A stretch of 60,467 bases of DNA from Deltaproteobacteria bacterium (GTDB lineage Bacteria; Desulfobacterota; Desulfobaccia; Desulfobaccales; Desulfobaccaceae), in NCBI GenBank assembly GCA_019309545.1, contig JAFDGA010000010.1:1-60467 (forward strand). Direction: 5' to 3'. The notes under the pieces were generated by a model. That model saw nothing but the letters and a program-made list of their open reading frames with translations. It had not been told where the DNA came from and ran no database searches. Position numbers and translations under genes: made by a program. How positions within the stretch are numbered: position 1 is the stretch's first letter; the number at the start of each line of letters is the position of its first letter. Positions 1 through 60,467 of this stretch are shown in pieces.

Positions 1-233
1 ACTGAACAAGCCGCTAGCGGATTGTGACCGCTGCCTAAAAATAAGGCCCGGATCGCCATGCGGCGAAGATGGCGGCGTTTGGTCGCCGCGGCTTGAGCCG
101 CGCCCTCTGGTTCGGCCCGGGAGCAATTTCCGGCATGGGGCATGTTCGGCAGCCTGGCCATAGCCCAGATAAAGCACCATCTTCACTGCTACAGAACAAC
201 TAAAATTTTTGGGGATCGCTATAATACTCGAAT

Positions 234-1544
234 TTAGTATACAAAATAAGTCCCGCAGGCGCGATCCAGGCTTTCTTGAGAAAGGCTGGGCGGAATTTGA
301 TAAAAACGTGAGTGGTCTAAAATATGTTCCACCAGGTCGCGGGGGTGGCAGGCATCCATCCGGCGTTGCTGGTCGGCGTAATAATTGTTCAACAAATAAT
401 TGACCGCCTCAGGATTAAACTCGATCTGATATTGCTGGCATACCAGACGGAAGATCTCGATAAACTGTTCCCGGGTCACTGGAGTCAGTTTCACTTTGGA
501 TCGGATACGCCGTAGAAAGGCATCATCTATCAGGCTGGTAGGCTCCAGATTGGTGGCGAATACCATAAACACATCAAACGGAATGGTAAATTTTTGACCG
601 GTATGCAGTCGGAGCAGATCCTGGTGATTCTCCATGGGGATTATCCAGCGGTTGAGTAATTCATGGGGGTGAATGCTCTGGCGGCCGAAATCGTCCACGA
701 TCAATAGGCCGTTATTAGCCTTTAATTGTAAGGGGGCTTCATAATATTTCAGAGTCGGACTGAATGATAGATCAAGCATGTCCATGGTTAATTCGCCTCC
801 CACAATTACTGCCGGGCGGGAGGTCCGGACCCAACGGCGGTCGATTAATTCCGGTTCCGTGGCCGGGGCGGCCACCGGCCGGTGAACCATTTCGTCAAAG
901 ACGCGAATGATTTGCCCATCGATATAGAGGGCATAAGGGATCAGAATCACATCTTCCCACATCTCTCCTAATCTCAAAGCGATAGTAGTTTTGCCATTAC
1001 CCGGTGGCCCGTAAAGAAATAGGGGTTTGCCGCTAATTATAGCCGGCCCTAACTTGTTTAATAATTCCGGGGCTATCACCAGTCCCTGCAGCACTGCCTG
1101 GAGCCGCTCGGGGCTGACGTTGGTGATCTGAATACTCTGACTGGTGGCCTGTTCCCAATAATCATTCAAGGTTACCGGAGCCGGGCCAATGTAGGCATCA
1201 TAATTCAAGATCTGGTCCGCCCGCTTTTTCCCCTCACCGGTAAGGGCGTAGCGCAAGGTCAGGTCGGTGGTAGTCAATAGCTGGCGGTAGGGATCACTCC
1301 CGAGAATCTCCACATATTTCTGTCTGACCAGGTAATCCAACAAGTCCATGATGATCGGGACCGATAACTTGAGGCGTTCCTCTAAATCGGTCAGTTTGAA
1401 GGCCTCCAGGTAAAAACAATGTTTGAGGGTAAGATTGGCCAAAAAGATATCCGGGATCTTGGTATCCTCAATGGACTGCGGCATAGGACGATACGGTAAA
1501 AGTTTTTGGGGCTGTTCCTGGTCAACTGGTATGGCTTTTTGCAT
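234..1544 (-). CDS. AAA+ ATPase with N-terminal winged-helix-like region
   Basis: A soluble AAA+ ATPase of 436 residues. Walker A (GPPGNGKT) lies near residues 179-186 and a Walker B-like LLIVDD about 100 residues later, followed by a sensor-1-like FATN and an Arg-rich FLRRIRSK stretch. The first 120 residues contain no P-loop and read like a helical winged-helix region (LTDLEERL, LDYLVRQKYVEIL). The start at 1544 is chosen because AGGAAAG sits 5 bases upstream; a start at 1589 has no such site. The fold resembles MoxR-like ATPases, which remodel partner proteins, but no partner gene lies next to it here. It runs toward the left edge as a single gene. The ATPase assignment is firm; the biological role is unknown. 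Confidence 0.85.
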   Translation of the reverse strand: MQKAIPVDQEQPQKLLPYRPMPQSIEDTKIPDIFLANLTLKHCFYLEAFKLTDLEERLKLSVPIIMDLLDYLVRQKYVEILGSDPYRQLLTTTDLTLRYALTGEGKKRADQILNYDAYIGPAPVTLNDYWEQATSQSIQITNVSPERLQAVLQGLVIAPELLNKLGPAIISGKPLFLYGPPGNGKTTIALRLGEMWEDVILIPYALYIDGQIIRVFDEMVHRPVAAPATEPELIDRRWVRTSRPAVIVGGELTMDMLDLSFSPTLKYYEAPLQLKANNGLLIVDDFGRQSIHPHELLNRWIIPMENHQDLLRLHTGQKFTIPFDVFMVFATNLEPTSLIDDAFLRRIRSKVKLTPVTREQFIEIFRLVCQQYQIEFNPEAVNYLLNNYYADQQRRMDACHPRDLVEHILDHSRFYQIPPSLSQESLDRACGTYFVY

Positions 1545-2071
1545 GGCTTCTTTCCTGGGCTTATCGCTAAGGAATGTATGTACCAACAATCGGCAGGCGG
1601 CGGGAAAACTTTACAGATTTTTGAGGCATTAGGCTTCCGGAAGTAATAGTCAGGTCGGATTGGCACCCGCGCTGCCCTCCGGGGGGAAATTATTATCTAA
1701 ATATTAAAACAAGATAGACCTTTTGACAAGTATAAATATGTCCAGGTCTGATAACTCTTTGGATTGGACCTCCTGCACCAATCTAAGTTTGAAATTCATA
1801 CCACCTGGGGTTTTTAAGAATGGGTGGATTAGCTAGGCCCTTGCCTAATTTTTTTTCTTTGCTTATAATGGTAGACAATTTTGACCCCGGCCGGAGCTCT
1901 CGGAAGCCAAGGCGGTATCAGAACCGGAGGATTAGTCCCAACAGCTCTCATGGCGCGGTCCCTTTCTTGATTCAGTCAGAAATCACTTAACCCCCGGTCG
2001 GACCGAAAGGCTGGCCTATTAATACCCGACACGAAAACCGAAGCGATTAACTCTGCTTTTGAGGAGAACAT
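1545..2071. other. Divergent intergenic region, AAA+ ATPase / slyD
   Basis: No convincing gene is seen in these 527 bases. The part next to the ATPase holds its ribosome site. The middle is AT-rich. A good sigma-70-like promoter for slyD lies at 1841-1869 and is listed separately. The stretch between that promoter and slyD, about 200 bases, is a long leader with no clear hairpin or ORF. Confidence 0.5.
1841..1869 (+). promoter_or_regulatory. Sigma-70-like promoter for slyD
   Basis: TTGCCT at 1841-1846 and a perfect TATAAT at 1864-1869 are separated by 17 bases. Transcription would start near 1876 and give a leader of roughly 195 bases before slyD. The match is to the consensus only; no expression data are available. 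Confidence 0.55.
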
Positions 2072-2569
2072 ATGAAAATAGATAAAAATTCCTTTGTCAA
2101 CCTGGAATATCAGTTGCGGATCGGCGAACAGGTCCATCCTCCCTCAGGCCAGCCTGAGGAAATATCCATTTGCATCGGTCATGGAGGCATGCCTTTAGGT
2201 CTGGAAAAGGCCTTGCTGGGGATGGAAGAGGATGAGATCAAGGTGGTTAACCTGAGCCCCCAGGAGGCTTTTGGGGAGGTGAACGAACAGCTGATTTACG
2301 AGGTTGCCCGGAATGAGTTTGATCCCTCGGTAAAGCTGCGACCAGGCCTGATCTTTGAGGCCACCGACGACCAGGGCCGACCTTCCAAGTTCTTTATTCG
2401 AGAGCTCCGGCCGGAGACCGTGCTGATCGACTTTAATCACCCTCTGGCCGGAAAGGATTTGGAGGTGATGATCAACGTCCGCCAGGTTCGGGAAGCCACT
2501 GAGGAAGACATTGTTCGAATTTACGGCCCTCGCGCCACTGAAAGAACGGCGCCTGCCGAGCATGAATAA
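2072..2569 (+). CDS. slyD: FKBP-type peptidyl-prolyl cis-trans isomerase, SlyD-like
   Basis: A cytoplasmic prolyl isomerase and folding helper of 165 residues. The FKBP core is split by an inserted IF domain, as in SlyD: MPLGLEKALLGMEEDE near residues 40-56 is the typical FKBP entry, the insert covers about residues 70-120, and NHPLAGKDLEV near 128-138 closes the FKBP fold. The C-terminus is short and lacks the long His/Cys-rich metal tail of the E. coli protein, which is common in SlyD2-type proteins. A GAGGAG ribosome site precedes the ATG. The stop overlaps the start of the following acyl-CoA synthetase gene, so the two are probably co-transcribed from the promoter at 1841. Confidence 0.93.
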   Translation: MKIDKNSFVNLEYQLRIGEQVHPPSGQPEEISICIGHGGMPLGLEKALLGMEEDEIKVVNLSPQEAFGEVNEQLIYEVARNEFDPSVKLRPGLIFEATDDQGRPSKFFIRELRPETVLIDFNHPLAGKDLEVMINVRQVREATEEDIVRIYGPRATERTAPAEHE

Positions 2570-4271
2570 GGAATCTTTAGCCGTAGCCAGCCAATTCTGC
2601 TGGCATCGACAGTATGATCCCGGGGTGCCGGCGGAGATTGAGATTCCCAAGATTACCCTTTCCCAAGCGCTGTCTCAGTCGGCCCGAGATTTTCCCCAAG
2701 CCGTGGCCCTGCGCTTCTTGGGCCGGAAAATCACCTACCGCCAGTTAATCGATCAGATTGCCCGGCTAAAAACCGGGCTATATCATTTGGGTCTGAGACC
2801 CGGGCAGCGGCTGGCCCTGCTGCTGCCCAACTGCCCGCAAGCAGTACTGGGTTATTATGCTGCCCTGGAATTGGGGGCCGTGGTCGTAATGTTAAATCCT
2901 CTCTCCACGCCCCGGGAATTGGCTTATCAACTGAAAGATTCCGGGGCTCGGATTCTGATCGGACTGGATCACCTGGTTCCCAAGTTGAACGATTTAAGCG
3001 AGGCAGTTAATCTGGAGCGCCTGATTGTCACTAGCTTGGCCGATTATCTGCCTTTCCCGCTTAACTGGCTCTATCCCTTTAAGGCCCGCCGCCAGGGGTG
3101 GCATACCGGAGTTCGGTCTGATAAGGGGGAGATCAGGTTTACCGGAGTGCTCAAAACCCCTTTGCCACCTGCTCCTGAAGGGCCGCAGGAATGTGAGGCC
3201 ATGGCGGTATTACAATATACCGGAGGCACTACGGGGGTGCCCAAGGCGGCAATCCTGACTCATCAGAACCTGATGACCAATGTGGCCCAGATTAACGCCT
3301 GGCTGCCGCGTCTGAACCGCGGAGCCGAACGGGTTCTGGCGGTGTTGCCGTTTTCCCATGCCTTTGGCATGACCGCGGCCATGAACTGGCCCCTGTCGCT
3401 GGGCGGCACGGTGATCATCCTGCCCCGGTTCGAGGTGGATCAGGTCCTTAAAACCATTCAGAAATATCGTCCCACTGTCTTTCCCGCGGTCCCCACCATC
3501 TTTGTAGCCCTGATCAATCACCCCCGGATTAGCAAGTTTGATTTATCCTCCATCTGGGGTTGTATCAGCGGCTCCGCGCCTTTGCCCCGGGAAGTGCAGG
3601 AGCGCTTCGAGAGTCTGACCCGAGGGCATATCCTGGAGGGTTATGGTCTGACCGAGGCCGCGCCCGTGACCCATCTCAATCCCATTCAAGGGGTGCGCAA
3701 GCCGGGCAGCATCGGCTTGCCTTTTCCAAACACCGAGGCCCGCATCGTGGACGCTGAATCTGGCACGCGGACGCTGGGCCCGGAGGAAGTAGGAGAATTG
3801 ATCATTCGTGGCCCCCAGGTGATGAAGGGATATTGGCAGAACCCCGCCGAGACCGCTCTGGTTCTCCGGGATGGCTGGCTCTATACCGGAGATCTGGCCA
3901 CCATGGATGCCGAAGGCTATTTTTATATTGTGGACCGCAAAAAAGACGTGATCATTGCTGGTGGTTACAAAATCTATCCCCGGGAAGTTGAAGAGGTCCT
4001 CTATCAACATCCCCGGGTTTTAGATGCAGTAGTGATCGGAGTGCCTGACCCCTACCGCGGGGAGACGGTGAAGGCCTTTGTGGTCCCTAAACCGGGGATG
4101 CAACTCACGGTGGAAGACATCCAGGAATTTTGTAAAGCTCAATTAGCTGCTTACAAGGTGCCCAGGATCATCGAATTAAGGACGGAGTTACCCAAAACCA
4201 TGGTAGGCAAGGTGCTGCGCCGGGCCTTAAAGGAAGAATCACTGGTCCATGAAGATTCGACAGTGTCGTAA
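2562..4271 (+). CDS. fadD: Long-chain fatty acid-CoA ligase (AMP-forming)
   Basis: An ANL-superfamily acyl-CoA synthetase of 569 residues that activates a fatty acid through an acyl-AMP intermediate. The phosphate-binding loop YTGGTTGVPK lies near residue 218, the adenine motif YGLTEAAP follows in the middle, and YTGDLATMD, DRKKDVIIAGG and the C-terminal PKTMVGKVLRR with the catalytic Lys are all present. The ATG at 2562 overlaps the end of slyD; an upstream in-frame ATG at 2511 would lie inside slyD and is less likely. Neither start has a strong ribosome site, so translational coupling with slyD is plausible. Chain-length preference cannot be told from the sequence. Confidence 0.9.
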   Translation: MNKESLAVASQFCWHRQYDPGVPAEIEIPKITLSQALSQSARDFPQAVALRFLGRKITYRQLIDQIARLKTGLYHLGLRPGQRLALLLPNCPQAVLGYYAALELGAVVVMLNPLSTPRELAYQLKDSGARILIGLDHLVPKLNDLSEAVNLERLIVTSLADYLPFPLNWLYPFKARRQGWHTGVRSDKGEIRFTGVLKTPLPPAPEGPQECEAMAVLQYTGGTTGVPKAAILTHQNLMTNVAQINAWLPRLNRGAERVLAVLPFSHAFGMTAAMNWPLSLGGTVIILPRFEVDQVLKTIQKYRPTVFPAVPTIFVALINHPRISKFDLSSIWGCISGSAPLPREVQERFESLTRGHILEGYGLTEAAPVTHLNPIQGVRKPGSIGLPFPNTEARIVDAESGTRTLGPEEVGELIIRGPQVMKGYWQNPAETALVLRDGWLYTGDLATMDAEGYFYIVDRKKDVIIAGGYKIYPREVEEVLYQHPRVLDAVVIGVPDPYRGETVKAFVVPKPGMQLTVEDIQEFCKAQLAAYKVPRIIELRTELPKTMVGKVLRRALKEESLVHEDSTVS

Positions 4272-4360
4272 TTTAAACCGAAAGTTAACAATTTTCTAAA
4301 TGTTTTGAGGTCAAATGGCATCTAAAGCAGTCCCAGGTTATTACTGGGTAGTGACCGAGC

Positions 4361-4867
4361 ATGCGTTGGCGCCGTAGAATCCGGTTTTTTTATCTGCGTT
4401 TCCGGCGGCTCCAGGGGGCCCCGCGTAAACTGGCCTGCAGTGTGGCCCTGGGGGTATATATCGGAGTAACCCCGACCATACCTTTTCATATGGTCATTGC
4501 CTTGGCATTGTCCTCTATTTTTCGCCTTTCCCGGGTTGCTGCGGTGATGGGCTGCTGGATCAGCAATCCCCTGACTATCCCGCCCTTCTATTATTTCAGT
4601 TTTAAGGTGGGACAATTAATACTCTTTTCAGGGGAGAGCTTTTCACTGCCAGACACTTTTAATTTTCTGGAAGTCTTGCGTCTGGGCTGGCGGATTAATC
4701 TGGCCCTGCAGGTGGGCGGGCTGATCATTGCCCTGCCGGTGGCGGTCATTGCCTATTTTTTAACTTACTGGGGCATCCGGCGCTATCGGTCCCGCAACTC
4801 CAGGAAGTTTAACCGTGCCCTTCGTCTCTCCCAAAGTCCTGTGCCGCCGTCTGGGACTGAAGCCTAA
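4361..4867 (+). CDS. DUF2062 membrane protein
   Basis: A small inner-membrane protein of 168 residues. It has the DUF2062 signature: a basic N-terminus, then GVYIGVTPTIPFHM and SNPLTIPPFYYF, with about three hydrophobic segments (residues 25-60, 62-85 and 105-140) and a basic C-terminal tail. The function of the family is not established; members often lie beside cell-envelope or translation genes. Its last 53 bases overlap the start of rsmA, suggesting coupled translation. No strong ribosome site precedes the ATG. Confidence 0.85.
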   Translation: MRWRRRIRFFYLRFRRLQGAPRKLACSVALGVYIGVTPTIPFHMVIALALSSIFRLSRVAAVMGCWISNPLTIPPFYYFSFKVGQLILFSGESFSLPDTFNFLEVLRLGWRINLALQVGGLIIALPVAVIAYFLTYWGIRRYRSRNSRKFNRALRLSQSPVPPSGTEA

Positions 4868-5678
4868 AAAATCTTTGGGCCAGCATTTCCTGCTGCACCC
4901 GGATCAGGCCCGGCGCATTGTCGCGGCTTTGGAACTGGAGGGGCGGCCGGAAACTGTGGTCGAAATCGGGGCCGGTCTGGGAGCCCTGACGGTTTTCCTG
5001 GCTGAGGCCGCCGCCCAGGTGTTTGCCGTGGAAATGGATGTCCGTCTGGCCCAGGGGTTAAGCTCGGAAGTACTGGCCGACGCCGCCAATGTCACGGTAA
5101 TAACTCAGAATGTGCTGCACTTTGACTTTATCGGGCTGAGCGAAAACATTGGCCACCGTCTGGACGTAATCGGTAATCTGCCTTATCAGATTACATCACC
5201 GTTGCTGTTCAAATTAATCGCTGAAAAGCGGGCCCTTCACACCATGGTCTTTATGGTCCAGCAGGAGGTGGGCCAACGTCTGCTGGCTCAGCCCGGCAGT
5301 AAGGATTACGGGATTCTCTCGGTCTTGATCCAGTATCATACCCGGCTGGAACGGCTTTTTTCCCTGGGCCCGAACAACTTTTATCCTCCCCCGAAGGTAG
5401 ATTCGCTGGTTATCCGGTTGCGTCCGGATGGGGAAACTATTCGAGCCGACGATGAGGCTTATCTGGTCCAGGTGGTCAAAATCGCCTTCAGCCAGCGGCG
5501 TAAGACTCTGAAAAATACCTTAGCCACCCAGGCCGCCGAGCTCAGGTCTACCCCGGAGCAGGTATTAGCTATCCTGGAGCAATCAGCCATTGATCCTAAA
5601 CGGCGGGCCGAAACCCTGGGCGTGGCCGATTTCGTCCGCCTCAGCAACGCCATCCGAAGGGCCGCGGAGTTGGGATAA
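4815..5678 (+). CDS. rsmA: 16S rRNA (adenine1518-N6/adenine1519-N6)-dimethyltransferase
   Basis: KsgA/RsmA uses S-adenosylmethionine to dimethylate two adjacent adenines in the 3'-terminal hairpin of 16S rRNA during 30S assembly. The protein has 287 residues, close to the family's usual size. SLGQHFLLHP near residues 20-29, VVEIGAGLGALT (SAM-binding motif I) near 48-59, and the catalytic NLPYQITSPLLF near 118-129 are all intact. The C-terminal helical domain includes FSQRRKTLKN. The GTG start at 4815 lies inside the DUF2062 gene. The downstream transporter begins one base after the rsmA stop. Confidence 0.96.
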   Translation: MPFVSPKVLCRRLGLKPKKSLGQHFLLHPDQARRIVAALELEGRPETVVEIGAGLGALTVFLAEAAAQVFAVEMDVRLAQGLSSEVLADAANVTVITQNVLHFDFIGLSENIGHRLDVIGNLPYQITSPLLFKLIAEKRALHTMVFMVQQEVGQRLLAQPGSKDYGILSVLIQYHTRLERLFSLGPNNFYPPPKVDSLVIRLRPDGETIRADDEAYLVQVVKIAFSQRRKTLKNTLATQAAELRSTPEQVLAILEQSAIDPKRRAETLGVADFVRLSNAIRRAAELG

Positions 5679-5679
5679 C

Positions 5680-6558
5680 ATGGGGGAGCAGCTCTGGATC
5701 ATCTATGCTCTGGGCTCGGCCCTGGGCCTGGCCAGCGCCGATGCCTTGACTAAGCGCTTTTTTGCCGGAATGCCACCTTACGGCATGATCCTGGTGCGGC
5801 TGCTCTATGCTTCCCCATTTCTGGGGGTCGGTTGGTTGTGCATCTCCATCCCTCCCTTGGGACGGACCTTTTTTTATGCCGTAGCCGCTGCCCTGCCGCT
5901 GGAAACCGTGGCCCAACTTCTCTATATGCGGGCCTTAAAAGTTTCCCCGATTTCACTGTGTACCCCGATGCTGGCCTTCACCCCGGTGCTGCTGATTCTA
6001 ACCGGTCAGATATTGTTAGGGGAGTCTTTAAATATCTGGGGCATCGGCGGTATCGGCTTGGTGGCGCTGGGGAGTTATATTCTCAATTTAGACCGGCGGC
6101 GCTATGGTTTTCTGGCCCCCTTGGCCGCCCTCTGGCAGGAGGAAGGCCCTCGCCTGATGTTGCTGGTGGCGGCCATCTTTGCCTGTACCTCGGCCCTGGG
6201 CAAACTGGCGGTGCTCAATTCTGCCCCGGCTTTTTTCGGATTATTCTACCCCTGTGTCTTTACTGGATTGATGCTGTCCGGCTATCCTTGGAGCCGTTCC
6301 CGACCTGGGCGGAGTTTGTTGGTCCACCCCGGTTGGGGGCTGGTGCTGGGTTTCTGCGCTGCCGCCAGTATCCTCTGCCATATGCACGGCATTCAGATTG
6401 CCCCAGCGGCCTATCTGATCGCCTTGAAACGAACCAGCCTGGTGATCAGCGTCCTCTATGGCGGTCTGTGGCTGAAAGAAATCCACTTCTCCTCCCGGCT
6501 GGGCGGAGCTATGCTGATGGCCGCCGGAGTACTGGTCATTGCCGTCAAAGGAAGCTGA
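5680..6558 (+). CDS. DMT/EamA-family membrane transporter
   Basis: An inner-membrane protein of 292 residues with about ten hydrophobic segments arranged as two EamA repeats, the drug/metabolite transporter pattern. The first half ends around GIGLVALGSYILNLDRR and the second with GGAMLMAAGVLVIAVKGS. The ATG at 5680 follows the rsmA stop at once, so this start is preferred over an in-frame ATG inside rsmA. It is followed after three bases by the UPF0280 gene. The substrate cannot be inferred. Confidence 0.85.
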   Translation: MGEQLWIIYALGSALGLASADALTKRFFAGMPPYGMILVRLLYASPFLGVGWLCISIPPLGRTFFYAVAAALPLETVAQLLYMRALKVSPISLCTPMLAFTPVLLILTGQILLGESLNIWGIGGIGLVALGSYILNLDRRRYGFLAPLAALWQEEGPRLMLLVAAIFACTSALGKLAVLNSAPAFFGLFYPCVFTGLMLSGYPWSRSRPGRSLLVHPGWGLVLGFCAAASILCHMHGIQIAPAAYLIALKRTSLVISVLYGGLWLKEIHFSSRLGGAMLMAAGVLVIAVKGS

Positions 6559-6561
6559 GCC

Positions 6562-7293
6562 ATGCTAACCCAAGAACGGACCTATCGAACCCATATGGCC
6601 CGTGGTCAGCTGGCGACTTTTCGGGTAGTGGTGAGAGAAACCGATTTATTGGTCCTGGCCGCACGAGATCTCAGCGACTTAACCCTGGACCTGATTTGTC
6701 AACTGCGCTATCAACTGGAGCGTTATATTGCCGGGCATCCTGATTTCCTTCATACCCTTTCACCATGGCCGTCTGATCCCTTTGCTCCGTTAATTGTCAA
6801 AGAGATGATTGTCGCGGCGGCCTCGGTGGGGGTGGGGCCGATGGCGGCAGTGGCGGGCGCGGTGGCCGAACAGGTGGGCTTGGCCTTAAAGGCTCAGAGC
6901 CCGGAAGTGATTATTGAAAACGGGGGGGATATCTTTCTGGCCGTGCAAGGCCGGGCCACGGTTGCCATTTACGCCGGCAACTCACCGCTGAGCCACCGGG
7001 TCGGGATTCAGGTCGAGGCCTCGGCAAACCCGCTGGGTATCTGCACCTCTTCCGGCACGGTAGGCCATTCTTTTAGCCGCGGCCAGGCCGATGCCGCCTG
7101 TGTGTTGGCCCCCTCGGTGGCATTGGCGGATGCGGCTGCCACCGCGCTCGGCAATCGAGTCCCTGATGCCCAAGCTATCCCCGCGGCCCTGGACTGGGCG
7201 GCTCAGGTGCCGGGCCTGTTAGGCGCGGTGATCATCGTCGGGGATAAATTAGGAGCCTGGGGGGAGGTAGAATTAGTGCCATTGAGGGCTTGA
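6562..7293 (+). CDS. UPF0280 family protein
   Basis: A 243-residue protein of the UPF0280 family, distantly related to the ApbE fold. Recognisable blocks are MAAVAGAVAEQVG near residue 94, VIIENGGDIFLAV near 114-126 and LGICTSSGTVGHSFSRGQADA near 155-175. In ApbE-like proteins comparable segments bind flavin or metal, but no function is established for UPF0280. It follows the transporter after three bases and is the last gene of the slyD-rsmA block. Confidence 0.85.
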   Translation: MLTQERTYRTHMARGQLATFRVVVRETDLLVLAARDLSDLTLDLICQLRYQLERYIAGHPDFLHTLSPWPSDPFAPLIVKEMIVAAASVGVGPMAAVAGAVAEQVGLALKAQSPEVIIENGGDIFLAVQGRATVAIYAGNSPLSHRVGIQVEASANPLGICTSSGTVGHSFSRGQADAACVLAPSVALADAAATALGNRVPDAQAIPAALDWAAQVPGLLGAVIIVGDKLGAWGEVELVPLRA

Positions 7294-7295
7294 GA

Positions 7296-7316
7296 TAATC
7301 TGTCACCCACAGATTA
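7296..7316 (+). terminator. Hairpin after the UPF0280 gene
   Basis: A perfect 8-bp stem (TAATCTGT/ACAGATTA) with a 5-base loop begins just after the UPF0280 stop. There is no T-run behind it, so it may be a weak terminator, an mRNA-end stabiliser, or only a palindrome between convergent genes. Confidence 0.35.
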
Positions 7317-7487
7317 GACATGATATCTCTATAGAAAAGCTGGGAGGAAATATATCAGCAGGATATCCAGGGAATTTGGGGCTACCGGCCTTGCCTTCCG
7401 GCCAGTCCAGCCGTATAGGCAAGCCCAGGGATCTTTTAAAAAACTCTACTCTACAGGTATGCATTTTATTTTTATTTCTATTTGCCT

Positions 7488-8459
7488 TCATTTTCTACAT
7501 AATCGGGCCGCATCTTTCGCAAAATATGTCAGAATCATATCCGCGCCAGCGCGTTTGATGGCGATCAGCGACTCCAACATCACAGCTTGCTCATCCAGCC
7601 AGCCCTGCTGGGCCGCAGCCTTGATCATGGCGTATTCCCCGCTCACCTGGTAGGCCGCCAGGGGCAGGTCGATTTCGCTCCGCAAGCGGGCCAGAATGTC
7701 CAGATAGGGCACGGCCGGTTTGACCATGATGATATCGGCCCCCTCTTCCACGTCCAGGGTGGCCTCGCGGACCGCCTCCAGGGCGTTGGCAGGATCCATC
7801 TGATATGAGCGCCGATCGCCGAATTGCGGGGCGGATTCCGCCGCGTCCCGGAAGGGGCCGTAGAAACTGGAAGCGTATTTAACCGCATAGGACAGAATCG
7901 GCACCATCTCAAAGCCCCGTTCGTCCAGGGCCTCGCGGATGGCCAGCACCCGCCCGTCCATCATGTCCGAGGGCGCTACCATATCGGCCCCGGCCTCAGC
8001 ATGGGAGAGCGCTACCTGGGCCAGCAATTCCAGGGTAGCGTCGTTATCCACCTCCCCCTGCCGGACAAAGCCGCAATGCCCATGGCTGGTGTAGCTGCAA
8101 AGGCAGACATCGGTAATTACCAAAATCTCGGGCACCTGCTTCTTGAGCTGGCGAATCGCCTGTTGTACGGTGCCCTGTCGGGCCGCGGCCTCACTCCCCA
8201 AGTCATCCTTTTTCTGGGGCAGGCCGAAGAGCAGCACCGCCGGGATGCCCAATTGCTGGGCCTCCTGGACTTCCCGAACCAATTGGTCCACCGAGTATCG
8301 GCAAATCCCGGGCATTGAGGGTACTGGCTCTTGGACGCCTTTGCCCGGCACCACAAACATCGGGTAAATCAGGTCATCAGTCCTTAAGTAGGTTTCCCGC
8401 ACCAGACGGCGGAAATTTTCCCGCCGCCGCAGCCTTCGAGGACGATAGGGTAGTTCCAT
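7488..8459 (-). CDS. hemB: Delta-aminolevulinic acid dehydratase (porphobilinogen synthase)
   Basis: HemB joins two 5-aminolevulinate molecules into porphobilinogen, the second committed step of tetrapyrrole synthesis. The 323-residue length is standard. The zinc-binding triple cysteine is present ([14 protein letters not shown], near residues 123-136), so this is the zinc-dependent type. The two active-site lysines are in [14 protein letters not shown] and IMVKPA, and [11 protein letters not shown] is intact. AGGAG lies 9 bases upstream of the ATG. The gene stands alone and faces away from speH. Confidence 0.97.
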
Positions 8460-8800
8460 GGCAAGGCGCTCCTGGTTGATAATTTTTCCGGCCCGGGCTG
8501 GTTCTATGTAACCCCATTAACCCCTTTCTGTCAAGAGAGGCATAACTAACCCCTGCCTGAGGCTGGGGGAGAGATTCCGGGGCCTCAGGGTCTATAACGT
8601 TTTTGGCCTGGTCTGCACCATTTTTAGTTGACTTGTGAGAGGATTTAAGATAATAAAGCGACTATTTGGTTCCAAGATCAGGATTGATGGCTGATAATTA
8701 TAAATGTTTGCCTAACCGTAGTCTAATCAGACCAGCGAGGGGGTGGCAAAAGGGGAACCCTTGAGGTTCCTCAAAAAATTTTTAAAAGGAGGGCTTGGCC
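8460..8800. promoter_or_regulatory. Divergent hemB/speH region with a long hairpin and a candidate promoter
   Basis: A perfect 8-bp inverted repeat (CCTGAGGC at 8556-8563, GCCTCAGG at 8582-8589) encloses an 18-base loop that can itself pair GGA with TCC. No T-run follows directly. Further on, TTGACT (8628-8633) and GATAAT (8649-8654) are 15 bases apart and could serve speH. The hairpin lies in the likely leader of hemB or upstream of the speH promoter. No coding capacity was seen. Confidence 0.35.
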
Positions 8801-9184
8801 ATGAAAAGGGAGCTCTTGGTCCAAAATCCGCGGCCTGACGGATATCATCTGATGTTGGAGCTTTATGGCTGCGATATGGAAAAGATCAATTCCCACCGAT
8901 TCCTCCACCGAGCTGTTAAAACTGCCGTGAAAAATGTCGGTTTGACCAATTTGGGGTCCCGGTATCATCGGTTTCAACCCCAGGGGGTGACCGGCTTTAC
9001 GCTGTTGGCTCAGTCCCATATTTCCCTCCATACCTGGCCGGAATACGGCTATCTGGTTCTAGATATCTTCACCTGTGGTGATGAATCCCAGGCTAATCAG
9101 CTTGAGCATCACCTATTAAAGCGTTTAGGCCCCTGCGAAGTCAAGCGACGAGTGGTTCGCAAGGGTTATCAATATCATAAATAG
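8801..9184 (+). CDS. speH: S-adenosylmethionine decarboxylase proenzyme
   Basis: A prokaryotic AdoMet decarboxylase proenzyme (127 residues), which supplies decarboxylated AdoMet for spermidine synthesis. The self-cleavage site is in QSHISLHTWPE; Ser72 would become the pyruvoyl group, and His77 and Cys92 match the catalytic His and Cys of the SpeH family. The residue before the cleavage serine is Gln, where many homologues have Glu. The ATG at 8801 is chosen because AGGAGG lies 8 bases upstream; an in-frame TTG at 8795 is too close. No spermidine synthase gene is adjacent. Confidence 0.93.
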   Translation: MKRELLVQNPRPDGYHLMLELYGCDMEKINSHRFLHRAVKTAVKNVGLTNLGSRYHRFQPQGVTGFTLLAQSHISLHTWPEYGYLVLDIFTCGDESQANQLEHHLLKRLGPCEVKRRVVRKGYQYHK

Positions 9185-9319
9185 CTCTTAAGCATTATCG
9201 CTTTGATCGGGCCCTTATCCTGGCTCTTGAAAAAAGCCATTGACGTCCAGCGCCCGGATGGGGATAATTATTTTTTAAGGCAATATAATGGGTTGAACAT
9301 CTGTTGAGGAGAAGTGGCT

Positions 9320-9928
9320 ATGTCCAGGCTGTGGGCCAGTGTGTTGGCTATGGTGCTGGTAGGGGCTGGTTGTGGCGGTCCCCGGGTAATAGAAGAATAC
9401 CCTGTGCCGCAGGTCAAATATGAGCCTAAAAAGGTAAAACCAGGGCGGCTTGCGGCTGACGATAAAGCCCTGCTAGAGGAGGCTCTTAATCGACAGGTGA
9501 TGGATACTGAGGAGGTAATCGCACTGAGCGATCGGCTTTTGCGCCACGACAATCCCGCGGTCCGAGATAAAGATACCCTGGATAAGCTGCAAATCCTGCT
9601 GTTGAGAAGTTTACAGGATAAATCCAAAGATCATTATCCCCAGACTCTGCGGAATCTGGGGATTGTCAACTATTACCAGAAGCAGTATATGAATGCCCGG
9701 CAGGCCCTGCAGGCTTCCAGTGAACTGAATCCCAGGGATGGTCGGACCCATTTTTATCTGGCCTGCATCTATGCTGAGCAAGGAAGAATTCATTACGCTC
9801 AGGGCCAGAAACGCAAATCCGCGGCTCAGTATAAACGGGCCCAAATTGAGCTGGAGCAGGCCCGCAAGTTAGAACCTTCTAATCCCTTATATCGTCAGGA
9901 TTTGAAGCAAGTTATGGAGACAGATTGA
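9320..9928 (+). CDS. TPR-containing lipoprotein
   Basis: A predicted lipoprotein of 202 residues. The N-terminus is a lipoprotein signal peptide with a lipobox ending LVGAGC, so Cys near position 18 would be lipidated. The second half contains tetratricopeptide-like helices (LRNLGIVNYYQKQYMNARQ and ELNPRDGRTHFYLACIYAEQG). It probably acts as a periplasm-facing scaffold. GAGGAG lies 8 bases before the ATG at 9320; an upstream GTG at 9314 is too near that site. The gene overlaps the next small gene by four bases. Its partner is unknown. Confidence 0.8.
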   Translation: MSRLWASVLAMVLVGAGCGGPRVIEEYPVPQVKYEPKKVKPGRLAADDKALLEEALNRQVMDTEEVIALSDRLLRHDNPAVRDKDTLDKLQILLLRSLQDKSKDHYPQTLRNLGIVNYYQKQYMNARQALQASSELNPRDGRTHFYLACIYAEQGRIHYAQGQKRKSAAQYKRAQIELEQARKLEPSNPLYRQDLKQVMETD

Positions 9929-10149
9929 GCCGCATGCGGATTGTCTGCCCCTACTGTGGTAATGATACCGACTTCTATGAAGTGGCAGAAGAGGTCACCA
10001 TCACTACTTTTTATGTTCAAAATGCAGATGGCAGCTTTAGCGCAATCAGTGATGAGTCGGAAATCTTAGGTGGGGTGCATTTCTATTGCGGAGAATGCCA
10101 TCAAGAGCTTAAAGAGTACCATGACCATTTCCTGCAGATGCTCTTTTGA
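9925..10149 (+). CDS. Small zinc-ribbon protein
   Basis: A 74-residue protein with two cysteine pairs, CPYCG near the N-terminus and CGEC near residue 56, as in a zinc ribbon. The middle is acidic and short of other motifs. A TTG start at 9925, overlapping the lipoprotein stop, has GGAG five bases upstream; an ATG at 9934 is the alternative. It is probably co-transcribed with the TPR lipoprotein. No function can be assigned. Confidence 0.6.
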   Translation: MSRMRIVCPYCGNDTDFYEVAEEVTITTFYVQNADGSFSAISDESEILGGVHFYCGECHQELKEYHDHFLQMLF

Positions 10150-10405
10150 AACTTAGGTGGGGGCAGCCTCCGAATCGGCTTTAAACCATACCACTCTTGA
10201 AAATGCTTACCAGCTGCGAAAATTATATCTATCCATGGCATATTGACACATCGAGTCCAAATTCGCGAGCGCCCACCAATGTTGCTCCATTAAGTCTTAG
10301 CATCCGTAATCCCTCAAGTTTTTTAACTTTGTCTACACCCTCAAACCCCCGTCGAGTTCTCATACCAAGTTGCGATCAAAGAGCTAAAATCCCCCCTCAC
10401 CCTCG

Positions 10406-10433
10406 CCCTCTCCCCCGCTGGCAGGGGAGAGGG
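10406..10433. repeat. REP-like palindrome
   Basis: CCCTCTCCCC and GGGGAGAGGG form a perfect 10-bp stem around an 8-base loop. This C/G-rich palindrome class occurs between genes in many bacterial genomes. A short reading frame across it is of the low-complexity HPRPLPR type that such repeats produce and is not taken as a gene. Confidence 0.6.
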
Positions 10434-10509
10434 GATATCGGTATCAGATCTGGCGGTTAGTCAGCATCATATATTGCCTTAACCGATTGATTTAAAAATT
10501 ATGCATTCC

Positions 10510-10759
10510 CTAGCAGGATTCATGGTTCGCGGTGGCCGTTGGTTTTTCCCTCATCGGCCGGAAGCCATTGCAAAATGCAACCAGGCATCTGAGCTGGGCC
10601 TTGAGCAAAACGGCCTTGGCAATGTCGATGTTCTTTTCCCCTCTTAGCCGCCGCCAAGATGATACCCGCTCGCATTGCTAAGCACTGCTCGGTTTTCAGA
10701 TTTCTGACCCAAGAATTAAGGCTCCTCTCCTCATGCGCAGTCAAATTTATCGGGCATGC
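10510..10759 (-). pseudogene. IS630-type transposase N-terminal remnant
   Basis: One frame reads LTAHEERSLNSWVRNLKTEQ then RAGIILAAAKRGKE, which matches the helix-turn-helix start of IS630-family transposases. The likely continuation (KNIDIAK, VLLKAQ) is in another frame, so at least one frameshift is present. The catalytic DDE domain is absent. No terminal inverted repeats were recognised. It is an old, non-functional fragment. Confidence 0.55.
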
Positions 10760-10765
10760 CATGCG

Positions 10766-11189
10766 GCAGAAAATAATCTTAATGTTGGGTCCCAATCGCG
10801 GCCGCCTAATAACATATTGTTATCATTAGATATAGCACCTTTAGGGGATCAGCCCCCATGATTTTCTCCGCAGGTTACTAACCCTCAGGAATTCCCATCA
10901 TCAATGTTAAAATATTTCAATTTTCGCCCTGCCAGGCCCAGGAAAATTATGACCAGGGTCCAATCCCAACCAAAGGAAGGAAACATCGTTATCCTCAGGG
11001 AGCTTAGTTATTTCTGATCCTTGGATTTTATGGTGGACCTGCCGATAATGCCTATGGTATGGTAACTTTTACTTCCTGAATCCAGCTAAGGCTTGAACCA
11101 AGAGTGCTATAAGTGCAGGAGAATCTTGGAGCAATTTCAGCGTAATCTGGGTTCCCCAGGGTAACCCCGGCGGTTTTTGAGGTCAGACT
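10766..11189. other. Non-coding stretch upstream of the FecR/TPR/barrel gene
   Basis: No gene is supported in these 424 bases. A minus-strand frame at about 10882-10985 reads like the hydrophobic C-terminal end of a membrane protein, but it has no start and too little sequence to name. No clear promoter for the following large gene was found. GAGGT lies just before its ATG. Confidence 0.4.
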
Positions 11190-14100
11190 ATGCTAATCCA
11201 ATTATGGCGACAGGTTCTCTTGACATTCATGTTAGTTTTGGGTTTTATCGGATTTATCAGGCCGGCTCATGGTTCAACGGCGCTGGCTGGCAAGCTGATT
11301 TATCTCCAGGGCCAGGTTTATTTACAGCGGGCCTCTCTCGGGGGTTGGGAAAAACCGCAGCTTGGCGACTCTCTCTTTGCCGGCGATGTCGTAAAAACCG
11401 GTCCCGCCTCAGTAGCCGCCATCCTGTGTGTGGACGAAAGCCAGATCAAGCTTCATGAGAATACGGTCCTGGAGCTCAAAAGTGTAATGCCCTCACCTCG
11501 GTTGAGCCTGGCCGAAGTGGTCCCGGCCGCCCTGGAAAAGGCAGCTTTGAGTCTTTATGGCGTCAGTCAAGGGGAAGTTTGGCTGCGCAATAACAAGGAA
11601 ACCTTTCATTTTGAGTTGGAGACTCCGGCGGTTACCGCCGGGATCCGCGGCACTGAGTTCAATCTCCAGGTCAGGCCGGACGGTACCACTTATCTCACCC
11701 TGCTCCAGGGGAAACTCCGGTTGGCTAACCCCCAGGGTGAATTAATCCTCAATCCGGGAGAAGAGGGGATCGTTCATCCTGGCCGGCCTCCGACCAAACG
11801 TCTGGTGCTCCAGCCCGAGGATGCCGTCCAGTGGTCGCTTTATTATCCTGGCATTTTTAGCTATCGGGATATTTCTTTGGCGAACCAACGGGTGGGAACC
11901 GGGGCGCGGTCTGGTCTGGTTAAGGAAGCCGCTTTATTCTATGACCAGGGACGCCTGTCCGAGGCCCGAGAGGCGGTCGCGGCTGTCCTCCGGCAAGCTC
12001 CGGGAGACGAACAAGCCTTGACCCTGCTGGGTTGGATTCACCTCCAAGAAAACGCCCCTTTGAAGGCTTTACAGACCTTTCAACAGGTGACCCGACCGGA
12101 CGCCCTGGCTGTGGTCGGCCTAGCCCTGGCCCGCTACCGCCTGGGAGAACTTCTGCCAGCCTATGAATTGGTGAAAACCGCGCGGCAGCAGCTGACGCCC
12201 TCGCCCTTGCTCTGGACCATGGAGGGCTATTTTGCCCTGCTCGCAACACTAGTGCAGGAGTCCCAGGCCTGCCTGGAGCACGCCCTGGAACTGGCTCCGG
12301 AATATACTCTGGCCCGGACCTTGCTGGCGCAGATGTGGCTGGTGCAAAACCGCAAAGCAGCAGCCCGTCAGGAGGCCTCCCGAACTCTGGCCCAAACCCC
12401 TCAATCTCCGGCAGCTCTGTTTACCATGGCCCTGGTGGAGATTGCTCATTTCAACCCGTCAGTAGCCAAAACTTACCTGGAAAAGGCCATCAAAGCCGAT
12501 CCTCGCTTTGTCCCAGCTTATCTATATCTGGCCAAGATCTGGTTGGGGGCGGATTATCTGGAGAGGGCCGAAAAGACCATTGACGCGGCCAGCCGATTGG
12601 CCCCGGAGGAGGGGGAAGTGCTCTCCATGGCCGGCTTTGTTAAGCTCGGTCTGAGGGATTACCAGGGTGCAAAAAAATTGTTTGACCAGGCCATCGAGGC
12701 CAACCCCGCCCTTGGCGAGCCGCACCTGGGAATAGGGATCTATTATTTCCGCTATCGGGAGCCGAAACAGGGTCTGGCCGAAATGTTAACTGCCACCCTG
12801 CTCGAGCCTCGGGTGTCCCTCTATCAGTCCACTCTGGGCAAGGCACTTTATCAAGTGCGCGCCTTTGACAAGGCCCTTGAAGTCTATGATTATGCCAAGG
12901 CCCTGGACAAAAACGACCCCACGCCGCATTTATATAAAGGCATTGCCCTGACTGACCTCAACCGGCCCGGAGAAGCCATCCAGGAGATCAATCAGTCCAT
13001 CGCCCTAAATGACAACAACGCCATCTTCCGCTCCCGCCTAATGCTCGACCGGGATCTGGCAGTACGAAACTACAATCTGTCCCGGGCTTATAATCAATTA
13101 GGTCTGGGAGATTGGGCCTACAGCAAAGCGGTTAACGCGGTGAAAAAAGACCCTTTAAACAGTTCAGCCCGCCTGTTCTTGGCTAATGCCTACTTGGCTA
13201 CCCGCCAGCGCCTGGGTTCAGCGGGGTCGGAACTATTACTCTATCGCCTGCTGTCTCCAGCCAACCAAAATACCTTTACGGTTTATAATGATTACACTCC
13301 CATGTTTGAAATGCCCTATCTGCGGGTGCAGGCCCAGGGGGGGATCGGTACCTGGTGCCATTCCCGGGCCATCCAGGACCACAGCCTCGAAGTTTATGGC
13401 GGCATTCCTGGTCTGGCCTTTGACATCTATGGCAGCTACTTTGATGACGATGGTTTCCGGGCCAAAAATGGTGACGATAATTTCCATATGAATCTTAATC
13501 TGGTTAAATGGGAGCCTACTGTCAGGAATTCGGTTTTGGGGGGATTTCGGTATTCTGATGCAGAAAGGGGGGATACCAGCAATCTCAATGACTTCGGTTT
13601 CGTTAATTCCCCAAATATGCGGCAATTTCCCCGTTTACGAATCTATGAATTAGGCTATGTGCACCGCTTCAATCCCAAAGCGACGTTTCTCAGTTATTTT
13701 ACTTATGCAAACAATCATTATCACCGCAGGGATAAGACCTTTGATACGATATGGTTTTTGGGCCTCCCGATAGACCAGACCAGCACTGTTAGTCAACGCT
13801 ATGACCAGGAATTCTATAATCTCCAATTCCAGCAGCAGTTGATCCTGGCGGATCACACCCTGATCGGGGGGGTTGATTATTTCTGGGGTCACCTGAAGTA
13901 CAAATATGATGAACTGCTAGAATATTCCCTTTTTGGCATCCCGCTTGCCTCCTACCTGATAGCGGATAACTTCCGGCCGCCGAACCGCTCCTACTCTCTT
14001 TACTTACAGGATTATTGGCAAGTCACCCCACAATTGTTGGCGGAATTGGGAGTCTTTTTTGATCACACCCGGAACTCTCGGGCCGGGTTCGCCGATCCCG

Positions 14101-14816
14101 TGTCTCTGCAGCGCTGGAATCCCCGCTTGGGCCTCAATTACCAAGTTAATGCTGATCATACCCTGCGCCTGGTCCTGCAGCATTCTCTCAATACCCACAA
14201 CCTGGTGGCCCCGCTGCTGGTGCCGGCCGAAATCGCCAGCTTCCCCTGGCAGATCAACATCGATGACGGCTCTGAGATGCGGGAGTTTGGAGTCGCCTGG
14301 GAGGCCCAGTGGAACCCCTTGACCTTTTCTGTGCTGCGTCTTAACGCCAATCGCATCTTTACGCCGCAATACGAGGTGGATAGTCAGCTTGAGGAGCATC
14401 GGGTCTGGTGGGGCTGGAAGCGCTATACTGCCAGCTTTACGGTCAACCGCATCCTGAGTCCCTCCTGGGGCCTAACTACCGGGGTGGTCGGCAAAAAATT
14501 CGATCCCAGTATATCCTGGAGCCATGATTTTTCCGAATTAAACGCCTTGTTACAGTTGTCTTTTCTGCACCGCTCCGGCTGGCAGGGGTTTTTCCGCACC
14601 TATGTCATAAAGCAGGATCTCACTGATCGGGGAGATAGTTTTTATGGATTGGCTGACGCTGGCCTGGGTTATGAATTTCCCGGCAAGCGAGGATTTGCTT
14701 CCCTGGAGGTCACCAATATCTTTGACCGCCACTTCTATTTTCAAAAAGAATTCGTAACCTTTGATGTTTTATATCCGGTCCGGCGGGTGCTTTTTAAGCT
14801 GGCGCTGTATTTCTGA
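11190..14816 (+). CDS. FecR-domain / TPR / outer-membrane beta-barrel protein
   Basis: A 1208-residue protein with three parts. Residues 1-29 are a signal peptide. Residues about 33-200 form a FecR domain, with QLGDSLFAGDVVKTG, TPAVTAGIRGTEFNL and LLQGKLRLANPQGE. Residues about 240-690 are a run of tetratricopeptide repeats (for example AAALFTMALVEIAHFNPSVA and PHLYKGIALTDLNRPGEA). Residues about 700-1208 alternate aromatic and polar residues in beta-strands and end in LALYF, a C-terminal Phe as used by outer-membrane barrel proteins. The barrel part resembles TonB-dependent receptors without a plug. TPR plus barrel is also the plan of exopolysaccharide exporters such as PgaA and BcsC, so export is one possibility. 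A terminator lies about 100 bases downstream. The gene stands alone. Confidence 0.85.
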   Translation: MLIQLWRQVLLTFMLVLGFIGFIRPAHGSTALAGKLIYLQGQVYLQRASLGGWEKPQLGDSLFAGDVVKTGPASVAAILCVDESQIKLHENTVLELKSVMPSPRLSLAEVVPAALEKAALSLYGVSQGEVWLRNNKETFHFELETPAVTAGIRGTEFNLQVRPDGTTYLTLLQGKLRLANPQGELILNPGEEGIVHPGRPPTKRLVLQPEDAVQWSLYYPGIFSYRDISLANQRVGTGARSGLVKEAALFYDQGRLSEAREAVAAVLRQAPGDEQALTLLGWIHLQENAPLKALQTFQQVTRPDALAVVGLALARYRLGELLPAYELVKTARQQLTPSPLLWTMEGYFALLATLVQESQACLEHALELAPEYTLARTLLAQMWLVQNRKAAARQEASRTLAQTPQSPAALFTMALVEIAHFNPSVAKTYLEKAIKADPRFVPAYLYLAKIWLGADYLERAEKTIDAASRLAPEEGEVLSMAGFVKLGLRDYQGAKKLFDQAIEANPALGEPHLGIGIYYFRYREPKQGLAEMLTATLLEPRVSLYQSTLGKALYQVRAFDKALEVYDYAKALDKNDPTPHLYKGIALTDLNRPGEAIQEINQSIALNDNNAIFRSRLMLDRDLAVRNYNLSRAYNQLGLGDWAYSKAVNAVKKDPLNSSARLFLANAYLATRQRLGSAGSELLLYRLLSPANQNTFTVYNDYTPMFEMPYLRVQAQGGIGTWCHSRAIQDHSLEVYGGIPGLAFDIYGSYFDDDGFRAKNGDDNFHMNLNLVKWEPTVRNSVLGGFRYSDAERGDTSNLNDFGFVNSPNMRQFPRLRIYELGYVHRFNPKATFLSYFTYANNHYHRRDKTFDTIWFLGLPIDQTSTVSQRYDQEFYNLQFQQQLILADHTLIGGVDYFWGHLKYKYDELLEYSLFGIPLASYLIADNFRPPNRSYSLYLQDYWQVTPQLLAELGVFFDHTRNSRAGFADPVSLQRWNPRLGLNYQVNADHTLRLVLQHSLNTHNLVAPLLVPAEIASFPWQINIDDGSEMREFGVAWEAQWNPLTFSVLRLNANRIFTPQYEVDSQLEEHRVWWGWKRYTASFTVNRILSPSWGLTTGVVGKKFDPSISWSHDFSELNALLQLSFLHRSGWQGFFRTYVIKQDLTDRGDSFYGLADAGLGYEFPGKRGFASLEVTNIFDRHFYFQKEFVTFDVLYPVRRVLFKLALYF

Positions 14817-14823
14817 AATCTTG

Positions 14824-14912
14824 GCCGGGTGGGGACGGAGCCAGAGTAAAAGCCTCACTGCTCCTGTAAGGCTAGGACAACCCACCGGGCTGGCGAAAGG
14901 AAGCGACACCTC
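14824..14912 (+). ncRNA. Candidate structured RNA 3' of the FecR/TPR/barrel gene
   Basis: Positions 14824-14833 can pair with 14881-14890 in a nine-pair helix with one G-G mismatch. Inside it, GGAGC at 14837-14841 pairs with GCTCC at 14860-14864, with three more pairs further in. The element is directly followed by the intrinsic terminator at 14913. It matches no riboswitch class that I recognise and may be an ordinary 3' UTR. Confidence 0.25.
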
Positions 14913-14930
14913 AGGCCCCCTGGCCTTTTT
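14913..14930 (+). terminator. Intrinsic terminator
   Basis: A 5-bp stem (AGGCC/GGCCT) with a CCCT loop is followed by a run of T's. It lies about 100 bases past the stop of the large FecR/TPR/barrel gene and is in the right orientation to end its transcript. Confidence 0.6.
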
Positions 14931-14948
14931 AGCAATTACCCCAATCAA

Positions 14949-15365
14949 TTATTTTTTAACAGCTGGTGGAAAAAGATTTGCACAAATTTGCCGGAAATCA
15001 CTTCGCTTAACATAAAATGCAAAGTTGTTCCCCAAAAAGCTGGAGGTAAAGGCGAAATAGACCTTGTGAGAAATGTCGTCTAATTCTTGATCAGGTTTTC
15101 CTAAAAACTCCTGGCGCGTTGCGACGGGAAGGTCGAACAGGCGACAGGCTAGGGGACGCTGCTCAAAAATAAGACATTCGCGGGTTCTTTCAGGGGGCAT
15201 AAGATTTGCGCCTGGTGATAGACCCCGGCAAAGCGGTGGCTCCGAAATTCAACCTCTTTCTGCCGGGCCAGCTCCCCCACCGAACGCGTCGCCCCTACAG
15301 CACGTTGCATTGCATCCTGGCGCGCCACCTGCGCCAGGGTGGTGTTAATTACATGGTTAAGGTAA
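14949..15365 (-). pseudogene. YkgJ-like cysteine-cluster protein, frameshifted
   Basis: The 3' part reads ECLIFEQRPLACRLFDLP, the typical middle of YkgJ-type (CxxCxxCC) proteins, which are thought to bind zinc or iron. The 5' part continues in another frame (SHRFAGVYHQAQILCPLKE), and the two meet near 15200. The N-terminal cysteine cluster was not found. Either a frameshift mutation or a base error is present. The gene stands between two convergent units. Confidence 0.5.
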
Positions 15366-15376
15366 ACCGCTTCATT

Positions 15377-15408
15377 AAACCACTACCTGCTTTAGCAGGT
15401 AGTGGTTT
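15377..15408 (+). terminator. Perfect 14-bp hairpin with T-rich tail
   Basis: A 14-bp perfect inverted repeat with a TTTA loop (15377-15390 with 15395-15408) is followed by TTGGTTTT. It looks like a strong terminator reading rightward, but no intact rightward gene ends just before it. It could instead be an isolated palindromic repeat. Confidence 0.45.
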
Positions 15409-15426
15409 TTGGTTTTGGGCGCCATT

Positions 15427-15549
15427 ATGCTGTGGCAGACCCTGCTCACGGTGTTGGCCAAGAACAAAAAGGAAAAAGCCATCATGCAGGAGTTCCAAAA
15501 GGGTGCCCGGGAAGCCGCCGCTGTTAAGCTTGCCCAGGCGATTAGCTAA
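15427..15549 (+). CDS. Possible 40-residue small protein
   Basis: A short frame with a hydrophobic start (MLWQTLLTVLA) followed by a basic/acidic helical stretch and an alanine-rich end. In-frame upstream codons extend the hydrophobic part, so a single-span membrane peptide is possible. There is no good ribosome site and I recognise no family. It could equally be chance. Confidence 0.2.
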   Translation: MLWQTLLTVLAKNKKEKAIMQEFQKGAREAAAVKLAQAIS

Positions 15550-15622
15550 GGGATCCTGGGCATGGCCCAAGCATACATGGCTTGTCAGGAGCACTATTTT
15601 TTATAAGGGGCCAAAGCGCCCC

Positions 15623-16756
15623 CTATTCACCGATGGTTACCTTTGAAATGGCCAGCTCCTCTAGAATCGAATCCATTACCCGGACTCCTAATCCTGGGTC
15701 CAGGAAACCGGAGGCGAGCCCCCCGTTATCAAAGACCACCGAGGGGCAGACCGGATCTTTGGTCAACAGATATGGGGCAAATGAACCTTCCACATAGGCC
15801 AGGTGATTATTGCACAGGGCAAAATAGCGGCCTGCGGCAGCCAGAATACTGGTCTCGCCCACATGACACCCTAGTTGGCACCTGATGCCGGCCTTTTCGG
15901 CCATCTGTTTTATGCGGGTGGCTCTCCCCAGGCCACCACATTTAGACAGACGCAGGTTAAAAATCTGACAGGCCTGCAACTCGATCAGGCGTTGGGCATC
16001 TTCCTCAGTACATATGGACTCATCGGCAATGATCGGAATGGGCAGGGCCGCGCTCACTTTTTGCAAACCAGCAAAGTCCGTCTTGGCCACCGGCTGTTCC
16101 ACTGCCGAGATCCGGTATGGGGTCATCTCCTCGATGCGCGCGATTGCCTCATTGGCGGTCCAGGCCGCATTAGCGTCGACCCGGATGTCAATCTCCCACC
16201 CAAGTTTTTCACGGGCCGACTTGAGGATTTCCAGATCAGAATTATTACCCACTTTTAACTTCAGGAAACGCATGTTTTTCGTTTTAACCAGGTCGAAGAA
16301 GCGCGCCATCTGTGTTGGGGAAGCCATGGGTAAAACCGCGCTGTAAACCACCCGCTCCCGGAGCCGGGGTCCGAGAAAATCTCCGAGGGACTTCCCCCAA
16401 GTCTTGCCGGCGGCATCTAATAGAGCCATTTCCACAGCACAAAAGGCAGCCGGATAGGCCTGATCCCTAGATTTGGAATAGCTGTGGGCCAGGGTGTCAA
16501 AGATGATTTGGCCAGAAGCCAACGAAGTTCGCAAAATAATTGGAATTAACTCTTCTTTGAGGAAAGAGAGGCTCTCCGGTATAGTCTCACCAGTGACAAA
16601 GGTGCGCGGAATCCCTTCTCCATAGCCTGCCATTCCACCGTCGGTAGTCACCTTCAGGATAATATTTTCGGAGCCCCGGTGCGTGGCCAGATTATGCTTG
16701 ACCGGAGACTTAAACGCCAAATTCAGGTGCCAGATATCCACTTTCCTGATGATCAT
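15623..16756 (-). CDS. Enolase-superfamily enzyme, dipeptide (L-Ala-D/L-Glu) epimerase-like
   Basis: A muconate-lactonising/mandelate racemase-type enzyme of 377 residues. The barrel has LKLKVG (KxK base), RVDANAAW with the first metal Asp, SAVEQPV with the second ligand, IIADES with the third, and LRLSKCGG for the opposite lysine. This set fits dipeptide epimerases that act in murein peptide recycling, but other substrates in the group are possible. The ATG at 16756 is preferred over a TTG at 16777, which has no ribosome site. It overlaps the end of the acyltransferase gene upstream by 47 bases, so the two are translationally coupled. Confidence 0.85.
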   Translation of the reverse strand: MIIRKVDIWHLNLAFKSPVKHNLATHRGSENIILKVTTDGGMAGYGEGIPRTFVTGETIPESLSFLKEELIPIILRTSLASGQIIFDTLAHSYSKSRDQAYPAAFCAVEMALLDAAGKTWGKSLGDFLGPRLRERVVYSAVLPMASPTQMARFFDLVKTKNMRFLKLKVGNNSDLEILKSAREKLGWEIDIRVDANAAWTANEAIARIEEMTPYRISAVEQPVAKTDFAGLQKVSAALPIPIIADESICTEEDAQRLIELQACQIFNLRLSKCGGLGRATRIKQMAEKAGIRCQLGCHVGETSILAAAGRYFALCNNHLAYVEGSFAPYLLTKDPVCPSVVFDNGGLASGFLDPGLGVRVMDSILEELAISKVTIGE

Positions 16757-17693
16757 GCTCACTTTCCCTTTGGTCAATGTTAATCATTGTTCCGAATTTC
16801 TTCCATTGATACCACTGAGCCGGAGCGCCCTGGATGGCTTCTTCCAAGACCTTGAGGCACTTTTCTCCTACCGCCAGGGTGTCCGAATCCGCTCCATTTG
16901 TAATAGCGGTCAGATTCAAGGAATATTTTTTCCTGCCCTCCCGTTTGACCAAACCGGTGACCACCGGTGCTCCGGAACGCTTGCTTAAGACATCGAGGGT
17001 GCGGTCATAGCCGAGTCGGGAGCCGAGGAAATAGATGTGCTTGTGGTTGGTTACGCGCCATTCGTCGAACTCATCACATTCGGTAATAAGAATCTGGCCC
17101 TGTTTCAGTGCCTTAGTAGCTGTGAGCAGGATGTTTTTGCCATCCGCGTCAATGAGGTTGACATTGGCGGTTTGCGCCCTTTTAACCAGGGAATCCCTGA
17201 GGTGCCTGGTCTTAAAGCGACAGATCATGGAAACCGGATAACCTCTGACCCCCAAAAGTCCGGGCAGCAACTCGACACCGCCAAAATGACCCGTAACCAG
17301 GATGACCCCCTTGCCGACTGAGAGGGCCTCTTGAAGAAATTCCTCTCCCACGGCTTGAACTCGGAATTTTAAGAACCTTTTTAACCCATGGAGGCGGGAG
17401 TAAGCAACCACTAGTTTTTCATGATAGTGGTCGAAAATGCCCTGGAAGGCCTGGTTAACCAACTTCTTCAGTTTTCTAGGGCTTAATTTTCTACCATACA
17501 CCCGGGCAATGGTCCCCCTGATAAACTTCTTTTCGGTTTGATTGCAGAAATAGTAAAGCCTGCCCAGCAAGGCCAGATAGCCTCGTGAAACCGAAAACGG
17601 CAGGAAACGAAAGAGCCAACAATTAAGCTTCATTTGAAAGAACTTGCTCAGATTGGGAAGCTTCTTAGAGGGAAAAAGAGTTTTGATAAACAT
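16710..17693 (-). CDS. LpxL/HtrB-like lysophospholipid or lipid A acyltransferase
   Basis: A 327-residue acyltransferase of the lipid A late-acyltransferase type. An N-terminal hydrophobic/basic segment (about residues 25-50) would attach it to the inner membrane. The catalytic block is TGHFGGVELLP near residues 134-144, where the usual HxxxxD/E reads His-Phe-Gly-Gly-Val-Glu. A CPVSM-like ICRF block follows. AAGGAG lies 7 bases upstream of the ATG. It is the first gene of a two-gene unit with the epimerase. The acceptor lipid is not known. Confidence 0.82.
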   Translation of the reverse strand: MFIKTLFPSKKLPNLSKFFQMKLNCWLFRFLPFSVSRGYLALLGRLYYFCNQTEKKFIRGTIARVYGRKLSPRKLKKLVNQAFQGIFDHYHEKLVVAYSRLHGLKRFLKFRVQAVGEEFLQEALSVGKGVILVTGHFGGVELLPGLLGVRGYPVSMICRFKTRHLRDSLVKRAQTANVNLIDADGKNILLTATKALKQGQILITECDEFDEWRVTNHKHIYFLGSRLGYDRTLDVLSKRSGAPVVTGLVKREGRKKYSLNLTAITNGADSDTLAVGEKCLKVLEEAIQGAPAQWYQWKKFGTMINIDQRESEHDHQESGYLAPEFGV

Positions 17694-17986
17694 GGCATCG
17701 CTCCTTTTTTGTTAAATAATTTTGGAAAAGTCGGAAGGACCAACAAAAAATGCCCACATGTTATTTTTAAGAAAAAGCATTATAATTTAGATGTTCAACA
17801 ATCGGAACATTTATTAGAATTTAAGGTTTCATGCTAATTTACCGATAAATTAACACAAAGTTTAGAGAATTTTTTTTATTCCTCCCGAATTTAAAAACTT
17901 GCTTTCTCTTATATTATAATCGATAATATATTGTATATATGAAATTTTAGCGTTCGTTTTTGTTAACAATTTTTTGAGGATTGCCC

Positions 17987-20707
17987 GTGCAAAAGTATCA
18001 TAGCTGCCTTAATACCAGAGCGGTCATAGAATTTTTCCAGGAAAAAGACCCATCGCAAGTGCCGAAGTTATTCGAGGGGCTTGGTCCGGAAATTGACACC
18101 TTGGACAATCCCCTAGAATTTTTAATGGAAATCAATAATTGGGTGTCGAGCGATGTCGTCATCAAAATGTTTGATAATGCCCGGAAGATCACCAACGATG
18201 ATGAAATCTCTTTTAAAATCGGGTTTGAATCAGTAGCGCGCCGAAAGTTGGGTTATGTCCAGCGCATCGTCATGTTCGCCTATAAGAATCCGCGGCGCAC
18301 CCTGAAAAAAGCCCAGGCCATAAATGATAAATTCAATAAAAACAAAGTAATCGAGATCGTCGAAACTAAACGTGACCGAGCCACCATCCGACTCCACTGG
18401 CTGAAACACGTTCCCAGTTCCATAGATTTCTGTCTGTACAACAAAGGAATTTATGCCGGCATTCCCACCATTTGGAATCTGCCTCCGGCTGAAGTAGAGG
18501 AGACCAAGTGTTTTTTCCGGGGGGATGAGTACTGCGAATACCACTTGGTTTGGAAGAGAAAGTCCTTTTTTAAAGAATTGCTGTTATGGATGCTGGTACC
18601 CTGGCGCCTCCTTACTTCTACCATTGAGGAATTGGAGCGCGACAAGGAACTCCTGAAGAAGAAATTTGACGAAGTTCACCGTCTGAACATTCAGCTTAAG
18701 GAAAAAATTGACCATCTTATGTGTCTGCAGGAGACCACCACCGCGGTTCTTTCCGTACTTGATCTGGAAGAACTCCTGCAAGCCACCTTACGGCTGTTGC
18801 TCAACTTCGCCAAACTGGATCGGGCCGGAATTTTTCTTCTTGATGACAAGGGCAGGGTTCTGGAACTCCAATATGCTGTCGGTATCGAAGCCGAACTATT
18901 TAGTAAGCTCCGAGGTTATAAGATTCCCATTTCCAAAGTAGATAACATCATTGCCCGGGTGGCCATGAACGGCATTCCGGTGGTCGTCCACGATGTCGAG
19001 CACAGCAAGCTCAACAAGGCCAACCTGCTGCTCCAACACTTCAAACCCAAGGTATTTATCCTGGCCCCGCTGACGGTGCGCGGCAAAGTTATCGGCGTCA
19101 TTCTGGCTGATCGTCTCGATCCGAAGGCCATCATAACTGAAGCTGATAAAGAATTCGTGGTAAGCTTTGCCAACCAGATTGCCATCGCGTTGGAGAACGC
19201 CATACTTTATAAGAAGTTGTCAATTTCTGAACGCAAGTATAGGGAATTGGTCGAAAATGCGCATGAAGGAATCTGGATCATCGATGAAAACGGGGGCATT
19301 AGATTCGTCAACCGCCGCATGCGGGAGATTTTGGAGCACGCCGATTTAGAAGGGAGAAACATCTCGGAGGTCTTCGCTCAGGATAATACCAAGATTCTGA
19401 TTGAAGCCTTATTTCAAAACCTGAAAGGTAATTCGGTCCAAAAAGAACTGGAATTCGCCGTAAAAGACCGCGGTCAGGTTTCAGTAATTATGAGTTCCGT
19501 CCCCCTGGTAGAAAAAGACCAGTTTCTGGGTGCCTTTGCCATGTTTACCGACATCACCGAAAAGAAGAAGATGGAAAGGCAGCTTTTACAGAAACAGAAA
19601 ATGGAGGCTATCGGTACCCTGGCGGGCGGCATTGCTCATAACTTTAACAATATTTTGATGAACATCATGGGGTTGACCGGCTTAGCGCAGACCGAAGTCG
19701 GTGGTGCGCATCCGGTCCATCAGGAGCTGAAGCATATTGAGCAGGAGGTCAGCAAAGGAGCCGAACTTACCAAACAATTGCTCTCGTATGCGCGGGGTAG
19801 CCAATTTGAGCCCAAGCCCACCGATATCAATACCATAATCAACAACGCCGCTGACCTGTTCTGCCGCACCCGAAAGGATATCTGTATAGTAAAAAACCTG
19901 ACTCCGCAGTTACCTCCGGTAGAAGTAGACGAGGGACAGATCGAACAGGTCTTGATGAACCTGTTTGTCAACGCCTGGCAGGCGATGTTCGAGCAAGGAG
20001 AACTGGGGTTAGCAACTGAAGAAGTTTACCTGGGGGAACGTTATTGCAAAATACATGGCCAACAGCCGGGACATTACGTGCATATTGCTCTCCGTGATTC
20101 CGGTGAGGGGATGGATGCCGAGACAAAGGCCAGAATTTTTGAACCATTTTTTACCACCAGAGAGGTCGGTCAAGGAGCGGGTCTGGGGCTGGCCACCAGT
20201 TACGCCATCGTCAAAAATCATAAAGGCATCATCGAAGTAGAAAGCGAAAAAGGTAAAGGCACCACCTTCCATATCTATCTCCCGGTCACCAAAAAGCCCA
20301 TTGTTACCGAGGAAGTTGCACATCTTCAATATGTCAAAGGAACTGGTACCATTCTTTTGGTGGATGATGAGGAGATGATCAGGACGGTAGGCACCAAGAT
20401 CCTGGAACGACTGGGTTATAAAATTTTACCGGCTGAAAGCGGTCAGCGGGCGATCTCAATATACCGCGACGGAAAAGACGAGATCGATCTGGTCATCCTG
20501 GACATGATCATGCCAGGTATGGGAGGCCGGGAGACCTATAAGATGCTGAAGCAGATTAATCCTGGGGTTAAGGTCTTAATTTCCAGTGGTTACGGCCTTG
20601 AAGAAGAAGGGCCGATGATCGAAGATGACAACCTGGACTTTATTCAAAAGCCCTACCGGATAGAGGCCCTGTCGCAAAAGATCGCCGATATGTTGAATAT
20701 GAATTAA
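17987..20707 (+). CDS. Hybrid sensor histidine kinase with V4R-like, GAF, PAS and receiver domains
   Basis: A cytoplasmic hybrid kinase of 906 residues with no clear membrane segment. Residues 1-195 resemble a V4R/XylR-N-type sensor and end in CFFRGDEYCEYH. A short coiled coil follows, then a GAF domain (about 245-395), a PAS domain (about 415-530, YRELVENAHEGIWIIDENG), a HisKA H-box with the phosphorylated His near 550 (GGIAHNFNNIL), an ATPase domain with GLGLATSYAIV, and a receiver domain with the phospho-accepting Asp near 838 (LVILDMIMPGMGG). The GTG at 17987 is chosen because GAGGA lies six bases upstream. An AT-rich region with TATAAT at 17915-17920 may be its promoter. No separate response regulator lies nearby. 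Confidence 0.92.
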   Translation: MQKYHSCLNTRAVIEFFQEKDPSQVPKLFEGLGPEIDTLDNPLEFLMEINNWVSSDVVIKMFDNARKITNDDEISFKIGFESVARRKLGYVQRIVMFAYKNPRRTLKKAQAINDKFNKNKVIEIVETKRDRATIRLHWLKHVPSSIDFCLYNKGIYAGIPTIWNLPPAEVEETKCFFRGDEYCEYHLVWKRKSFFKELLLWMLVPWRLLTSTIEELERDKELLKKKFDEVHRLNIQLKEKIDHLMCLQETTTAVLSVLDLEELLQATLRLLLNFAKLDRAGIFLLDDKGRVLELQYAVGIEAELFSKLRGYKIPISKVDNIIARVAMNGIPVVVHDVEHSKLNKANLLLQHFKPKVFILAPLTVRGKVIGVILADRLDPKAIITEADKEFVVSFANQIAIALENAILYKKLSISERKYRELVENAHEGIWIIDENGGIRFVNRRMREILEHADLEGRNISEVFAQDNTKILIEALFQNLKGNSVQKELEFAVKDRGQVSVIMSSVPLVEKDQFLGAFAMFTDITEKKKMERQLLQKQKMEAIGTLAGGIAHNFNNILMNIMGLTGLAQTEVGGAHPVHQELKHIEQEVSKGAELTKQLLSYARGSQFEPKPTDINTIINNAADLFCRTRKDICIVKNLTPQLPPVEVDEGQIEQVLMNLFVNAWQAMFEQGELGLATEEVYLGERYCKIHGQQPGHYVHIALRDSGEGMDAETKARIFEPFFTTREVGQGAGLGLATSYAIVKNHKGIIEVESEKGKGTTFHIYLPVTKKPIVTEEVAHLQYVKGTGTILLVDDEEMIRTVGTKILERLGYKILPAESGQRAISIYRDGKDEIDLVILDMIMPGMGGRETYKMLKQINPGVKVLISSGYGLEEEGPMIEDDNLDFIQKPYRIEALSQKIADMLNMN

Positions 20708-20709
20708 TT

Positions 20710-20725
20710 CAGCCCCTTGGGGCTG
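20710..20725 (+). terminator. Hairpin after the histidine kinase
   Basis: A perfect 7-bp stem (CAGCCCC/GGGGCTG) with a TT loop starts three bases after the kinase stop. It has no T-run, so it is a weak or non-canonical terminator at best. Confidence 0.35.
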
Positions 20726-20828
20726 GCGCCGTCTGGAGCAATAATTTTCCTGGCTTTTTCCATAAATATGTATAGGTGATTATATCGAACCCAATTTGAT
20801 CTGACTGACCAAGAAAGGGAGTTCGCGC

Positions 20829-22085
20829 ATGCCTCGGATTGGCTTGGTCTTAATTGCGGTTATGTTTTTCTGGTTCGTTTCTAATCCCTCCGCCTACGGG
20901 GCTGGTTTTGCTCTGGTCCAGCAAGGCACTGCGGCTATGGCCCAGGGCAATGCCTTCGTCGCCGAAGCCAATGACGCCTCGGCCATCTTTTACAATCCCG
21001 CCGGTCTCAACCAGCTTAAACGGCCCCAAATCTATTTGGGTACCATTTTTAACTACCCTGACCGAGAATTTCATGGGCCTGACGGCCAATTTGCGCAGAC
21101 CAACCACCGACTGTTCCATGCTGGGACTGCGTATGTGGCTATTCCTTTCACCGACCGTGTGGCGGCCGGCGTCGGCTTTTTTGCCCCTTTTGGCCTGGGC
21201 ACCCCATGGCCCCCGGAGTGGACCGGCCGCTACCTGACCACCTTTTCCGAGCTCAAAACCTATAACCTGAATCCGGTGATCTCGGTTAAGCCCATCGAAT
21301 CGTTATCGGTGGCGATGGGTTTCAATGTGTTGTGGTCCTCGGTAAAACTCAAGCGCAAAGTCCAACTGCCTTTTCCCCTTCCAGACGCGGAGACGACCCT
21401 TGATGGCGACGGCACCGGATATGGCTATAATCTGGGGGTGCTTTACGAACCGGTGACCGGATTAAAACTGGGAGTGGCCTATCGCAGCGAAATTTCTCTG
21501 AGATACAAAGGCCAGCTCAAGACCACCTTGCCGGCCTTCATACCGGCTGTACCCGATATTCCTGGGTCCGCCAATCTTACCTTTCCGCCTTCCGTTACCG
21601 CGGGGATCTCGTTCAGCCGGTTTAAGCCTTTCAGCTTTGAATTTGACGCTACCTGGACCGGCTGGTCCACATACGATCAATTGGAAATCAGGCTAAACCG
21701 TCCCACCGTGGTCAATGGAGTTCTGACTGACCGGGTGGTGGTGCCCAAGAACTGGAAAGATGTTTGGGCCTTCCGCTTCGGGGCCAATTATGAACTCAAA
21801 AACGGCATGAAGCTTCGGGTCGGCTATATCTATGATCTCAACCCGGTGCCGGATGACACCTTAGATCCTCAGGTTCCGGATGCCGACCGCCATATTTTTA
21901 CAGTGGGGGGCGATCTCAAGATCAAACAATTTACCCTGGGCATCGCGTATAACTATCTCCTGTTCGAAAGCCGAAACAAAAACAATAACTTAACCTTAAA
22001 CGGCGTGCCCTTACCTGTACAGGCCAATGGCCGCTACGAAAGTCAGGTCCATTCCTTGGGCCTGAGCATGGCCTACCAATTTTAG
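20829..22085 (+). CDS. OmpP1/FadL-family outer-membrane protein
   Basis: A 418-residue outer-membrane barrel of the FadL family, which carries hydrophobic compounds such as fatty acids or aromatics across the outer membrane. A signal peptide ends near SAYG. The mature N-terminus GAGFALVQQGTAAMAQGNAFVAE, split by NDASAIFYNPAGL, is the family hallmark and forms the hatch. The C-terminus ends in AYQF, with a final Phe for barrel insertion. GGGAG precedes the ATG. It is not close to the acyl-CoA synthetase gene, so a shared role in fatty acid uptake is only a guess. Confidence 0.93.
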   Translation: MPRIGLVLIAVMFFWFVSNPSAYGAGFALVQQGTAAMAQGNAFVAEANDASAIFYNPAGLNQLKRPQIYLGTIFNYPDREFHGPDGQFAQTNHRLFHAGTAYVAIPFTDRVAAGVGFFAPFGLGTPWPPEWTGRYLTTFSELKTYNLNPVISVKPIESLSVAMGFNVLWSSVKLKRKVQLPFPLPDAETTLDGDGTGYGYNLGVLYEPVTGLKLGVAYRSEISLRYKGQLKTTLPAFIPAVPDIPGSANLTFPPSVTAGISFSRFKPFSFEFDATWTGWSTYDQLEIRLNRPTVVNGVLTDRVVVPKNWKDVWAFRFGANYELKNGMKLRVGYIYDLNPVPDDTLDPQVPDADRHIFTVGGDLKIKQFTLGIAYNYLLFESRNKNNNLTLNGVPLPVQANGRYESQVHSLGLSMAYQF

Positions 22086-22160
22086 ACTCGCTGGCTGGAA
22101 ATGGTTAGTTCTGCCGTTATCCCGGCCTAGAAAAAGATACTGGCTTGCGAAAACAAAGGC

Positions 22161-22625
22161 CTAGGAAATTATTTCCGGGACAAGCATCCATTCCACCGCC
22201 CAGTGGCCGACTTCCGTACGCCTCAGACAGACCACGCCGCCCATTTTGAAATTAATCACACTTTTTTCCTGGTCCCCGGTAAGCAGCAAAGCGGCCAACT
22301 TAGCCAGATGAGGAAGGTGACCCACCAGCATAATATCCGCATCCATTTCCGCCAGGCGACCCGCCCAACTCCCTGGGTCGTCCAGGGGTGCCAACCCGGT
22401 GGTTGGAGAGATCTCTTTGGGCGGCTTTAAAGCTGCCGCCAGAATTTTCGCAGTGCTTAAGGCTCTGGTCTTACCGCTATGAAATATCTGACTTACCGCA
22501 GGATGAAACTTTTCCAGCTGATCTGCCACTTTTTTAATGTCTTCGAGGCCTTTTTCGGTTAGATCACGGGCCGGATCTTCATCTTTACTCTTGGCCTCGG
22601 CATGCTGCACCAGATAAACAACCAT
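22161..22625 (-). CDS. sixA: Phosphohistidine phosphatase SixA-like
   Basis: A histidine phosphatase of the SixA type, 154 residues. These enzymes remove phosphate from phosphohistidine in signalling or transport proteins. The motif reads LVQHAEAK, so the Arg of the classical RHG is replaced by Gln; DLTEKGLEDIKKVA and LVGHLPHLAKL (second catalytic His) are present. The ATG at 22625 has GAGGAGGG just upstream and defines the start; longer frames lack one. Whether the Gln for Arg change lowers activity is unclear. Confidence 0.88.
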   Translation of the reverse strand: MVVYLVQHAEAKSKDEDPARDLTEKGLEDIKKVADQLEKFHPAVSQIFHSGKTRALSTAKILAAALKPPKEISPTTGLAPLDDPGSWAGRLAEMDADIMLVGHLPHLAKLAALLLTGDQEKSVINFKMGGVVCLRRTEVGHWAVEWMLVPEIIS

Positions 22626-23412
22626 GGCATTCCCTCCTCTATAACTCTTGCCGTTGAATGGACACCGGTTATCTAAAAACAATATTGGAATTATATTCAA
22701 CTTAATAACATTTTGTAAGAAGGACCAGTTATTTAAATTTATTATTTTACCCTGGAGCTCGCCATGGACGCGAAATAGTATTGTGATGGCATGCAATCTA
22801 AGCTAAGCTGTTTAAAAGCGCGGGCCTATGAGATCATGCGAGCCCTAGAAAAGATGCCGCTGCCACTTTGATCAATGAGGACGGCAAAATTATCCATTCG
22901 CGGTATAAAATCAGCCCTAAGGAAACGGTTCCCCGAGCGACCCAGGCCTTGGCCGGGGGAAGTTAATTTTAAAAGCTAAGTTTACTTTTGTCATTTTTAA
23001 AACCATCGTCAGTAGGGGACGGAGAAGCTTCGCCCCTTAACCGTCTGATCCCCCTGGTAGTCGATATTTTTAATTATTACGGCGAGCATTTTAAAGGTTA
23101 AATTGATGACCTGGGTAATAACGGGCAACATGGCCGTTCTTCTCGAAAAACAGATTTTCCCCTCCCGCCAAGCCCATAACTTTTCTGATCTTAAAACCCC
23201 TAAGCTTTACCCCCAGATCTCTTCTATCGAACTGAAAGCCCCCAGACTTAACCAACATTAAGGCATTGAATATATTAAATTAATTTATAAGTATGGGTGG
23301 TACGGCTATTGCTCTTTGGTTATATCAAAGATCAATGGCCTTAAGTAAAATGGATGTTGTGCCTTAGAACCGAACTGGTGATCAGGCAAGGCCGATGGGA
23401 GGGAGATACCAA
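22626..23412. other. Non-coding region between sixA and a small membrane ORF
   Basis: No intact gene is seen. A plus-strand frame at about 22835-22966 reads like the C-terminal end of a protein (INEDGKIIHSRYKISPKE, then a stop) but lacks a start and cannot be named. The rest is AT-rich, with no clear repeat or promoter. Confidence 0.4.
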
Positions 23413-23631
23413 ATGCAATTAGATATTCTAGGTTTAGCAATCAGCGGTTTTTTGGCGGTGTTTTCCGCCCTCTTGGTAACCTCGGTGACCTGGCCGCTTA
23501 TCTGCCTCCCCGTGGAGCTCATCGCCAGAGTCCGATATGGCGTACACCCAAGATCTGCCTGGTTGAATATTTACCTTGGCGCGGCTCCTAGACCTGACCC
23601 CGTGGTGTCCTCTACTACCGACCAACTGTAG
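23413..23631 (+). CDS. Possible small membrane protein
   Basis: A 72-residue frame with a long hydrophobic stretch (about residues 4-38) and a basic, proline-containing tail. A GGGAGG-type ribosome site lies seven bases before the ATG at 23413, which is the main argument for it. I recognise no family. It is convergent with the EamA-type transporter. Confidence 0.35.
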   Translation: MQLDILGLAISGFLAVFSALLVTSVTWPLICLPVELIARVRYGVHPRSAWLNIYLGAAPRPDPVVSSTTDQL

Positions 23632-23703
23632 CCTTCTTTAAGACCAGGGGTCAGGTGGTGAACGCCTTTTTGAGCTTAAAAGGTATGGTTCCGGTGGGCC
23701 AGA

Positions 23704-24084
23704 CTAATAGCCGCTCTTAGTGACCAGGGCTACGCCCATACAGATCAGAACGGTACCTGCCCAACGGATCGGGGTGACGGTCTCTTCCAGCAGGTATTGG
23801 GCCAGAAAGGCCGTAAGCACATAACTTAGGGCAGTCAGAGGCAAGGCAAAACTTAGGTCAGACCAGGAAAGCACCGCCAACCAGAGAAAGAAAAAAACCG
23901 CCAGACACAGGATCCCCAAAATTATGGTGGGGTGGCTAAAGATCTGAACCCCCAGCTTCAACAGGGCGTGGGGTTGATAGGAGGACACCGCGCCGATCTG
24001 TTTCATGCCATGTGATAGTAGCACATCACCTATCGACACCGAGATAACCGCGATGATCAGGGTAAGTAAGGTCTTAGTCATCAT
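23704..24084 (-). CDS. Small EamA/SMR-like membrane transporter (ArnE-like)
   Basis: A 127-residue inner-membrane protein with four hydrophobic segments, the size of one EamA repeat or an SMR subunit. LSFALPLTALSYVLTAFLAQYLLEE is the typical SMR/EamA third-to-fourth segment; such proteins usually work as dimers. ArnE-like members flip lipid-linked sugars. GGAG lies upstream of two adjacent ATG codons (24084 and 24081). The start is 13 bases after the hpnK stop, so it belongs to the hpnJ-hpnK unit. Moving a modified hopanoid across the membrane is a possible role, inferred only from position. Confidence 0.75.
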   Translation of the reverse strand: MMTKTLLTLIIAVISVSIGDVLLSHGMKQIGAVSSYQPHALLKLGVQIFSHPTIILGILCLAVFFFLWLAVLSWSDLSFALPLTALSYVLTAFLAQYLLEETVTPIRWAGTVLICMGVALVTKSGY

Positions 24085-24097
24085 GCCTGGTTCTCCT

Positions 24098-24976
24098 TTA
24101 GAAATGTTGGTAATTGGTGAGTTCCAAACCATTTTCCACCAGGGCCTGTCTGATCCGGGGACTGAGCAGGGCGGCCAACTCGTCCTGGTGACGATAACTC
24201 GGCATCCACCGCCGTAATTCCTTATCGCTCCAAAGAGCGGGATGAGAATAGATCTCGGTTACACCGGCCCGCAATTGGGGCAGCAGCCTCAGGAGATAAT
24301 CTTCATCCATCTGGCCGTCGTTTAGCAGGCCAAAAAGATGATCATTGACTTTAAAGCCACTGTTGCGGGCGGTCCTTTGAACCCGGCGGGCCAGCCAGAT
24401 AAAGATTAAGGCATGGGCAATCTTATGAGCGGGCCGTTGCCGATTTAGTGCCAGGGTAATTCGAAGATTTTCATGAGTCAGGCGTACCCCAGGAATATTA
24501 TATTCCTGGGCCAACTCCTGGACCATGGGCCATACCCTGGGATGTAGGTGGATATTGAGATGACCGTTAATAAACCAGGGGGTCAGCCCAGTACTCAGAA
24601 ATGCTTCAATCTGGGCTGCCAATTCCCGGCGAATTTCGTTCTGCAGTCGGAGGGAGAAAAAGAAACGCAGACCAGCCCCAACCGGATCTGTGCGGAAATT
24701 GCCCGCTTGATCGGCCAAATGTGGTATGAAGCGGGGGGGCAGGACAGCATGGCCTTGGATCAGGGTCAGATGGAGGCCCAAACATAGATCGGGGAGTTCC
24801 CGGCCTAGCGCCACCGCCTCCGAACAGGCGGGAGCACCCACCATCAGACTGGCACAGCTCAGGACTCCCTTTCGGTGAGCCAGAGCAATCGCCTGATTTA
24901 GCGCCGACGACAGGCCAAAATCGTCGCCAGTGATGATGACCGCCCGCCTGGGCCAGGGAATAGTATTTGCGGTCAT
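24098..24976 (-). CDS. hpnK: Hopanoid biosynthesis-associated deacetylase HpnK
   Basis: A YdjC/ChbG-fold carbohydrate deacetylase of 292 residues. It shows the HpnK pattern: VIITGDDFGLSSALNQAI (metal Asp pair) near the N-terminus, SLMVGAPACSEAVALGRELPDL and LGLHLTLIQGHAVLPP, then HLNIHLHPRVWP with the metal histidines. In hopanoid producers HpnK removes the acetyl group from the glucosamine that HpnI adds to bacteriohopanetetrol, before HpnJ acts. The ATG at 24976 shares one base with the stop of the upstream radical SAM gene; a start at 25009 is less likely. The gene for HpnI is not in this window. Confidence 0.82.
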   Translation of the reverse strand: MTANTIPWPRRAVIITGDDFGLSSALNQAIALAHRKGVLSCASLMVGAPACSEAVALGRELPDLCLGLHLTLIQGHAVLPPRFIPHLADQAGNFRTDPVGAGLRFFFSLRLQNEIRRELAAQIEAFLSTGLTPWFINGHLNIHLHPRVWPMVQELAQEYNIPGVRLTHENLRITLALNRQRPAHKIAHALIFIWLARRVQRTARNSGFKVNDHLFGLLNDGQMDEDYLLRLLPQLRAGVTEIYSHPALWSDKELRRWMPSYRHQDELAALLSPRIRQALVENGLELTNYQHF

Positions 24977-26049
24977 CAATCCCTTATCCAATGCAGACCT
25001 TCCAGCCAAGAGGCCAGAGAAAGAAAGTTAAGGGGATGAAACAGATGCCCTAGCGCTTTGCGGAGTTGGCCCTGACCTAAGGCAGTAAAGGCATCGGCCA
25101 GGGAGACGGCCGCATATTGATATACGCTGGGGTCTCGGTAACAATCAATCATGCAGGCCTGACAATCATCTCTGATCCGGGGCAGAGAGAGGAAATCTTC
25201 CAAGGCCCCCAACGGCGTCTTTAAATAATGACAGCGGTAAACCCTAAGCTCCCAATCCAGGAAAAAATATTTGTACCCGGCCAGACAGGGAAAGCGTGAC
25301 CGGTGGTTGGTCAGTTGGCGCTGCAGTTCTATCAATGATCGCCGGGGATTAAGGATTTGTAAATGGTTCTGGGACTTTAAGTCCTTTATCTGCTCGAACC
25401 AGCTATATAGTTCGGCCGGTGAAAACTTTACCAAATCATGATCGGCACAGCCCAGATAAGAGGAATGGACCCGGGTCAAAGGATAAGAAAAGGTAACCAG
25501 GCGGAACCCTAGCTCGGCTAAAAACTTGGGGAGGGCTGGCAGATCCGTAAGCAGGCGGCTAATGGTTACTGAGGCGATGGGTTTAATTCCCCGCTGCTTG
25601 ATTTCCGGCACCATCGCCCTAATATGGTCAGCGAGGCCGGGCAAACCCCGGTGTTCATCATGAAGTCGGGAAGAGGCAGCATCAATGGAGATAATCAAGC
25701 TGTCCAGACCAGCCTCTTGAAACTCGGATAGTTTAGCAGAACTGAGCAAGGCCCCATTGGTACACAGCAAGGTGGTGATGTCTAGATCCCGGGCCTGGGC
25801 CAGAAGGTCCGTCAGGGGAGAATAAAGCAACGGTTCCCCGCCGGTAAAAACAATATATTTTATCCCGCCCTGGGCCAGGAGCGGCAACCCTTGACGGAGA
25901 CGGGCTGGGTCGGCCATAATCCAATCTTCGGGCTTGAGTCGGTGAAAATTGCAAAACGTACACCGGGCATTACAGGCATTGGTAACGGCAATCTGGCAGA
26001 ATCCAGGGCCTCCTTGAAAAAGGAGGCTGAAAAATTCTTTGCGAGTCAT
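24976..26049 (-). CDS. Radical SAM enzyme between hpnJ and hpnK
   Basis: A 357-residue radical SAM protein. The [4Fe-4S] motif is CNARCTFC with cysteines at 26, 30 and 33, followed by YIVFTGGEPLL and LIISIDAAS as in the standard barrel. The C-terminal part has extra cysteines (YRCHYLKT, then CQACMIDC), like a SPASM/twitch auxiliary cluster. It differs from HpnH in its motif region. It overlaps hpnJ by four bases and hpnK by one, so all three are translated together. A role in modifying the hopanoid side chain is inferred from this position; the reaction is unknown. Confidence 0.8.
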   Translation of the reverse strand: MTRKEFFSLLFQGGPGFCQIAVTNACNARCTFCNFHRLKPEDWIMADPARLRQGLPLLAQGGIKYIVFTGGEPLLYSPLTDLLAQARDLDITTLLCTNGALLSSAKLSEFQEAGLDSLIISIDAASSRLHDEHRGLPGLADHIRAMVPEIKQRGIKPIASVTISRLLTDLPALPKFLAELGFRLVTFSYPLTRVHSSYLGCADHDLVKFSPAELYSWFEQIKDLKSQNHLQILNPRRSLIELQRQLTNHRSRFPCLAGYKYFFLDWELRVYRCHYLKTPLGALEDFLSLPRIRDDCQACMIDCYRDPSVYQYAAVSLADAFTALGQGQLRKALGHLFHPLNFLSLASWLEGLHWIRD

Positions 26050-27506
26050 GGAATTGAAGACTTGAGGGATTCCTCTGTTCCGCTATGGGAGGGTTGGTTC
26101 CGCCGGAAAAGAAAGCCAAAAAATTCTTTTCCTTCTTTAAGAAGGCGGCGGCGTTCGTCTGCATCCAGCAGCATAGTTTTCGCGGTCCGGGCCATATAAC
26201 CGGGGCGAAAATAGAACTTGCGATAAAAACGGGGGACTGCCTGGAAAATTTCCTCGGCCTTGAGTTCGGGATATTCCACCACACATTGCTGATAACCGGT
26301 GTCGCCATCGACCAAGAACTCGGAGCGGAAATAACTCTGAGTAATGCAGAGATCATAAAAGGCCGTTCCGGGATAGGGGGTAGCCAGCGATACCTGGATG
26401 GTATCTGGATCCAGGTCACAGGCAAAGCGGATCGATTCCTCAATGGTGGCTGGGGTTTCTCCTGGTAAACCAACAATAAAAGTGCCATGGATCTGGATAC
26501 CCAATTCCTTGCACCAGCGAGTAAAACGTCGGGCCTGATCCAGGGTGGCCCCTTTGCGGATGTTTTTTAAGATCTGCTCATTACCGGTTTCATACCCCAC
26601 TACCAGTAAGCGCAAGCCGCCCTCTTTCATGGCTTTTAAAGACTTATAATCGGTGTTGACCCGGGCGGTGGCGGACCAGGTGAACTGTAAAGGGCGAAAT
26701 TCCCGACTGAGCTGTCGGACCCGCTCCGGGTTGGCGGTAAAGGTGTCATCGTCAAAAAAGATTTCCGCGGCCTGAGGAAACAGCTCTAGGCTGCGACGCA
26801 CCTCGTTGACCACGTCAGCTACACTGCGCACCCGATAGCGGTGACCGGACAAGGTTTGCGGCCATAGACAATAGATACAGTGGTGGGGACAGCCCCGGCC
26901 AGAATAGATGGAAATATAGGGGTCCCGGAGATAGGGTATGTGGTAGAGATTAATGTCCAGATCACGATGGTAGATTTCGGTAACCCAGGGCAGGGCATCT
27001 AAATCCTCTATCCAGGGACGGTCCGGGTTATGGTAAATTTTCCCATTTTTCCGGTAGCTTAAGCCTAAAATCTTTTCCCACCGCCGCCCCTCCGCCAGTT
27101 CCAGGACGGTATAATCAAACTCACGGCGGGCCACAAAGTCCAGAGCCGGGCTGGCGTCTAAAGCTTGGTCAGGCAATACCGTTACCTGAGGGCCTACCAT
27201 CCCCACCGTTAAGTTTGGATAACTTGCCTTTAACGCCTCTACCGTCTTGATATCGTGGGTTAGAGACGCGGAAGAAGTGAAAATCACTACCAGTTCATAA
27301 TCAGCAGCCTGTTTGACCACCTCCGCCACCCTTAAGTTCAAGGGTGGAGCATCCAGTACCCGGCTCTCGGTAATCAATCCCGCCGGGTAACAGAGCCAGG
27401 TAGGATACCAGAAGGAAGTTACTTCCCGCGTAGCCTGATAACGAGACCCGGCACCGCCATCAAAATCTTTGAAACAGGGAGGACTGAGTAAGAGGGTGCG
27501 TTTCAT
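26046..27506 (-). CDS. hpnJ: Hopanoid biosynthesis-associated radical SAM protein HpnJ
   Basis: A B12-binding-domain radical SAM protein of 486 residues. The N-terminus SPPCFKDFDGGAGSRYQA and TSFWYPTWLCYPAGLI are characteristic of HpnJ. A cobalamin-binding-like domain covers about residues 45-170; the radical SAM motif GCPHHCIYC has cysteines at 206, 210 and 213. FFDDDTFTAN and FIVGLPGETPATIEESI are typical of the family. In the known pathway HpnJ contracts the glucosamine ring to make the cyclitol ether of bacteriohopanetetrol. It is the first gene of the tight hpnJ-radical SAM-hpnK-EamA unit. Confidence 0.87.
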   Translation of the reverse strand: MKRTLLLSPPCFKDFDGGAGSRYQATREVTSFWYPTWLCYPAGLITESRVLDAPPLNLRVAEVVKQAADYELVVIFTSSASLTHDIKTVEALKASYPNLTVGMVGPQVTVLPDQALDASPALDFVARREFDYTVLELAEGRRWEKILGLSYRKNGKIYHNPDRPWIEDLDALPWVTEIYHRDLDINLYHIPYLRDPYISIYSGRGCPHHCIYCLWPQTLSGHRYRVRSVADVVNEVRRSLELFPQAAEIFFDDDTFTANPERVRQLSREFRPLQFTWSATARVNTDYKSLKAMKEGGLRLLVVGYETGNEQILKNIRKGATLDQARRFTRWCKELGIQIHGTFIVGLPGETPATIEESIRFACDLDPDTIQVSLATPYPGTAFYDLCITQSYFRSEFLVDGDTGYQQCVVEYPELKAEEIFQAVPRFYRKFYFRPGYMARTAKTMLLDADERRRLLKEGKEFFGFLFRRNQPSHSGTEESLKSSIP

Positions 27507-27623
27507 GAAATGCCTTTCGCTGAATTTTAAGGGTAGTCTAAATTTCCAATTAAATCATGAACTAGTCGATTCTCTCGAGGCCAACACCAGGCTCAACGCC
27601 TTAAAAACGAAAAATTACCATAA

Positions 27624-28334
27624 TCATAGCCGGATGGCCAGGAGGGAATCCACTGCCTCGGTCTCCCGACCGGCCAGATCAGTGGCCAACACCTCATTCA
27701 CGACGGATTGGACCCCAGGGTGGCGGTCATCGTAATCATGAAAGACTAACAGTCCTCCAGGCCTGACGTAGGGCTTCCAGCTCTGATAATCCTGTTTAAC
27801 CGCCTCATAGACGTGGTCGCCGTCAATAAAAAGAAGATCAATCGGTGTCCCGGGCCATTGGCGGGCGGCGCTAAGAGAATCCTCAGCCAAGGGGGTGACG
27901 ACATTTTTTAGGCCAAAACGCTCAATATTGGACAGAAAGCTTGGCAAACTACTGCCTCCGAGCCGATCTACCGATCGTTGCCAAGCCACCTGACTCTGAG
28001 GATTTAAGGTCGTTCCCAAAAATGTATCGACGGCGTATATCCGGCCACCTGACCCCGACCGCAGACCACATCCCAGGTAGGCGGTACCGACCCCGACCCA
28101 GGAGCCAATTTCAACTACACAGGCTCCGGGTGGCAAACCCGCGGCCAATCGATAGAGAGCCACCCTTTCGGTCCACCGGGCCATTTTTTCTGGAAAGAAA
28201 AAGGCATGTAAATCAAGGAGTTCTTGGCATTGCGACAGGTTTAACCCAAGCCTCGGTCCCAGTGAAGCGAGGATAAGTTGGGCCTGCCGCCGGGCCATGA
28301 GGCGCCGCCACCATCTTTTCAGAGAAAATTTCAT
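27624..28334 (-). CDS. Class I SAM-dependent methyltransferase (Methyltransf_24 type)
   Basis: A 236-residue Rossmann-fold protein. The SAM-binding motif is VVEIGSWVGVGTAYLG near residues 73-88; IYAVDTFLGTT, LLFIDGDHVYEAVKQDY and GGLLVFHDYDD complete the pattern of the family that includes CmcI-like and sugar O-methyltransferases. It lies 117 bases upstream of hpnJ on the same strand and may belong to that unit. It could modify a sugar or lipid head group, but the substrate is unknown. Confidence 0.82.
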   Translation of the reverse strand: MKFSLKRWWRRLMARRQAQLILASLGPRLGLNLSQCQELLDLHAFFFPEKMARWTERVALYRLAAGLPPGACVVEIGSWVGVGTAYLGCGLRSGSGGRIYAVDTFLGTTLNPQSQVAWQRSVDRLGGSSLPSFLSNIERFGLKNVVTPLAEDSLSAARQWPGTPIDLLFIDGDHVYEAVKQDYQSWKPYVRPGGLLVFHDYDDRHPGVQSVVNEVLATDLAGRETEAVDSLLAIRL

Positions 28335-28463
28335 GCCTGGTTATTCTATTCCAAAACTATTCGGTTGTCGACGAAATTGCGGGGGCCATTGGCGCTTGCC
28401 TGACCGCGGTAACGTTTTTTTAAAGGTGACATTTATTTTAGCCGATAATTCTAGATTGAAACA

Positions 28464-29222
28464 TTACCTCAATTTGGCATTTAAGGCCTCAAGCACTTCC
28501 CAGAGTCTTTGAATCTCGGGATGCAGATTCCACTCTGCCGGTTGGGTGGCATATTTTTCGCCCTCGTTAATAAATTTGTAGAGATGGATTTCACAGGCCC
28601 GATATTCCTGCTGATTGCCGGTCCAGCGGGTGAAATTGCCAGGAAAAATACCCGCGATCTTCCAGCCTCGTCCCCATTTGAGGGTCACATCCTGGGTAAT
28701 GGTGTGCCAGGTTTCCAGAAAAGTGGTCAGATATTCCGCTCCCGAGGCTTTGACCAGCCGGTCCATGAGTCTCCCTAAGAAGCCCATCAAACCCTGCTGT
28801 CGAAAATCGGGGTGAGTGCCGGCAAAGGTATACTCAACTTGGAGATTTTTATCAAATTTGGTCATCATCACGGCCGCGGCCAGCCGTCCGCTGGTAACTT
28901 CCTCAGCCGTCAGCATACAGTACGGTTTCTTAATAGCGTCGGTTTCCCAGGTTTCCTCCAGGGTGAGGCGCGCCTCATATTCCTCGGGATACAAAATAAA
29001 ATCATGTTCGGAACCATAGACCTCGGGATAGGCCCAGCGCCAGAGTTCGGCCGCGGCGGCCACATCACCGCGCCGGAGCGGGCGCAGTAAAAACCGGCCC
29101 TCTAAAACATATTCCGGTTCAGGCATGATCCAAGTTACCTGTTTATCCCGGATTGGTCTGGTCAGACAAGTCTTCGCCATCTGACGATAGGGGCGGTAGG
29201 GACTCATATCCAAAACACGCAT
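28464..29222 (-). CDS. GNAT-family N-acetyltransferase
   Basis: A 252-residue protein with a GNAT domain in its middle. RFLLRPLRRGDVAAAAELWRWAYPE is the usual first strand-helix, and YTFAGTHPDFRQQGLMGFLGRL contains the acetyl-CoA binding Q-x-x-G-x-(G/A)-like loop (RQQGLMG). The C-terminal 60 residues show no known motif. It lies on the same strand as, and 129 bases before, the methyltransferase. The acceptor cannot be inferred. Confidence 0.8.
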   Translation of the reverse strand: MRVLDMSPYRPYRQMAKTCLTRPIRDKQVTWIMPEPEYVLEGRFLLRPLRRGDVAAAAELWRWAYPEVYGSEHDFILYPEEYEARLTLEETWETDAIKKPYCMLTAEEVTSGRLAAAVMMTKFDKNLQVEYTFAGTHPDFRQQGLMGFLGRLMDRLVKASGAEYLTTFLETWHTITQDVTLKWGRGWKIAGIFPGNFTRWTGNQQEYRACEIHLYKFINEGEKYATQPAEWNLHPEIQRLWEVLEALNAKLR

Positions 29223-29261
29223 CTATCTCCTCCTACGCAACGAATCCTGAAGGTTACCAGA

Positions 29262-31187
29262 CTATTGTTCCCAGATAATGGTCCCGGTGTCACAGGTATC
29301 GTAACCCCCGAGTTCCTTGACCAAATGCTTAAATTCCTCCGATCGAATAAGGGCCAGCAGAGTTTGAAAGCGGCCTTCGGCAAAGGTGGTTTGTGGAACG
29401 ACCAGATCATAGCGTTCGACAACCACTGGGATAAAATCTAATTCCAGGGCCTGCGCTGCCGCCCTGATCCCCAGGCCGGCGTCGGCGCTGCCGGATAACA
29501 CATTGACCGCCACCGCCATGTGAGTATATTCCTCCCTATCATACCCCGTAACCGCCTCCGGGGGAATACCAAGTTGCTGTAACTGATAATCCAGCAGGAT
29601 GCGGGTTCCCGAGCCTCGCTGGCGGTTAATAAATCTGACCTCGGAGCGGGTCAGATCCTCGAATCCTTTGATATTTTTGGGATTTCCAGGCAGCACCATC
29701 AGACCCTGCTGGCGATACACCAGATTGATCAGCTTTAAAGGCATTCCTGGCAGATACCGCTGGATATAAGGGATGTTATATGAATTAGTGGCGGGATCAA
29801 AGAGGTGGCTGCCCCCCAGATGGGAGCGGCCTCTCTTCAAGGCCAGCAGCCCTCCCAGGCTCCCGACATGGGCTGAAGACAGGCGCAGCTCCGGGTTTCG
29901 CCGCCGCAGCAAGCTGGCCAAGACGTCCAGGGTATTGTCGTGGCTGCCAATGGCCACCAGGGTGCCGGCCAGTTCTTCTAAAGAGATGAGTAATTCTGCG
30001 ATAGCCGGGCGGTCCTCCTCCAAACCCTCGCTCAAGGCCGGAATACGAATAATACCGTCAGCTCTTACCAGAGAGGTGATGGTGCCCGCGCCCCGGGGCA
30101 AGGGGGTGGCGATAACCCGCTCTCCCACTTTCCCCAGGGTTACCCGGATGAATTCCTCCAGGCCGGCCTTGGAGGGAATTTTTTGCGCCGCATGGACCTT
30201 CACCTGGGGCCGCGGCGGTAGCGGACGGCCCACCATGCCAGCGATCAGGGGCAGGATAAATTGTTCGGCGGAGAGCACCGCGGATACCGGATAGCCGGGG
30301 TTGCCGATCACCGGCTTGCCTTGCACCACTCCCAAAATCGTTGGTTTGCCCGGCATCATGGCCACCCCGTGCACCAGGATTTCACCCAGGTTGCTAACCG
30401 CCTCGGCGGTATAATCCTCGGTGCCAGCCGAGGACCCGGCATTGATGATAATTATGTCGCCTTGGTTTACCGCAATATCGAGAGCATCTTGAATGGCTGT
30501 CAAGGTATCAGGAACCGGCGGGTGAATCTGGGGCAGGCCGCTGGCCTGTTCGACCAGACTGGCCAGCATGACAGAATTAAATTCGATGATCTTCCCTGGG
30601 GTTAAATCCTCGCGCGACAGTTCTGTAACAGGTAACAGTTCCGAACCAGTGGGGATAATGACCACCCGCGGCCGCTGCTTAACCAGGACCCGGGTAATCC
30701 CCCCTGCCAGCAGCGCCCCCTGGGCCGCGGGAGTGATTACGGTTTTTTCCGGCAGCACCATTTCCCCGGCCACCAGATCCTCCCCCACCCGTCGGACGTG
30801 TTGCCAGGGATGCACCGCGGCCTCAATTTCAATGCTCTCATCATCGATGGGATTGACCTGTTCTACCATAATCACCGCGTCAGTCCCCGGCGGCAGCAAA
30901 TTGCCAGTGTTGACCGGAAAGGCTTCCTGCCCCAGGCGCAGTCGCCGGGGTTGCTCCGTGGTAGCTCCAAAGGTTGCGGACGCCTCTAATGCATAGCCGT
31001 CCATGGCCGCGCTATGGTAGTGCGGCGAGGACAGCCGGGCGATAACCGGGGCGGCGGTAACCCGACCCAGGGCCTCCACGGTCGGCACCTCCTCCGGAGC
31101 CAGATAATTGTCCAGGTCAAATCGGGAAAGAAAAAGCTCCCGGGCCTCAGCCAGGGGTTTCATCTTTAGATAAATATGACGTTTCAT
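29262..31187 (-). CDS. MoeA-like molybdopterin biosynthesis protein fused to a periplasmic-binding-like domain
   Basis: A 641-residue fusion. The first 410 residues are MoeA-like, with HYHSAAMDGYAL, VNTGNLLPPGTDAVIMVE, IIPTGSEL, INAGSSAGTEDYTAEAV and IGNPGYPVSAVLSAEQF. From about 415 on, a type 2 periplasmic-binding-like domain follows (GSHDNTLDVLASLL, GLLALKRGRSHLGG, FINRQRGSGTRILLDYQL), which resembles oxyanion-binding folds but has no signal peptide. This fusion is known in archaea and Desulfobacterota. MoeA inserts molybdenum or tungsten into molybdopterin; the extra domain may bind or sense the metal. It is 15 bases downstream of a normal moeA, as if the two paralogues work in parallel. 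Confidence 0.9.
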   Translation of the reverse strand: MKRHIYLKMKPLAEARELFLSRFDLDNYLAPEEVPTVEALGRVTAAPVIARLSSPHYHSAAMDGYALEASATFGATTEQPRRLRLGQEAFPVNTGNLLPPGTDAVIMVEQVNPIDDESIEIEAAVHPWQHVRRVGEDLVAGEMVLPEKTVITPAAQGALLAGGITRVLVKQRPRVVIIPTGSELLPVTELSREDLTPGKIIEFNSVMLASLVEQASGLPQIHPPVPDTLTAIQDALDIAVNQGDIIIINAGSSAGTEDYTAEAVSNLGEILVHGVAMMPGKPTILGVVQGKPVIGNPGYPVSAVLSAEQFILPLIAGMVGRPLPPRPQVKVHAAQKIPSKAGLEEFIRVTLGKVGERVIATPLPRGAGTITSLVRADGIIRIPALSEGLEEDRPAIAELLISLEELAGTLVAIGSHDNTLDVLASLLRRRNPELRLSSAHVGSLGGLLALKRGRSHLGGSHLFDPATNSYNIPYIQRYLPGMPLKLINLVYRQQGLMVLPGNPKNIKGFEDLTRSEVRFINRQRGSGTRILLDYQLQQLGIPPEAVTGYDREEYTHMAVAVNVLSGSADAGLGIRAAAQALELDFIPVVVERYDLVVPQTTFAEGRFQTLLALIRSEEFKHLVKELGGYDTCDTGTIIWEQ

Positions 31188-31202
31188 CGACCTGGCAACA
31201 AC

Positions 31203-32471
31203 TTAGCTATAAAACAATCGCACCGTAACTAGTTCGCCCTTTTCCAACCCTTCGGTGTGCAGGGGAATCTGAATCCAGCCGTGGGCCTTGACCATAGTGG
31301 AAATCAGGCCGGATTTGCCCAGAATCGGGTCGGCCCACAGAGTGTCTGCTTCGGACCGCAGACGGACCCGGACAAAATCTTCCCGTCCCTGGGGGGAGGC
31401 CAGGTTGCGGGAAAGCCGGGCGGTAATGGTCTGGCCCCAAGAATCCTCAGGGGCGTTTAGCCCACCCAATCGGGCCAATAGTGGTCGGCCCAACACCGCC
31501 ATGATGATCATCGCCGACGCCGGATGGCCGGGCAAGCCAATCAATGGTTTATTGTCGATGACCGCTAAGATTGTCGGTTTGCCAGGGCTTATCGCCAAGC
31601 CATGGACCAGAATCTGGGAGTCCGAAAAGGATTGGATGGCCGTAATGGCCCAATCCCGGGTACCCACCGAACTGCCCCCGGAGATCAGAATCAGATCCGA
31701 CTTAGGTAGAGCCGCAGCCAGCCGCTCTTGCAGGGCGGTCAGCTCATCCGGGACAATGCCCCAATAGCAGGGTTTCCCACCGGCTGTCTCCACCTGGGCG
31801 GCCAGGGCATAAGCATTACTGTCCCGCATCTGTCCCGGCTTCAAAGCGGCCTCGATAGGAACAATTTCATCGCCGGTGGAAATGATTGCTACCCGCGGAC
31901 AGCGATAAACCGGAACCGTCGTCACCCCCAGGGCGGCTGACAGCCCGATATCCTGCGGGCGAAGGCGAACTCCGGCTGCCAACAGCCTGGTCCCGGCCCG
32001 GACATCTTCGCCTTGCTGTAAGACGTTTTCCAGGGGCGATACACTCCGGAACACCTCCAGGTTATGCGCGTCCAATTCCTGGGTATATTCTATCATGACC
32101 ACGGCATCGGCTCCCGGCGGCAACATCCCGCCGGTGGCGATACGGACTGTCTCCCCGGGCTGCAGTAGCCGGGTGGCTTCCTCGCCCATGTTAATTTCCC
32201 CCACCACCTGCAGCAGGGCCGGAGCACTGGGGCTGGCCCCAAAGGTATCCCGGGCCCGCACCGCAAAGCCATCGACCACGGTCCGGGTAAATTCCGGGAG
32301 ATCGGCGGTGGCGACCAAGTCCTGGGCCAGGACCCGGCCATGAGCCTGGCTTAACAACACCATTTCCGTCTCCACCGCAGAAAACTGACCCAGCAGTCCC
32401 AGGACCTCGAGAATAGTTTTGAGTTTAAAAAATTCCTTCATCCTTATTTTGCTGGGGGTCTTTAAATTCAT
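31203..32471 (-). CDS. moeA: Molybdopterin molybdotransferase MoeA
   Basis: A 422-residue cytoplasmic MoeA that releases adenylate from MPT-AMP and inserts molybdate. The motifs FTRTVVDGFAV, IATGGMLPPGADAVVMIEYTQ, IISTGDEIVP, ISGGSSVGTRDW and LIGLPGHPASAMIIM are all intact. A second in-frame ATG at 32441 is possible but has AAGG directly against it; neither start has a good ribosome site. The fused MoeA paralogue follows after 15 bases. Confidence 0.93.
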   Translation of the reverse strand: MNLKTPSKIRMKEFFKLKTILEVLGLLGQFSAVETEMVLLSQAHGRVLAQDLVATADLPEFTRTVVDGFAVRARDTFGASPSAPALLQVVGEINMGEEATRLLQPGETVRIATGGMLPPGADAVVMIEYTQELDAHNLEVFRSVSPLENVLQQGEDVRAGTRLLAAGVRLRPQDIGLSAALGVTTVPVYRCPRVAIISTGDEIVPIEAALKPGQMRDSNAYALAAQVETAGGKPCYWGIVPDELTALQERLAAALPKSDLILISGGSSVGTRDWAITAIQSFSDSQILVHGLAISPGKPTILAVIDNKPLIGLPGHPASAMIIMAVLGRPLLARLGGLNAPEDSWGQTITARLSRNLASPQGREDFVRVRLRSEADTLWADPILGKSGLISTMVKAHGWIQIPLHTEGLEKGELVTVRLFYS

Positions 32472-32589
32472 TTGTGAAGAGCTGCCCGCAACGGCCTTGG
32501 CCCCCTTTTTATGGTCTTATTTTTGCCAATTTTTTATCTTATCTTTCCCTGGCGGACTGGTCAAGGTTGGGGTGATAAGGTATGGCGGT

Positions 32590-33489
32590 TTATTGGGTGC
32601 CGATAAAGAAAGGTCGGAAGTCTGACTCCTCCAGCTTCAGGGCCTTCCTTAGGGTCGCCAGCAGGCGATCCTTATCCTCCGGCAACCGGCCAGTTAGGTT
32701 AACGTAGTTGGTATAGTGGTCGCTGACCACATGAGTGGGGACGCTAATCCCCTCAATCAGGGCCATGGTCTCAAGAAGCACCTCGTGGGGGCCTAGCATC
32801 TGAAAGGCACCGGCCAGCACATCCTCCAACAAGGGAGTATTGATTTTGGGGACAAAGGTCCGCAGCCGCAAGAAATCTGGCTGAATCTGATTAATGGCCG
32901 CGGCCGTTTGGCGAGCATGCGCTTCGGTCCTCTCCTTCCCGCCAATGCCCAGCATCACGTACTCGCTGACCTCGATGCCTGCGGCCCGCAGCATCTGGCC
33001 CGCGGCAATCTGTTGCTGGGCGGTGGAGCCTTTTTTAATCCGCTCCAGAATGACATCATCACCACTTTCTAAACCGACATGGATGCGCTTCAGGCCGGCC
33101 TCGGCCAAGCTCCGCAATTGATCAATCCCCTTGCGATAGATAAATTGGGAGGAGCCATAGACGGTAATCCGCCGCAGACGAGGGAAAATCGAGTAACTGT
33201 GGCGGCAAAGTTCGGTCAGGGCTGCGGTGGGCATGGCAATGGTATTGCCCGCCGGAAAAAACAGGGTCTGCACCCGGTCACCATACACCTGGCGGGCTTC
33301 CTCCAGATCAGCCTTAATTTCCTCAATCGGCCTGACTTTGTACTTTACCCCGTTTTTGTAAACCATGCAAAAGGTGCATTTATTGTGGGGACAACCGACC
33401 GTCGCCTGAATCAGCAGGCTGTCCGCCTCACTCGGCGGCCGGTATATCGGGCCTTCGTAGCGCACGCCTATCACCTCCTTAGCTTTCAT
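32590..33489 (-). CDS. Radical SAM protein with CX4CX2C motif
   Basis: A 299-residue radical SAM protein. The cluster-binding cysteines (33, 38 and 41, GCPHNKCTFC) follow a CX4CX2C spacing that is one residue longer than the usual CX3CX2C. IHVGLESGDDVILERIKKG and EYVMLGIGGKER are typical of the Elp3/MiaB-type barrel. Members of this family occur widely in anaerobes, with no assigned reaction as far as I know. It lies upstream of moeA on the same strand, with 118 bases between. Confidence 0.78.
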   Translation of the reverse strand: MKAKEVIGVRYEGPIYRPPSEADSLLIQATVGCPHNKCTFCMVYKNGVKYKVRPIEEIKADLEEARQVYGDRVQTLFFPAGNTIAMPTAALTELCRHSYSIFPRLRRITVYGSSQFIYRKGIDQLRSLAEAGLKRIHVGLESGDDVILERIKKGSTAQQQIAAGQMLRAAGIEVSEYVMLGIGGKERTEAHARQTAAAINQIQPDFLRLRTFVPKINTPLLEDVLAGAFQMLGPHEVLLETMALIEGISVPTHVVSDHYTNYVNLTGRLPEDKDRLLATLRKALKLEESDFRPFFIGTQ

Positions 33490-33519
33490 ATGAATTTTTA
33501 AAAGCCATACCGCCTTAGG

Positions 33520-34647
33520 TCAGTCTTCCAGTTCCACTTTGAGAGAGAGAAACCCTAACAAATCTTTGAGCGATAGGATACCGACCAAACGCCCTTTTTC
33601 GGTCACCATGAGACGACTGTTTTCGCCGCGACTCATGAGCGCCAGGGCTTGGATAGCATCGGTCTCCGGGCTGATAGTATTCTGGTCTGAACATCGGTTG
33701 GCCACCTCTCCCACGGTTTTCCGTGACCATTCTTCCCGTGGCAGGGCCTTTATCTGTTTGGTAGTTATACAACCCAAGAGTTTGCCGTTGTCTACCACCG
33801 GAAACATTTTGAAATGGTATTTATAAACGTAATCTTCAACCAGCTCCGTAACTGTGGTCGAAGGCGGCACAGTTATGGGATCAGAGTGCATGAAGCGCCG
33901 CACCGGCTCTCCCTCCAGGGTCTGGCGGGTTAGAACGCGTTGATAGCTCATCTGGGCCGCCCCTCTAAGGAACATGCCGATCAGAAACCACCACATACCG
34001 GCGATGAAATTGCCGTTCAGCACCTGGAGGACCGCCATGAAGATCAGGGCGATGCCGAACCCGGAACCGATCTTAGAAGAGATGCGGGTGGCCCAACGCA
34101 GGTTGTTCTTCCAACCCCAAAGAAGAGAGCGCAACACCCGGCCGCCGTCCAGGGGAAAAGCCGGCAGGAGGTTAAACGCGGCCAGGATGCCGTTGATCAT
34201 TGCCAGATAGCGGATCACCCCATTAATCGACACCGCCCAGTTACTCTTCAGGCCGTAATTGTGGATGCCATAAAAAACCAGACAAAGAACAATGCTGGCT
34301 ATAGGTCCAGCAATGGCCATCATAAATTCGGCTCTGGGGTTGGGCGGCTCCTCCTCCATTTCGGCCACCCCCCCGAAAATAAACAGGGTAATACCCTTCA
34401 TCTGGATGCCATACCGCCGGGCCACCAGGGAATGGGAAAATTCGTGGATAATGATTGATATAAAAAGCCCCAGGGCTCCTACTATCCCCATCGTCCAGTA
34501 GGTCCGGGGGGAAAGATTTTCATACAGATAAGGGAAAAGACCGACTGACAGGGACCAGGTGACCAAAACCGCGATGATGATCCAGCTCACATCGATCCGG
34601 ACCTCGAACCCTAAAAGCTTAAACAATGTGATGCGATTTTGTAACAT
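33520..34647 (-). CDS. Site-2 protease family zinc metallopeptidase with CBS domains
   Basis: A 375-residue membrane protease of family M50. The zinc motif HEFSH is near residues 69-73 (IIHEFSHSLVARRYG) and the third ligand is in NLLPAFPLDGGRVL near 160-173. About five membrane segments occupy the first 230 residues. The rest holds two CBS domains (MHSDPITVPPSTTVTELV and NRCSDQNTISPETDAIQAL), which often bind adenine nucleotides and would regulate the protease. It is likely to cut a membrane protein within the bilayer. The target is unknown. Confidence 0.92.
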   Translation of the reverse strand: MLQNRITLFKLLGFEVRIDVSWIIIAVLVTWSLSVGLFPYLYENLSPRTYWTMGIVGALGLFISIIIHEFSHSLVARRYGIQMKGITLFIFGGVAEMEEEPPNPRAEFMMAIAGPIASIVLCLVFYGIHNYGLKSNWAVSINGVIRYLAMINGILAAFNLLPAFPLDGGRVLRSLLWGWKNNLRWATRISSKIGSGFGIALIFMAVLQVLNGNFIAGMWWFLIGMFLRGAAQMSYQRVLTRQTLEGEPVRRFMHSDPITVPPSTTVTELVEDYVYKYHFKMFPVVDNGKLLGCITTKQIKALPREEWSRKTVGEVANRCSDQNTISPETDAIQALALMSRGENSRLMVTEKGRLVGILSLKDLLGFLSLKVELED

Positions 34648-34712
34648 CTCTTACTCCTATAGCAGCTTAGCGGAGCCAGGACCGACCACCAGAACCCGGC
34701 TCAGCAGCAGAT

Positions 34713-35522
34713 TCAGGAAATAGTTCTATGCCCTTTTCCCCCGGCCTGGCAGTAGGGGCAGTAGTAGGTTGTCCGCCCCGCAATTTTACACCGCGCTAAG
34801 CGATGGTGGCAATGGGGGCACTTTCCTTCCGGGTGCCGCTGCGGCAGCAAAAAAAAACGCGGCATCTGATCGGGATCGGCGCGGCAGTCAATGGCGGTCC
34901 GGAGCACTTGTTTGATCGCCTCGAACACATCTTGGAGCTGCTCCTCACCAAGTCGGCTGACCGGGGTTGCCGGGTTAAGGCCAGCCTGAAAGAGAATTTC
35001 ATCGGTGTAAATATTACCCAGGCCAGCGATCAATTTCTGGTTCATTAAAATGGATTTAATCGCCGCTTTTCTTCCCTCCAGGAGCTCTTGCAAGGTGGGG
35101 AAATCCAAAATCAGGGCATCCGGCCCGATGTCTTTCTCGGCCAGAAAGCTTTCGGCATCGCGGGCCAGACTCACTTTCCCTAACATCCGCTGACAGACGA
35201 AAGCCAAGTGAAAGCCATTATCAAAACTGAGGCAAAGGCGGCTGTGAGCCGGTTCCTGGTCCTGGTCCTGGAAACACTTCAAATAACCGGTCATGCCAAA
35301 ATGAAGGATCAACCACGAGCCGTCGTCCAGCTGCACTAAAAGATATTTGCCGTGACGCCGGGCAGATTCAAATCTGCGGCCCCTCAAAGTCCGGCTCAAT
35401 TCGGACGCCGAAACCCCGGCAAGGACCGTAGCATTGTTCACCTCTACCTTTTCGATGAGCTTGTGTAAGGAGGTGGCATCCAGATATTGTTTGAAGATTT
35501 CAACATCGGGGAGTTCTGGCAC
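34713..35522 (-). CDS. mutM: Formamidopyrimidine-DNA glycosylase (Fpg/MutM family)
   Basis: A base-excision repair glycosylase/AP lyase of 269 residues. Pro and Glu after the initiator (MPELPDVE) supply the catalytic N-terminus; the usual second Glu is Asp. RRHGKYLLVQLDDG has the catalytic Lys, QKLIAGLGNIYTDEILF is conserved, and the C-terminal zinc finger has the two pairs CPHC and CPYC with the Arg of GRTTYYC. It begins with GTG, with AGGAG six bases upstream. Its start overlaps the end of the broken polX. The substrate range (8-oxoG or other) is not certain. Confidence 0.88.
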   Translation of the reverse strand: MPELPDVEIFKQYLDATSLHKLIEKVEVNNATVLAGVSASELSRTLRGRRFESARRHGKYLLVQLDDGSWLILHFGMTGYLKCFQDQDQEPAHSRLCLSFDNGFHLAFVCQRMLGKVSLARDAESFLAEKDIGPDALILDFPTLQELLEGRKAAIKSILMNQKLIAGLGNIYTDEILFQAGLNPATPVSRLGEEQLQDVFEAIKQVLRTAIDCRADPDQMPRFFLLPQRHPEGKCPHCHHRLARCKIAGRTTYYCPYCQAGGKGHRTIS

Positions 35523-36269
35523 TAGGATCTCCTATCTTAATTTTTTTCAATAATTCTTCAAAGGTCTTCTCATCCAGTGCCTTGAGGATGTCATCTGGCA
35601 GGTCCAGCGAGCCGAGTTCCAGGATGTCCACTTCAATGGCCTTGAGGATAATGATACCGTGGAGTCTGTCACTCAGCCGGTCAATTCTCTTAATCTGGGC
35701 GGCCAGAAATTTGGCATCCAGGCCATGGGCCATCGATACCCGCTGGGAATGGTCAGTGATGGCCAGGTATGCGTTGCCTTGTTCTTGGGCTGCTTGGGCC
35801 ATCTCCTCCAGGCGGTGGCGGCCGTCCGTATCCTTGGTACGAACACGGAGGTCGCCCCGGATGTCCGGCAGGGTAATCAGCTGCGGCAGCCTTCCCTTTT
35901 GGGCCGTCTTCACTTCACCCCGATTCTCGCGCAATTCCGGCTCAATATAGGGCAGGCCGACCAGTTCAAAGCCCTCACCTTCTTTTCGTCCGCCTTGCCG
36001 TTGCTTATCCCGTATTCGGTGATCTTTAGCCCCTTTTTGATACCGATCTTGCGCACCGCGATGTTATGGGCCTTGGAACCGGTAAAGTAGTGCCGGGCCG
36101 CCCCATAACTCTCCTGGGGGACCAGATCCACTATCCTTTGGGGCAGCCCGGCAATAGTGCGGGCGGCATTACGGTAAGCCCGGAGGCGGAATTGATTGGC
36201 ATCCTCAATATCCAAAAGATTGGCCACCTTATTGAAGATTGCGGCCATATCGGCGTTATGTACTGGCAC
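35500..36269 (-). pseudogene. polX: DNA polymerase X/PHP protein, internally deleted and truncated
   Basis: Bacterial PolX proteins have about 570 residues: a helical N-terminal domain, polymerase domain and C-terminal PHP nuclease. Here the first 53 residues match the start (FRLRAYRNAARTIAGLP), then the reading jumps to the late polymerase region (HYFTGSKAHNIAVRK, LKITEYG), so about 200 codons are missing. A frameshift near 36000 leads to GFELVGLPYIEPELRENRGEV and the PHP domain, where GDLRVRT replaces the metal-binding GDLHVHT. The PHP domain then breaks off after about 110 residues, at the fpg start. The gene cannot make an active polymerase or nuclease. Confidence 0.85.
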
Positions 36270-36272
36270 AAC

Positions 36273-37010
36273 CTATCCCTTTGTGATCATCTGTTGTAAT
36301 TGCCGGGCATTCTGGACCGCATAACCGGCTTCATCATTATCAAAGTAGCAGAAGACCTCCTTTCCCTGAGCGGCCCAGGTGGCAAAGGCCTCGGCCCAGC
36401 CCGCCAGAAACTGGGTATCATAACATCCTTGGTACGGGCCGGCCGGGCCATGCAGCCGCAGATAGATCAAATCCGCGGTCACTTCCTTGGGAGACAGCCG
36501 ACCGGCGAAATCGTAGATACAAAAGCCCACCCGGTGTGCGGCCAGGGCCTCATAGGTTTTAGTGGTCAACCAGCTAGGATCGCGGAATTCGATGGCATAA
36601 CGATAACCGGCAGGCAGAGCCTGTAAAAAGGAGTTCAACCGGTTGAGATTTATATTCCATCGGGGCGGCAGTTGGAACAGGATCGGTCCCAATTTTTCCC
36701 CCAAGATCTGGACTCGCTCCAAGAGCGGGGACAGGGTCTGCGCTGCGTCTTTCAGTTTTTTCATATGGGTGATGTAACGGCTGGCCTTGACCGCGAAAAT
36801 GAAGTCCTCCGGAACTCTATTTGCCCAGCCCTCAAAGGTCTGCGGGGCAGGCAGTTGATAGAAGGTATTGTTGATCTCGGCGGTATGGAAATATCGGGCA
36901 TAATACTCCAGAAAGCCCAGGGGGGAAAGGTCTTCGGGATAGAAAGGGCCTTGCCAATGTTCATAGTGCCATCCCGAGGTGCCGATATGGATGCGTTGCT
37001 GTCCGGTCAT
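36273..37010 (-). CDS. DUF72 domain-containing protein
   Basis: A 245-residue TIM-barrel-like protein of the DUF72 (YecE) family. HIGTSGWHYEHWQGPFYPE at the N-terminus, TAEINNTFYQLP, FAVKASRYITHMKKL, LFQLPPRW, AIEFRDPSW and YLRLHGPAGPYQGCY are all family landmarks. No reaction is firmly known for this family. It ends three bases before the broken polX and lies 61 bases after atpG. Confidence 0.88.
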   Translation of the reverse strand: MTGQQRIHIGTSGWHYEHWQGPFYPEDLSPLGFLEYYARYFHTAEINNTFYQLPAPQTFEGWANRVPEDFIFAVKASRYITHMKKLKDAAQTLSPLLERVQILGEKLGPILFQLPPRWNINLNRLNSFLQALPAGYRYAIEFRDPSWLTTKTYEALAAHRVGFCIYDFAGRLSPKEVTADLIYLRLHGPAGPYQGCYDTQFLAGWAEAFATWAAQGKEVFCYFDNDEAGYAVQNARQLQQMITKG

Positions 37011-37071
37011 GCTCCTAAACGAAAAACGGTCTCAAAAAGGTTGAACATCTCTATCTTTTGGGCGCAGCCAA

Positions 37072-37974
37072 TTACCTTCCCCGCTGATTTTTTTTGCTGC
37101 TTAAGGCTGTAAACCCTGAGACAATGTCAAGCAGTTCTTCGGTGATTGACATCTGCCGTTGGCGGTGAAACTGGGTGGTTAATTCTGCCAGTCGTTCTTC
37201 GATATTCCGTTCCGCTCCCTGCATGGAAACCAGACGGCTGGCCTGTTCGCTGGCCAACGACTCTGCCAGGGCTTGATACAGGGAAACAAATAGATGTTCC
37301 CGGATCAGGGCCGAGAACAGCGGGTTCCAGTCCATGGTAAAAGTAGGCAACACCCGGGTCGGCCAGGGACTTCTCTGAAGATGTTGCAGCCACCCGGCCT
37401 CCACCGGTATTAGCTGAAAAGTAAAGGGACGAAAGGCCATCCCGGAAGAATGCTTGTTATAGAAGAGCAATACCCGATTAATATTCTGGCCAGCATGCCA
37501 CTCTTCAATAGCAATCAGGAGCTCCTGGACCATCGAGGTGATGGCCGTGACCCCGCTAGGGACAGGGAAAAACCTTTCGACTGGTTGCCCAGCATTTTCC
37601 AACCGTTCGCCCACCCGACGGCCAACCACTAGGCAAAACCGGTGTTCCTGCGCCACCATCAGGTTATCCATACTTTGCAGGGTGTGTGCGACAATCTGCT
37701 CATTGAACATGCCACACATTCCCTGATCAGAGCCAAAAACCACGACTCCCAGACGCTGGGTGGGTTCCGAGGAGGTCAAAGCCGTGGCCTCCGGCCGGTG
37801 GCGCAGCAGGATTTGCAGCCCCAGAGCGACGGCATGATGATACTCGGCCACCGACTCCACTGCCCTTTCATACTGGCGGATATTCACTGCGGCCAGAGCT
37901 TTCATGGTCTTTACCACCGATTGCAGCTCTTCGGCGGTTTTGATTTTTCTCTGGATAGCCTCAGTAGTTGCCAT
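37072..37974 (-). CDS. atpG: N-ATPase subunit gamma
   Basis: The central-stalk gamma subunit, 300 residues. The N-terminal helix (EAIQRKIKTAEELQSVVKTMKALAAVN) and the C-terminal helix (RQMSITEELLDIVSGFTAL) form the coiled coil that turns inside the alpha/beta ring, and VVFGSDQGMCGMFNEQI is the typical start of the Rossmann-like part. It is more divergent than classical F-type gamma, as expected for N-ATPases. It is the last subunit gene, separated from atpA by the release-factor-like gene. Confidence 0.88.
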   Translation of the reverse strand: MATTEAIQRKIKTAEELQSVVKTMKALAAVNIRQYERAVESVAEYHHAVALGLQILLRHRPEATALTSSEPTQRLGVVVFGSDQGMCGMFNEQIVAHTLQSMDNLMVAQEHRFCLVVGRRVGERLENAGQPVERFFPVPSGVTAITSMVQELLIAIEEWHAGQNINRVLLFYNKHSSGMAFRPFTFQLIPVEAGWLQHLQRSPWPTRVLPTFTMDWNPLFSALIREHLFVSLYQALAESLASEQASRLVSMQGAERNIEERLAELTTQFHRQRQMSITEELLDIVSGFTALSSKKNQRGR

Positions 37975-38021
37975 CTTATCGCCTATTCCCTAAACCGAGG
38001 TTGATTTAAACCATAACCCGA

Positions 38022-39173
38022 TCAGCAGCGGAAGACTGCCGCGACCGGGCTATCCTCAGGCATCTCTTCTGGCTTTGCCACAAAGACCTGTCCGGCCCGC
38101 AATAGGGTATGCAGGGCGGCAAGATCCAATAAGTCCTGATCCTTGGGCTCCGGCTCGGAATGCAGTTCCACCGCAGTGGTTTGCGGGTCGAAAGTCCCCC
38201 ATTGCTGGCGGCCAACCGCTACAAACAAGGCTTCGATACGGCCGTGATAGGCGGCCGGAGCGATTTCTTTGATCTCTTTGGAGGTTTTCCCGGTCCCGGC
38301 CAATTGGCGATATTTAGCCGCGGCCTCAAGTTGACTCTGTTGAAAGTACGGTGCGATAATGCCCCAGGCTTGGGCGTGTAATTCCTCGGCGCTCAGCCCT
38401 TGGGGATTACCAATAATCCCATGATCTATGAGCTGTCCGTAGGAATTGACCTCCTGGTAGATGGGCAAAAGATAATCAACTCCGGCCAATACCAGGGGCG
38501 CCTGTTCGTTCCGCAGCAGCTCCTGCAGCCCCTTATCAATCTGGCGGAAATAGCGCAGGATTCGGTCTTTGGCATCGTCGGTGCCCACGCCATGGCCGTG
38601 AAACATGGCGGTCCGATCCCCTCCTGCTTTCGGAGTCCGGGTATGAAATTGGAGCTGTTTTTCCTGCTCCTCGAATTTAAGGGCCTCGGCCAGGCTCTGG
38701 GGCATTTCTTCCAGAATGACTTCACTGACCCGAAAGCGCGTTCCCTGCAACAGTCTGACCTCATTCTGGCTGAGGGCTAGAATATAGAAGCTGCCATCAC
38801 CGCTGAGCAAGGAAAGCATCGGCTTAAGATGAAAGCGGTCAGTTACCACCACCAATTCGGTAATGGTGGTGGGCAACAGATAATCGCGGAAAAATTCTGG
38901 TGCTAAAAACAGTGCTAGCCCGTCCTTTTGGCGCTGCCAAAAGGGGAGTTGGGTTAACAGTCGTTCTGCCGGATCCAGAATGGCTTGGGCCTCGGGAGCC
39001 CGCAGACCATAATCCTGTAAGGCCTGATCAGCCTGACGCAGTAAGTTTTTCAGCCTGATCCGGTCCTGGGTAATTTCAGAGGGGATGCGATGGGTGGGCA
39101 TATAGATCGAGACACATGGTCTTTGCTGAACCTCGGTCAAGTTGTGCAACTCGTTTCGAGTGAAAAGTTCCAT
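38022..39173 (-). CDS. Bacterial archaeo-eukaryotic release factor-like protein (baeRF family)
   Basis: A 383-residue protein of the baeRF (probably family 3) group, related to archaeal/eukaryotic eRF1. RPCVSIYMPTHRIPSE near residues 18-33, FLAPEFFRDYLLP, RFHLKPMLSLL, FYILALSQNEVRLLQGT and VLAGVDYLLPIYQEVN match the family. Members are suspected to act on ribosomes, but none of this is shown for this type. Its position inside the ATPase operon, between atpA and atpG, is unusual. The gap to atpG is 47 bases and to atpA 68 bases, so co-transcription is likely. Confidence 0.75.
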   Translation of the reverse strand: MELFTRNELHNLTEVQQRPCVSIYMPTHRIPSEITQDRIRLKNLLRQADQALQDYGLRAPEAQAILDPAERLLTQLPFWQRQKDGLALFLAPEFFRDYLLPTTITELVVVTDRFHLKPMLSLLSGDGSFYILALSQNEVRLLQGTRFRVSEVILEEMPQSLAEALKFEEQEKQLQFHTRTPKAGGDRTAMFHGHGVGTDDAKDRILRYFRQIDKGLQELLRNEQAPLVLAGVDYLLPIYQEVNSYGQLIDHGIIGNPQGLSAEELHAQAWGIIAPYFQQSQLEAAAKYRQLAGTGKTSKEIKEIAPAAYHGRIEALFVAVGRQQWGTFDPQTTAVELHSEPEPKDQDLLDLAALHTLLRAGQVFVAKPEEMPEDSPVAAVFRC

Positions 39174-39241
39174 AAACTCAGCCTCCTGTTAAAAACCGAT
39201 TAATTAGGGCCTTCAGTCAGGTTGACCTCCGGACCAATTCT

Positions 39242-40801
39242 TTACCGGGAAGTCCAGACTTCCCGGGCCAGGTTTAACATGCTCTCACGATCCTCCTCAC
39301 TCAGTTTTTCACCCGCGCTGATCCGTTTACCCAGGTCAGATAATTTTCGGGTCATGGCCTGGCGGATCTTGCTTTCCAGCCTTTCGACCTGATCGAGGTC
39401 AAGGCGGTCAAAGATGCCGCCGGTTACCGCGACCAGGGCGGCGATCTGTTCGGGAACCGACAGAGGTTGATATTGAGGCTGCTTAAGAATCTCCCGGACC
39501 CGGCGACCCCGCTCCAGGGTGTGGCGAGTTTCTTCGTCCAGTCTGGTCCCGAACCGGGCAAAGGCCTCCAACTCCTCGAACTGGGAATAGGCCAGACGTA
39601 AATCTCCAGCCACGGCCCGATAGGCGGGCAATTGCGTCTTGCCCCCCACCCGCGATACTGATTTGCCCACATCCACCGCCGGCAAGATGCCCTTTTGGAA
39701 GAGCTGCGGGGAGAGATAAATCTGCCCGTCGGTAATGGAAATCAGGTTGGTGGGAATATAGGCAGCGATATTCTGAGCCTCGGTTTCCACAATCGGTAAG
39801 GCTGTTAAGGAGCCGCCCCCGAATTCTTCCCGCAGATGGGTGGAACGCTCCAGTAACCGGGAATGAATATAAAAGATATCCCCGGGAAAGGCCTCCCTGC
39901 CTGGCGGACGGCGCAACAACAGGGACAGCTCCCGATAGGCCCGGGCATGGCAGGTCAGATCATCATAGACTACCAGGACGTCGCGGCCCTGGGCCATGAA
40001 ATATTCGGCCATAGAAGTAGCAGCATAGGGAGCGACAAACTGTAATCCCGGTGGTTCTTCCCCGGTGGTCACTACCACCATGGTGTAATCCCGGGCTCCG
40101 TATTGATCTAAATCGGCAATTACTTTGGCCACGGCTGAGGCTCGCTTGCCGATGGCACAGTAAACGCAAAGGACGTCTTGGTCCCGTTGGTTGATAATCG
40201 TATCCAGGGCGATGGCCGTCTTGCCGGTCTGACGATCGCCCAGGATAAGCTCCCGCTGGCCCCGCCCGATCGGAATCAGGGCGTCCACCACCTTGAGCCC
40301 GGTTTGTAGAGGCACGGTGACCGGAGAGCGATCCATAATCGCCGGGGCTTCCCGTTCGACCGGCAGCCGGTGAGAAGCCTGCACCGGACCCAAGTTATCC
40401 AGGGGACGGCCCAGAGGGTCCACCACCCGGCCCAACAACTCTTCCCCCACCGGAACATCCAAGAGGCGACCGGTGCGGTGCACCTCGGTTCCGGCGCTCA
40501 GCTCTCCACTTTCATCCAGCAACACCACCCCGACCTCGTTCGGTTCCAGGTTGAAGGCCATCCCCAACCGATTTCCCGGAAACCGCAGCAGTTCATCCGC
40601 ACCTACGTGGGGAAGTCCTTCCACTTGGGCAATACCATGGCCCAAAAAGCTTACCAGACCCACCTCTTGCGCCCGTAATTCTGGCTGGAATTCAGTTAAT
40701 TCCTGGTCCAGAATAGTAAAGAGGTCGTCCAGGACTGACTTCAGCCGGGCAGGCTGTGCATTTGACTGTTTTATTTCTGATTTCAACGTATTACTGGTCA
40801 T
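39242..40801 (-). CDS. atpA: N-ATPase subunit alpha
   Basis: The non-catalytic nucleotide-binding alpha subunit, about 519 residues. Walker A is GDRQTGKT, followed by [48 protein letters not shown] and SISDGQIYL-like text complete the family pattern, with the end [11 protein letters not shown]. The ATG at 40801 overlaps the end of atpF and is preferred to one at 40843. As in other N-ATPase operons, no separate delta gene (atpH) precedes it. Confidence 0.95.
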
Positions 40802-41591
40802 GATGTGGCAATTTTGGTTGCTGTTTTGGCCCGGCCTTTTCATCCAGGGCTTCCTGCAGGTCCGCCTCCAAAGTCTCCAGATAGTTTTCTAGAGTCCAGG
40901 CAATCTTATGACTGGGGGTTTTCAGTTCAATTCCCAAAATCACCTCGGGGGCAGTGCGATAATCAACCCGAAAGCCGTTATTCAGGAAATCTTGCACGGC
41001 CTGGTGGAGCTCTTGGCGCCTCTCCTCAGGAATCTCAAAGGCGCTGTTTACCACCAGTGCTTTATTCCCTTTATGGACCGATTCGACTATCAACCGCCGT
41101 TCTTCCTCATCCAGGGTCTGGAGGCGCTGAATAAGAACGCGGATGAGTTGATCTTCTAATGCGGCATTGGCCAGATCTTGCAGGGCCCGGCGGGCCACGG
41201 CGTAAACCTGCCGCCCGGCCCGTTGCCGGAGTTCTTGCAGAAACACGTTTTTCTCCTGTTGGATAGCGTCATACCATCTAGCCTGGAGATCATCGACCTC
41301 CTGGCGCGCCTTTTCCAGCAGCAGTTTGCGTTGGGCCTCCGCCTGTTCTTGGGCCTGGTCCAGAATGGCTTTTTTCTGGATTTCTAACTGTTGATTCTGT
41401 TGGCGGTAGATTTGCTCCAGTTGCTCAGCCTCCTGTTTTTTTTGGGTGGCCTCGGCCAGCCGGGCCGCGATTCTTTCTTCCCGCTGGTTCATGGCATTAA
41501 TGATGCGGCCGTACAAAAAGTGTTTGGCCAAGGCTATGAGCACCAAAAAATTGATGATCTGAGCGATTACCGTATACCAATCAATGAGCAC
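40791..41591 (-). CDS. atpF: N-ATPase subunit b with delta-like C-terminal part
   Basis: The peripheral-stalk subunit, 266 residues. One membrane helix at residues 5-27 is followed by a long charged coiled coil (about 35-130, rich in Gln, Glu and Arg). The part from about 140 on ([41 protein letters not shown]) resembles the delta subunit of F-ATPases. N-ATPases lack atpH and carry this longer b subunit, so this protein probably does both jobs. Confidence 0.9.
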
Positions 41592-41601
41592 GGATATCCT
41601 C

Positions 41602-41874
41602 CTACCGCGAGATCACGTAATCCCAGAAGGGGTTGGCAAAGATCAGAATCATGGAAATCACGAAACAGTAAATGGCGGTGGATTCGATCATGGCCAGACC
41701 TACAAACAGAGTCCGGGTAATGGCACCGGTTTCATCAGGTTGTTGGGCAATCGAGCTTAAGGCCTGGGCCACGGCCCGGCCTTCTCCCAAAGCCGGACCA
41801 ATGGCACCGAGACCCATGGTCAAACCTGCCGTAAAGATAGAGATCATGCCGATCAGACTGATGCCGTCCATCAC
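41602..41874 (-). CDS. atpE: N-ATPase subunit c
   Basis: The 90-residue proteolipid that forms the rotor ring. Two hairpin helices are joined by the loop QQPDE. Helix 2 carries Glu64-Ser65-Thr66 and Tyr69 (MIESTAIY), the residues that bind Na+ in Ilyobacter-type rings, and helix 1 has Glu31 (GEGR) at the place of the Ilyobacter Gln. This gives a two-carboxylate pattern. Its start overlaps the atpB stop (ATGA). Whether H+ or Na+ is coupled cannot be settled from the sequence. Confidence 0.95.
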   Translation of the reverse strand: MMDGISLIGMISIFTAGLTMGLGAIGPALGEGRAVAQALSSIAQQPDETGAITRTLFVGLAMIESTAIYCFVISMILIFANPFWDYVISR

Positions 41875-42635
41875 AAATTGTCTCCTTTCAATGGATCGTG
41901 GGGTTGATTGGTTTCCGGAGAAGTGGTCATTTGAGCTCCCTGTTCGCGTTCCTCGCGCACCCGAGTAGCAGAAGCAATGTAGACCATGGCCAGAATGGCA
42001 AAAATATAGGCCTGGATTAGGCCGGTCAGTAATCCCAAGGCCCGCATCAGAATCGGAAAGAAAAAAGGCATTACCGCCAGCAAGATGGCCAAGATCTTGG
42101 TGCCGCTCATGATGTTGCCAAAGAGTCGAACCGCCAAGGCCAGGGTCCGGGACAGCTCGCCCAGGATGTTAAAAGGCAACATGAATATCGTCGGTTGGAT
42201 GTAGAGTTTCAGATAGCCGAGCAAGCCGAGGTCGATAATGCCATAAACCGGCACCGCGACAAAGACGCAGATGGCCAAAGCCGTGGTCGTGGACAGAGAA
42301 CCGGTCGGAGGGATGTAAACCGGGAACAGGGTCAACAGATTGGAAACCGCGATAAACAGGAACAGGGTGCCGATAAACGGCAGATAGCGGTCAGGGTCCT
42401 GGCGGCTGACTTCCCGGATCTGATTGCGGATGCCGCCTACCAGCACTTCCAGCAGAGTCTGCCACCGTGAGGCTTGGGCATCTACCGACAGGCTACGGGT
42501 GACCAGCCAGGAAATCACGATAATCAGGGCCATCACTATCCAGGTGAATACAATAGTGGCGTTCAGGGAAATCGCTCCCCATTGCCAGATAGTCACCATA
42601 TCCGGAGTAATATCTTTTAAGCTCATGAATTCCAT
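41871..42635 (-). CDS. atpB: N-ATPase subunit a
   Basis: The stator channel subunit of the membrane motor, 254 residues, with about six membrane segments. The key Arg lies in ELSRTLALAVRLFGNIMSG, which passes ions to and from the c ring, and QAYIFAILAMVYIASATR is the conserved last segment. Its stop overlaps the atpE start. A second ATG three codons downstream is an alternative start. Confidence 0.95.
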   Translation of the reverse strand: MEFMSLKDITPDMVTIWQWGAISLNATIVFTWIVMALIIVISWLVTRSLSVDAQASRWQTLLEVLVGGIRNQIREVSRQDPDRYLPFIGTLFLFIAVSNLLTLFPVYIPPTGSLSTTTALAICVFVAVPVYGIIDLGLLGYLKLYIQPTIFMLPFNILGELSRTLALAVRLFGNIMSGTKILAILLAVMPFFFPILMRALGLLTGLIQAYIFAILAMVYIASATRVREEREQGAQMTTSPETNQPHDPLKGDNL

Positions 42636-42645
42636 CGGCCAACCT

Positions 42646-42939
42646 TCATTTGGTCAACGGCTTCGGGTTTTCAGGTCCCCAGCGGCGGACTAAAATGGAC
42701 CGCATTACCAAAAAACCCAGAGTGGCCAGGAGCAGCCGCTCCCAGCGGCCAGCCATGATCAGATAAAAACCCAACAGGCAGATAGCGGTGCGCCCCAGAA
42801 AACTGCCCACAGTCAGCCACTCCGGCCGCCGCATCTGGGGCAGTCGCTGAACCGTTAACCACAGGCTCCCGAAATATAACAGGCCCAGGCCCAGGCCCAA
42901 GCTGAAGGCTAGAGAGAGTTGAACGATGATAATGGTCAT
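42646..42939 (-). CDS. atpR: N-ATPase subunit AtpR
   Basis: A 97-residue, three-segment membrane protein found only in N-ATPase operons, just before atpB. The pattern LGLLYFGSLWLTVQRLP, then GRTAICLLGFYLIMAGRWERLL with a buried Arg pair, is typical. AtpR is thought to help assemble or stabilise the c ring together with AtpQ. It lies two bases after the antiporter and ten bases before atpB. Confidence 0.88.
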   Translation of the reverse strand: MTIIIVQLSLAFSLGLGLGLLYFGSLWLTVQRLPQMRRPEWLTVGSFLGRTAICLLGFYLIMAGRWERLLLATLGFLVMRSILVRRWGPENPKPLTK

Positions 42940-42941
42940 GG

Positions 42942-44168
42942 TTAGTTTTCTCCCTTAATCTGAGGCCACCGACGCAAAAGGACCCGCACGGTGATCGGAG
43001 AAATAATGCAGGTGGCCGCCGATACTACGACCATGGCGGCATAAACCGGGGGCGGCACGGCCCAGTTACCCAGGTTCAAGCCATGTTCCATGATGATCAT
43101 GGCAATTTCCGCTCGGGGAATCATGCTCAAACCCAGCACCACGGCGCCGCTCCATCCCAAAGTAATCAAAGAAGGGACGCCATGCCCTAGTACCTTCCCC
43201 AGGATCGCCGCCACCACCAGCAATCCACTAAGTTCCAGGCCCGAGGTGAGGGCATAGGGATCGATATTCAGACCGATGTCGATAAAAAAAAACGGACTAA
43301 AAAATTCATAAATGTCTTCAAAAGAGGCATCAATTTTAACCGACTGCGGATCACGGCTGAATACCAGTCCGGCGAAAAAGCCGCCGATGGCCACCGAGAA
43401 ACCTAGCAACGCCGCCAGCGCGGCCATGATAAAGCCGATTCCGGCCACCACCAGGGCCAAGTGAGGCGGCGAGCTGATTTTAGTAAAGAACTCAGTTACA
43501 TGGCGTTCAATCCACATCGAAAACAGGATACAGAAAGCTCCGAACCCCACCAGCTTGGCCAGTAGCAGAACCGCGGTTAATCCGACCATATGCAACAGAG
43601 AATTATTCGCCTGTCCCTGCAAAACCGGGACGATGGCGAACAGCAGGGCCATCAACACAATCCCCGAGATGTCGTCTAACTCGGCCACATCAACTAACAG
43701 CTCTCCGATAGGAGAATTGAGGGCCTGGGCGTCCTGCCAAGTGGCTACCGAGACCCCAACACTGGTGGCGGTTAGAGCAATGGCCACGAACAGACTGGAA
43801 ATCAGCGACAGGCCAAAGATAATGGAAGCAGTGAGATAGCCCAGTATCCCGCTGAATAAAACCCCTCCCAGCCAGATCAGAGAGGCCCGACGCAACTGAT
43901 GAATCAGGCCGGCAACATTGCTTTCCAAACCGATCCGGAAGAGCAACACGATGACTCCGATTTCCCCTAAAAGGCTAAAAATCTCCCGGCCGCCGCTCCC
44001 CAGCCATCCCAACGCGACGTCGGCCCATCCCAGCAGGAAACCCAGCGAGATATAGCCAATCAAGGGTGGGATATTAGCCTGGAGACAGGCCGATTTCACC
44101 AACATGGCCAGAACCACCAAGGCTCCCACTAATGAGATCAACAGAGGGTGGCTAATTCCCACTTCCAT
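42942..44168 (-). CDS. CPA2-type cation:proton antiporter within the ATPase operon
   Basis: A 408-residue inner-membrane antiporter of the Na+/H+ or K+/H+ CPA2 type, with about 12 hydrophobic segments and no cytosolic regulatory domain. IALTATSVGVSVATWQD and VAELDDISGIVLMALLF carry the paired Asp of the transport site; FFFIDIGLNID and IPRAEIAMIIMEHGL are also typical. The ATG at 44168 lies inside atpQ and overlaps it by 17 bases; atpR starts two bases after its stop. It is therefore translated as part of the ATPase operon. Na+/H+ exchange next to a possibly Na+-coupled ATPase is suggestive; the ion is not known. Confidence 0.88.
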   Translation of the reverse strand: MEVGISHPLLISLVGALVVLAMLVKSACLQANIPPLIGYISLGFLLGWADVALGWLGSGGREIFSLLGEIGVIVLLFRIGLESNVAGLIHQLRRASLIWLGGVLFSGILGYLTASIIFGLSLISSLFVAIALTATSVGVSVATWQDAQALNSPIGELLVDVAELDDISGIVLMALLFAIVPVLQGQANNSLLHMVGLTAVLLLAKLVGFGAFCILFSMWIERHVTEFFTKISSPPHLALVVAGIGFIMAALAALLGFSVAIGGFFAGLVFSRDPQSVKIDASFEDIYEFFSPFFFIDIGLNIDPYALTSGLELSGLLVVAAILGKVLGHGVPSLITLGWSGAVVLGLSMIPRAEIAMIIMEHGLNLGNWAVPPPVYAAMVVVSAATCIISPITVRVLLRRWPQIKGEN

Positions 44169-44467
44169 GGTTTCGACTTTCTCGCTTGATCCAATACCAG
44201 GCATTCAGGCAACCGAGTATGACTCCGACAAAGAGCAGGGTGAGCGTCCAGGAAAAACGGGCGGGCAATTTCATATCCAGCCAGATTCCCAATGCTATTC
44301 CGATCAGGGTGGGGATCGCTACCGACCAGCCCACCAGGCCGAACATCCCCAACCCAAACCAGAGGGGGCGATCTCTCCGGTGTCTGGCTTTCAGCTTACG
44401 CTGTTGTTTGGCGGCGATCTTTTGGGACAGCTCTTCCGCCCGCTTCCGGTCCGGATGATTGACCTTC

Positions 44468-44481
<14 letters not shown>
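44152..44481 (-). CDS. atpQ: N-ATPase subunit AtpQ
   Basis: A 109-residue AtpI/AtpZ-like protein with a charged N-terminus (about 45 residues, rich in Lys/Arg) and two membrane segments: GWSVAIPTLIGIALGIWLD and LLFVGVILGCLNAWYWI. It is characteristic of N-ATPase operons. It overlaps atpC by 14 bases and the antiporter by 17. Confidence 0.88.
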
Positions 44482-46687
<2,206 letters not shown>

Positions 46688-46803
46688 GATCTTCCTCCTT
46701 AATTGGCGGCATCCCTCTCCGTTCAACCCCGCGTTGCTGCCCCCTTAACCGATATTCTTGATTTTTAGATTATCCTAACGTTTCCTTTGGTCTATTCTTT
46801 TTG

Positions 46804-47180
46804 TTAAGGATTATCAGCCGGAATGTCAATTGTTCCCCAGACATCACTAGTGCTGAGTAACAGGCACGCCAAGGGTTTCAAACCTTTAAGGGCCTGTTCC
46901 GGAAATTTTGACCTGCCCTGATTCAGGGCCTCTACCAGACCTGCTATGGCCAGGACCAATCTTTCCTTGAGTTTTTCTCCATTATTTTCCTCTAAGCCCC
47001 GTATCACTATTAATTTTTTCCTGCACTGTTTCTTGTCTCTGACGCAGATCTCACCAACTCATTTTTGGTTCCGGCCTCAGCCGCGGCCTTGTCCGCCTGA
47101 GCCTGCAGTTCGTCGATGCTGGCCGCCAATTCTTGTAATTGGGCTTCCAGTCTCTCCGGATAAGCTTTTCTATTCTCCAT
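46804..47180 (-). pseudogene. Small coiled-coil protein, frameshifted
   Basis: An ATG at 47180 opens a 56-codon frame (MENRKAYPERLEAQLQELAA, then a run of Ala, Asp, Lys and Gln) typical of a small soluble coiled-coil protein found in several anaerobes. This frame stops at 47010. The next frame continues the same style (IRGLEENNGEKLKERL, AGLVEALNQG) to 46804, so the original gene was about 120 codons long and has shifted frame near 47060. The function is unknown. It lies upstream of the stress gene and ATPase operon. Confidence 0.55.
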
Positions 47181-47351
47181 AGTTCACCTTTGGGTTACTA
47201 CTCGGACCATGATAACGATTTTCCGGGGTTGTAATGCTGGGGGGAGTAAAAAGCCGGGACGAAAAATTTCCTTAATGTGGTGGCCCCAGAGAGAACCGTT
47301 GGCTCTGTCTTTCCTGGTGATATTAGCTCCAGAAAAATTAATTATTTGATT

Positions 47352-47816
47352 TTACAATAGCTTAAGGCTGTTGGCAACCATTTTTAATTTAACGATTATC
47401 GCAAAATCCCCATCCCGGGCAAGATCTCCCAAACCCCGGCGTAAACACCAGATGTCCATGAACATCTGGTCAAATCTAGGGTTAACCAGGTTCCACCGTT
47501 GGGCAAAGAGGCCATTGAAATTACGGAAATCATATTACAGGCCGGTCTGGGCATTGATAACCCTGAAGATCATGTTGGCTGGCTGCTAGTCTACGCCCAG
47601 ACGTTTTAAAATCTCGATCAAGTTTGGGTAAGTAGTCTCGTGGAAGACGATGAAACCGGTGTCCACCGGGTAGGTTCGGCCCCCAGAAGTGACATCCGCC
47701 GTGTGGGAATGGCCGCCAGGTAATCGTTGGCTTCGAATACTGTTACTTCTTGCTGGCGACAAGAGGTAGGCAGCCACCGAGCCGGGAATGCCTGTCACGA
47801 TCACGGCCAAGCGCAT
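47352..47816 (-). pseudogene. FAD-dependent oxidoreductase (amine oxidase-like), decayed
   Basis: The start [19 protein letters not shown] matches the dinucleotide-binding loop of flavin amine oxidase-like proteins that lie beside desaturase and cyclopropane synthase genes. A frameshift follows, then VDTGFIVFHETTYPNLIEIL. The frame is then broken by a TAG and a TAA, between which NMIFRVINAQTGL and then FNGLFAQRWNLVNPRF still match the family. Only about a third of the usual protein is left. The gene is inactive. Confidence 0.7.
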
Positions 47817-47879
47817 AGTTTAGCCCCCTCCGGGATATCATCGCCCTCCTCCCTTCCCGAGGAGGCCTGGAAATGGCTG

Positions 47880-48075
47880 GGTTTGAGGAGGTGTGGGGAT
47901 GGTGATTGTGGTGCCACCCATTCCCCAGGGTAATAAGGGCCAGGATCGGGTTATTGCGGCTGGTGTTGGTGGTATTATAGCGGCGCCAGCCGAATAAGTG
48001 GCTGAAGGAGTTGATGGTGCAGGTTCCGTGAAATAGCGCCACCGTGGAGATAAAAACCCCAAAATGAGAAGCTGG
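47880..48075 (-). pseudogene. Fatty-acid desaturase fragment
   Basis: The frame reads [20 protein letters not shown], then [11 protein letters not shown] and [13 protein letters not shown], the third His box of membrane fatty-acid (delta-9 type) desaturases. Neither the first two His boxes nor a start is present. It lies just upstream of the decayed oxidoreductase, with which it would have formed a lipid-modifying cluster. The insertion-element debris begins right behind it and probably caused the loss. Confidence 0.65.
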
Positions 48076-48099
48076 GGCCGCTACTGGCCCGTAAGGGTT

Positions 48100-48603
48100 T
48101 TACCCCCCAAAAACCGGCACCCGGGACCTGGAACAGAATCCTCAAGGAGTACGCCTCTGGCTGGAGCGGAAATATCCGGAAATCCGGCAGCTTGCCAAGA
48201 CGTAGAAGGCCCTGGTTTTTTTGGGCGATGAAATGGGGTTGCGATCCGACCATGCAGAATATTGGGTTGCTACCGACCGCTATGATCTCTCAGCCGAACA
48301 AATCACCCTAATTTATAAGCTCCGTTGGGAGATCGAAAAATTCTTCGGCTGGCGGAAACCGCACCTCAATGTTTACCATCTCATTGCCAGAAGCGCCTAC
48401 GGCTTTATGGTGCAAATGGTCGCCGGACTGATTACCTAACTCCTGCTTTCCATCTTTTACACCAATATTATCTGGAAAGGGTTTCTGTAAAAAGAGTTAG
48501 AGATTTGCGGATCAAAATCATTGACGAGACCTGTGGGCTTAAACTTGAAAATAAGGCAATCTCTGACCATGGGCATCCAGCACAGACACCTGCAAAAACT
48601 TAA
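48100..48603 (+). mobile_element. Joined remnants of IS630-type and IS4-type transposases
   Basis: From about 48125 one frame reads PQGVRLWLERKYPEIRQLAK, a TAG, then LGDEMGLRSDHA, which is the DDE region of IS630-type transposases. At about 48255 the same frame turns into ATDRYDLSAEQITLIYKLRW and FFGWRKPHLNVYHLIARSAY, an IS4-type end. A stop follows; HQYYLERVSVKRVRDLRIKI continues in another frame. No terminal repeats were seen. The piece is a dead chimera. Confidence 0.6.
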
Positions 48604-48723
48604 CGAAACATTGCTGAATTGAGATTAAAAAGTTGAGCTTTCTCAGGCAAACTGGCAGGCGATACTAAATGCGGGTTGTGATATGGTTACTCCAAAGCTG
48701 GCGAGCGGTTGTGAACTTCTGGA

Positions 48724-49587
48724 CTACATCCAGGTCCGGACCAGCTTCATACTGATATCCACACTACGGGCACTATGGGTCAGGGCTCCGACCGAGATCA
48801 GGTTAACCCCGGCAGCCGCCACTTGGGGCAGGCGTTCCAGAGTAATGCCTCCCGAGGCTTCCAGCAGAACCCAATCCTGGGTCTTTTTAACTGCCTGGGC
48901 CAGGGTAGCGTCGTCCATATTATCCAACAGCACCATATCGGCCCCGGCCGTGATAGCCTCTTCCAGACCGGCCAGATCGGCCACTTCCACTTCAATCTTT
49001 AGAGTATGGGGAACTGATCGGCGGGCCCGGCGGACGGCAGCAGTGATGCTCCCGGCCGCAACCAGGTGGTTGTCCTTAATCAGCACCCCGTCAAACAGGC
49101 CAAAACGATGGTTGGTGCCGCCGCCCAGCCGGACGGCATATTTTTCCAGGACCCGCCAACCTGGCGTGGTCTTGCGGGTATCGACCAGTTGCACCGGATA
49201 GGGCTGCACGGCCTCGACAAAGCGACGAGTTTGAGTGGCAATACCGGACAGCCGCATGAGGAAATTGAGGGCCACCCGCTCGCCGCTAAGGAGCAAACCG
49301 GCCGGTCCAGTTACTATAGCCAGTATAGTACCCGGGGGTACCTGGTCGCCCTCATGAACCTGCTCATGGAAGCTGATCGCCGCATCGAGGCGGTGAAATA
49401 CTGCGGCGGCCACCGGCAGGCCGGCCACGAATAACTCCTCTTTGGCCCGCATATGGGCCTCGGCCTGAAGTTGCGGGTCAATGGTGGCCTGGGTGGTCAG
49501 ATCGCCCGGCCCCAGATCTTCTTCCAGGGCCAAGTCAATGAGACGTTGGACCGCAAAAGGCAGGGGGGTTAGGCTCATGGGTAACAT
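48724..49587 (-). CDS. nadC: Nicotinate-nucleotide pyrophosphorylase (carboxylating)
   Basis: NadC turns quinolinate and PRPP into nicotinate mononucleotide with loss of CO2 in NAD synthesis. The 287-residue length is usual. EEDLGPGDLTT at the start, RLSGIATQTRRFVEAV, VDTRKTTPGWRVLEKYAVRLGGG with the conserved Arg and Lys, and LLDNMD and LLEASGGI for the phosphate-binding end are intact. nadA and nadB are not in the window. Two ATGs near the start (49587 and 49578) are possible; neither has a clear ribosome site. Confidence 0.95.
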   Translation of the reverse strand: MLPMSLTPLPFAVQRLIDLALEEDLGPGDLTTQATIDPQLQAEAHMRAKEELFVAGLPVAAAVFHRLDAAISFHEQVHEGDQVPPGTILAIVTGPAGLLLSGERVALNFLMRLSGIATQTRRFVEAVQPYPVQLVDTRKTTPGWRVLEKYAVRLGGGTNHRFGLFDGVLIKDNHLVAAGSITAAVRRARRSVPHTLKIEVEVADLAGLEEAITAGADMVLLDNMDDATLAQAVKKTQDWVLLEASGGITLERLPQVAAAGVNLISVGALTHSARSVDISMKLVRTWM

Positions 49588-49657
49588 GTCAATAGAGTTA
49601 TTTAAATGTCTTAAAAATAATCAAAGGGCCGCAACAATGTCTGGGTTTGCTAGCTAT

Positions 49658-49948
49658 TCAGCCGGGCGCATTCTTTCCGGGCTGGAGGGGGGCTTCTCTG
49701 GCCAGCAATCCTAATACTCCCAGGGAGTGCAGGCTTATGTAGCCGCATTGTTTACAAATTATCACCACCGCCGGGACGGAAACTCCCTCGCTGACTGGAC
49801 CATTTAATTCGATCTGCAGAGTTGGATTGAAAAAGCCATCTAGAATGATAAAAGATTTGTTGCCGCAACGGGGGCAGGGAAGATTAGCTCGGCGATCGGC
49901 GAGAGCCTTGATAATTTTATCTTTCAGTTCTTTGGATAATTCTTGCAT
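49658..49948 (-). CDS. Small zinc-ribbon protein
   Basis: A 96-residue soluble protein with CPRCG near residue 26 and CKQCG near residue 67, a zinc-ribbon pattern. The region between (SFIILDGFFNPTLQIELNG) looks like beta-strands. The ATG at 49948 is chosen because it gives a compact start (MQELSKELKDKI). The family and role are not known to me. Confidence 0.55.
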   Translation of the reverse strand: MQELSKELKDKIIKALADRRANLPCPRCGNKSFIILDGFFNPTLQIELNGPVSEGVSVPAVVIICKQCGYISLHSLGVLGLLAREAPLQPGKNAPG

Positions 49949-50058
49949 ATCTGGTTCTAGAAACCGCGATTGGCCTGGTTCCCTAATACTGCTGGGCAAG
50001 GGTCACCCCTGATTCGCTAAACTGGGACCAGAAAATGGCGAAGGCCACCAACTTGGCC

Positions 50059-50250
50059 CTACGGAGCCGCAGATTCCTGACAGTCCGCGCGCCACAGACA
50101 ATCATATACCTGGCAGTCGTTGATCCTTTTAAAACAGGGATCGTTTCCCTCTTTTACCTGAATCACCCGAATCAGGTCGTCCTTTCTAAACCGGGAATAG
50201 TTCTTGACGCCAAGGTGGCGGGCCATTTCCCTGATGTTTTTTAAGTTCAT
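50059..50250 (-). CDS. Small protein with Rho N-terminal-like (SAP-type) domain
   Basis: A 63-residue protein. The first half, MNLKNIREMARHLGVKNYSRFRKDDLIRVIQ, has the helix-turn-helix layout of the Rho termination factor N-terminal domain, a nucleic-acid-binding fold. The rest holds three cysteines (CFKRINDCQVYDCLWRADC) that may bind a metal. It lies between the zinc-ribbon gene and valS. What it binds is unknown. Confidence 0.65.
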   Translation of the reverse strand: MNLKNIREMARHLGVKNYSRFRKDDLIRVIQVKEGNDPCFKRINDCQVYDCLWRADCQESAAP

Positions 50251-50360
50251 TACTCCACTCCAGAAATTAAGTGGTCGGAAGAAGAATGGTATTTTAACAC
50301 TTAAGGCAAAAACCCGTTATAGCGACAGGGCCGCAGGCCAAGATAGGCAGATATCCCTGA

Positions 50361-53018
50361 TCAAGCCATCAACTCCCGGATCTTCTCCCGGTGGCTGCGG
50401 AGTTTGGCCAGTTTTTCGCTCCACACATGGACTTTCTCTTTTTCCCGCTCCACCACCTCCTCCGGGGCTTTGGCCAGGAAGTCCTCATTGGCCAGCTTCT
50501 TCTGGGCATTGGTCAAATCTTTGCTCAATTTCTCCATTTCCTTGGCCAGGCGGCGGTCTTCTTCGGAGAAGTCGAGGATTCCGCTAAGCGGCAGGTAAAT
50601 TTCCACCGTGTCCACCACGGCTTTGGCCGCGGCCCGAGGGGGCTGGCCGGTAAATTCGATATTGAGCTCCCCCACTCGGGCTAAAACCCTTAGGAAATGG
50701 CGGTGGGTCCTTAAAATCCGTAATGAAGAAGGGTGGGGGGTAAATAAATCAACCTTGACCCGGGTCGTCAGGGGCACATTCATCTCGGCCCGGATATTGC
50801 GGATAGCGGTAACCACCTCCATTACCAATCCCATTTCGGCCTCGGCATCGGGATTAATCAGCTCCGGATGGCTCTGGGGAAAAGGTGCCACCATGATACT
50901 GCCCTCGACCCCCGGAAGCTTATGCCAGACCTCTTCGGTAATAAAAGGCATAAAGGGATGCAGTAATCGAAGGATAGTCCCCAAGACCTGTGTTAAGACC
51001 CGCTGGGTATGGCGGCGCGCCGCGGTTTCGGCGCTTTCATAAAGGGCGGGTTTGATAAATTCGAGATACCAGTCGCAGAATTCGTGCCAGGTAAACTGAT
51101 AGACCAGATGGGCGGCATGGTCGAATTTATAACTATCCAGCGCCTCGCCAACTCCCTGGGTGAGACGCTGCAGGCGGCTGATAATCCAGCTCTCCACCGT
51201 CGTCAGCGGTTGGGTGTCTTGATGGGCGGCTTCGGGATCATAGCCTTCCAGATTCATCAGGGTAAAGCGGCTGGCATTCCAGACCTTGTTGACAAAATTG
51301 CGGTAGCCGATAATCCGCTCCTCAGACAATAAGACATCCCGCCCCATGGCGGCAAATGCGGCCAGGGAAAAGCGGAAGGCATCGGTGCCATATTTATCCA
51401 TGATTTCCAGGGGATCAATGATGTTACCCTTGGATTTACTCATCTTCTGGCCTTCCGCATCCCGCACCAGGGCATGAATATAGACCTCCCGAAACGGCAC
51501 CTCATGCATGAAATGCAGGCCCATCATCATCATCCGGGCCACCCAGAAAAAAAGGATGTCAAAGGCAGTGACGAGCACGCTGGTAGGATAAAAGAGCTTC
51601 AATTCCGGGGTTTGTTGAGGCCAACCGAGAGTGGAAAAAGGCCACAGCGCCGAAGAAAACCAGGTATCCAGGACATCGGTTTCGGGCACCAACTCCGTTT
51701 TCTGGCAGTGGGGGCAAGAACTGGGAGTTTCCCGGGCCACGATTAATTGCTGGCAGTTGCTGCAGGTCCAGGCGGGAATGCGATGACCCCACCAGATCTG
51801 CCGGGAAATGCACCAGTCCCGAATATTGGACATCCATTCAAAATAGGTTTTCTCCCACATCTGGGGAATGATTTTAATGCGGCCGGCCTGGACCGCGGCC
51901 ACTGCCTCGGCAGCCAAGGGTTTGACCGCGACAAACCATTGCTTCGAGAACATGGGCTCGACCACGGCCCCGCAACGATAACAATGGCCCACGCTATGGC
52001 TATATTTTTCAATCTTTTCCAACAGGCCGTCAGCCTTCAGGTCTTTAACGATCTTCTCCCGGCAGGCAAACCGATCCATTCCCTCATATTTGCCCGCGGC
52101 TTCGGTCATCCGGCCCCGTTCATTAATCACCTGGATAGCCGGCAGTTGATGGCGTCGGGCAATTTCAAAGTCATTCAGATCATGGGCAGGAGTCACCTTC
52201 AAGGCCCCGGTGCCGAATTCGGTCGTTACATAACTATCAGTAATCAAAGGAATCTTGCGAGCCAGGATGGGTAAGGTCAGGGTAGCCCCATGGTACTTTT
52301 GATAGCGGGGATCATCCGGGTTCACCGCTACCGCGGTATCGCCCAGCATGGTCTCGGGGCGGGTGGTAGCAACGGTCAGATGCCCTTCTTTCCCGGCCAG
52401 GGGATATTTTATGTAATAGAGATGGCCTTCCTTGGTCTCATGCTCCACTTCCAGATCGGCCAGGGCGGTTTGACAGCGGGGACACCAGTTAATGATATAA
52501 TCACCTTTATAGATCAGGCCTTCCTCATAGAGGCGGACAAAGACCTCGCGCACCGCTGCCGACAGCCCTTCATCCATAGTGAAGCGTTCTCGGCTCCAAT
52601 CGCAAGAACATCCCAACCGCTTAAGCTGTGAGATAATCCGCCCCCCGGATTCCGTTTTCCATTTCCAGACCCGGGCCACAAAAGCCTCCCGGCCCAGAGT
52701 ATAGCGATCCTGACCCTCGGCGGCCAGCATCTTCTCCACCACATTCTGAGTGGCAATGCCGGCATGATCCGTACCCGGCATCCATAACACGTTATAGCCC
52801 TGCATGCGCTTGAAGCGGATTAAAATATCCTGCAAGGTATTATTCAGGGCATGGCCCATATGCAAAGAGCCGGTGATATTGGGAGGGGGAATAACAATAC
52901 TGTAGGGCGGTCGTTGGCTTTCCGCCTCCGCCCGAAACAAGCCTGATTCCTCCCAATACTTATACCAGCGACTCTCTATTTGTTCGGGGTGGTAAACCTT
53001 ATCTAACAGTTCTGCCAT
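50361..53018 (-). CDS. valS: Valine-tRNA ligase
   Basis: A class I aminoacyl-tRNA synthetase of 885 residues. The HIGH motif is HMGH (PPPNITGSLHMGH, near residue 55) and the KMSKS motif is KMSKSKGNIIDPL. The editing domain (TVATTRPETMLGDTAVAVNPDD, residues about 220-345) is present, as are DTWFSSALWPFSTLGWP and the anticodon-binding part. The C-terminus is the usual valS coiled coil (LAKEMEKLSKDLTNAQKKLA). It stands alone, behind the terminator of a 38-codon ORF. Confidence 0.97.
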   Translation of the reverse strand: MAELLDKVYHPEQIESRWYKYWEESGLFRAEAESQRPPYSIVIPPPNITGSLHMGHALNNTLQDILIRFKRMQGYNVLWMPGTDHAGIATQNVVEKMLAAEGQDRYTLGREAFVARVWKWKTESGGRIISQLKRLGCSCDWSRERFTMDEGLSAAVREVFVRLYEEGLIYKGDYIINWCPRCQTALADLEVEHETKEGHLYYIKYPLAGKEGHLTVATTRPETMLGDTAVAVNPDDPRYQKYHGATLTLPILARKIPLITDSYVTTEFGTGALKVTPAHDLNDFEIARRHQLPAIQVINERGRMTEAAGKYEGMDRFACREKIVKDLKADGLLEKIEKYSHSVGHCYRCGAVVEPMFSKQWFVAVKPLAAEAVAAVQAGRIKIIPQMWEKTYFEWMSNIRDWCISRQIWWGHRIPAWTCSNCQQLIVARETPSSCPHCQKTELVPETDVLDTWFSSALWPFSTLGWPQQTPELKLFYPTSVLVTAFDILFFWVARMMMMGLHFMHEVPFREVYIHALVRDAEGQKMSKSKGNIIDPLEIMDKYGTDAFRFSLAAFAAMGRDVLLSEERIIGYRNFVNKVWNASRFTLMNLEGYDPEAAHQDTQPLTTVESWIISRLQRLTQGVGEALDSYKFDHAAHLVYQFTWHEFCDWYLEFIKPALYESAETAARRHTQRVLTQVLGTILRLLHPFMPFITEEVWHKLPGVEGSIMVAPFPQSHPELINPDAEAEMGLVMEVVTAIRNIRAEMNVPLTTRVKVDLFTPHPSSLRILRTHRHFLRVLARVGELNIEFTGQPPRAAAKAVVDTVEIYLPLSGILDFSEEDRRLAKEMEKLSKDLTNAQKKLANEDFLAKAPEEVVEREKEKVHVWSEKLAKLRSHREKIRELMA

Positions 53019-53119
53019 AAACTACTCCGGGTCCACAGGTGGCCCAGCCATAAATTATCGTAATTCAACCTGACGCCGAATTATCCAGCGACTTTGGTTA
53101 ATTAAGGGTAGTATATCAC

Positions 53120-53145
53120 AAAAAAAGGGATTAGTAGCTAATCCC
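53120..53145 (-). terminator. Intrinsic terminator between the 38-codon ORF and valS
   Basis: Read on the minus strand, an 8-bp perfect stem (GGGATTAG/CTAATCCC) with a 3-base loop is followed by seven T's. It ends the transcript of the small ORF at 53175 or stops readthrough toward valS, which starts about 100 bases further on. I see no T-box features around it. Confidence 0.7.
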
Positions 53146-53174
53146 TAAAACGGTCCTCTTGACCAAACCAGGTA

Positions 53175-53291
53175 TCAGGTTTTATCTACCCGGCTTTCCT
53201 TTAAATCCTCAATCGACTCAATGTCTTCCTCTGTACTCGAGGTTGTCGGTCTTCTGAAGGAAAATCTTTCCTCACCTCGAGGGTCAGCCAT
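53175..53291 (-). CDS. 38-residue acidic small protein
   Basis: A short ORF starting at 53291 (MADPRGEERFSFRRPTTSST, then an acidic run of Glu/Asp/Ile/Ser) with an AGGTTGAG-type ribosome site just upstream and an intrinsic terminator 30 bases downstream. TTGACA lies about 80 bases upstream on this strand, though no good -10 was found with it. This arrangement suggests a real gene rather than chance. It has only one Val, which argues against a valS leader peptide. I recognise no family. Confidence 0.5.
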   Translation of the reverse strand: MADPRGEERFSFRRPTTSSTEEDIESIEDLKESRVDKT

Positions 53292-53413
53292 TTCTCAACC
53301 TGTGCTTTTTATAATGACTAATTAAGCTAAAATCGGGATTAACACATTGACCCCGGCCTGTCAAGATTTTTCTGGGCTTGAAAAGCGGTTAATTGAGCGT
53401 CCTAAAATTAAGC

Positions 53414-53453
53414 TTGACTTTCACCAAGAATATTTGATATGACCAAATGGTCG
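53414..53453 (+). promoter_or_regulatory. tetR promoter overlapped by a TGACC-N3-TGGTC operator
   Basis: TTGACT at 53414-53419 and TATGAC at 53438-53443 are separated by 18 bases. The palindrome TGACCAAATGGTCG at 53440-53453 covers the -10 end and the expected start of transcription. It is the same core as at 54135-54148, which supports autoregulation by the TetR protein. An open frame begins at 53439, but it has no ribosome site and would hide the operator in coding sequence. Confidence 0.6.
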
Positions 53454-53468
53454 TACGAGGATTTTGCA

Positions 53469-54116
53469 GTGACCGAAACTGTTCTCCCCACTTTTCTTAA
53501 TCTACCGCAGGCCAAGCAGGACAAGATTGTGGCTGCGGCCTTGGCCGAGTTTGCCGACAAAGGTTATCAACAGGCCAGTATCAACGTCATGGTGGCCAAT
53601 ACGGGCATCGCCAAGGGTTCAATGTATCAATATTTCAAGGACAAAAAAGGAATCTTCCTCTATATTTTTGAATTTGCCATCTCCTTGGTGCGCTGCACCC
53701 TGATGCAGGTCAAGGAAGCTACCCGAGAGGAAGATTTCTTTACCCGGCTGGAGAAATCATTGCTGGCCGGAGTCGAGTTTATCCGTCACCATCCTCGCAT
53801 CTATGGAATTTATCTGAAAATTTTATTTGACCAACATGTGCCCCAACGACAGCAGTTGCTCAAGGCCATCCGCCAGTTTGCCGCCGAATATTTTCAATCG
53901 CTGCTGCGCCAGGGTCTGGAACGGGGAGAACTCCGGGCCGATCTGCCCGGCTCGGCGGTCATCTTCCTGTTGGACGCTTTGTTCGACCGCTTTCTCCAGG
54001 CCACCTGCGTGCCCTTCTTCGATGTTACCCTGGGGCTGGAACAGGCCCCGGCGGAAGAGATCGAACAACGGGTCCAAGAATTAATCGAACTGCTGCGGGC
54101 CGGGTTGGCAGGCTAA
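53469..54116 (+). CDS. TetR/AcrR-family transcriptional regulator
   Basis: A one-component regulator of 215 residues. The helix-turn-helix is near residues 15-50 (AALAEFADKGYQQASIN, then GIAKGSMYQYFKDKKGIF), followed by an all-helical ligand/dimer domain with no recognisable ligand signature. The GTG at 53469 is chosen because GAGGA lies seven bases upstream and the N-terminus then matches family members; an ATG at 53439 has no ribosome site. It lies directly before mqnE on the same strand, and matching palindromes sit at both promoters. It probably represses itself and the menaquinone operon. Confidence 0.92.
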   Translation: MTETVLPTFLNLPQAKQDKIVAAALAEFADKGYQQASINVMVANTGIAKGSMYQYFKDKKGIFLYIFEFAISLVRCTLMQVKEATREEDFFTRLEKSLLAGVEFIRHHPRIYGIYLKILFDQHVPQRQQLLKAIRQFAAEYFQSLLRQGLERGELRADLPGSAVIFLLDALFDRFLQATCVPFFDVTLGLEQAPAEEIEQRVQELIELLRAGLAG

Positions 54117-54148
54117 AATTTTTTAAATTATAAGTGACCTGCTGGTCA
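54105..54148 (+). promoter_or_regulatory. mqn operon promoter with TGACC-N3-TGGTC operator
   Basis: TTGGCA at 54105-54110 and TATAAG at 54129-54134 are 18 bases apart. The operator-like palindrome TGACCTGCTGGTCA follows at 54135-54148, directly behind the -10 box, where a bound repressor would block initiation. The mqnE ribosome site AGGAGAG starts at 54151. Confidence 0.65.
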
Positions 54149-54161
54149 TAAGGAGAGACCC

Positions 54162-55259
54162 ATGCATCGGGAGAATGGAAATTTCAGTGATCGAAAGCTG
54201 TTTCCCATCTATGAAAAGGTAAGGGCGCAAAGACGCCTGGACTTCGAGGATGGCCGGACTTTGTACCAGACCTCGGATCTGCTGGGTCTGGGCTATCTGG
54301 CCAATCTGGTCCGGGAGCGGTTGCACGGCTCTCGGGCTTATTACATTTATAATCAGCATATTAATTATTCCAATATCTGTATCAATGGCTGCCGCTTCTG
54401 TGCCTTTGGCAAGACCGCCGATGATCCTCACGCCTATGAAATGAGCCTGGAAGAGATTTTTGCCAAGGTCCGGGAGCGCCTGGACGAGCCCATTACTGAG
54501 CTCCATATTGTCGGCGGACTGCACCCCGACCTGCCATTTAGTTATTACCTGGAAATGCTCAAAGGTATTAAGGCTATCCGCCCGCAGGTCCACATCCAGG
54601 CCTTCACCGCAGTGGAAATCGCCCATCTGGCCAAAATTGCCGGGCTGTCGGTGACCGAAACCCTGGAAGCCTTAAAGGAAGCCGGCCTGGGGTCGCTGCC
54701 CGGGGGCGGGGCTGAAGTATTTAGCCCTCGTATCCGCCACGCCCTATGTCCTCGCAAGCTGTCCCCCAAAGGTTGGCTAGAGGTCGCCCAAAGCGCTCAT
54801 CGCCTGGGTCTGAAAAGCAACGCCACCATGCTCTATGGGCACATCGAAACCATTGAGGAACGGGTGAACCATCTGCTGCAGCTGCGTGTTGCCCAGGATG
54901 AGAGCGGCGGCTTTTTGGCCTTCATTCCCCTGGCCTTTCACCCCCGGAACACCCAATTAGATCATTTAAATGACACCACCGGCTTTGACGACTTGAAAAA
55001 TTTGGCAGTAGCCCGCCTGCTGCTGGACAATTTCCCCCATATCAAGGCCTTCTGGATCATGATCGGGCCTAAGATCGCCCAATTATCGCTGTCCTTCGGG
55101 GTCAATGACATCGATGGCACGGTGATCGAGGAGCGCATCACCCATATGGCCGGGGCCCAGACCGCGCAGGCCTTAACCCGGGCGGAACTGCTGCACCTGA
55201 TCCGGGAAGCCGGGCGGGAGCCCATAGAACGGGATACCCTGTATAACGCCATCTCCTGA
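54162..55259 (+). CDS. mqnE: Aminofutalosine synthase MqnE
   Basis: A radical SAM enzyme of 365 residues that joins 3-[(1-carboxyvinyl)oxy]benzoate with the adenosyl part of SAM to make aminofutalosine, the second step of the futalosine menaquinone route. The cluster cysteines are 73, 77 and 80 (CINGCRFC). LHIVGGLHPDLPFSYY and LPGGGAEVFSPRIRHALCPRKLSP are MqnE signatures, as is FIPLAFHPRNTQL. AGGAGAG precedes the ATG. Its stop overlaps the mqnC start by one base. Confidence 0.95.
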   Translation: MHRENGNFSDRKLFPIYEKVRAQRRLDFEDGRTLYQTSDLLGLGYLANLVRERLHGSRAYYIYNQHINYSNICINGCRFCAFGKTADDPHAYEMSLEEIFAKVRERLDEPITELHIVGGLHPDLPFSYYLEMLKGIKAIRPQVHIQAFTAVEIAHLAKIAGLSVTETLEALKEAGLGSLPGGGAEVFSPRIRHALCPRKLSPKGWLEVAQSAHRLGLKSNATMLYGHIETIEERVNHLLQLRVAQDESGGFLAFIPLAFHPRNTQLDHLNDTTGFDDLKNLAVARLLLDNFPHIKAFWIMIGPKIAQLSLSFGVNDIDGTVIEERITHMAGAQTAQALTRAELLHLIREAGREPIERDTLYNAIS

Positions 55260-56380
55260 TGAAAACCAATAACCCCGGACTTGCAGAAAAACTGGCCAGC
55301 GGAGAACGTTTAGGAGCCGCTGAGGCCATGGCCTTATGGGATGAGGATTGGTTGAGCCTGGGGCGTTGGGCCGATCAGGCCCGTCAGCGTCACCATCCTG
55401 AGCCCTGGGTAACCTATGTGGTCGATCGCAACATCAATTATACCAATATCTGTGTCTCGGGCTGTAAGTTCTGTGCCTTTTACCGGCGGCCCGGAGCACC
55501 GGGCGGTTATGTTCTGGAGCGCACCGCCCTGATGCAAAAATTGGCCGAAACCAAAGCCCTGGGCGGCACCGGCATTCTCCTCCAGGGCGGCCTCAATCCG
55601 GCCCTGCCCCTGGAATTTTATGAAGAATTGCTGAACTTTATTCGCCGTGATTTTGGCCTGCATATCCACGGGTTTTCACCGCCGGAGATTGTTTTTCTGA
55701 CCCGGCTTTCGGGGCTGTCGGTGGCCGAAATCCTCCAGCGGTTAATCGCCGCCGGGTTGGGATCGATTCCCGGCGGCGGCGCCGAGATTCTGGTGGACCG
55801 GGTCCGCCAGGCGATCTCCCCTCATAAATGCACGGTCCAGGAATGGCTGGCGGTGATGGAAACCGCTCATGGATTGGGTTTGCGCACCACTGCCACCATG
55901 ATGTTTGGCCATCTGGAAACCCGGGCGGAACGGGTGGAGCATCTGTTGCGCCTCCGGGAGTTGCAGGACCGCACCGGGGGGTTCACTGCCTTCATTCCCT
56001 GGAGCTATCAGCCCGGTAGCACCGCCCTGGGTGGGACTACCGCCGGAGTCATCGAATATCTCAAGACCTTGGCCATCTCCCGGCTGGTCCTGGACAATTT
56101 CGCCAATCTGCAGGTCTCCTGGGTCACCCAGGGGGCCAAGGTGGCCCAGGTGGCGTTGAAGTTTGGGGCCAATGACTTCGGCTCTACCATGATCGAAGAA
56201 AATGTAGTGGCCGCCACCGGGGTCGGGTTCCGCCTGTCGCAGGAAGAGATCATCCGGCAGATCACCACCGCCGGCTACCAGGCCCGGCAGCGGGACCACC
56301 TGTATCGCCTGGTATTAAAGAGAAGCTCTCGCCCAGACGCCAAGACGTCAAGACGCTCAAGTTTGATCTTGGCGACCTAA
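55259..56380 (+). CDS. mqnC: Cyclic dehypoxanthinyl futalosine synthase MqnC
   Basis: A radical SAM enzyme of 373 residues that cyclises dehypoxanthinyl futalosine. Cysteines 65, 69 and 72 (CVSGCKFC) bind the cluster; LLQGGLNPALPLEFYEELL, HGFSPPEIVFL, GSIPGGGAEIL and FIPWSYQPGSTAL are MqnC motifs. The last 18 or so residues (basic and Ser-rich) are encoded by the left arm of an intergenic-type inverted repeat and probably were added to the protein. It is coupled to mqnE by an ATGA overlap. Confidence 0.95.
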   Translation: MKTNNPGLAEKLASGERLGAAEAMALWDEDWLSLGRWADQARQRHHPEPWVTYVVDRNINYTNICVSGCKFCAFYRRPGAPGGYVLERTALMQKLAETKALGGTGILLQGGLNPALPLEFYEELLNFIRRDFGLHIHGFSPPEIVFLTRLSGLSVAEILQRLIAAGLGSIPGGGAEILVDRVRQAISPHKCTVQEWLAVMETAHGLGLRTTATMMFGHLETRAERVEHLLRLRELQDRTGGFTAFIPWSYQPGSTALGGTTAGVIEYLKTLAISRLVLDNFANLQVSWVTQGAKVAQVALKFGANDFGSTMIEENVVAATGVGFRLSQEEIIRQITTAGYQARQRDHLYRLVLKRSSRPDAKTSRRSSLILAT

Positions 56381-56393
56381 CGTCTTGGCGAGA
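56327..56393. repeat. Inverted repeat at the mqnC end
   Basis: An 11-bp perfect inverted repeat, CGCCAAGACGT (56338-56348) and ACGTCTTGGCG (56380-56390), plus a second pair TCTCGCC/GGCGAGA (56327-56333 and 56387-56393) that overlaps it. The unit CAAGACG also repeats in tandem. Such GCCAAGACG-type elements are common between genes in many environmental bacteria. The left arm lies inside the mqnC coding sequence. Confidence 0.6.
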
Positions 56394-56400
56394 TTAAAAA

Positions 56401-57267
56401 ATGAAGACCAACGTCGCCATTATCGCCCGGGTCGGGACACATAAAGCCTTTCAGGCGCTCGGGCTGGGGCCGCGCCTCAGCCTGGCCTACCCGACGCCGT
56501 TTGGGAGCAGCAATCCGATTCACCTCTTTACGTCCCAGGGCATGGATTTTGCGGTGCTTTCCCGCCATGGCGAGGATGGTTACCAGGTGTCGGCGCCGTT
56601 CATCAACGACCGGGCCAACCTCTACGCGCTAAAAGCATTGGGGGTGGAAAAAATCCTGGCCTGGACCGCGCCGGGGGCGATCAATGAATCCATGGCTCCT
56701 GGCCACTTGGTGGTGCCAGACGATATTTTGGATGAAGGCAAAGGCGGCCCTAACACCTTTTTCCCTAATCAGGGTCTGGGTTTTATCCGCCATAACCCGG
56801 TGTTCTGCCCGGAATTGCGCGGCCAAGTGATTCAGACCCTGCAAAACGGCCCCTTCCCGTTGCATTCCCAGGGAGTTTATGTGGCTACCACCGGCCCGCG
56901 GCTGGAAACCGCAGCGGAGATTCGCAAGTTTCAACGCCTGGGTGGCGACCTGGTAGGCATGACCCTGGTGCCTGAGGTTTTTTTGGCCCGGGAACTGGAA
57001 CTCTGCTATGTGGCCCTGGGTTATGTGGTCAACTTTGCCGAAGGCCTTAAAAATCGTCCCTATCAACCGGGGGTGTTGTTTGATGGGCTGGCCACTCCGG
57101 AGGAACTGGCCCGGGTCCAGGAAGTGGAGGCCGCCTTTGCCGAGATAGCCTTAAGATTGCTGCCGGGGCTGGCCTCAACCCCCCGCCTTTGCCCTTGCCC
57201 CCGGCTGATGGAGCGTTATCGCCGACGCGGCGATATCGGCGAGGATTGGCAAACATGGTTCCGCTAA
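56401..57267 (+). CDS. MTA/purine nucleoside phosphorylase-like protein of the futalosine pathway
   Basis: A 288-residue protein of the MTA phosphorylase family (TPFGSSNPI, RANLYALKALGV, TGPRLETAAEIRKFQRLGGDLVGMTLVPE). Two features differ from MTA phosphorylases: the N-terminal Gly-rich phosphate loop reads ARVGTH, and the purine-contact pair Asp-x-Asp is Asn211-Phe-Ala213. Asn-x-Ala is the pattern described for methylthioinosine phosphorylase, which prefers 6-oxopurines. No MqnB is present in the operon, so this protein may release hypoxanthine from futalosine, possibly as a hydrolase. It lies after mqnC and overlaps the mqnX-like gene by 13 bases. The reaction is inferred. Confidence 0.75.
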   Translation: MKTNVAIIARVGTHKAFQALGLGPRLSLAYPTPFGSSNPIHLFTSQGMDFAVLSRHGEDGYQVSAPFINDRANLYALKALGVEKILAWTAPGAINESMAPGHLVVPDDILDEGKGGPNTFFPNQGLGFIRHNPVFCPELRGQVIQTLQNGPFPLHSQGVYVATTGPRLETAAEIRKFQRLGGDLVGMTLVPEVFLARELELCYVALGYVVNFAEGLKNRPYQPGVLFDGLATPEELARVQEVEAAFAEIALRLLPGLASTPRLCPCPRLMERYRRRGDIGEDWQTWFR

Positions 57268-58493
57268 TCATGCATCAGGCCCGCTGGGTGGTGCCGGTAC
57301 GCGGCCCGGTACTGGAAAACGGGGCAGTAGTGGTCTCCGGGGAGCAGATCGTGGCGGTAGGCCCGGCCGTGGCGCTGCGCCGCCAATATGCCTGCCGGTG
57401 CTGCGACCATGGTGATGGGGCGATACTCCCGGCCTTGATCAATGCCCACATCCATTTGGAATTGTCAGCGCTGCAGGGGCGGATTGCCCCGCAATCGAGC
57501 TTTGGCCACTGGCTGGAGGCCGCTTTAGCCGAGATTGCCTGCCTTTCTCCCGCCGAGATGAGCCAGGGCGTGCGGCTGGGGTTGGCCGAACTCCGCCGCT
57601 ATGGCACTGTTATGGCAGGAGAGGTCAGCAATACCGGTCTGAGTCTGCCCCTACTTTTAGAAAGCGGCTTCGAATTTCATTACTTTCATGAATGTCTGGG
57701 GTTTGACCGGCTGGAAACTGGCCCTCTTGAAGCTGATTTTCGGATTTTCGCCAGTCCTTGGGCTTGCACCATGCCCAATTTTTCTGCCGCGGCGCATGCC
57801 CCTTATTCCCTATCCCCAGCCCTGTTTAGCCGCATTTTAGACTGGAACCGGCGCTATGGCCGCCGGAGCACCGTCCATTTGGCCGAATCATGGGAAGAGG
57901 TCCAATTCTTAAGTCAGGGTAACGGCTTTTTCCGACATTTGTTGCAACACCGGGGCCGCTGGCGGGCTGATTATCAGCCGCCGCAATGCTCGCCGGTGGC
58001 CTATCTGGACCGCCTGGGTTTCCTGGGACCTGAAACCTTAGCGGTACATACTGTCTGGCTGGACTCGGCCGACCGGGAAATCCTGGCCCGGCGCTCATCC
58101 TGGGCCGTGTTGTGCCCCCGTTCCAACCAGCTTACCGGGGCTGGATTCCCCGATCTCCCGGAACTTCATCGGGCCGGGGTGCGCCTGGCCCTGGGGACCG
58201 ATTCTCTGGCCAGCAACCAGGACCTTAACCTGTTTAATGAAATGCTGACCCTGCATCAACATTACCCAGAATTTCCCTTGGACCAACTGCTGGCCCTGGC
58301 CACCCAACAGGGGGCGGAGGCATTGGGCCGCGGTGATGATTTGGGCAGTCTCGCCTCCGGCAAAAAGGCAGCCCTGCTATTCATCCCCTTAGAGTCCGAA
58401 AGCAATTTCTGGCCCGATTTGCTGGCCGCGGGCGTGGCTGGAAAGATTTCCTGGCTCGGCGCTCCTGGTCCGGAGGGCGGATATGGGAGTTAA
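57255..58493 (+). CDS. mqnX: Aminodeoxyfutalosine deaminase-like amidohydrolase
   Basis: A metal-dependent amidohydrolase of 412 residues. INAHIHLELSAL supplies the first metal histidines, VHLAES and AVHTVWL two more, and GTDSLASN the catalytic Asp. This is the pattern of cytosine/adenosine-type deaminases to which MqnX belongs. MqnX converts aminofutalosine to futalosine by removing the 6-amino group. GAGGA lies nine bases before the ATG at 57255, and the gene overlaps the phosphorylase-like gene and mqnA. The assignment rests on family and operon. Confidence 0.83.
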   Translation: MVPLIMHQARWVVPVRGPVLENGAVVVSGEQIVAVGPAVALRRQYACRCCDHGDGAILPALINAHIHLELSALQGRIAPQSSFGHWLEAALAEIACLSPAEMSQGVRLGLAELRRYGTVMAGEVSNTGLSLPLLLESGFEFHYFHECLGFDRLETGPLEADFRIFASPWACTMPNFSAAAHAPYSLSPALFSRILDWNRRYGRRSTVHLAESWEEVQFLSQGNGFFRHLLQHRGRWRADYQPPQCSPVAYLDRLGFLGPETLAVHTVWLDSADREILARRSSWAVLCPRSNQLTGAGFPDLPELHRAGVRLALGTDSLASNQDLNLFNEMLTLHQHYPEFPLDQLLALATQQGAEALGRGDDLGSLASGKKAALLFIPLESESNFWPDLLAAGVAGKISWLGAPGPEGGYGS

Positions 58494-59304
58494 ACTGCGC
58501 TTGGGCCGCATCTGTTATATTAATGTCCTGCCGATCTATTACGCCATGGACCAGGCTTATGTGCCGAATGGGGCTGAGGTGATCTGGGGCACCCCCGCCG
58601 AACTTAACGACCGGATGTTCGCCGGCAGATTAGATGTCAGCGGCATCTCCTCCCTGGAATATGGCCGTCATTTTCATAAGTATCTACTGCTGCCGGACCT
58701 TTCCATCAGTTCACAAGGCGATGTCGGCAGCGTGTTGTTGTTCAGCCATCTCCCTTTTCATTGCCTGAGTGGCCAACAAGTATTGCTCAGTCAGAGTTCG
58801 GCCACCTCAGCCGCATTGGTCAAAATTATCCTGGCGGAAATGTATGGCGCCCGACCGTGCTATGGCTCCGGGCCGGTAAGCACACAACTGCTAGACGGCT
58901 GGGCCGCACTGCTGGCCATCGGCGACGAGGCCTTACGGCTGCGGGCCACCCGAACTTATCCCTATTTCCTTGATCTGGGGAGTGCCTGGTATGATCTCAC
59001 CGGTCTGCCGTTTGTATTCGGAGTCTGGGCGGTACGGCGCTCCTGTTTTGCCCAACACACCGCCCAGGTGCATTATCTGCATCAGAATCTGCTGATGGCC
59101 AAAGATTGGGGACTTAAGTCCTTAGAGGAAATCAGTCATCAAGCCGCTGATTTACTGGGACTGGATTACCAGACGCTATTCCACTATTATAATCAGTTAA
59201 ATTACGACCTGCAGGCCCCCCAGCGACAAGGGCTGGAGGCTTTTTACCACTATCTACTTAAATTCGGCGAACTGCCTGAAATGCCGCAACTGCGGTTTAT
59301 TTAA
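58483..59304 (+). CDS. mqnA: Chorismate dehydratase MqnA
   Basis: MqnA removes water from chorismate to give 3-[(1-carboxyvinyl)oxy]benzoate, the first futalosine-pathway step. The 273-residue protein has a periplasmic-binding-like fold without a signal peptide. LGRICYINVLPIYYAM, DVSGISSLEYGRHF, LLSQSSATSAALVKIIL and WYDLTGLPFVFGVWAVR are characteristic. It overlaps the mqnX-like gene by 11 bases. MqnD, needed later in the route, is not seen in this window. Confidence 0.93.
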   Translation: MGVKLRLGRICYINVLPIYYAMDQAYVPNGAEVIWGTPAELNDRMFAGRLDVSGISSLEYGRHFHKYLLLPDLSISSQGDVGSVLLFSHLPFHCLSGQQVLLSQSSATSAALVKIILAEMYGARPCYGSGPVSTQLLDGWAALLAIGDEALRLRATRTYPYFLDLGSAWYDLTGLPFVFGVWAVRRSCFAQHTAQVHYLHQNLLMAKDWGLKSLEEISHQAADLLGLDYQTLFHYYNQLNYDLQAPQRQGLEAFYHYLLKFGELPEMPQLRFI

Positions 59305-59365
59305 AAGTTTTCGGTTTTCTGTTTTCGATGGAATTTAAAGTCATCCGAATATGAGGCGCAAAGAC

Positions 59366-60467
59366 ATGGGCTACCCAAGCCTGCAACATTTTATCGAGGT
59401 GCTGGAGCAAAAGGGCGAGCTGCAGCGGATCTCGGAACCGGTCAGTCCGTTTCTGGAGATTACCGAAATCACCGACCGGGTCTGTAAACGGGGCGGACCG
59501 GCCTTGCTGTTCGAGAATGTGCCGGGATATGAGATGCCGGTGCTGATGAATGCCTTCGGCTCCCTCAAAAGGATGTGCCTGGCTCTGGAAGTGGACTATC
59601 TGGGGGAAATCGCGGCTGAGCTGCTCAGCTTCCTGGAGGCCGAGGCTCCCAATACCCTGATTAAGAAGCTTAAATTATTGCCGAAATTGCGGCGATTGGC
59701 CAATATCTTTCCCAAAACCGTCAGCCACGCCCCCTGCCAGGAAGTCATCTGGCGTCAGGAGAAAGTAGATCTCAGCAAAATTCCAGTCCTTACCTGCTGG
59801 CCGCAGGATGGCGGGCCTTTTATAACCCTGCCGATAGTGATTACCCACCACCCGGAGACTGGCCAGCGCAATGTCGGCATGTATCGCCTCCAGGTCTTTG
59901 ACAAGCAGACCACCGGGATGCACTGGCACCGCCATAAGGGCGGCGCCCAGCATTATCGGGTGGCCGAGGCCCGGGGCGAACGGTTGCCCGCGGTAGTGGC
60001 CCTGGGGCCGGATCCGGCCGTCACCTATGCCGCCACCGCGCCGTTGCCGGACGATCTCGATGAAATCATCTTCGCCGGATTTTTACGGCAGGAGCCGGTA
60101 GAGCTGGTGCCTTGCATTACCGTCCCGTTGTCTGTGCCGGCCAACAGTCAGATCGTCCTGGAAGGCTACCTGGAGCCCGGGGAACGCCGGCGACCATACC
60201 GGCTACTATTCCTTACCGGATGACTATCCGGTCTTTCACCTTACCGCCCTGACCCACCGCCGGCGGCCCATTTATCCGGCCACCATTGTCGGCCAGCCGC
60301 CTATGGAAGACTGCTTCATGGCCAAGGCCACGGAGCGCATCTTCCTTCCCTTGATCAAAAAACAACTGCCGGAGATCGTTGATCTTAATCTGCCGGTGGA
60401 AGGCGTTTTTCACAATCTGGCGTTTGTCTCGATTGACAAACGTTATCCCGGCCAGGCCCGCAAAGTC
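59366..60467 (+). pseudogene. mqnL: UbiD-family decarboxylase of menaquinone synthesis, frameshifted, partial
   Basis: A UbiD-type prenylated-FMN decarboxylase in the place expected for the late futalosine-pathway decarboxylase. ITEITDRVCKRGGPALLFENVPGYEMPVLMN, GMYRLQVFDKQTTGMHWHRHKGG and VLEGYLEPGER are normal. At about 60193 the reading passes directly to GDHTGYYSLPDDYPVFHL in another frame, while relatives have a Glu-Gly-Pro-Phe just before Gly-Asp. An apparent 14-nt loss fits exactly and would remove the catalytic Glu. The first frame stops at 60223. The second frame stays open to the right edge, so the 3' end is not seen. GAGG lies nine bases before the ATG at 59366. A base-calling error is possible. 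Confidence 0.8.

Follow-up and report, generated by a model that had tools for sequence, protein, structure and literature searches.

A TetR-family protein with conserved operators as a likely dedicated regulator of menaquinone supply in Desulfobacterota

The TetR-family gene at 53469-54116, for which the name mqnR (product MqnR) is proposed, very probably encodes a dedicated regulator of menaquinone supply that represses both itself and the mqn genes through the palindrome WATGACCANNTGGTCATW. The gene opens an operon (53469-60223) composed of tetR, mqnE, mqnC, a phosphorylase-like gene, an aminofutalosine-deaminase-like gene, mqnA and a ubiD-type gene, which was found in a 60,467-base stretch of DNA (hereafter the window) from a sulfate-reducer relative of the class Desulfobaccia. 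The distinguished features are as follows.

53414-53443, forward strand: tetR promoter, TTGACT (53414-53419), N18, TATGAC (53438-53443); read from the sequence, with TTGACA...TATAAT at the equivalent spot in relatives
53438-53455, no strand: operator 1, TATGACCAAATGGTCGTA, core TGACCAAATGGTC at 53440-53452; covers the tetR -10
53457-53461, forward strand: putative tetR ribosome site, GAGGA
53469-54116, forward strand: tetR (proposed name mqnR), GTG start, 215 aa; PF00440 and PF21256 above cut-off, ortholog alignment, AlphaFold2 model
54105-54134, forward strand: putative mqnE promoter, TTGGCA (54105-54110), N18, TATAAG (54129-54134); read from the sequence
54133-54150, no strand: operator 2, AGTGACCTGCTGGTCATA, core TGACCTGCTGGTCA at 54135-54148; between the mqnE promoter and ribosome site
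54162-55259, forward strand: mqnE, aminofutalosine synthase; TIGR03700, 508.5 bits, above the cut-off of 434.55
55259-56380, forward strand: mqnC, cyclic dehypoxanthinyl futalosine synthase; TIGR03699, 477.5 bits, above the cut-off of 428.1
56401-57267, forward strand: phosphorylase-superfamily gene (MTA-phosphorylase-like); PF01048; TIGR01694, 180.7 bits, below the cut-off of 274.85
57189-58493, forward strand: aminofutalosine-deaminase-like amidohydrolase; PF01979; best NCBIfam model NF006269 (aminofutalosine deaminase family), below cut-off
58483-59304, forward strand: mqnA-type menaquinone gene; PF02621, 230 bits
59351-60223, forward strand: ubiD-type decarboxylase (mqnL candidate); PF01977 and PF20695; TIGR03701 covers only 2-268 of 433

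Several of the downstream genes have peculiarities of their own. The operon contains the MTA-phosphorylase-like gene, and no mqnB is in view; the phosphorylase-like gene might stand in for the futalosine hydrolase. Position 57189 is the longest-ORF start of the aminofutalosine-deaminase-like gene, and the real start probably lies further downstream. The reading frame of the ubiD-type gene is broken near its 3′ end, with a stop after 290 aa and similarity resuming in another frame near 60190-60225; this frameshift (window 59351-60467) is either real or assembly-derived.

The likeliest start of tetR is GTG 53469, because the ATG at 53439 chosen by the ORF finder falls within operator 1 and the orthologs align from 53469. 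The encoded protein contains an N-terminal TetR_N helix-turn-helix (PF00440, 40.1 bits, cut-off 24) and a C-terminal ligand/dimer domain (PF21256, TetR_C_5-like, 33.9 bits, cut-off 27). Its AlphaFold2 model is essentially all helix (pLDDT 93.9), and the Foldseek list for this model is filled by TetR proteins. The nearest solved structure is 3nrg (profile E 2.4e-40; fold match with 29% identity, TM 0.71), the TetR protein Caur_2714 of Chloroflexus aurantiacus, which is uncharacterised and whose entry title gives no function. None of the NCBIfam TetR equivalog cut-offs was passed (e.g. MtrR, 44.7 of 280 bits; FadR, NF053878, 41.3 of 200 bits).

The core TGACCNNNTGGTC (TGACC-N3-TGGTC) was found, with zero mismatches, in only two copies in the window, at 53440-53452 and 54135-54147. 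An earlier note on this DNA had located both sites correctly, although it gave the first core 14 nt where it has 13. The same note had described the first palindrome as lying over the tetR -10 region, the second as lying directly behind TTGGCA-N18-TATAAG, and both as standing just upstream of a ribosome site. All of this was borne out: TATGAC overlaps operator 1, the spacing before mqnE is as described, and the palindromes immediately precede GAGGA (tetR) and AAGGAG (54150-54155; mqnE, ATG 54162). A TG at 53435-53436 would give the tetR promoter an extended -10, and the putative mqnE -35 falls in the 3′ end of tetR. A simple sigma-70 consensus scan of the window flagged neither promoter; their reality rests on the relatives, in which TTGACA...TATAAT is present and TTGAC is mostly located 26-31 nt upstream of GACC.

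Both operators of the window deviate slightly from the 18-bp consensus; the right outer arm of operator 1 is imperfect, with a G, versus A in 72 of 73 sites of relatives. The strict form ATGACC-N4-GGTCAY is present in only two copies in the whole 2.43-Mb genome, one at mqnE and the other in a coding region of another contig, within the start of a fumarase-like ORF (C21:28406). Elsewhere in Desulfobaccia, the strict copies inspected outside the locus were located in coding regions, and no wider regulon was found among them. A loose pattern with two mismatches was dropped, since it was swamped by chance matches.

Orthologs of the TetR protein were identified in 26 of 29 Desulfobaccia genomes (57-100% identity), and mqnE comes after tetR wherever the contig is long enough. 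One genome, 98% complete (G002), contains neither TetR nor mqnE. All Desulfobaccia loci but one (L039 of G013) have the palindrome on the tetR side. That locus has a tandem pair of operators in front of mqnE, whereas tetR has none, i.e. the operator pair is shifted to the target promoter. The mqnE-side palindrome was found in all three genomes of the window's genus and in most of the second family. It is missing in genera g2 and g6, in which the tetR-mqnE order is kept and the intergenic gap differs.

TetR orthologs are spread across Desulfobacterota, with matches at E <1e-15 in 88 of 395 genomes of the phylum. Collapsing the loci at 90% TetR identity yielded 110 non-redundant loci, in 71 of which tetR is located directly before mqnE. 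Where enough upstream sequence was available, the operator lies on the tetR -10 in 67 of 70 such loci, and two of the remaining three have one before mqnE. The prevailing pattern in the phylum is TTGACA, about 17 nt, TATAAT and then GACCANNTGGTCAT. The association of this regulator and its palindrome with menaquinone genes is repeated in dozens of related genera. For comparison, every one of the 256 tetramer half-sites was counted in the identical upstream stretches, with spacings of 0-8; shifted readings of the operator palindrome aside, the best unrelated half-site reached 4 of 70, so the conservation is not due to chance. One operator copy was found in 68 kb of tetR coding sequence. The presence of the palindrome in related tetR-mqnE loci, on which the earlier note had let its claim depend, was therefore confirmed.

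A second, mqnE-side operator was found in 17 of the 71 non-redundant tetR-mqnE loci and is thus a lineage feature, which even the sister genus lacks; in most relatives regulation would run via the tetR promoter. Co-occurrence was examined with the 77 genomes of the phylum that have the TetR at E <1e-30: mqnE is present in 69 of them, versus 141 of 318 genomes without the TetR (Fisher p = 9e-14, kinship ignored). In the TetR tree, the 71 mqnE-linked proteins and two ubiD-linked ones form a single supported group (99/98); the outgroup is very long-branched and probably badly framed, and for this reason nothing was read from the root or from the order of origins. In loci L046-L049, L051 and L053-L058 (genera g3, g9 and g10) the operator runs directly into the start codon of tetR (GGTCATG), which would leave the mRNA of this gene with no leader or almost none.

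Loci in which the regulator does not adjoin mqnE include the following.

L129 / L293:2502-3941 (G348:C10): TetR-MqnB fusion
L290 (G398), L291 (G066), L292 (G127): importer clusters of type A
L325-L327 (G034, G071, G163): importer clusters of type B

Another 31 of the 110 loci have the TetR gene in a place other than in front of mqnE and show no operator at its start; almost all of them adjoin mqnB and/or mqnD. A lack of any relation between the mqnB-linked TetRs and mqnE, although suggested at first sight, was rejected, because operators were found in trans before mqnE: GACC-N4-GGTC is present upstream of this gene in 16 of the 18 genomes with a distant TetR whose mqnE loci were examined. These sites are often doubled, about 50 bases apart. 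Since the regulator and its target lie apart on the genome, a shared neighbourhood cannot account for the operator match, and this is the strongest single result of the analysis. The same operator thus occurs at the regulator and at mqn promoters and is conserved among relatives, as expected of an mqn regulator. The proposal of the earlier note that this TetR switches the futalosine route finds its support in the tetR-side and in-trans operators; the site between tetR and mqnE, on which that proposal had also relied, is restricted to a minority of loci.

As the mqnB-linked TetRs mostly have no operator at their own promoter, autoregulation is not universal. In G328, MqnB scores 153 bits with the futalosine hydrolase model TIGR03664, above the cut-off of 124.7. 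Genome G348 encodes a natural TetR-MqnB fusion of 479 aa with TetR_N, TetR_C_5-like and phosphorylase domains, followed by mqnD. This fusion was not adopted as proof of a futalosine ligand, given that the same operator is retained in importer genomes that have no futalosine genes. Placements of the TetR other than before mqnE likewise adjoin menaquinone genes (mqnB/mqnD, ABC-menG-menA or ubiD-mqnP-ABC).

No mqnE was detectable in eight of the 77 TetR genomes (E <1e-30). In one of them (G018) the contig ends near the locus, and the other seven contain a gene for an NMT1-type binding protein of an ABC importer beside the TetR gene. Type A clusters have the order tetR, NMT1-type binding protein, ATPase, permease, menG and menA, with an operator before tetR; in G187 a cluster of this type ends at the contig end after the ATPase gene, in a genome that is only 73% complete. 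The type A prenyltransferases are MenA-like (TIGR00751, 106 and 113 bits in two and 87 in the third, cut-off 102) and not MqnP-like (about 20 bits). In G398, G066, G127 and G187, no MqnE/MqnC, no MqnA/MqnD family member and no MenD above cut-off was detected. Type B clusters, found in three genomes without mqnE, have the order tetR, ubiD, mqnP, binding protein, ATPase and permease, and operators stand in front of both tetR and ubiD; a near relative of these genomes (G235) contains mqnE, mqnC and the importer together. Phylum-wide, the binding protein is rarer in mqnE genomes (9/41 vs 201/354, p = 2e-5, kinship ignored). Clusters with the same importer, accompanied by menG-menA or ubiD-mqnP, were also seen to lack both the TetR and, in the stretch read, an operator (L330 of G122, L331 of G199, L334 of G139 and L333 of G273).

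The gene content of these loci suggests that the TetR-linked ABC importers take up a naphthoate precursor used by the neighbouring enzymes, under the same regulator. The predicted cargo is 1,4-dihydroxy-2-naphthoate for type A and 1,4-dihydroxy-6-naphthoate for type B. We propose precursor scavenging because the later enzymes that would act on the proposed cargo are encoded in each cluster. On balance we favour the view that the TetR is the mark of a broader regulon for menaquinone supply, to which undescribed ABC importers of naphthoate precursors also belong; the hosts of these importers would be menaquinone-precursor scavengers. Other bacteria have been described as using exogenous quinones (e.g. 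PMC10746273), and no dedicated importer was found in the open-access literature searched.

TetR-family dimers bind a palindrome and sterically block RNA polymerase. The MqnR dimer would likewise bind the 18-bp palindrome, and its binding to operator 1, which covers the tetR -10, would block RNA polymerase and result in autorepression, as judged from the geometry of the site. In the window's genus, the same protein bound at operator 2, between the mqnE promoter and ribosome site, would silence mqnE-mqnC and the genes that follow. Where relatives have no operator 2, a single operator would control tetR and the mqn genes jointly, with co-transcription by read-through into mqnE. As such a TetR, with the same operator, also fronts importer-menG-menA clusters in genomes where no futalosine genes were detectable, MqnR probably senses not futalosine but a late quinone or naphthoate that is common to these genomes, namely menaquinone, demethylmenaquinone or a dihydroxynaphthoate. 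Such a ligand might act as an inducer or as a feedback co-repressor.

Autoregulation is common among TetR proteins, and operator 2 is absent from 54 of the 71 non-redundant tetR-mqnE loci; the protein might then merely autoregulate, with mqnE and the downstream genes on their own or other promoters and the conserved neighbourhood a case of passive hitch-hiking. Such hitch-hiking leaves unexplained the operator before mqnE itself in the genomes with a distant TetR, as well as the linkage to mqnB/mqnD and to importer clusters, and we regard it as very improbable. Equally little weight can be given to the idea that MqnR is an activator or dual regulator of the mqn genes instead of a repressor. 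A few TetR-family members are activators, e.g. FasR of mycobacteria, and FasR (6o6n, 6o6p) is among the structural matches of the model; however, the operator spans the -10 and start region of tetR, and operator 2 is placed downstream of the putative mqnE -10, a position at which a bound protein normally obstructs RNA polymerase.

Somewhat less improbable, although still unlikely, is a FadR-like lipid regulator with an acyl-CoA ligand that tunes menaquinone to the state of the membrane, as Bacillus FadR proteins, SaFadR and FasR are found among the structural matches. Against it, the score with the FadR model is far below its cut-off (41 vs 200 bits), the best structural match is the uncharacterised Chloroflexus protein, and fatty-acid genes were not seen in the neighbourhoods examined.

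Menaquinone is central to anaerobic respiration, and a TetR protein with an operator legible by eye across a phylum provides a handle for defining its regulon. MqnR is a possible menaquinone or naphthoate biosensor, and the regulon draws attention to candidate importers through which some bacteria could subsist on precursors made by others. Searches for TetR with futalosine, for menaquinone regulators and for naphthoate transporters returned nothing on point in open-access full texts. TetR control of futalosine-route menaquinone synthesis, which the earlier note regarded as possibly undescribed, was not found in these papers, and we are apparently dealing with an undescribed dedicated control system for menaquinone supply.

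In the futalosine pathway (MqnA, MqnB, MqnC, MqnD and MqnE), to which mqnE and mqnC of the window can be assigned by curated models, no transcription regulator was found in the open-access full texts searched. TetR regulons of Proteobacteria (FabR, FadP, LiuQ, PsrA and RutR among 33 regulators) have been reconstructed by comparative genomics from conserved palindromes (PMC5343134); neither quinone nor menaquinone occurs as a word in the main text of that study. MqnR resembles TetR-family one-component repressors such as TetR, AcrR, FadR and FabR in its N-terminal HTH and all-helical ligand domain and, as predicted from the loci, in a palindromic operator on its own promoter and a local regulon. 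It differs from them in the pathway targeted, futalosine-route menaquinone synthesis. By type MqnR belongs to a known protein family, and its regulon appears to be new.
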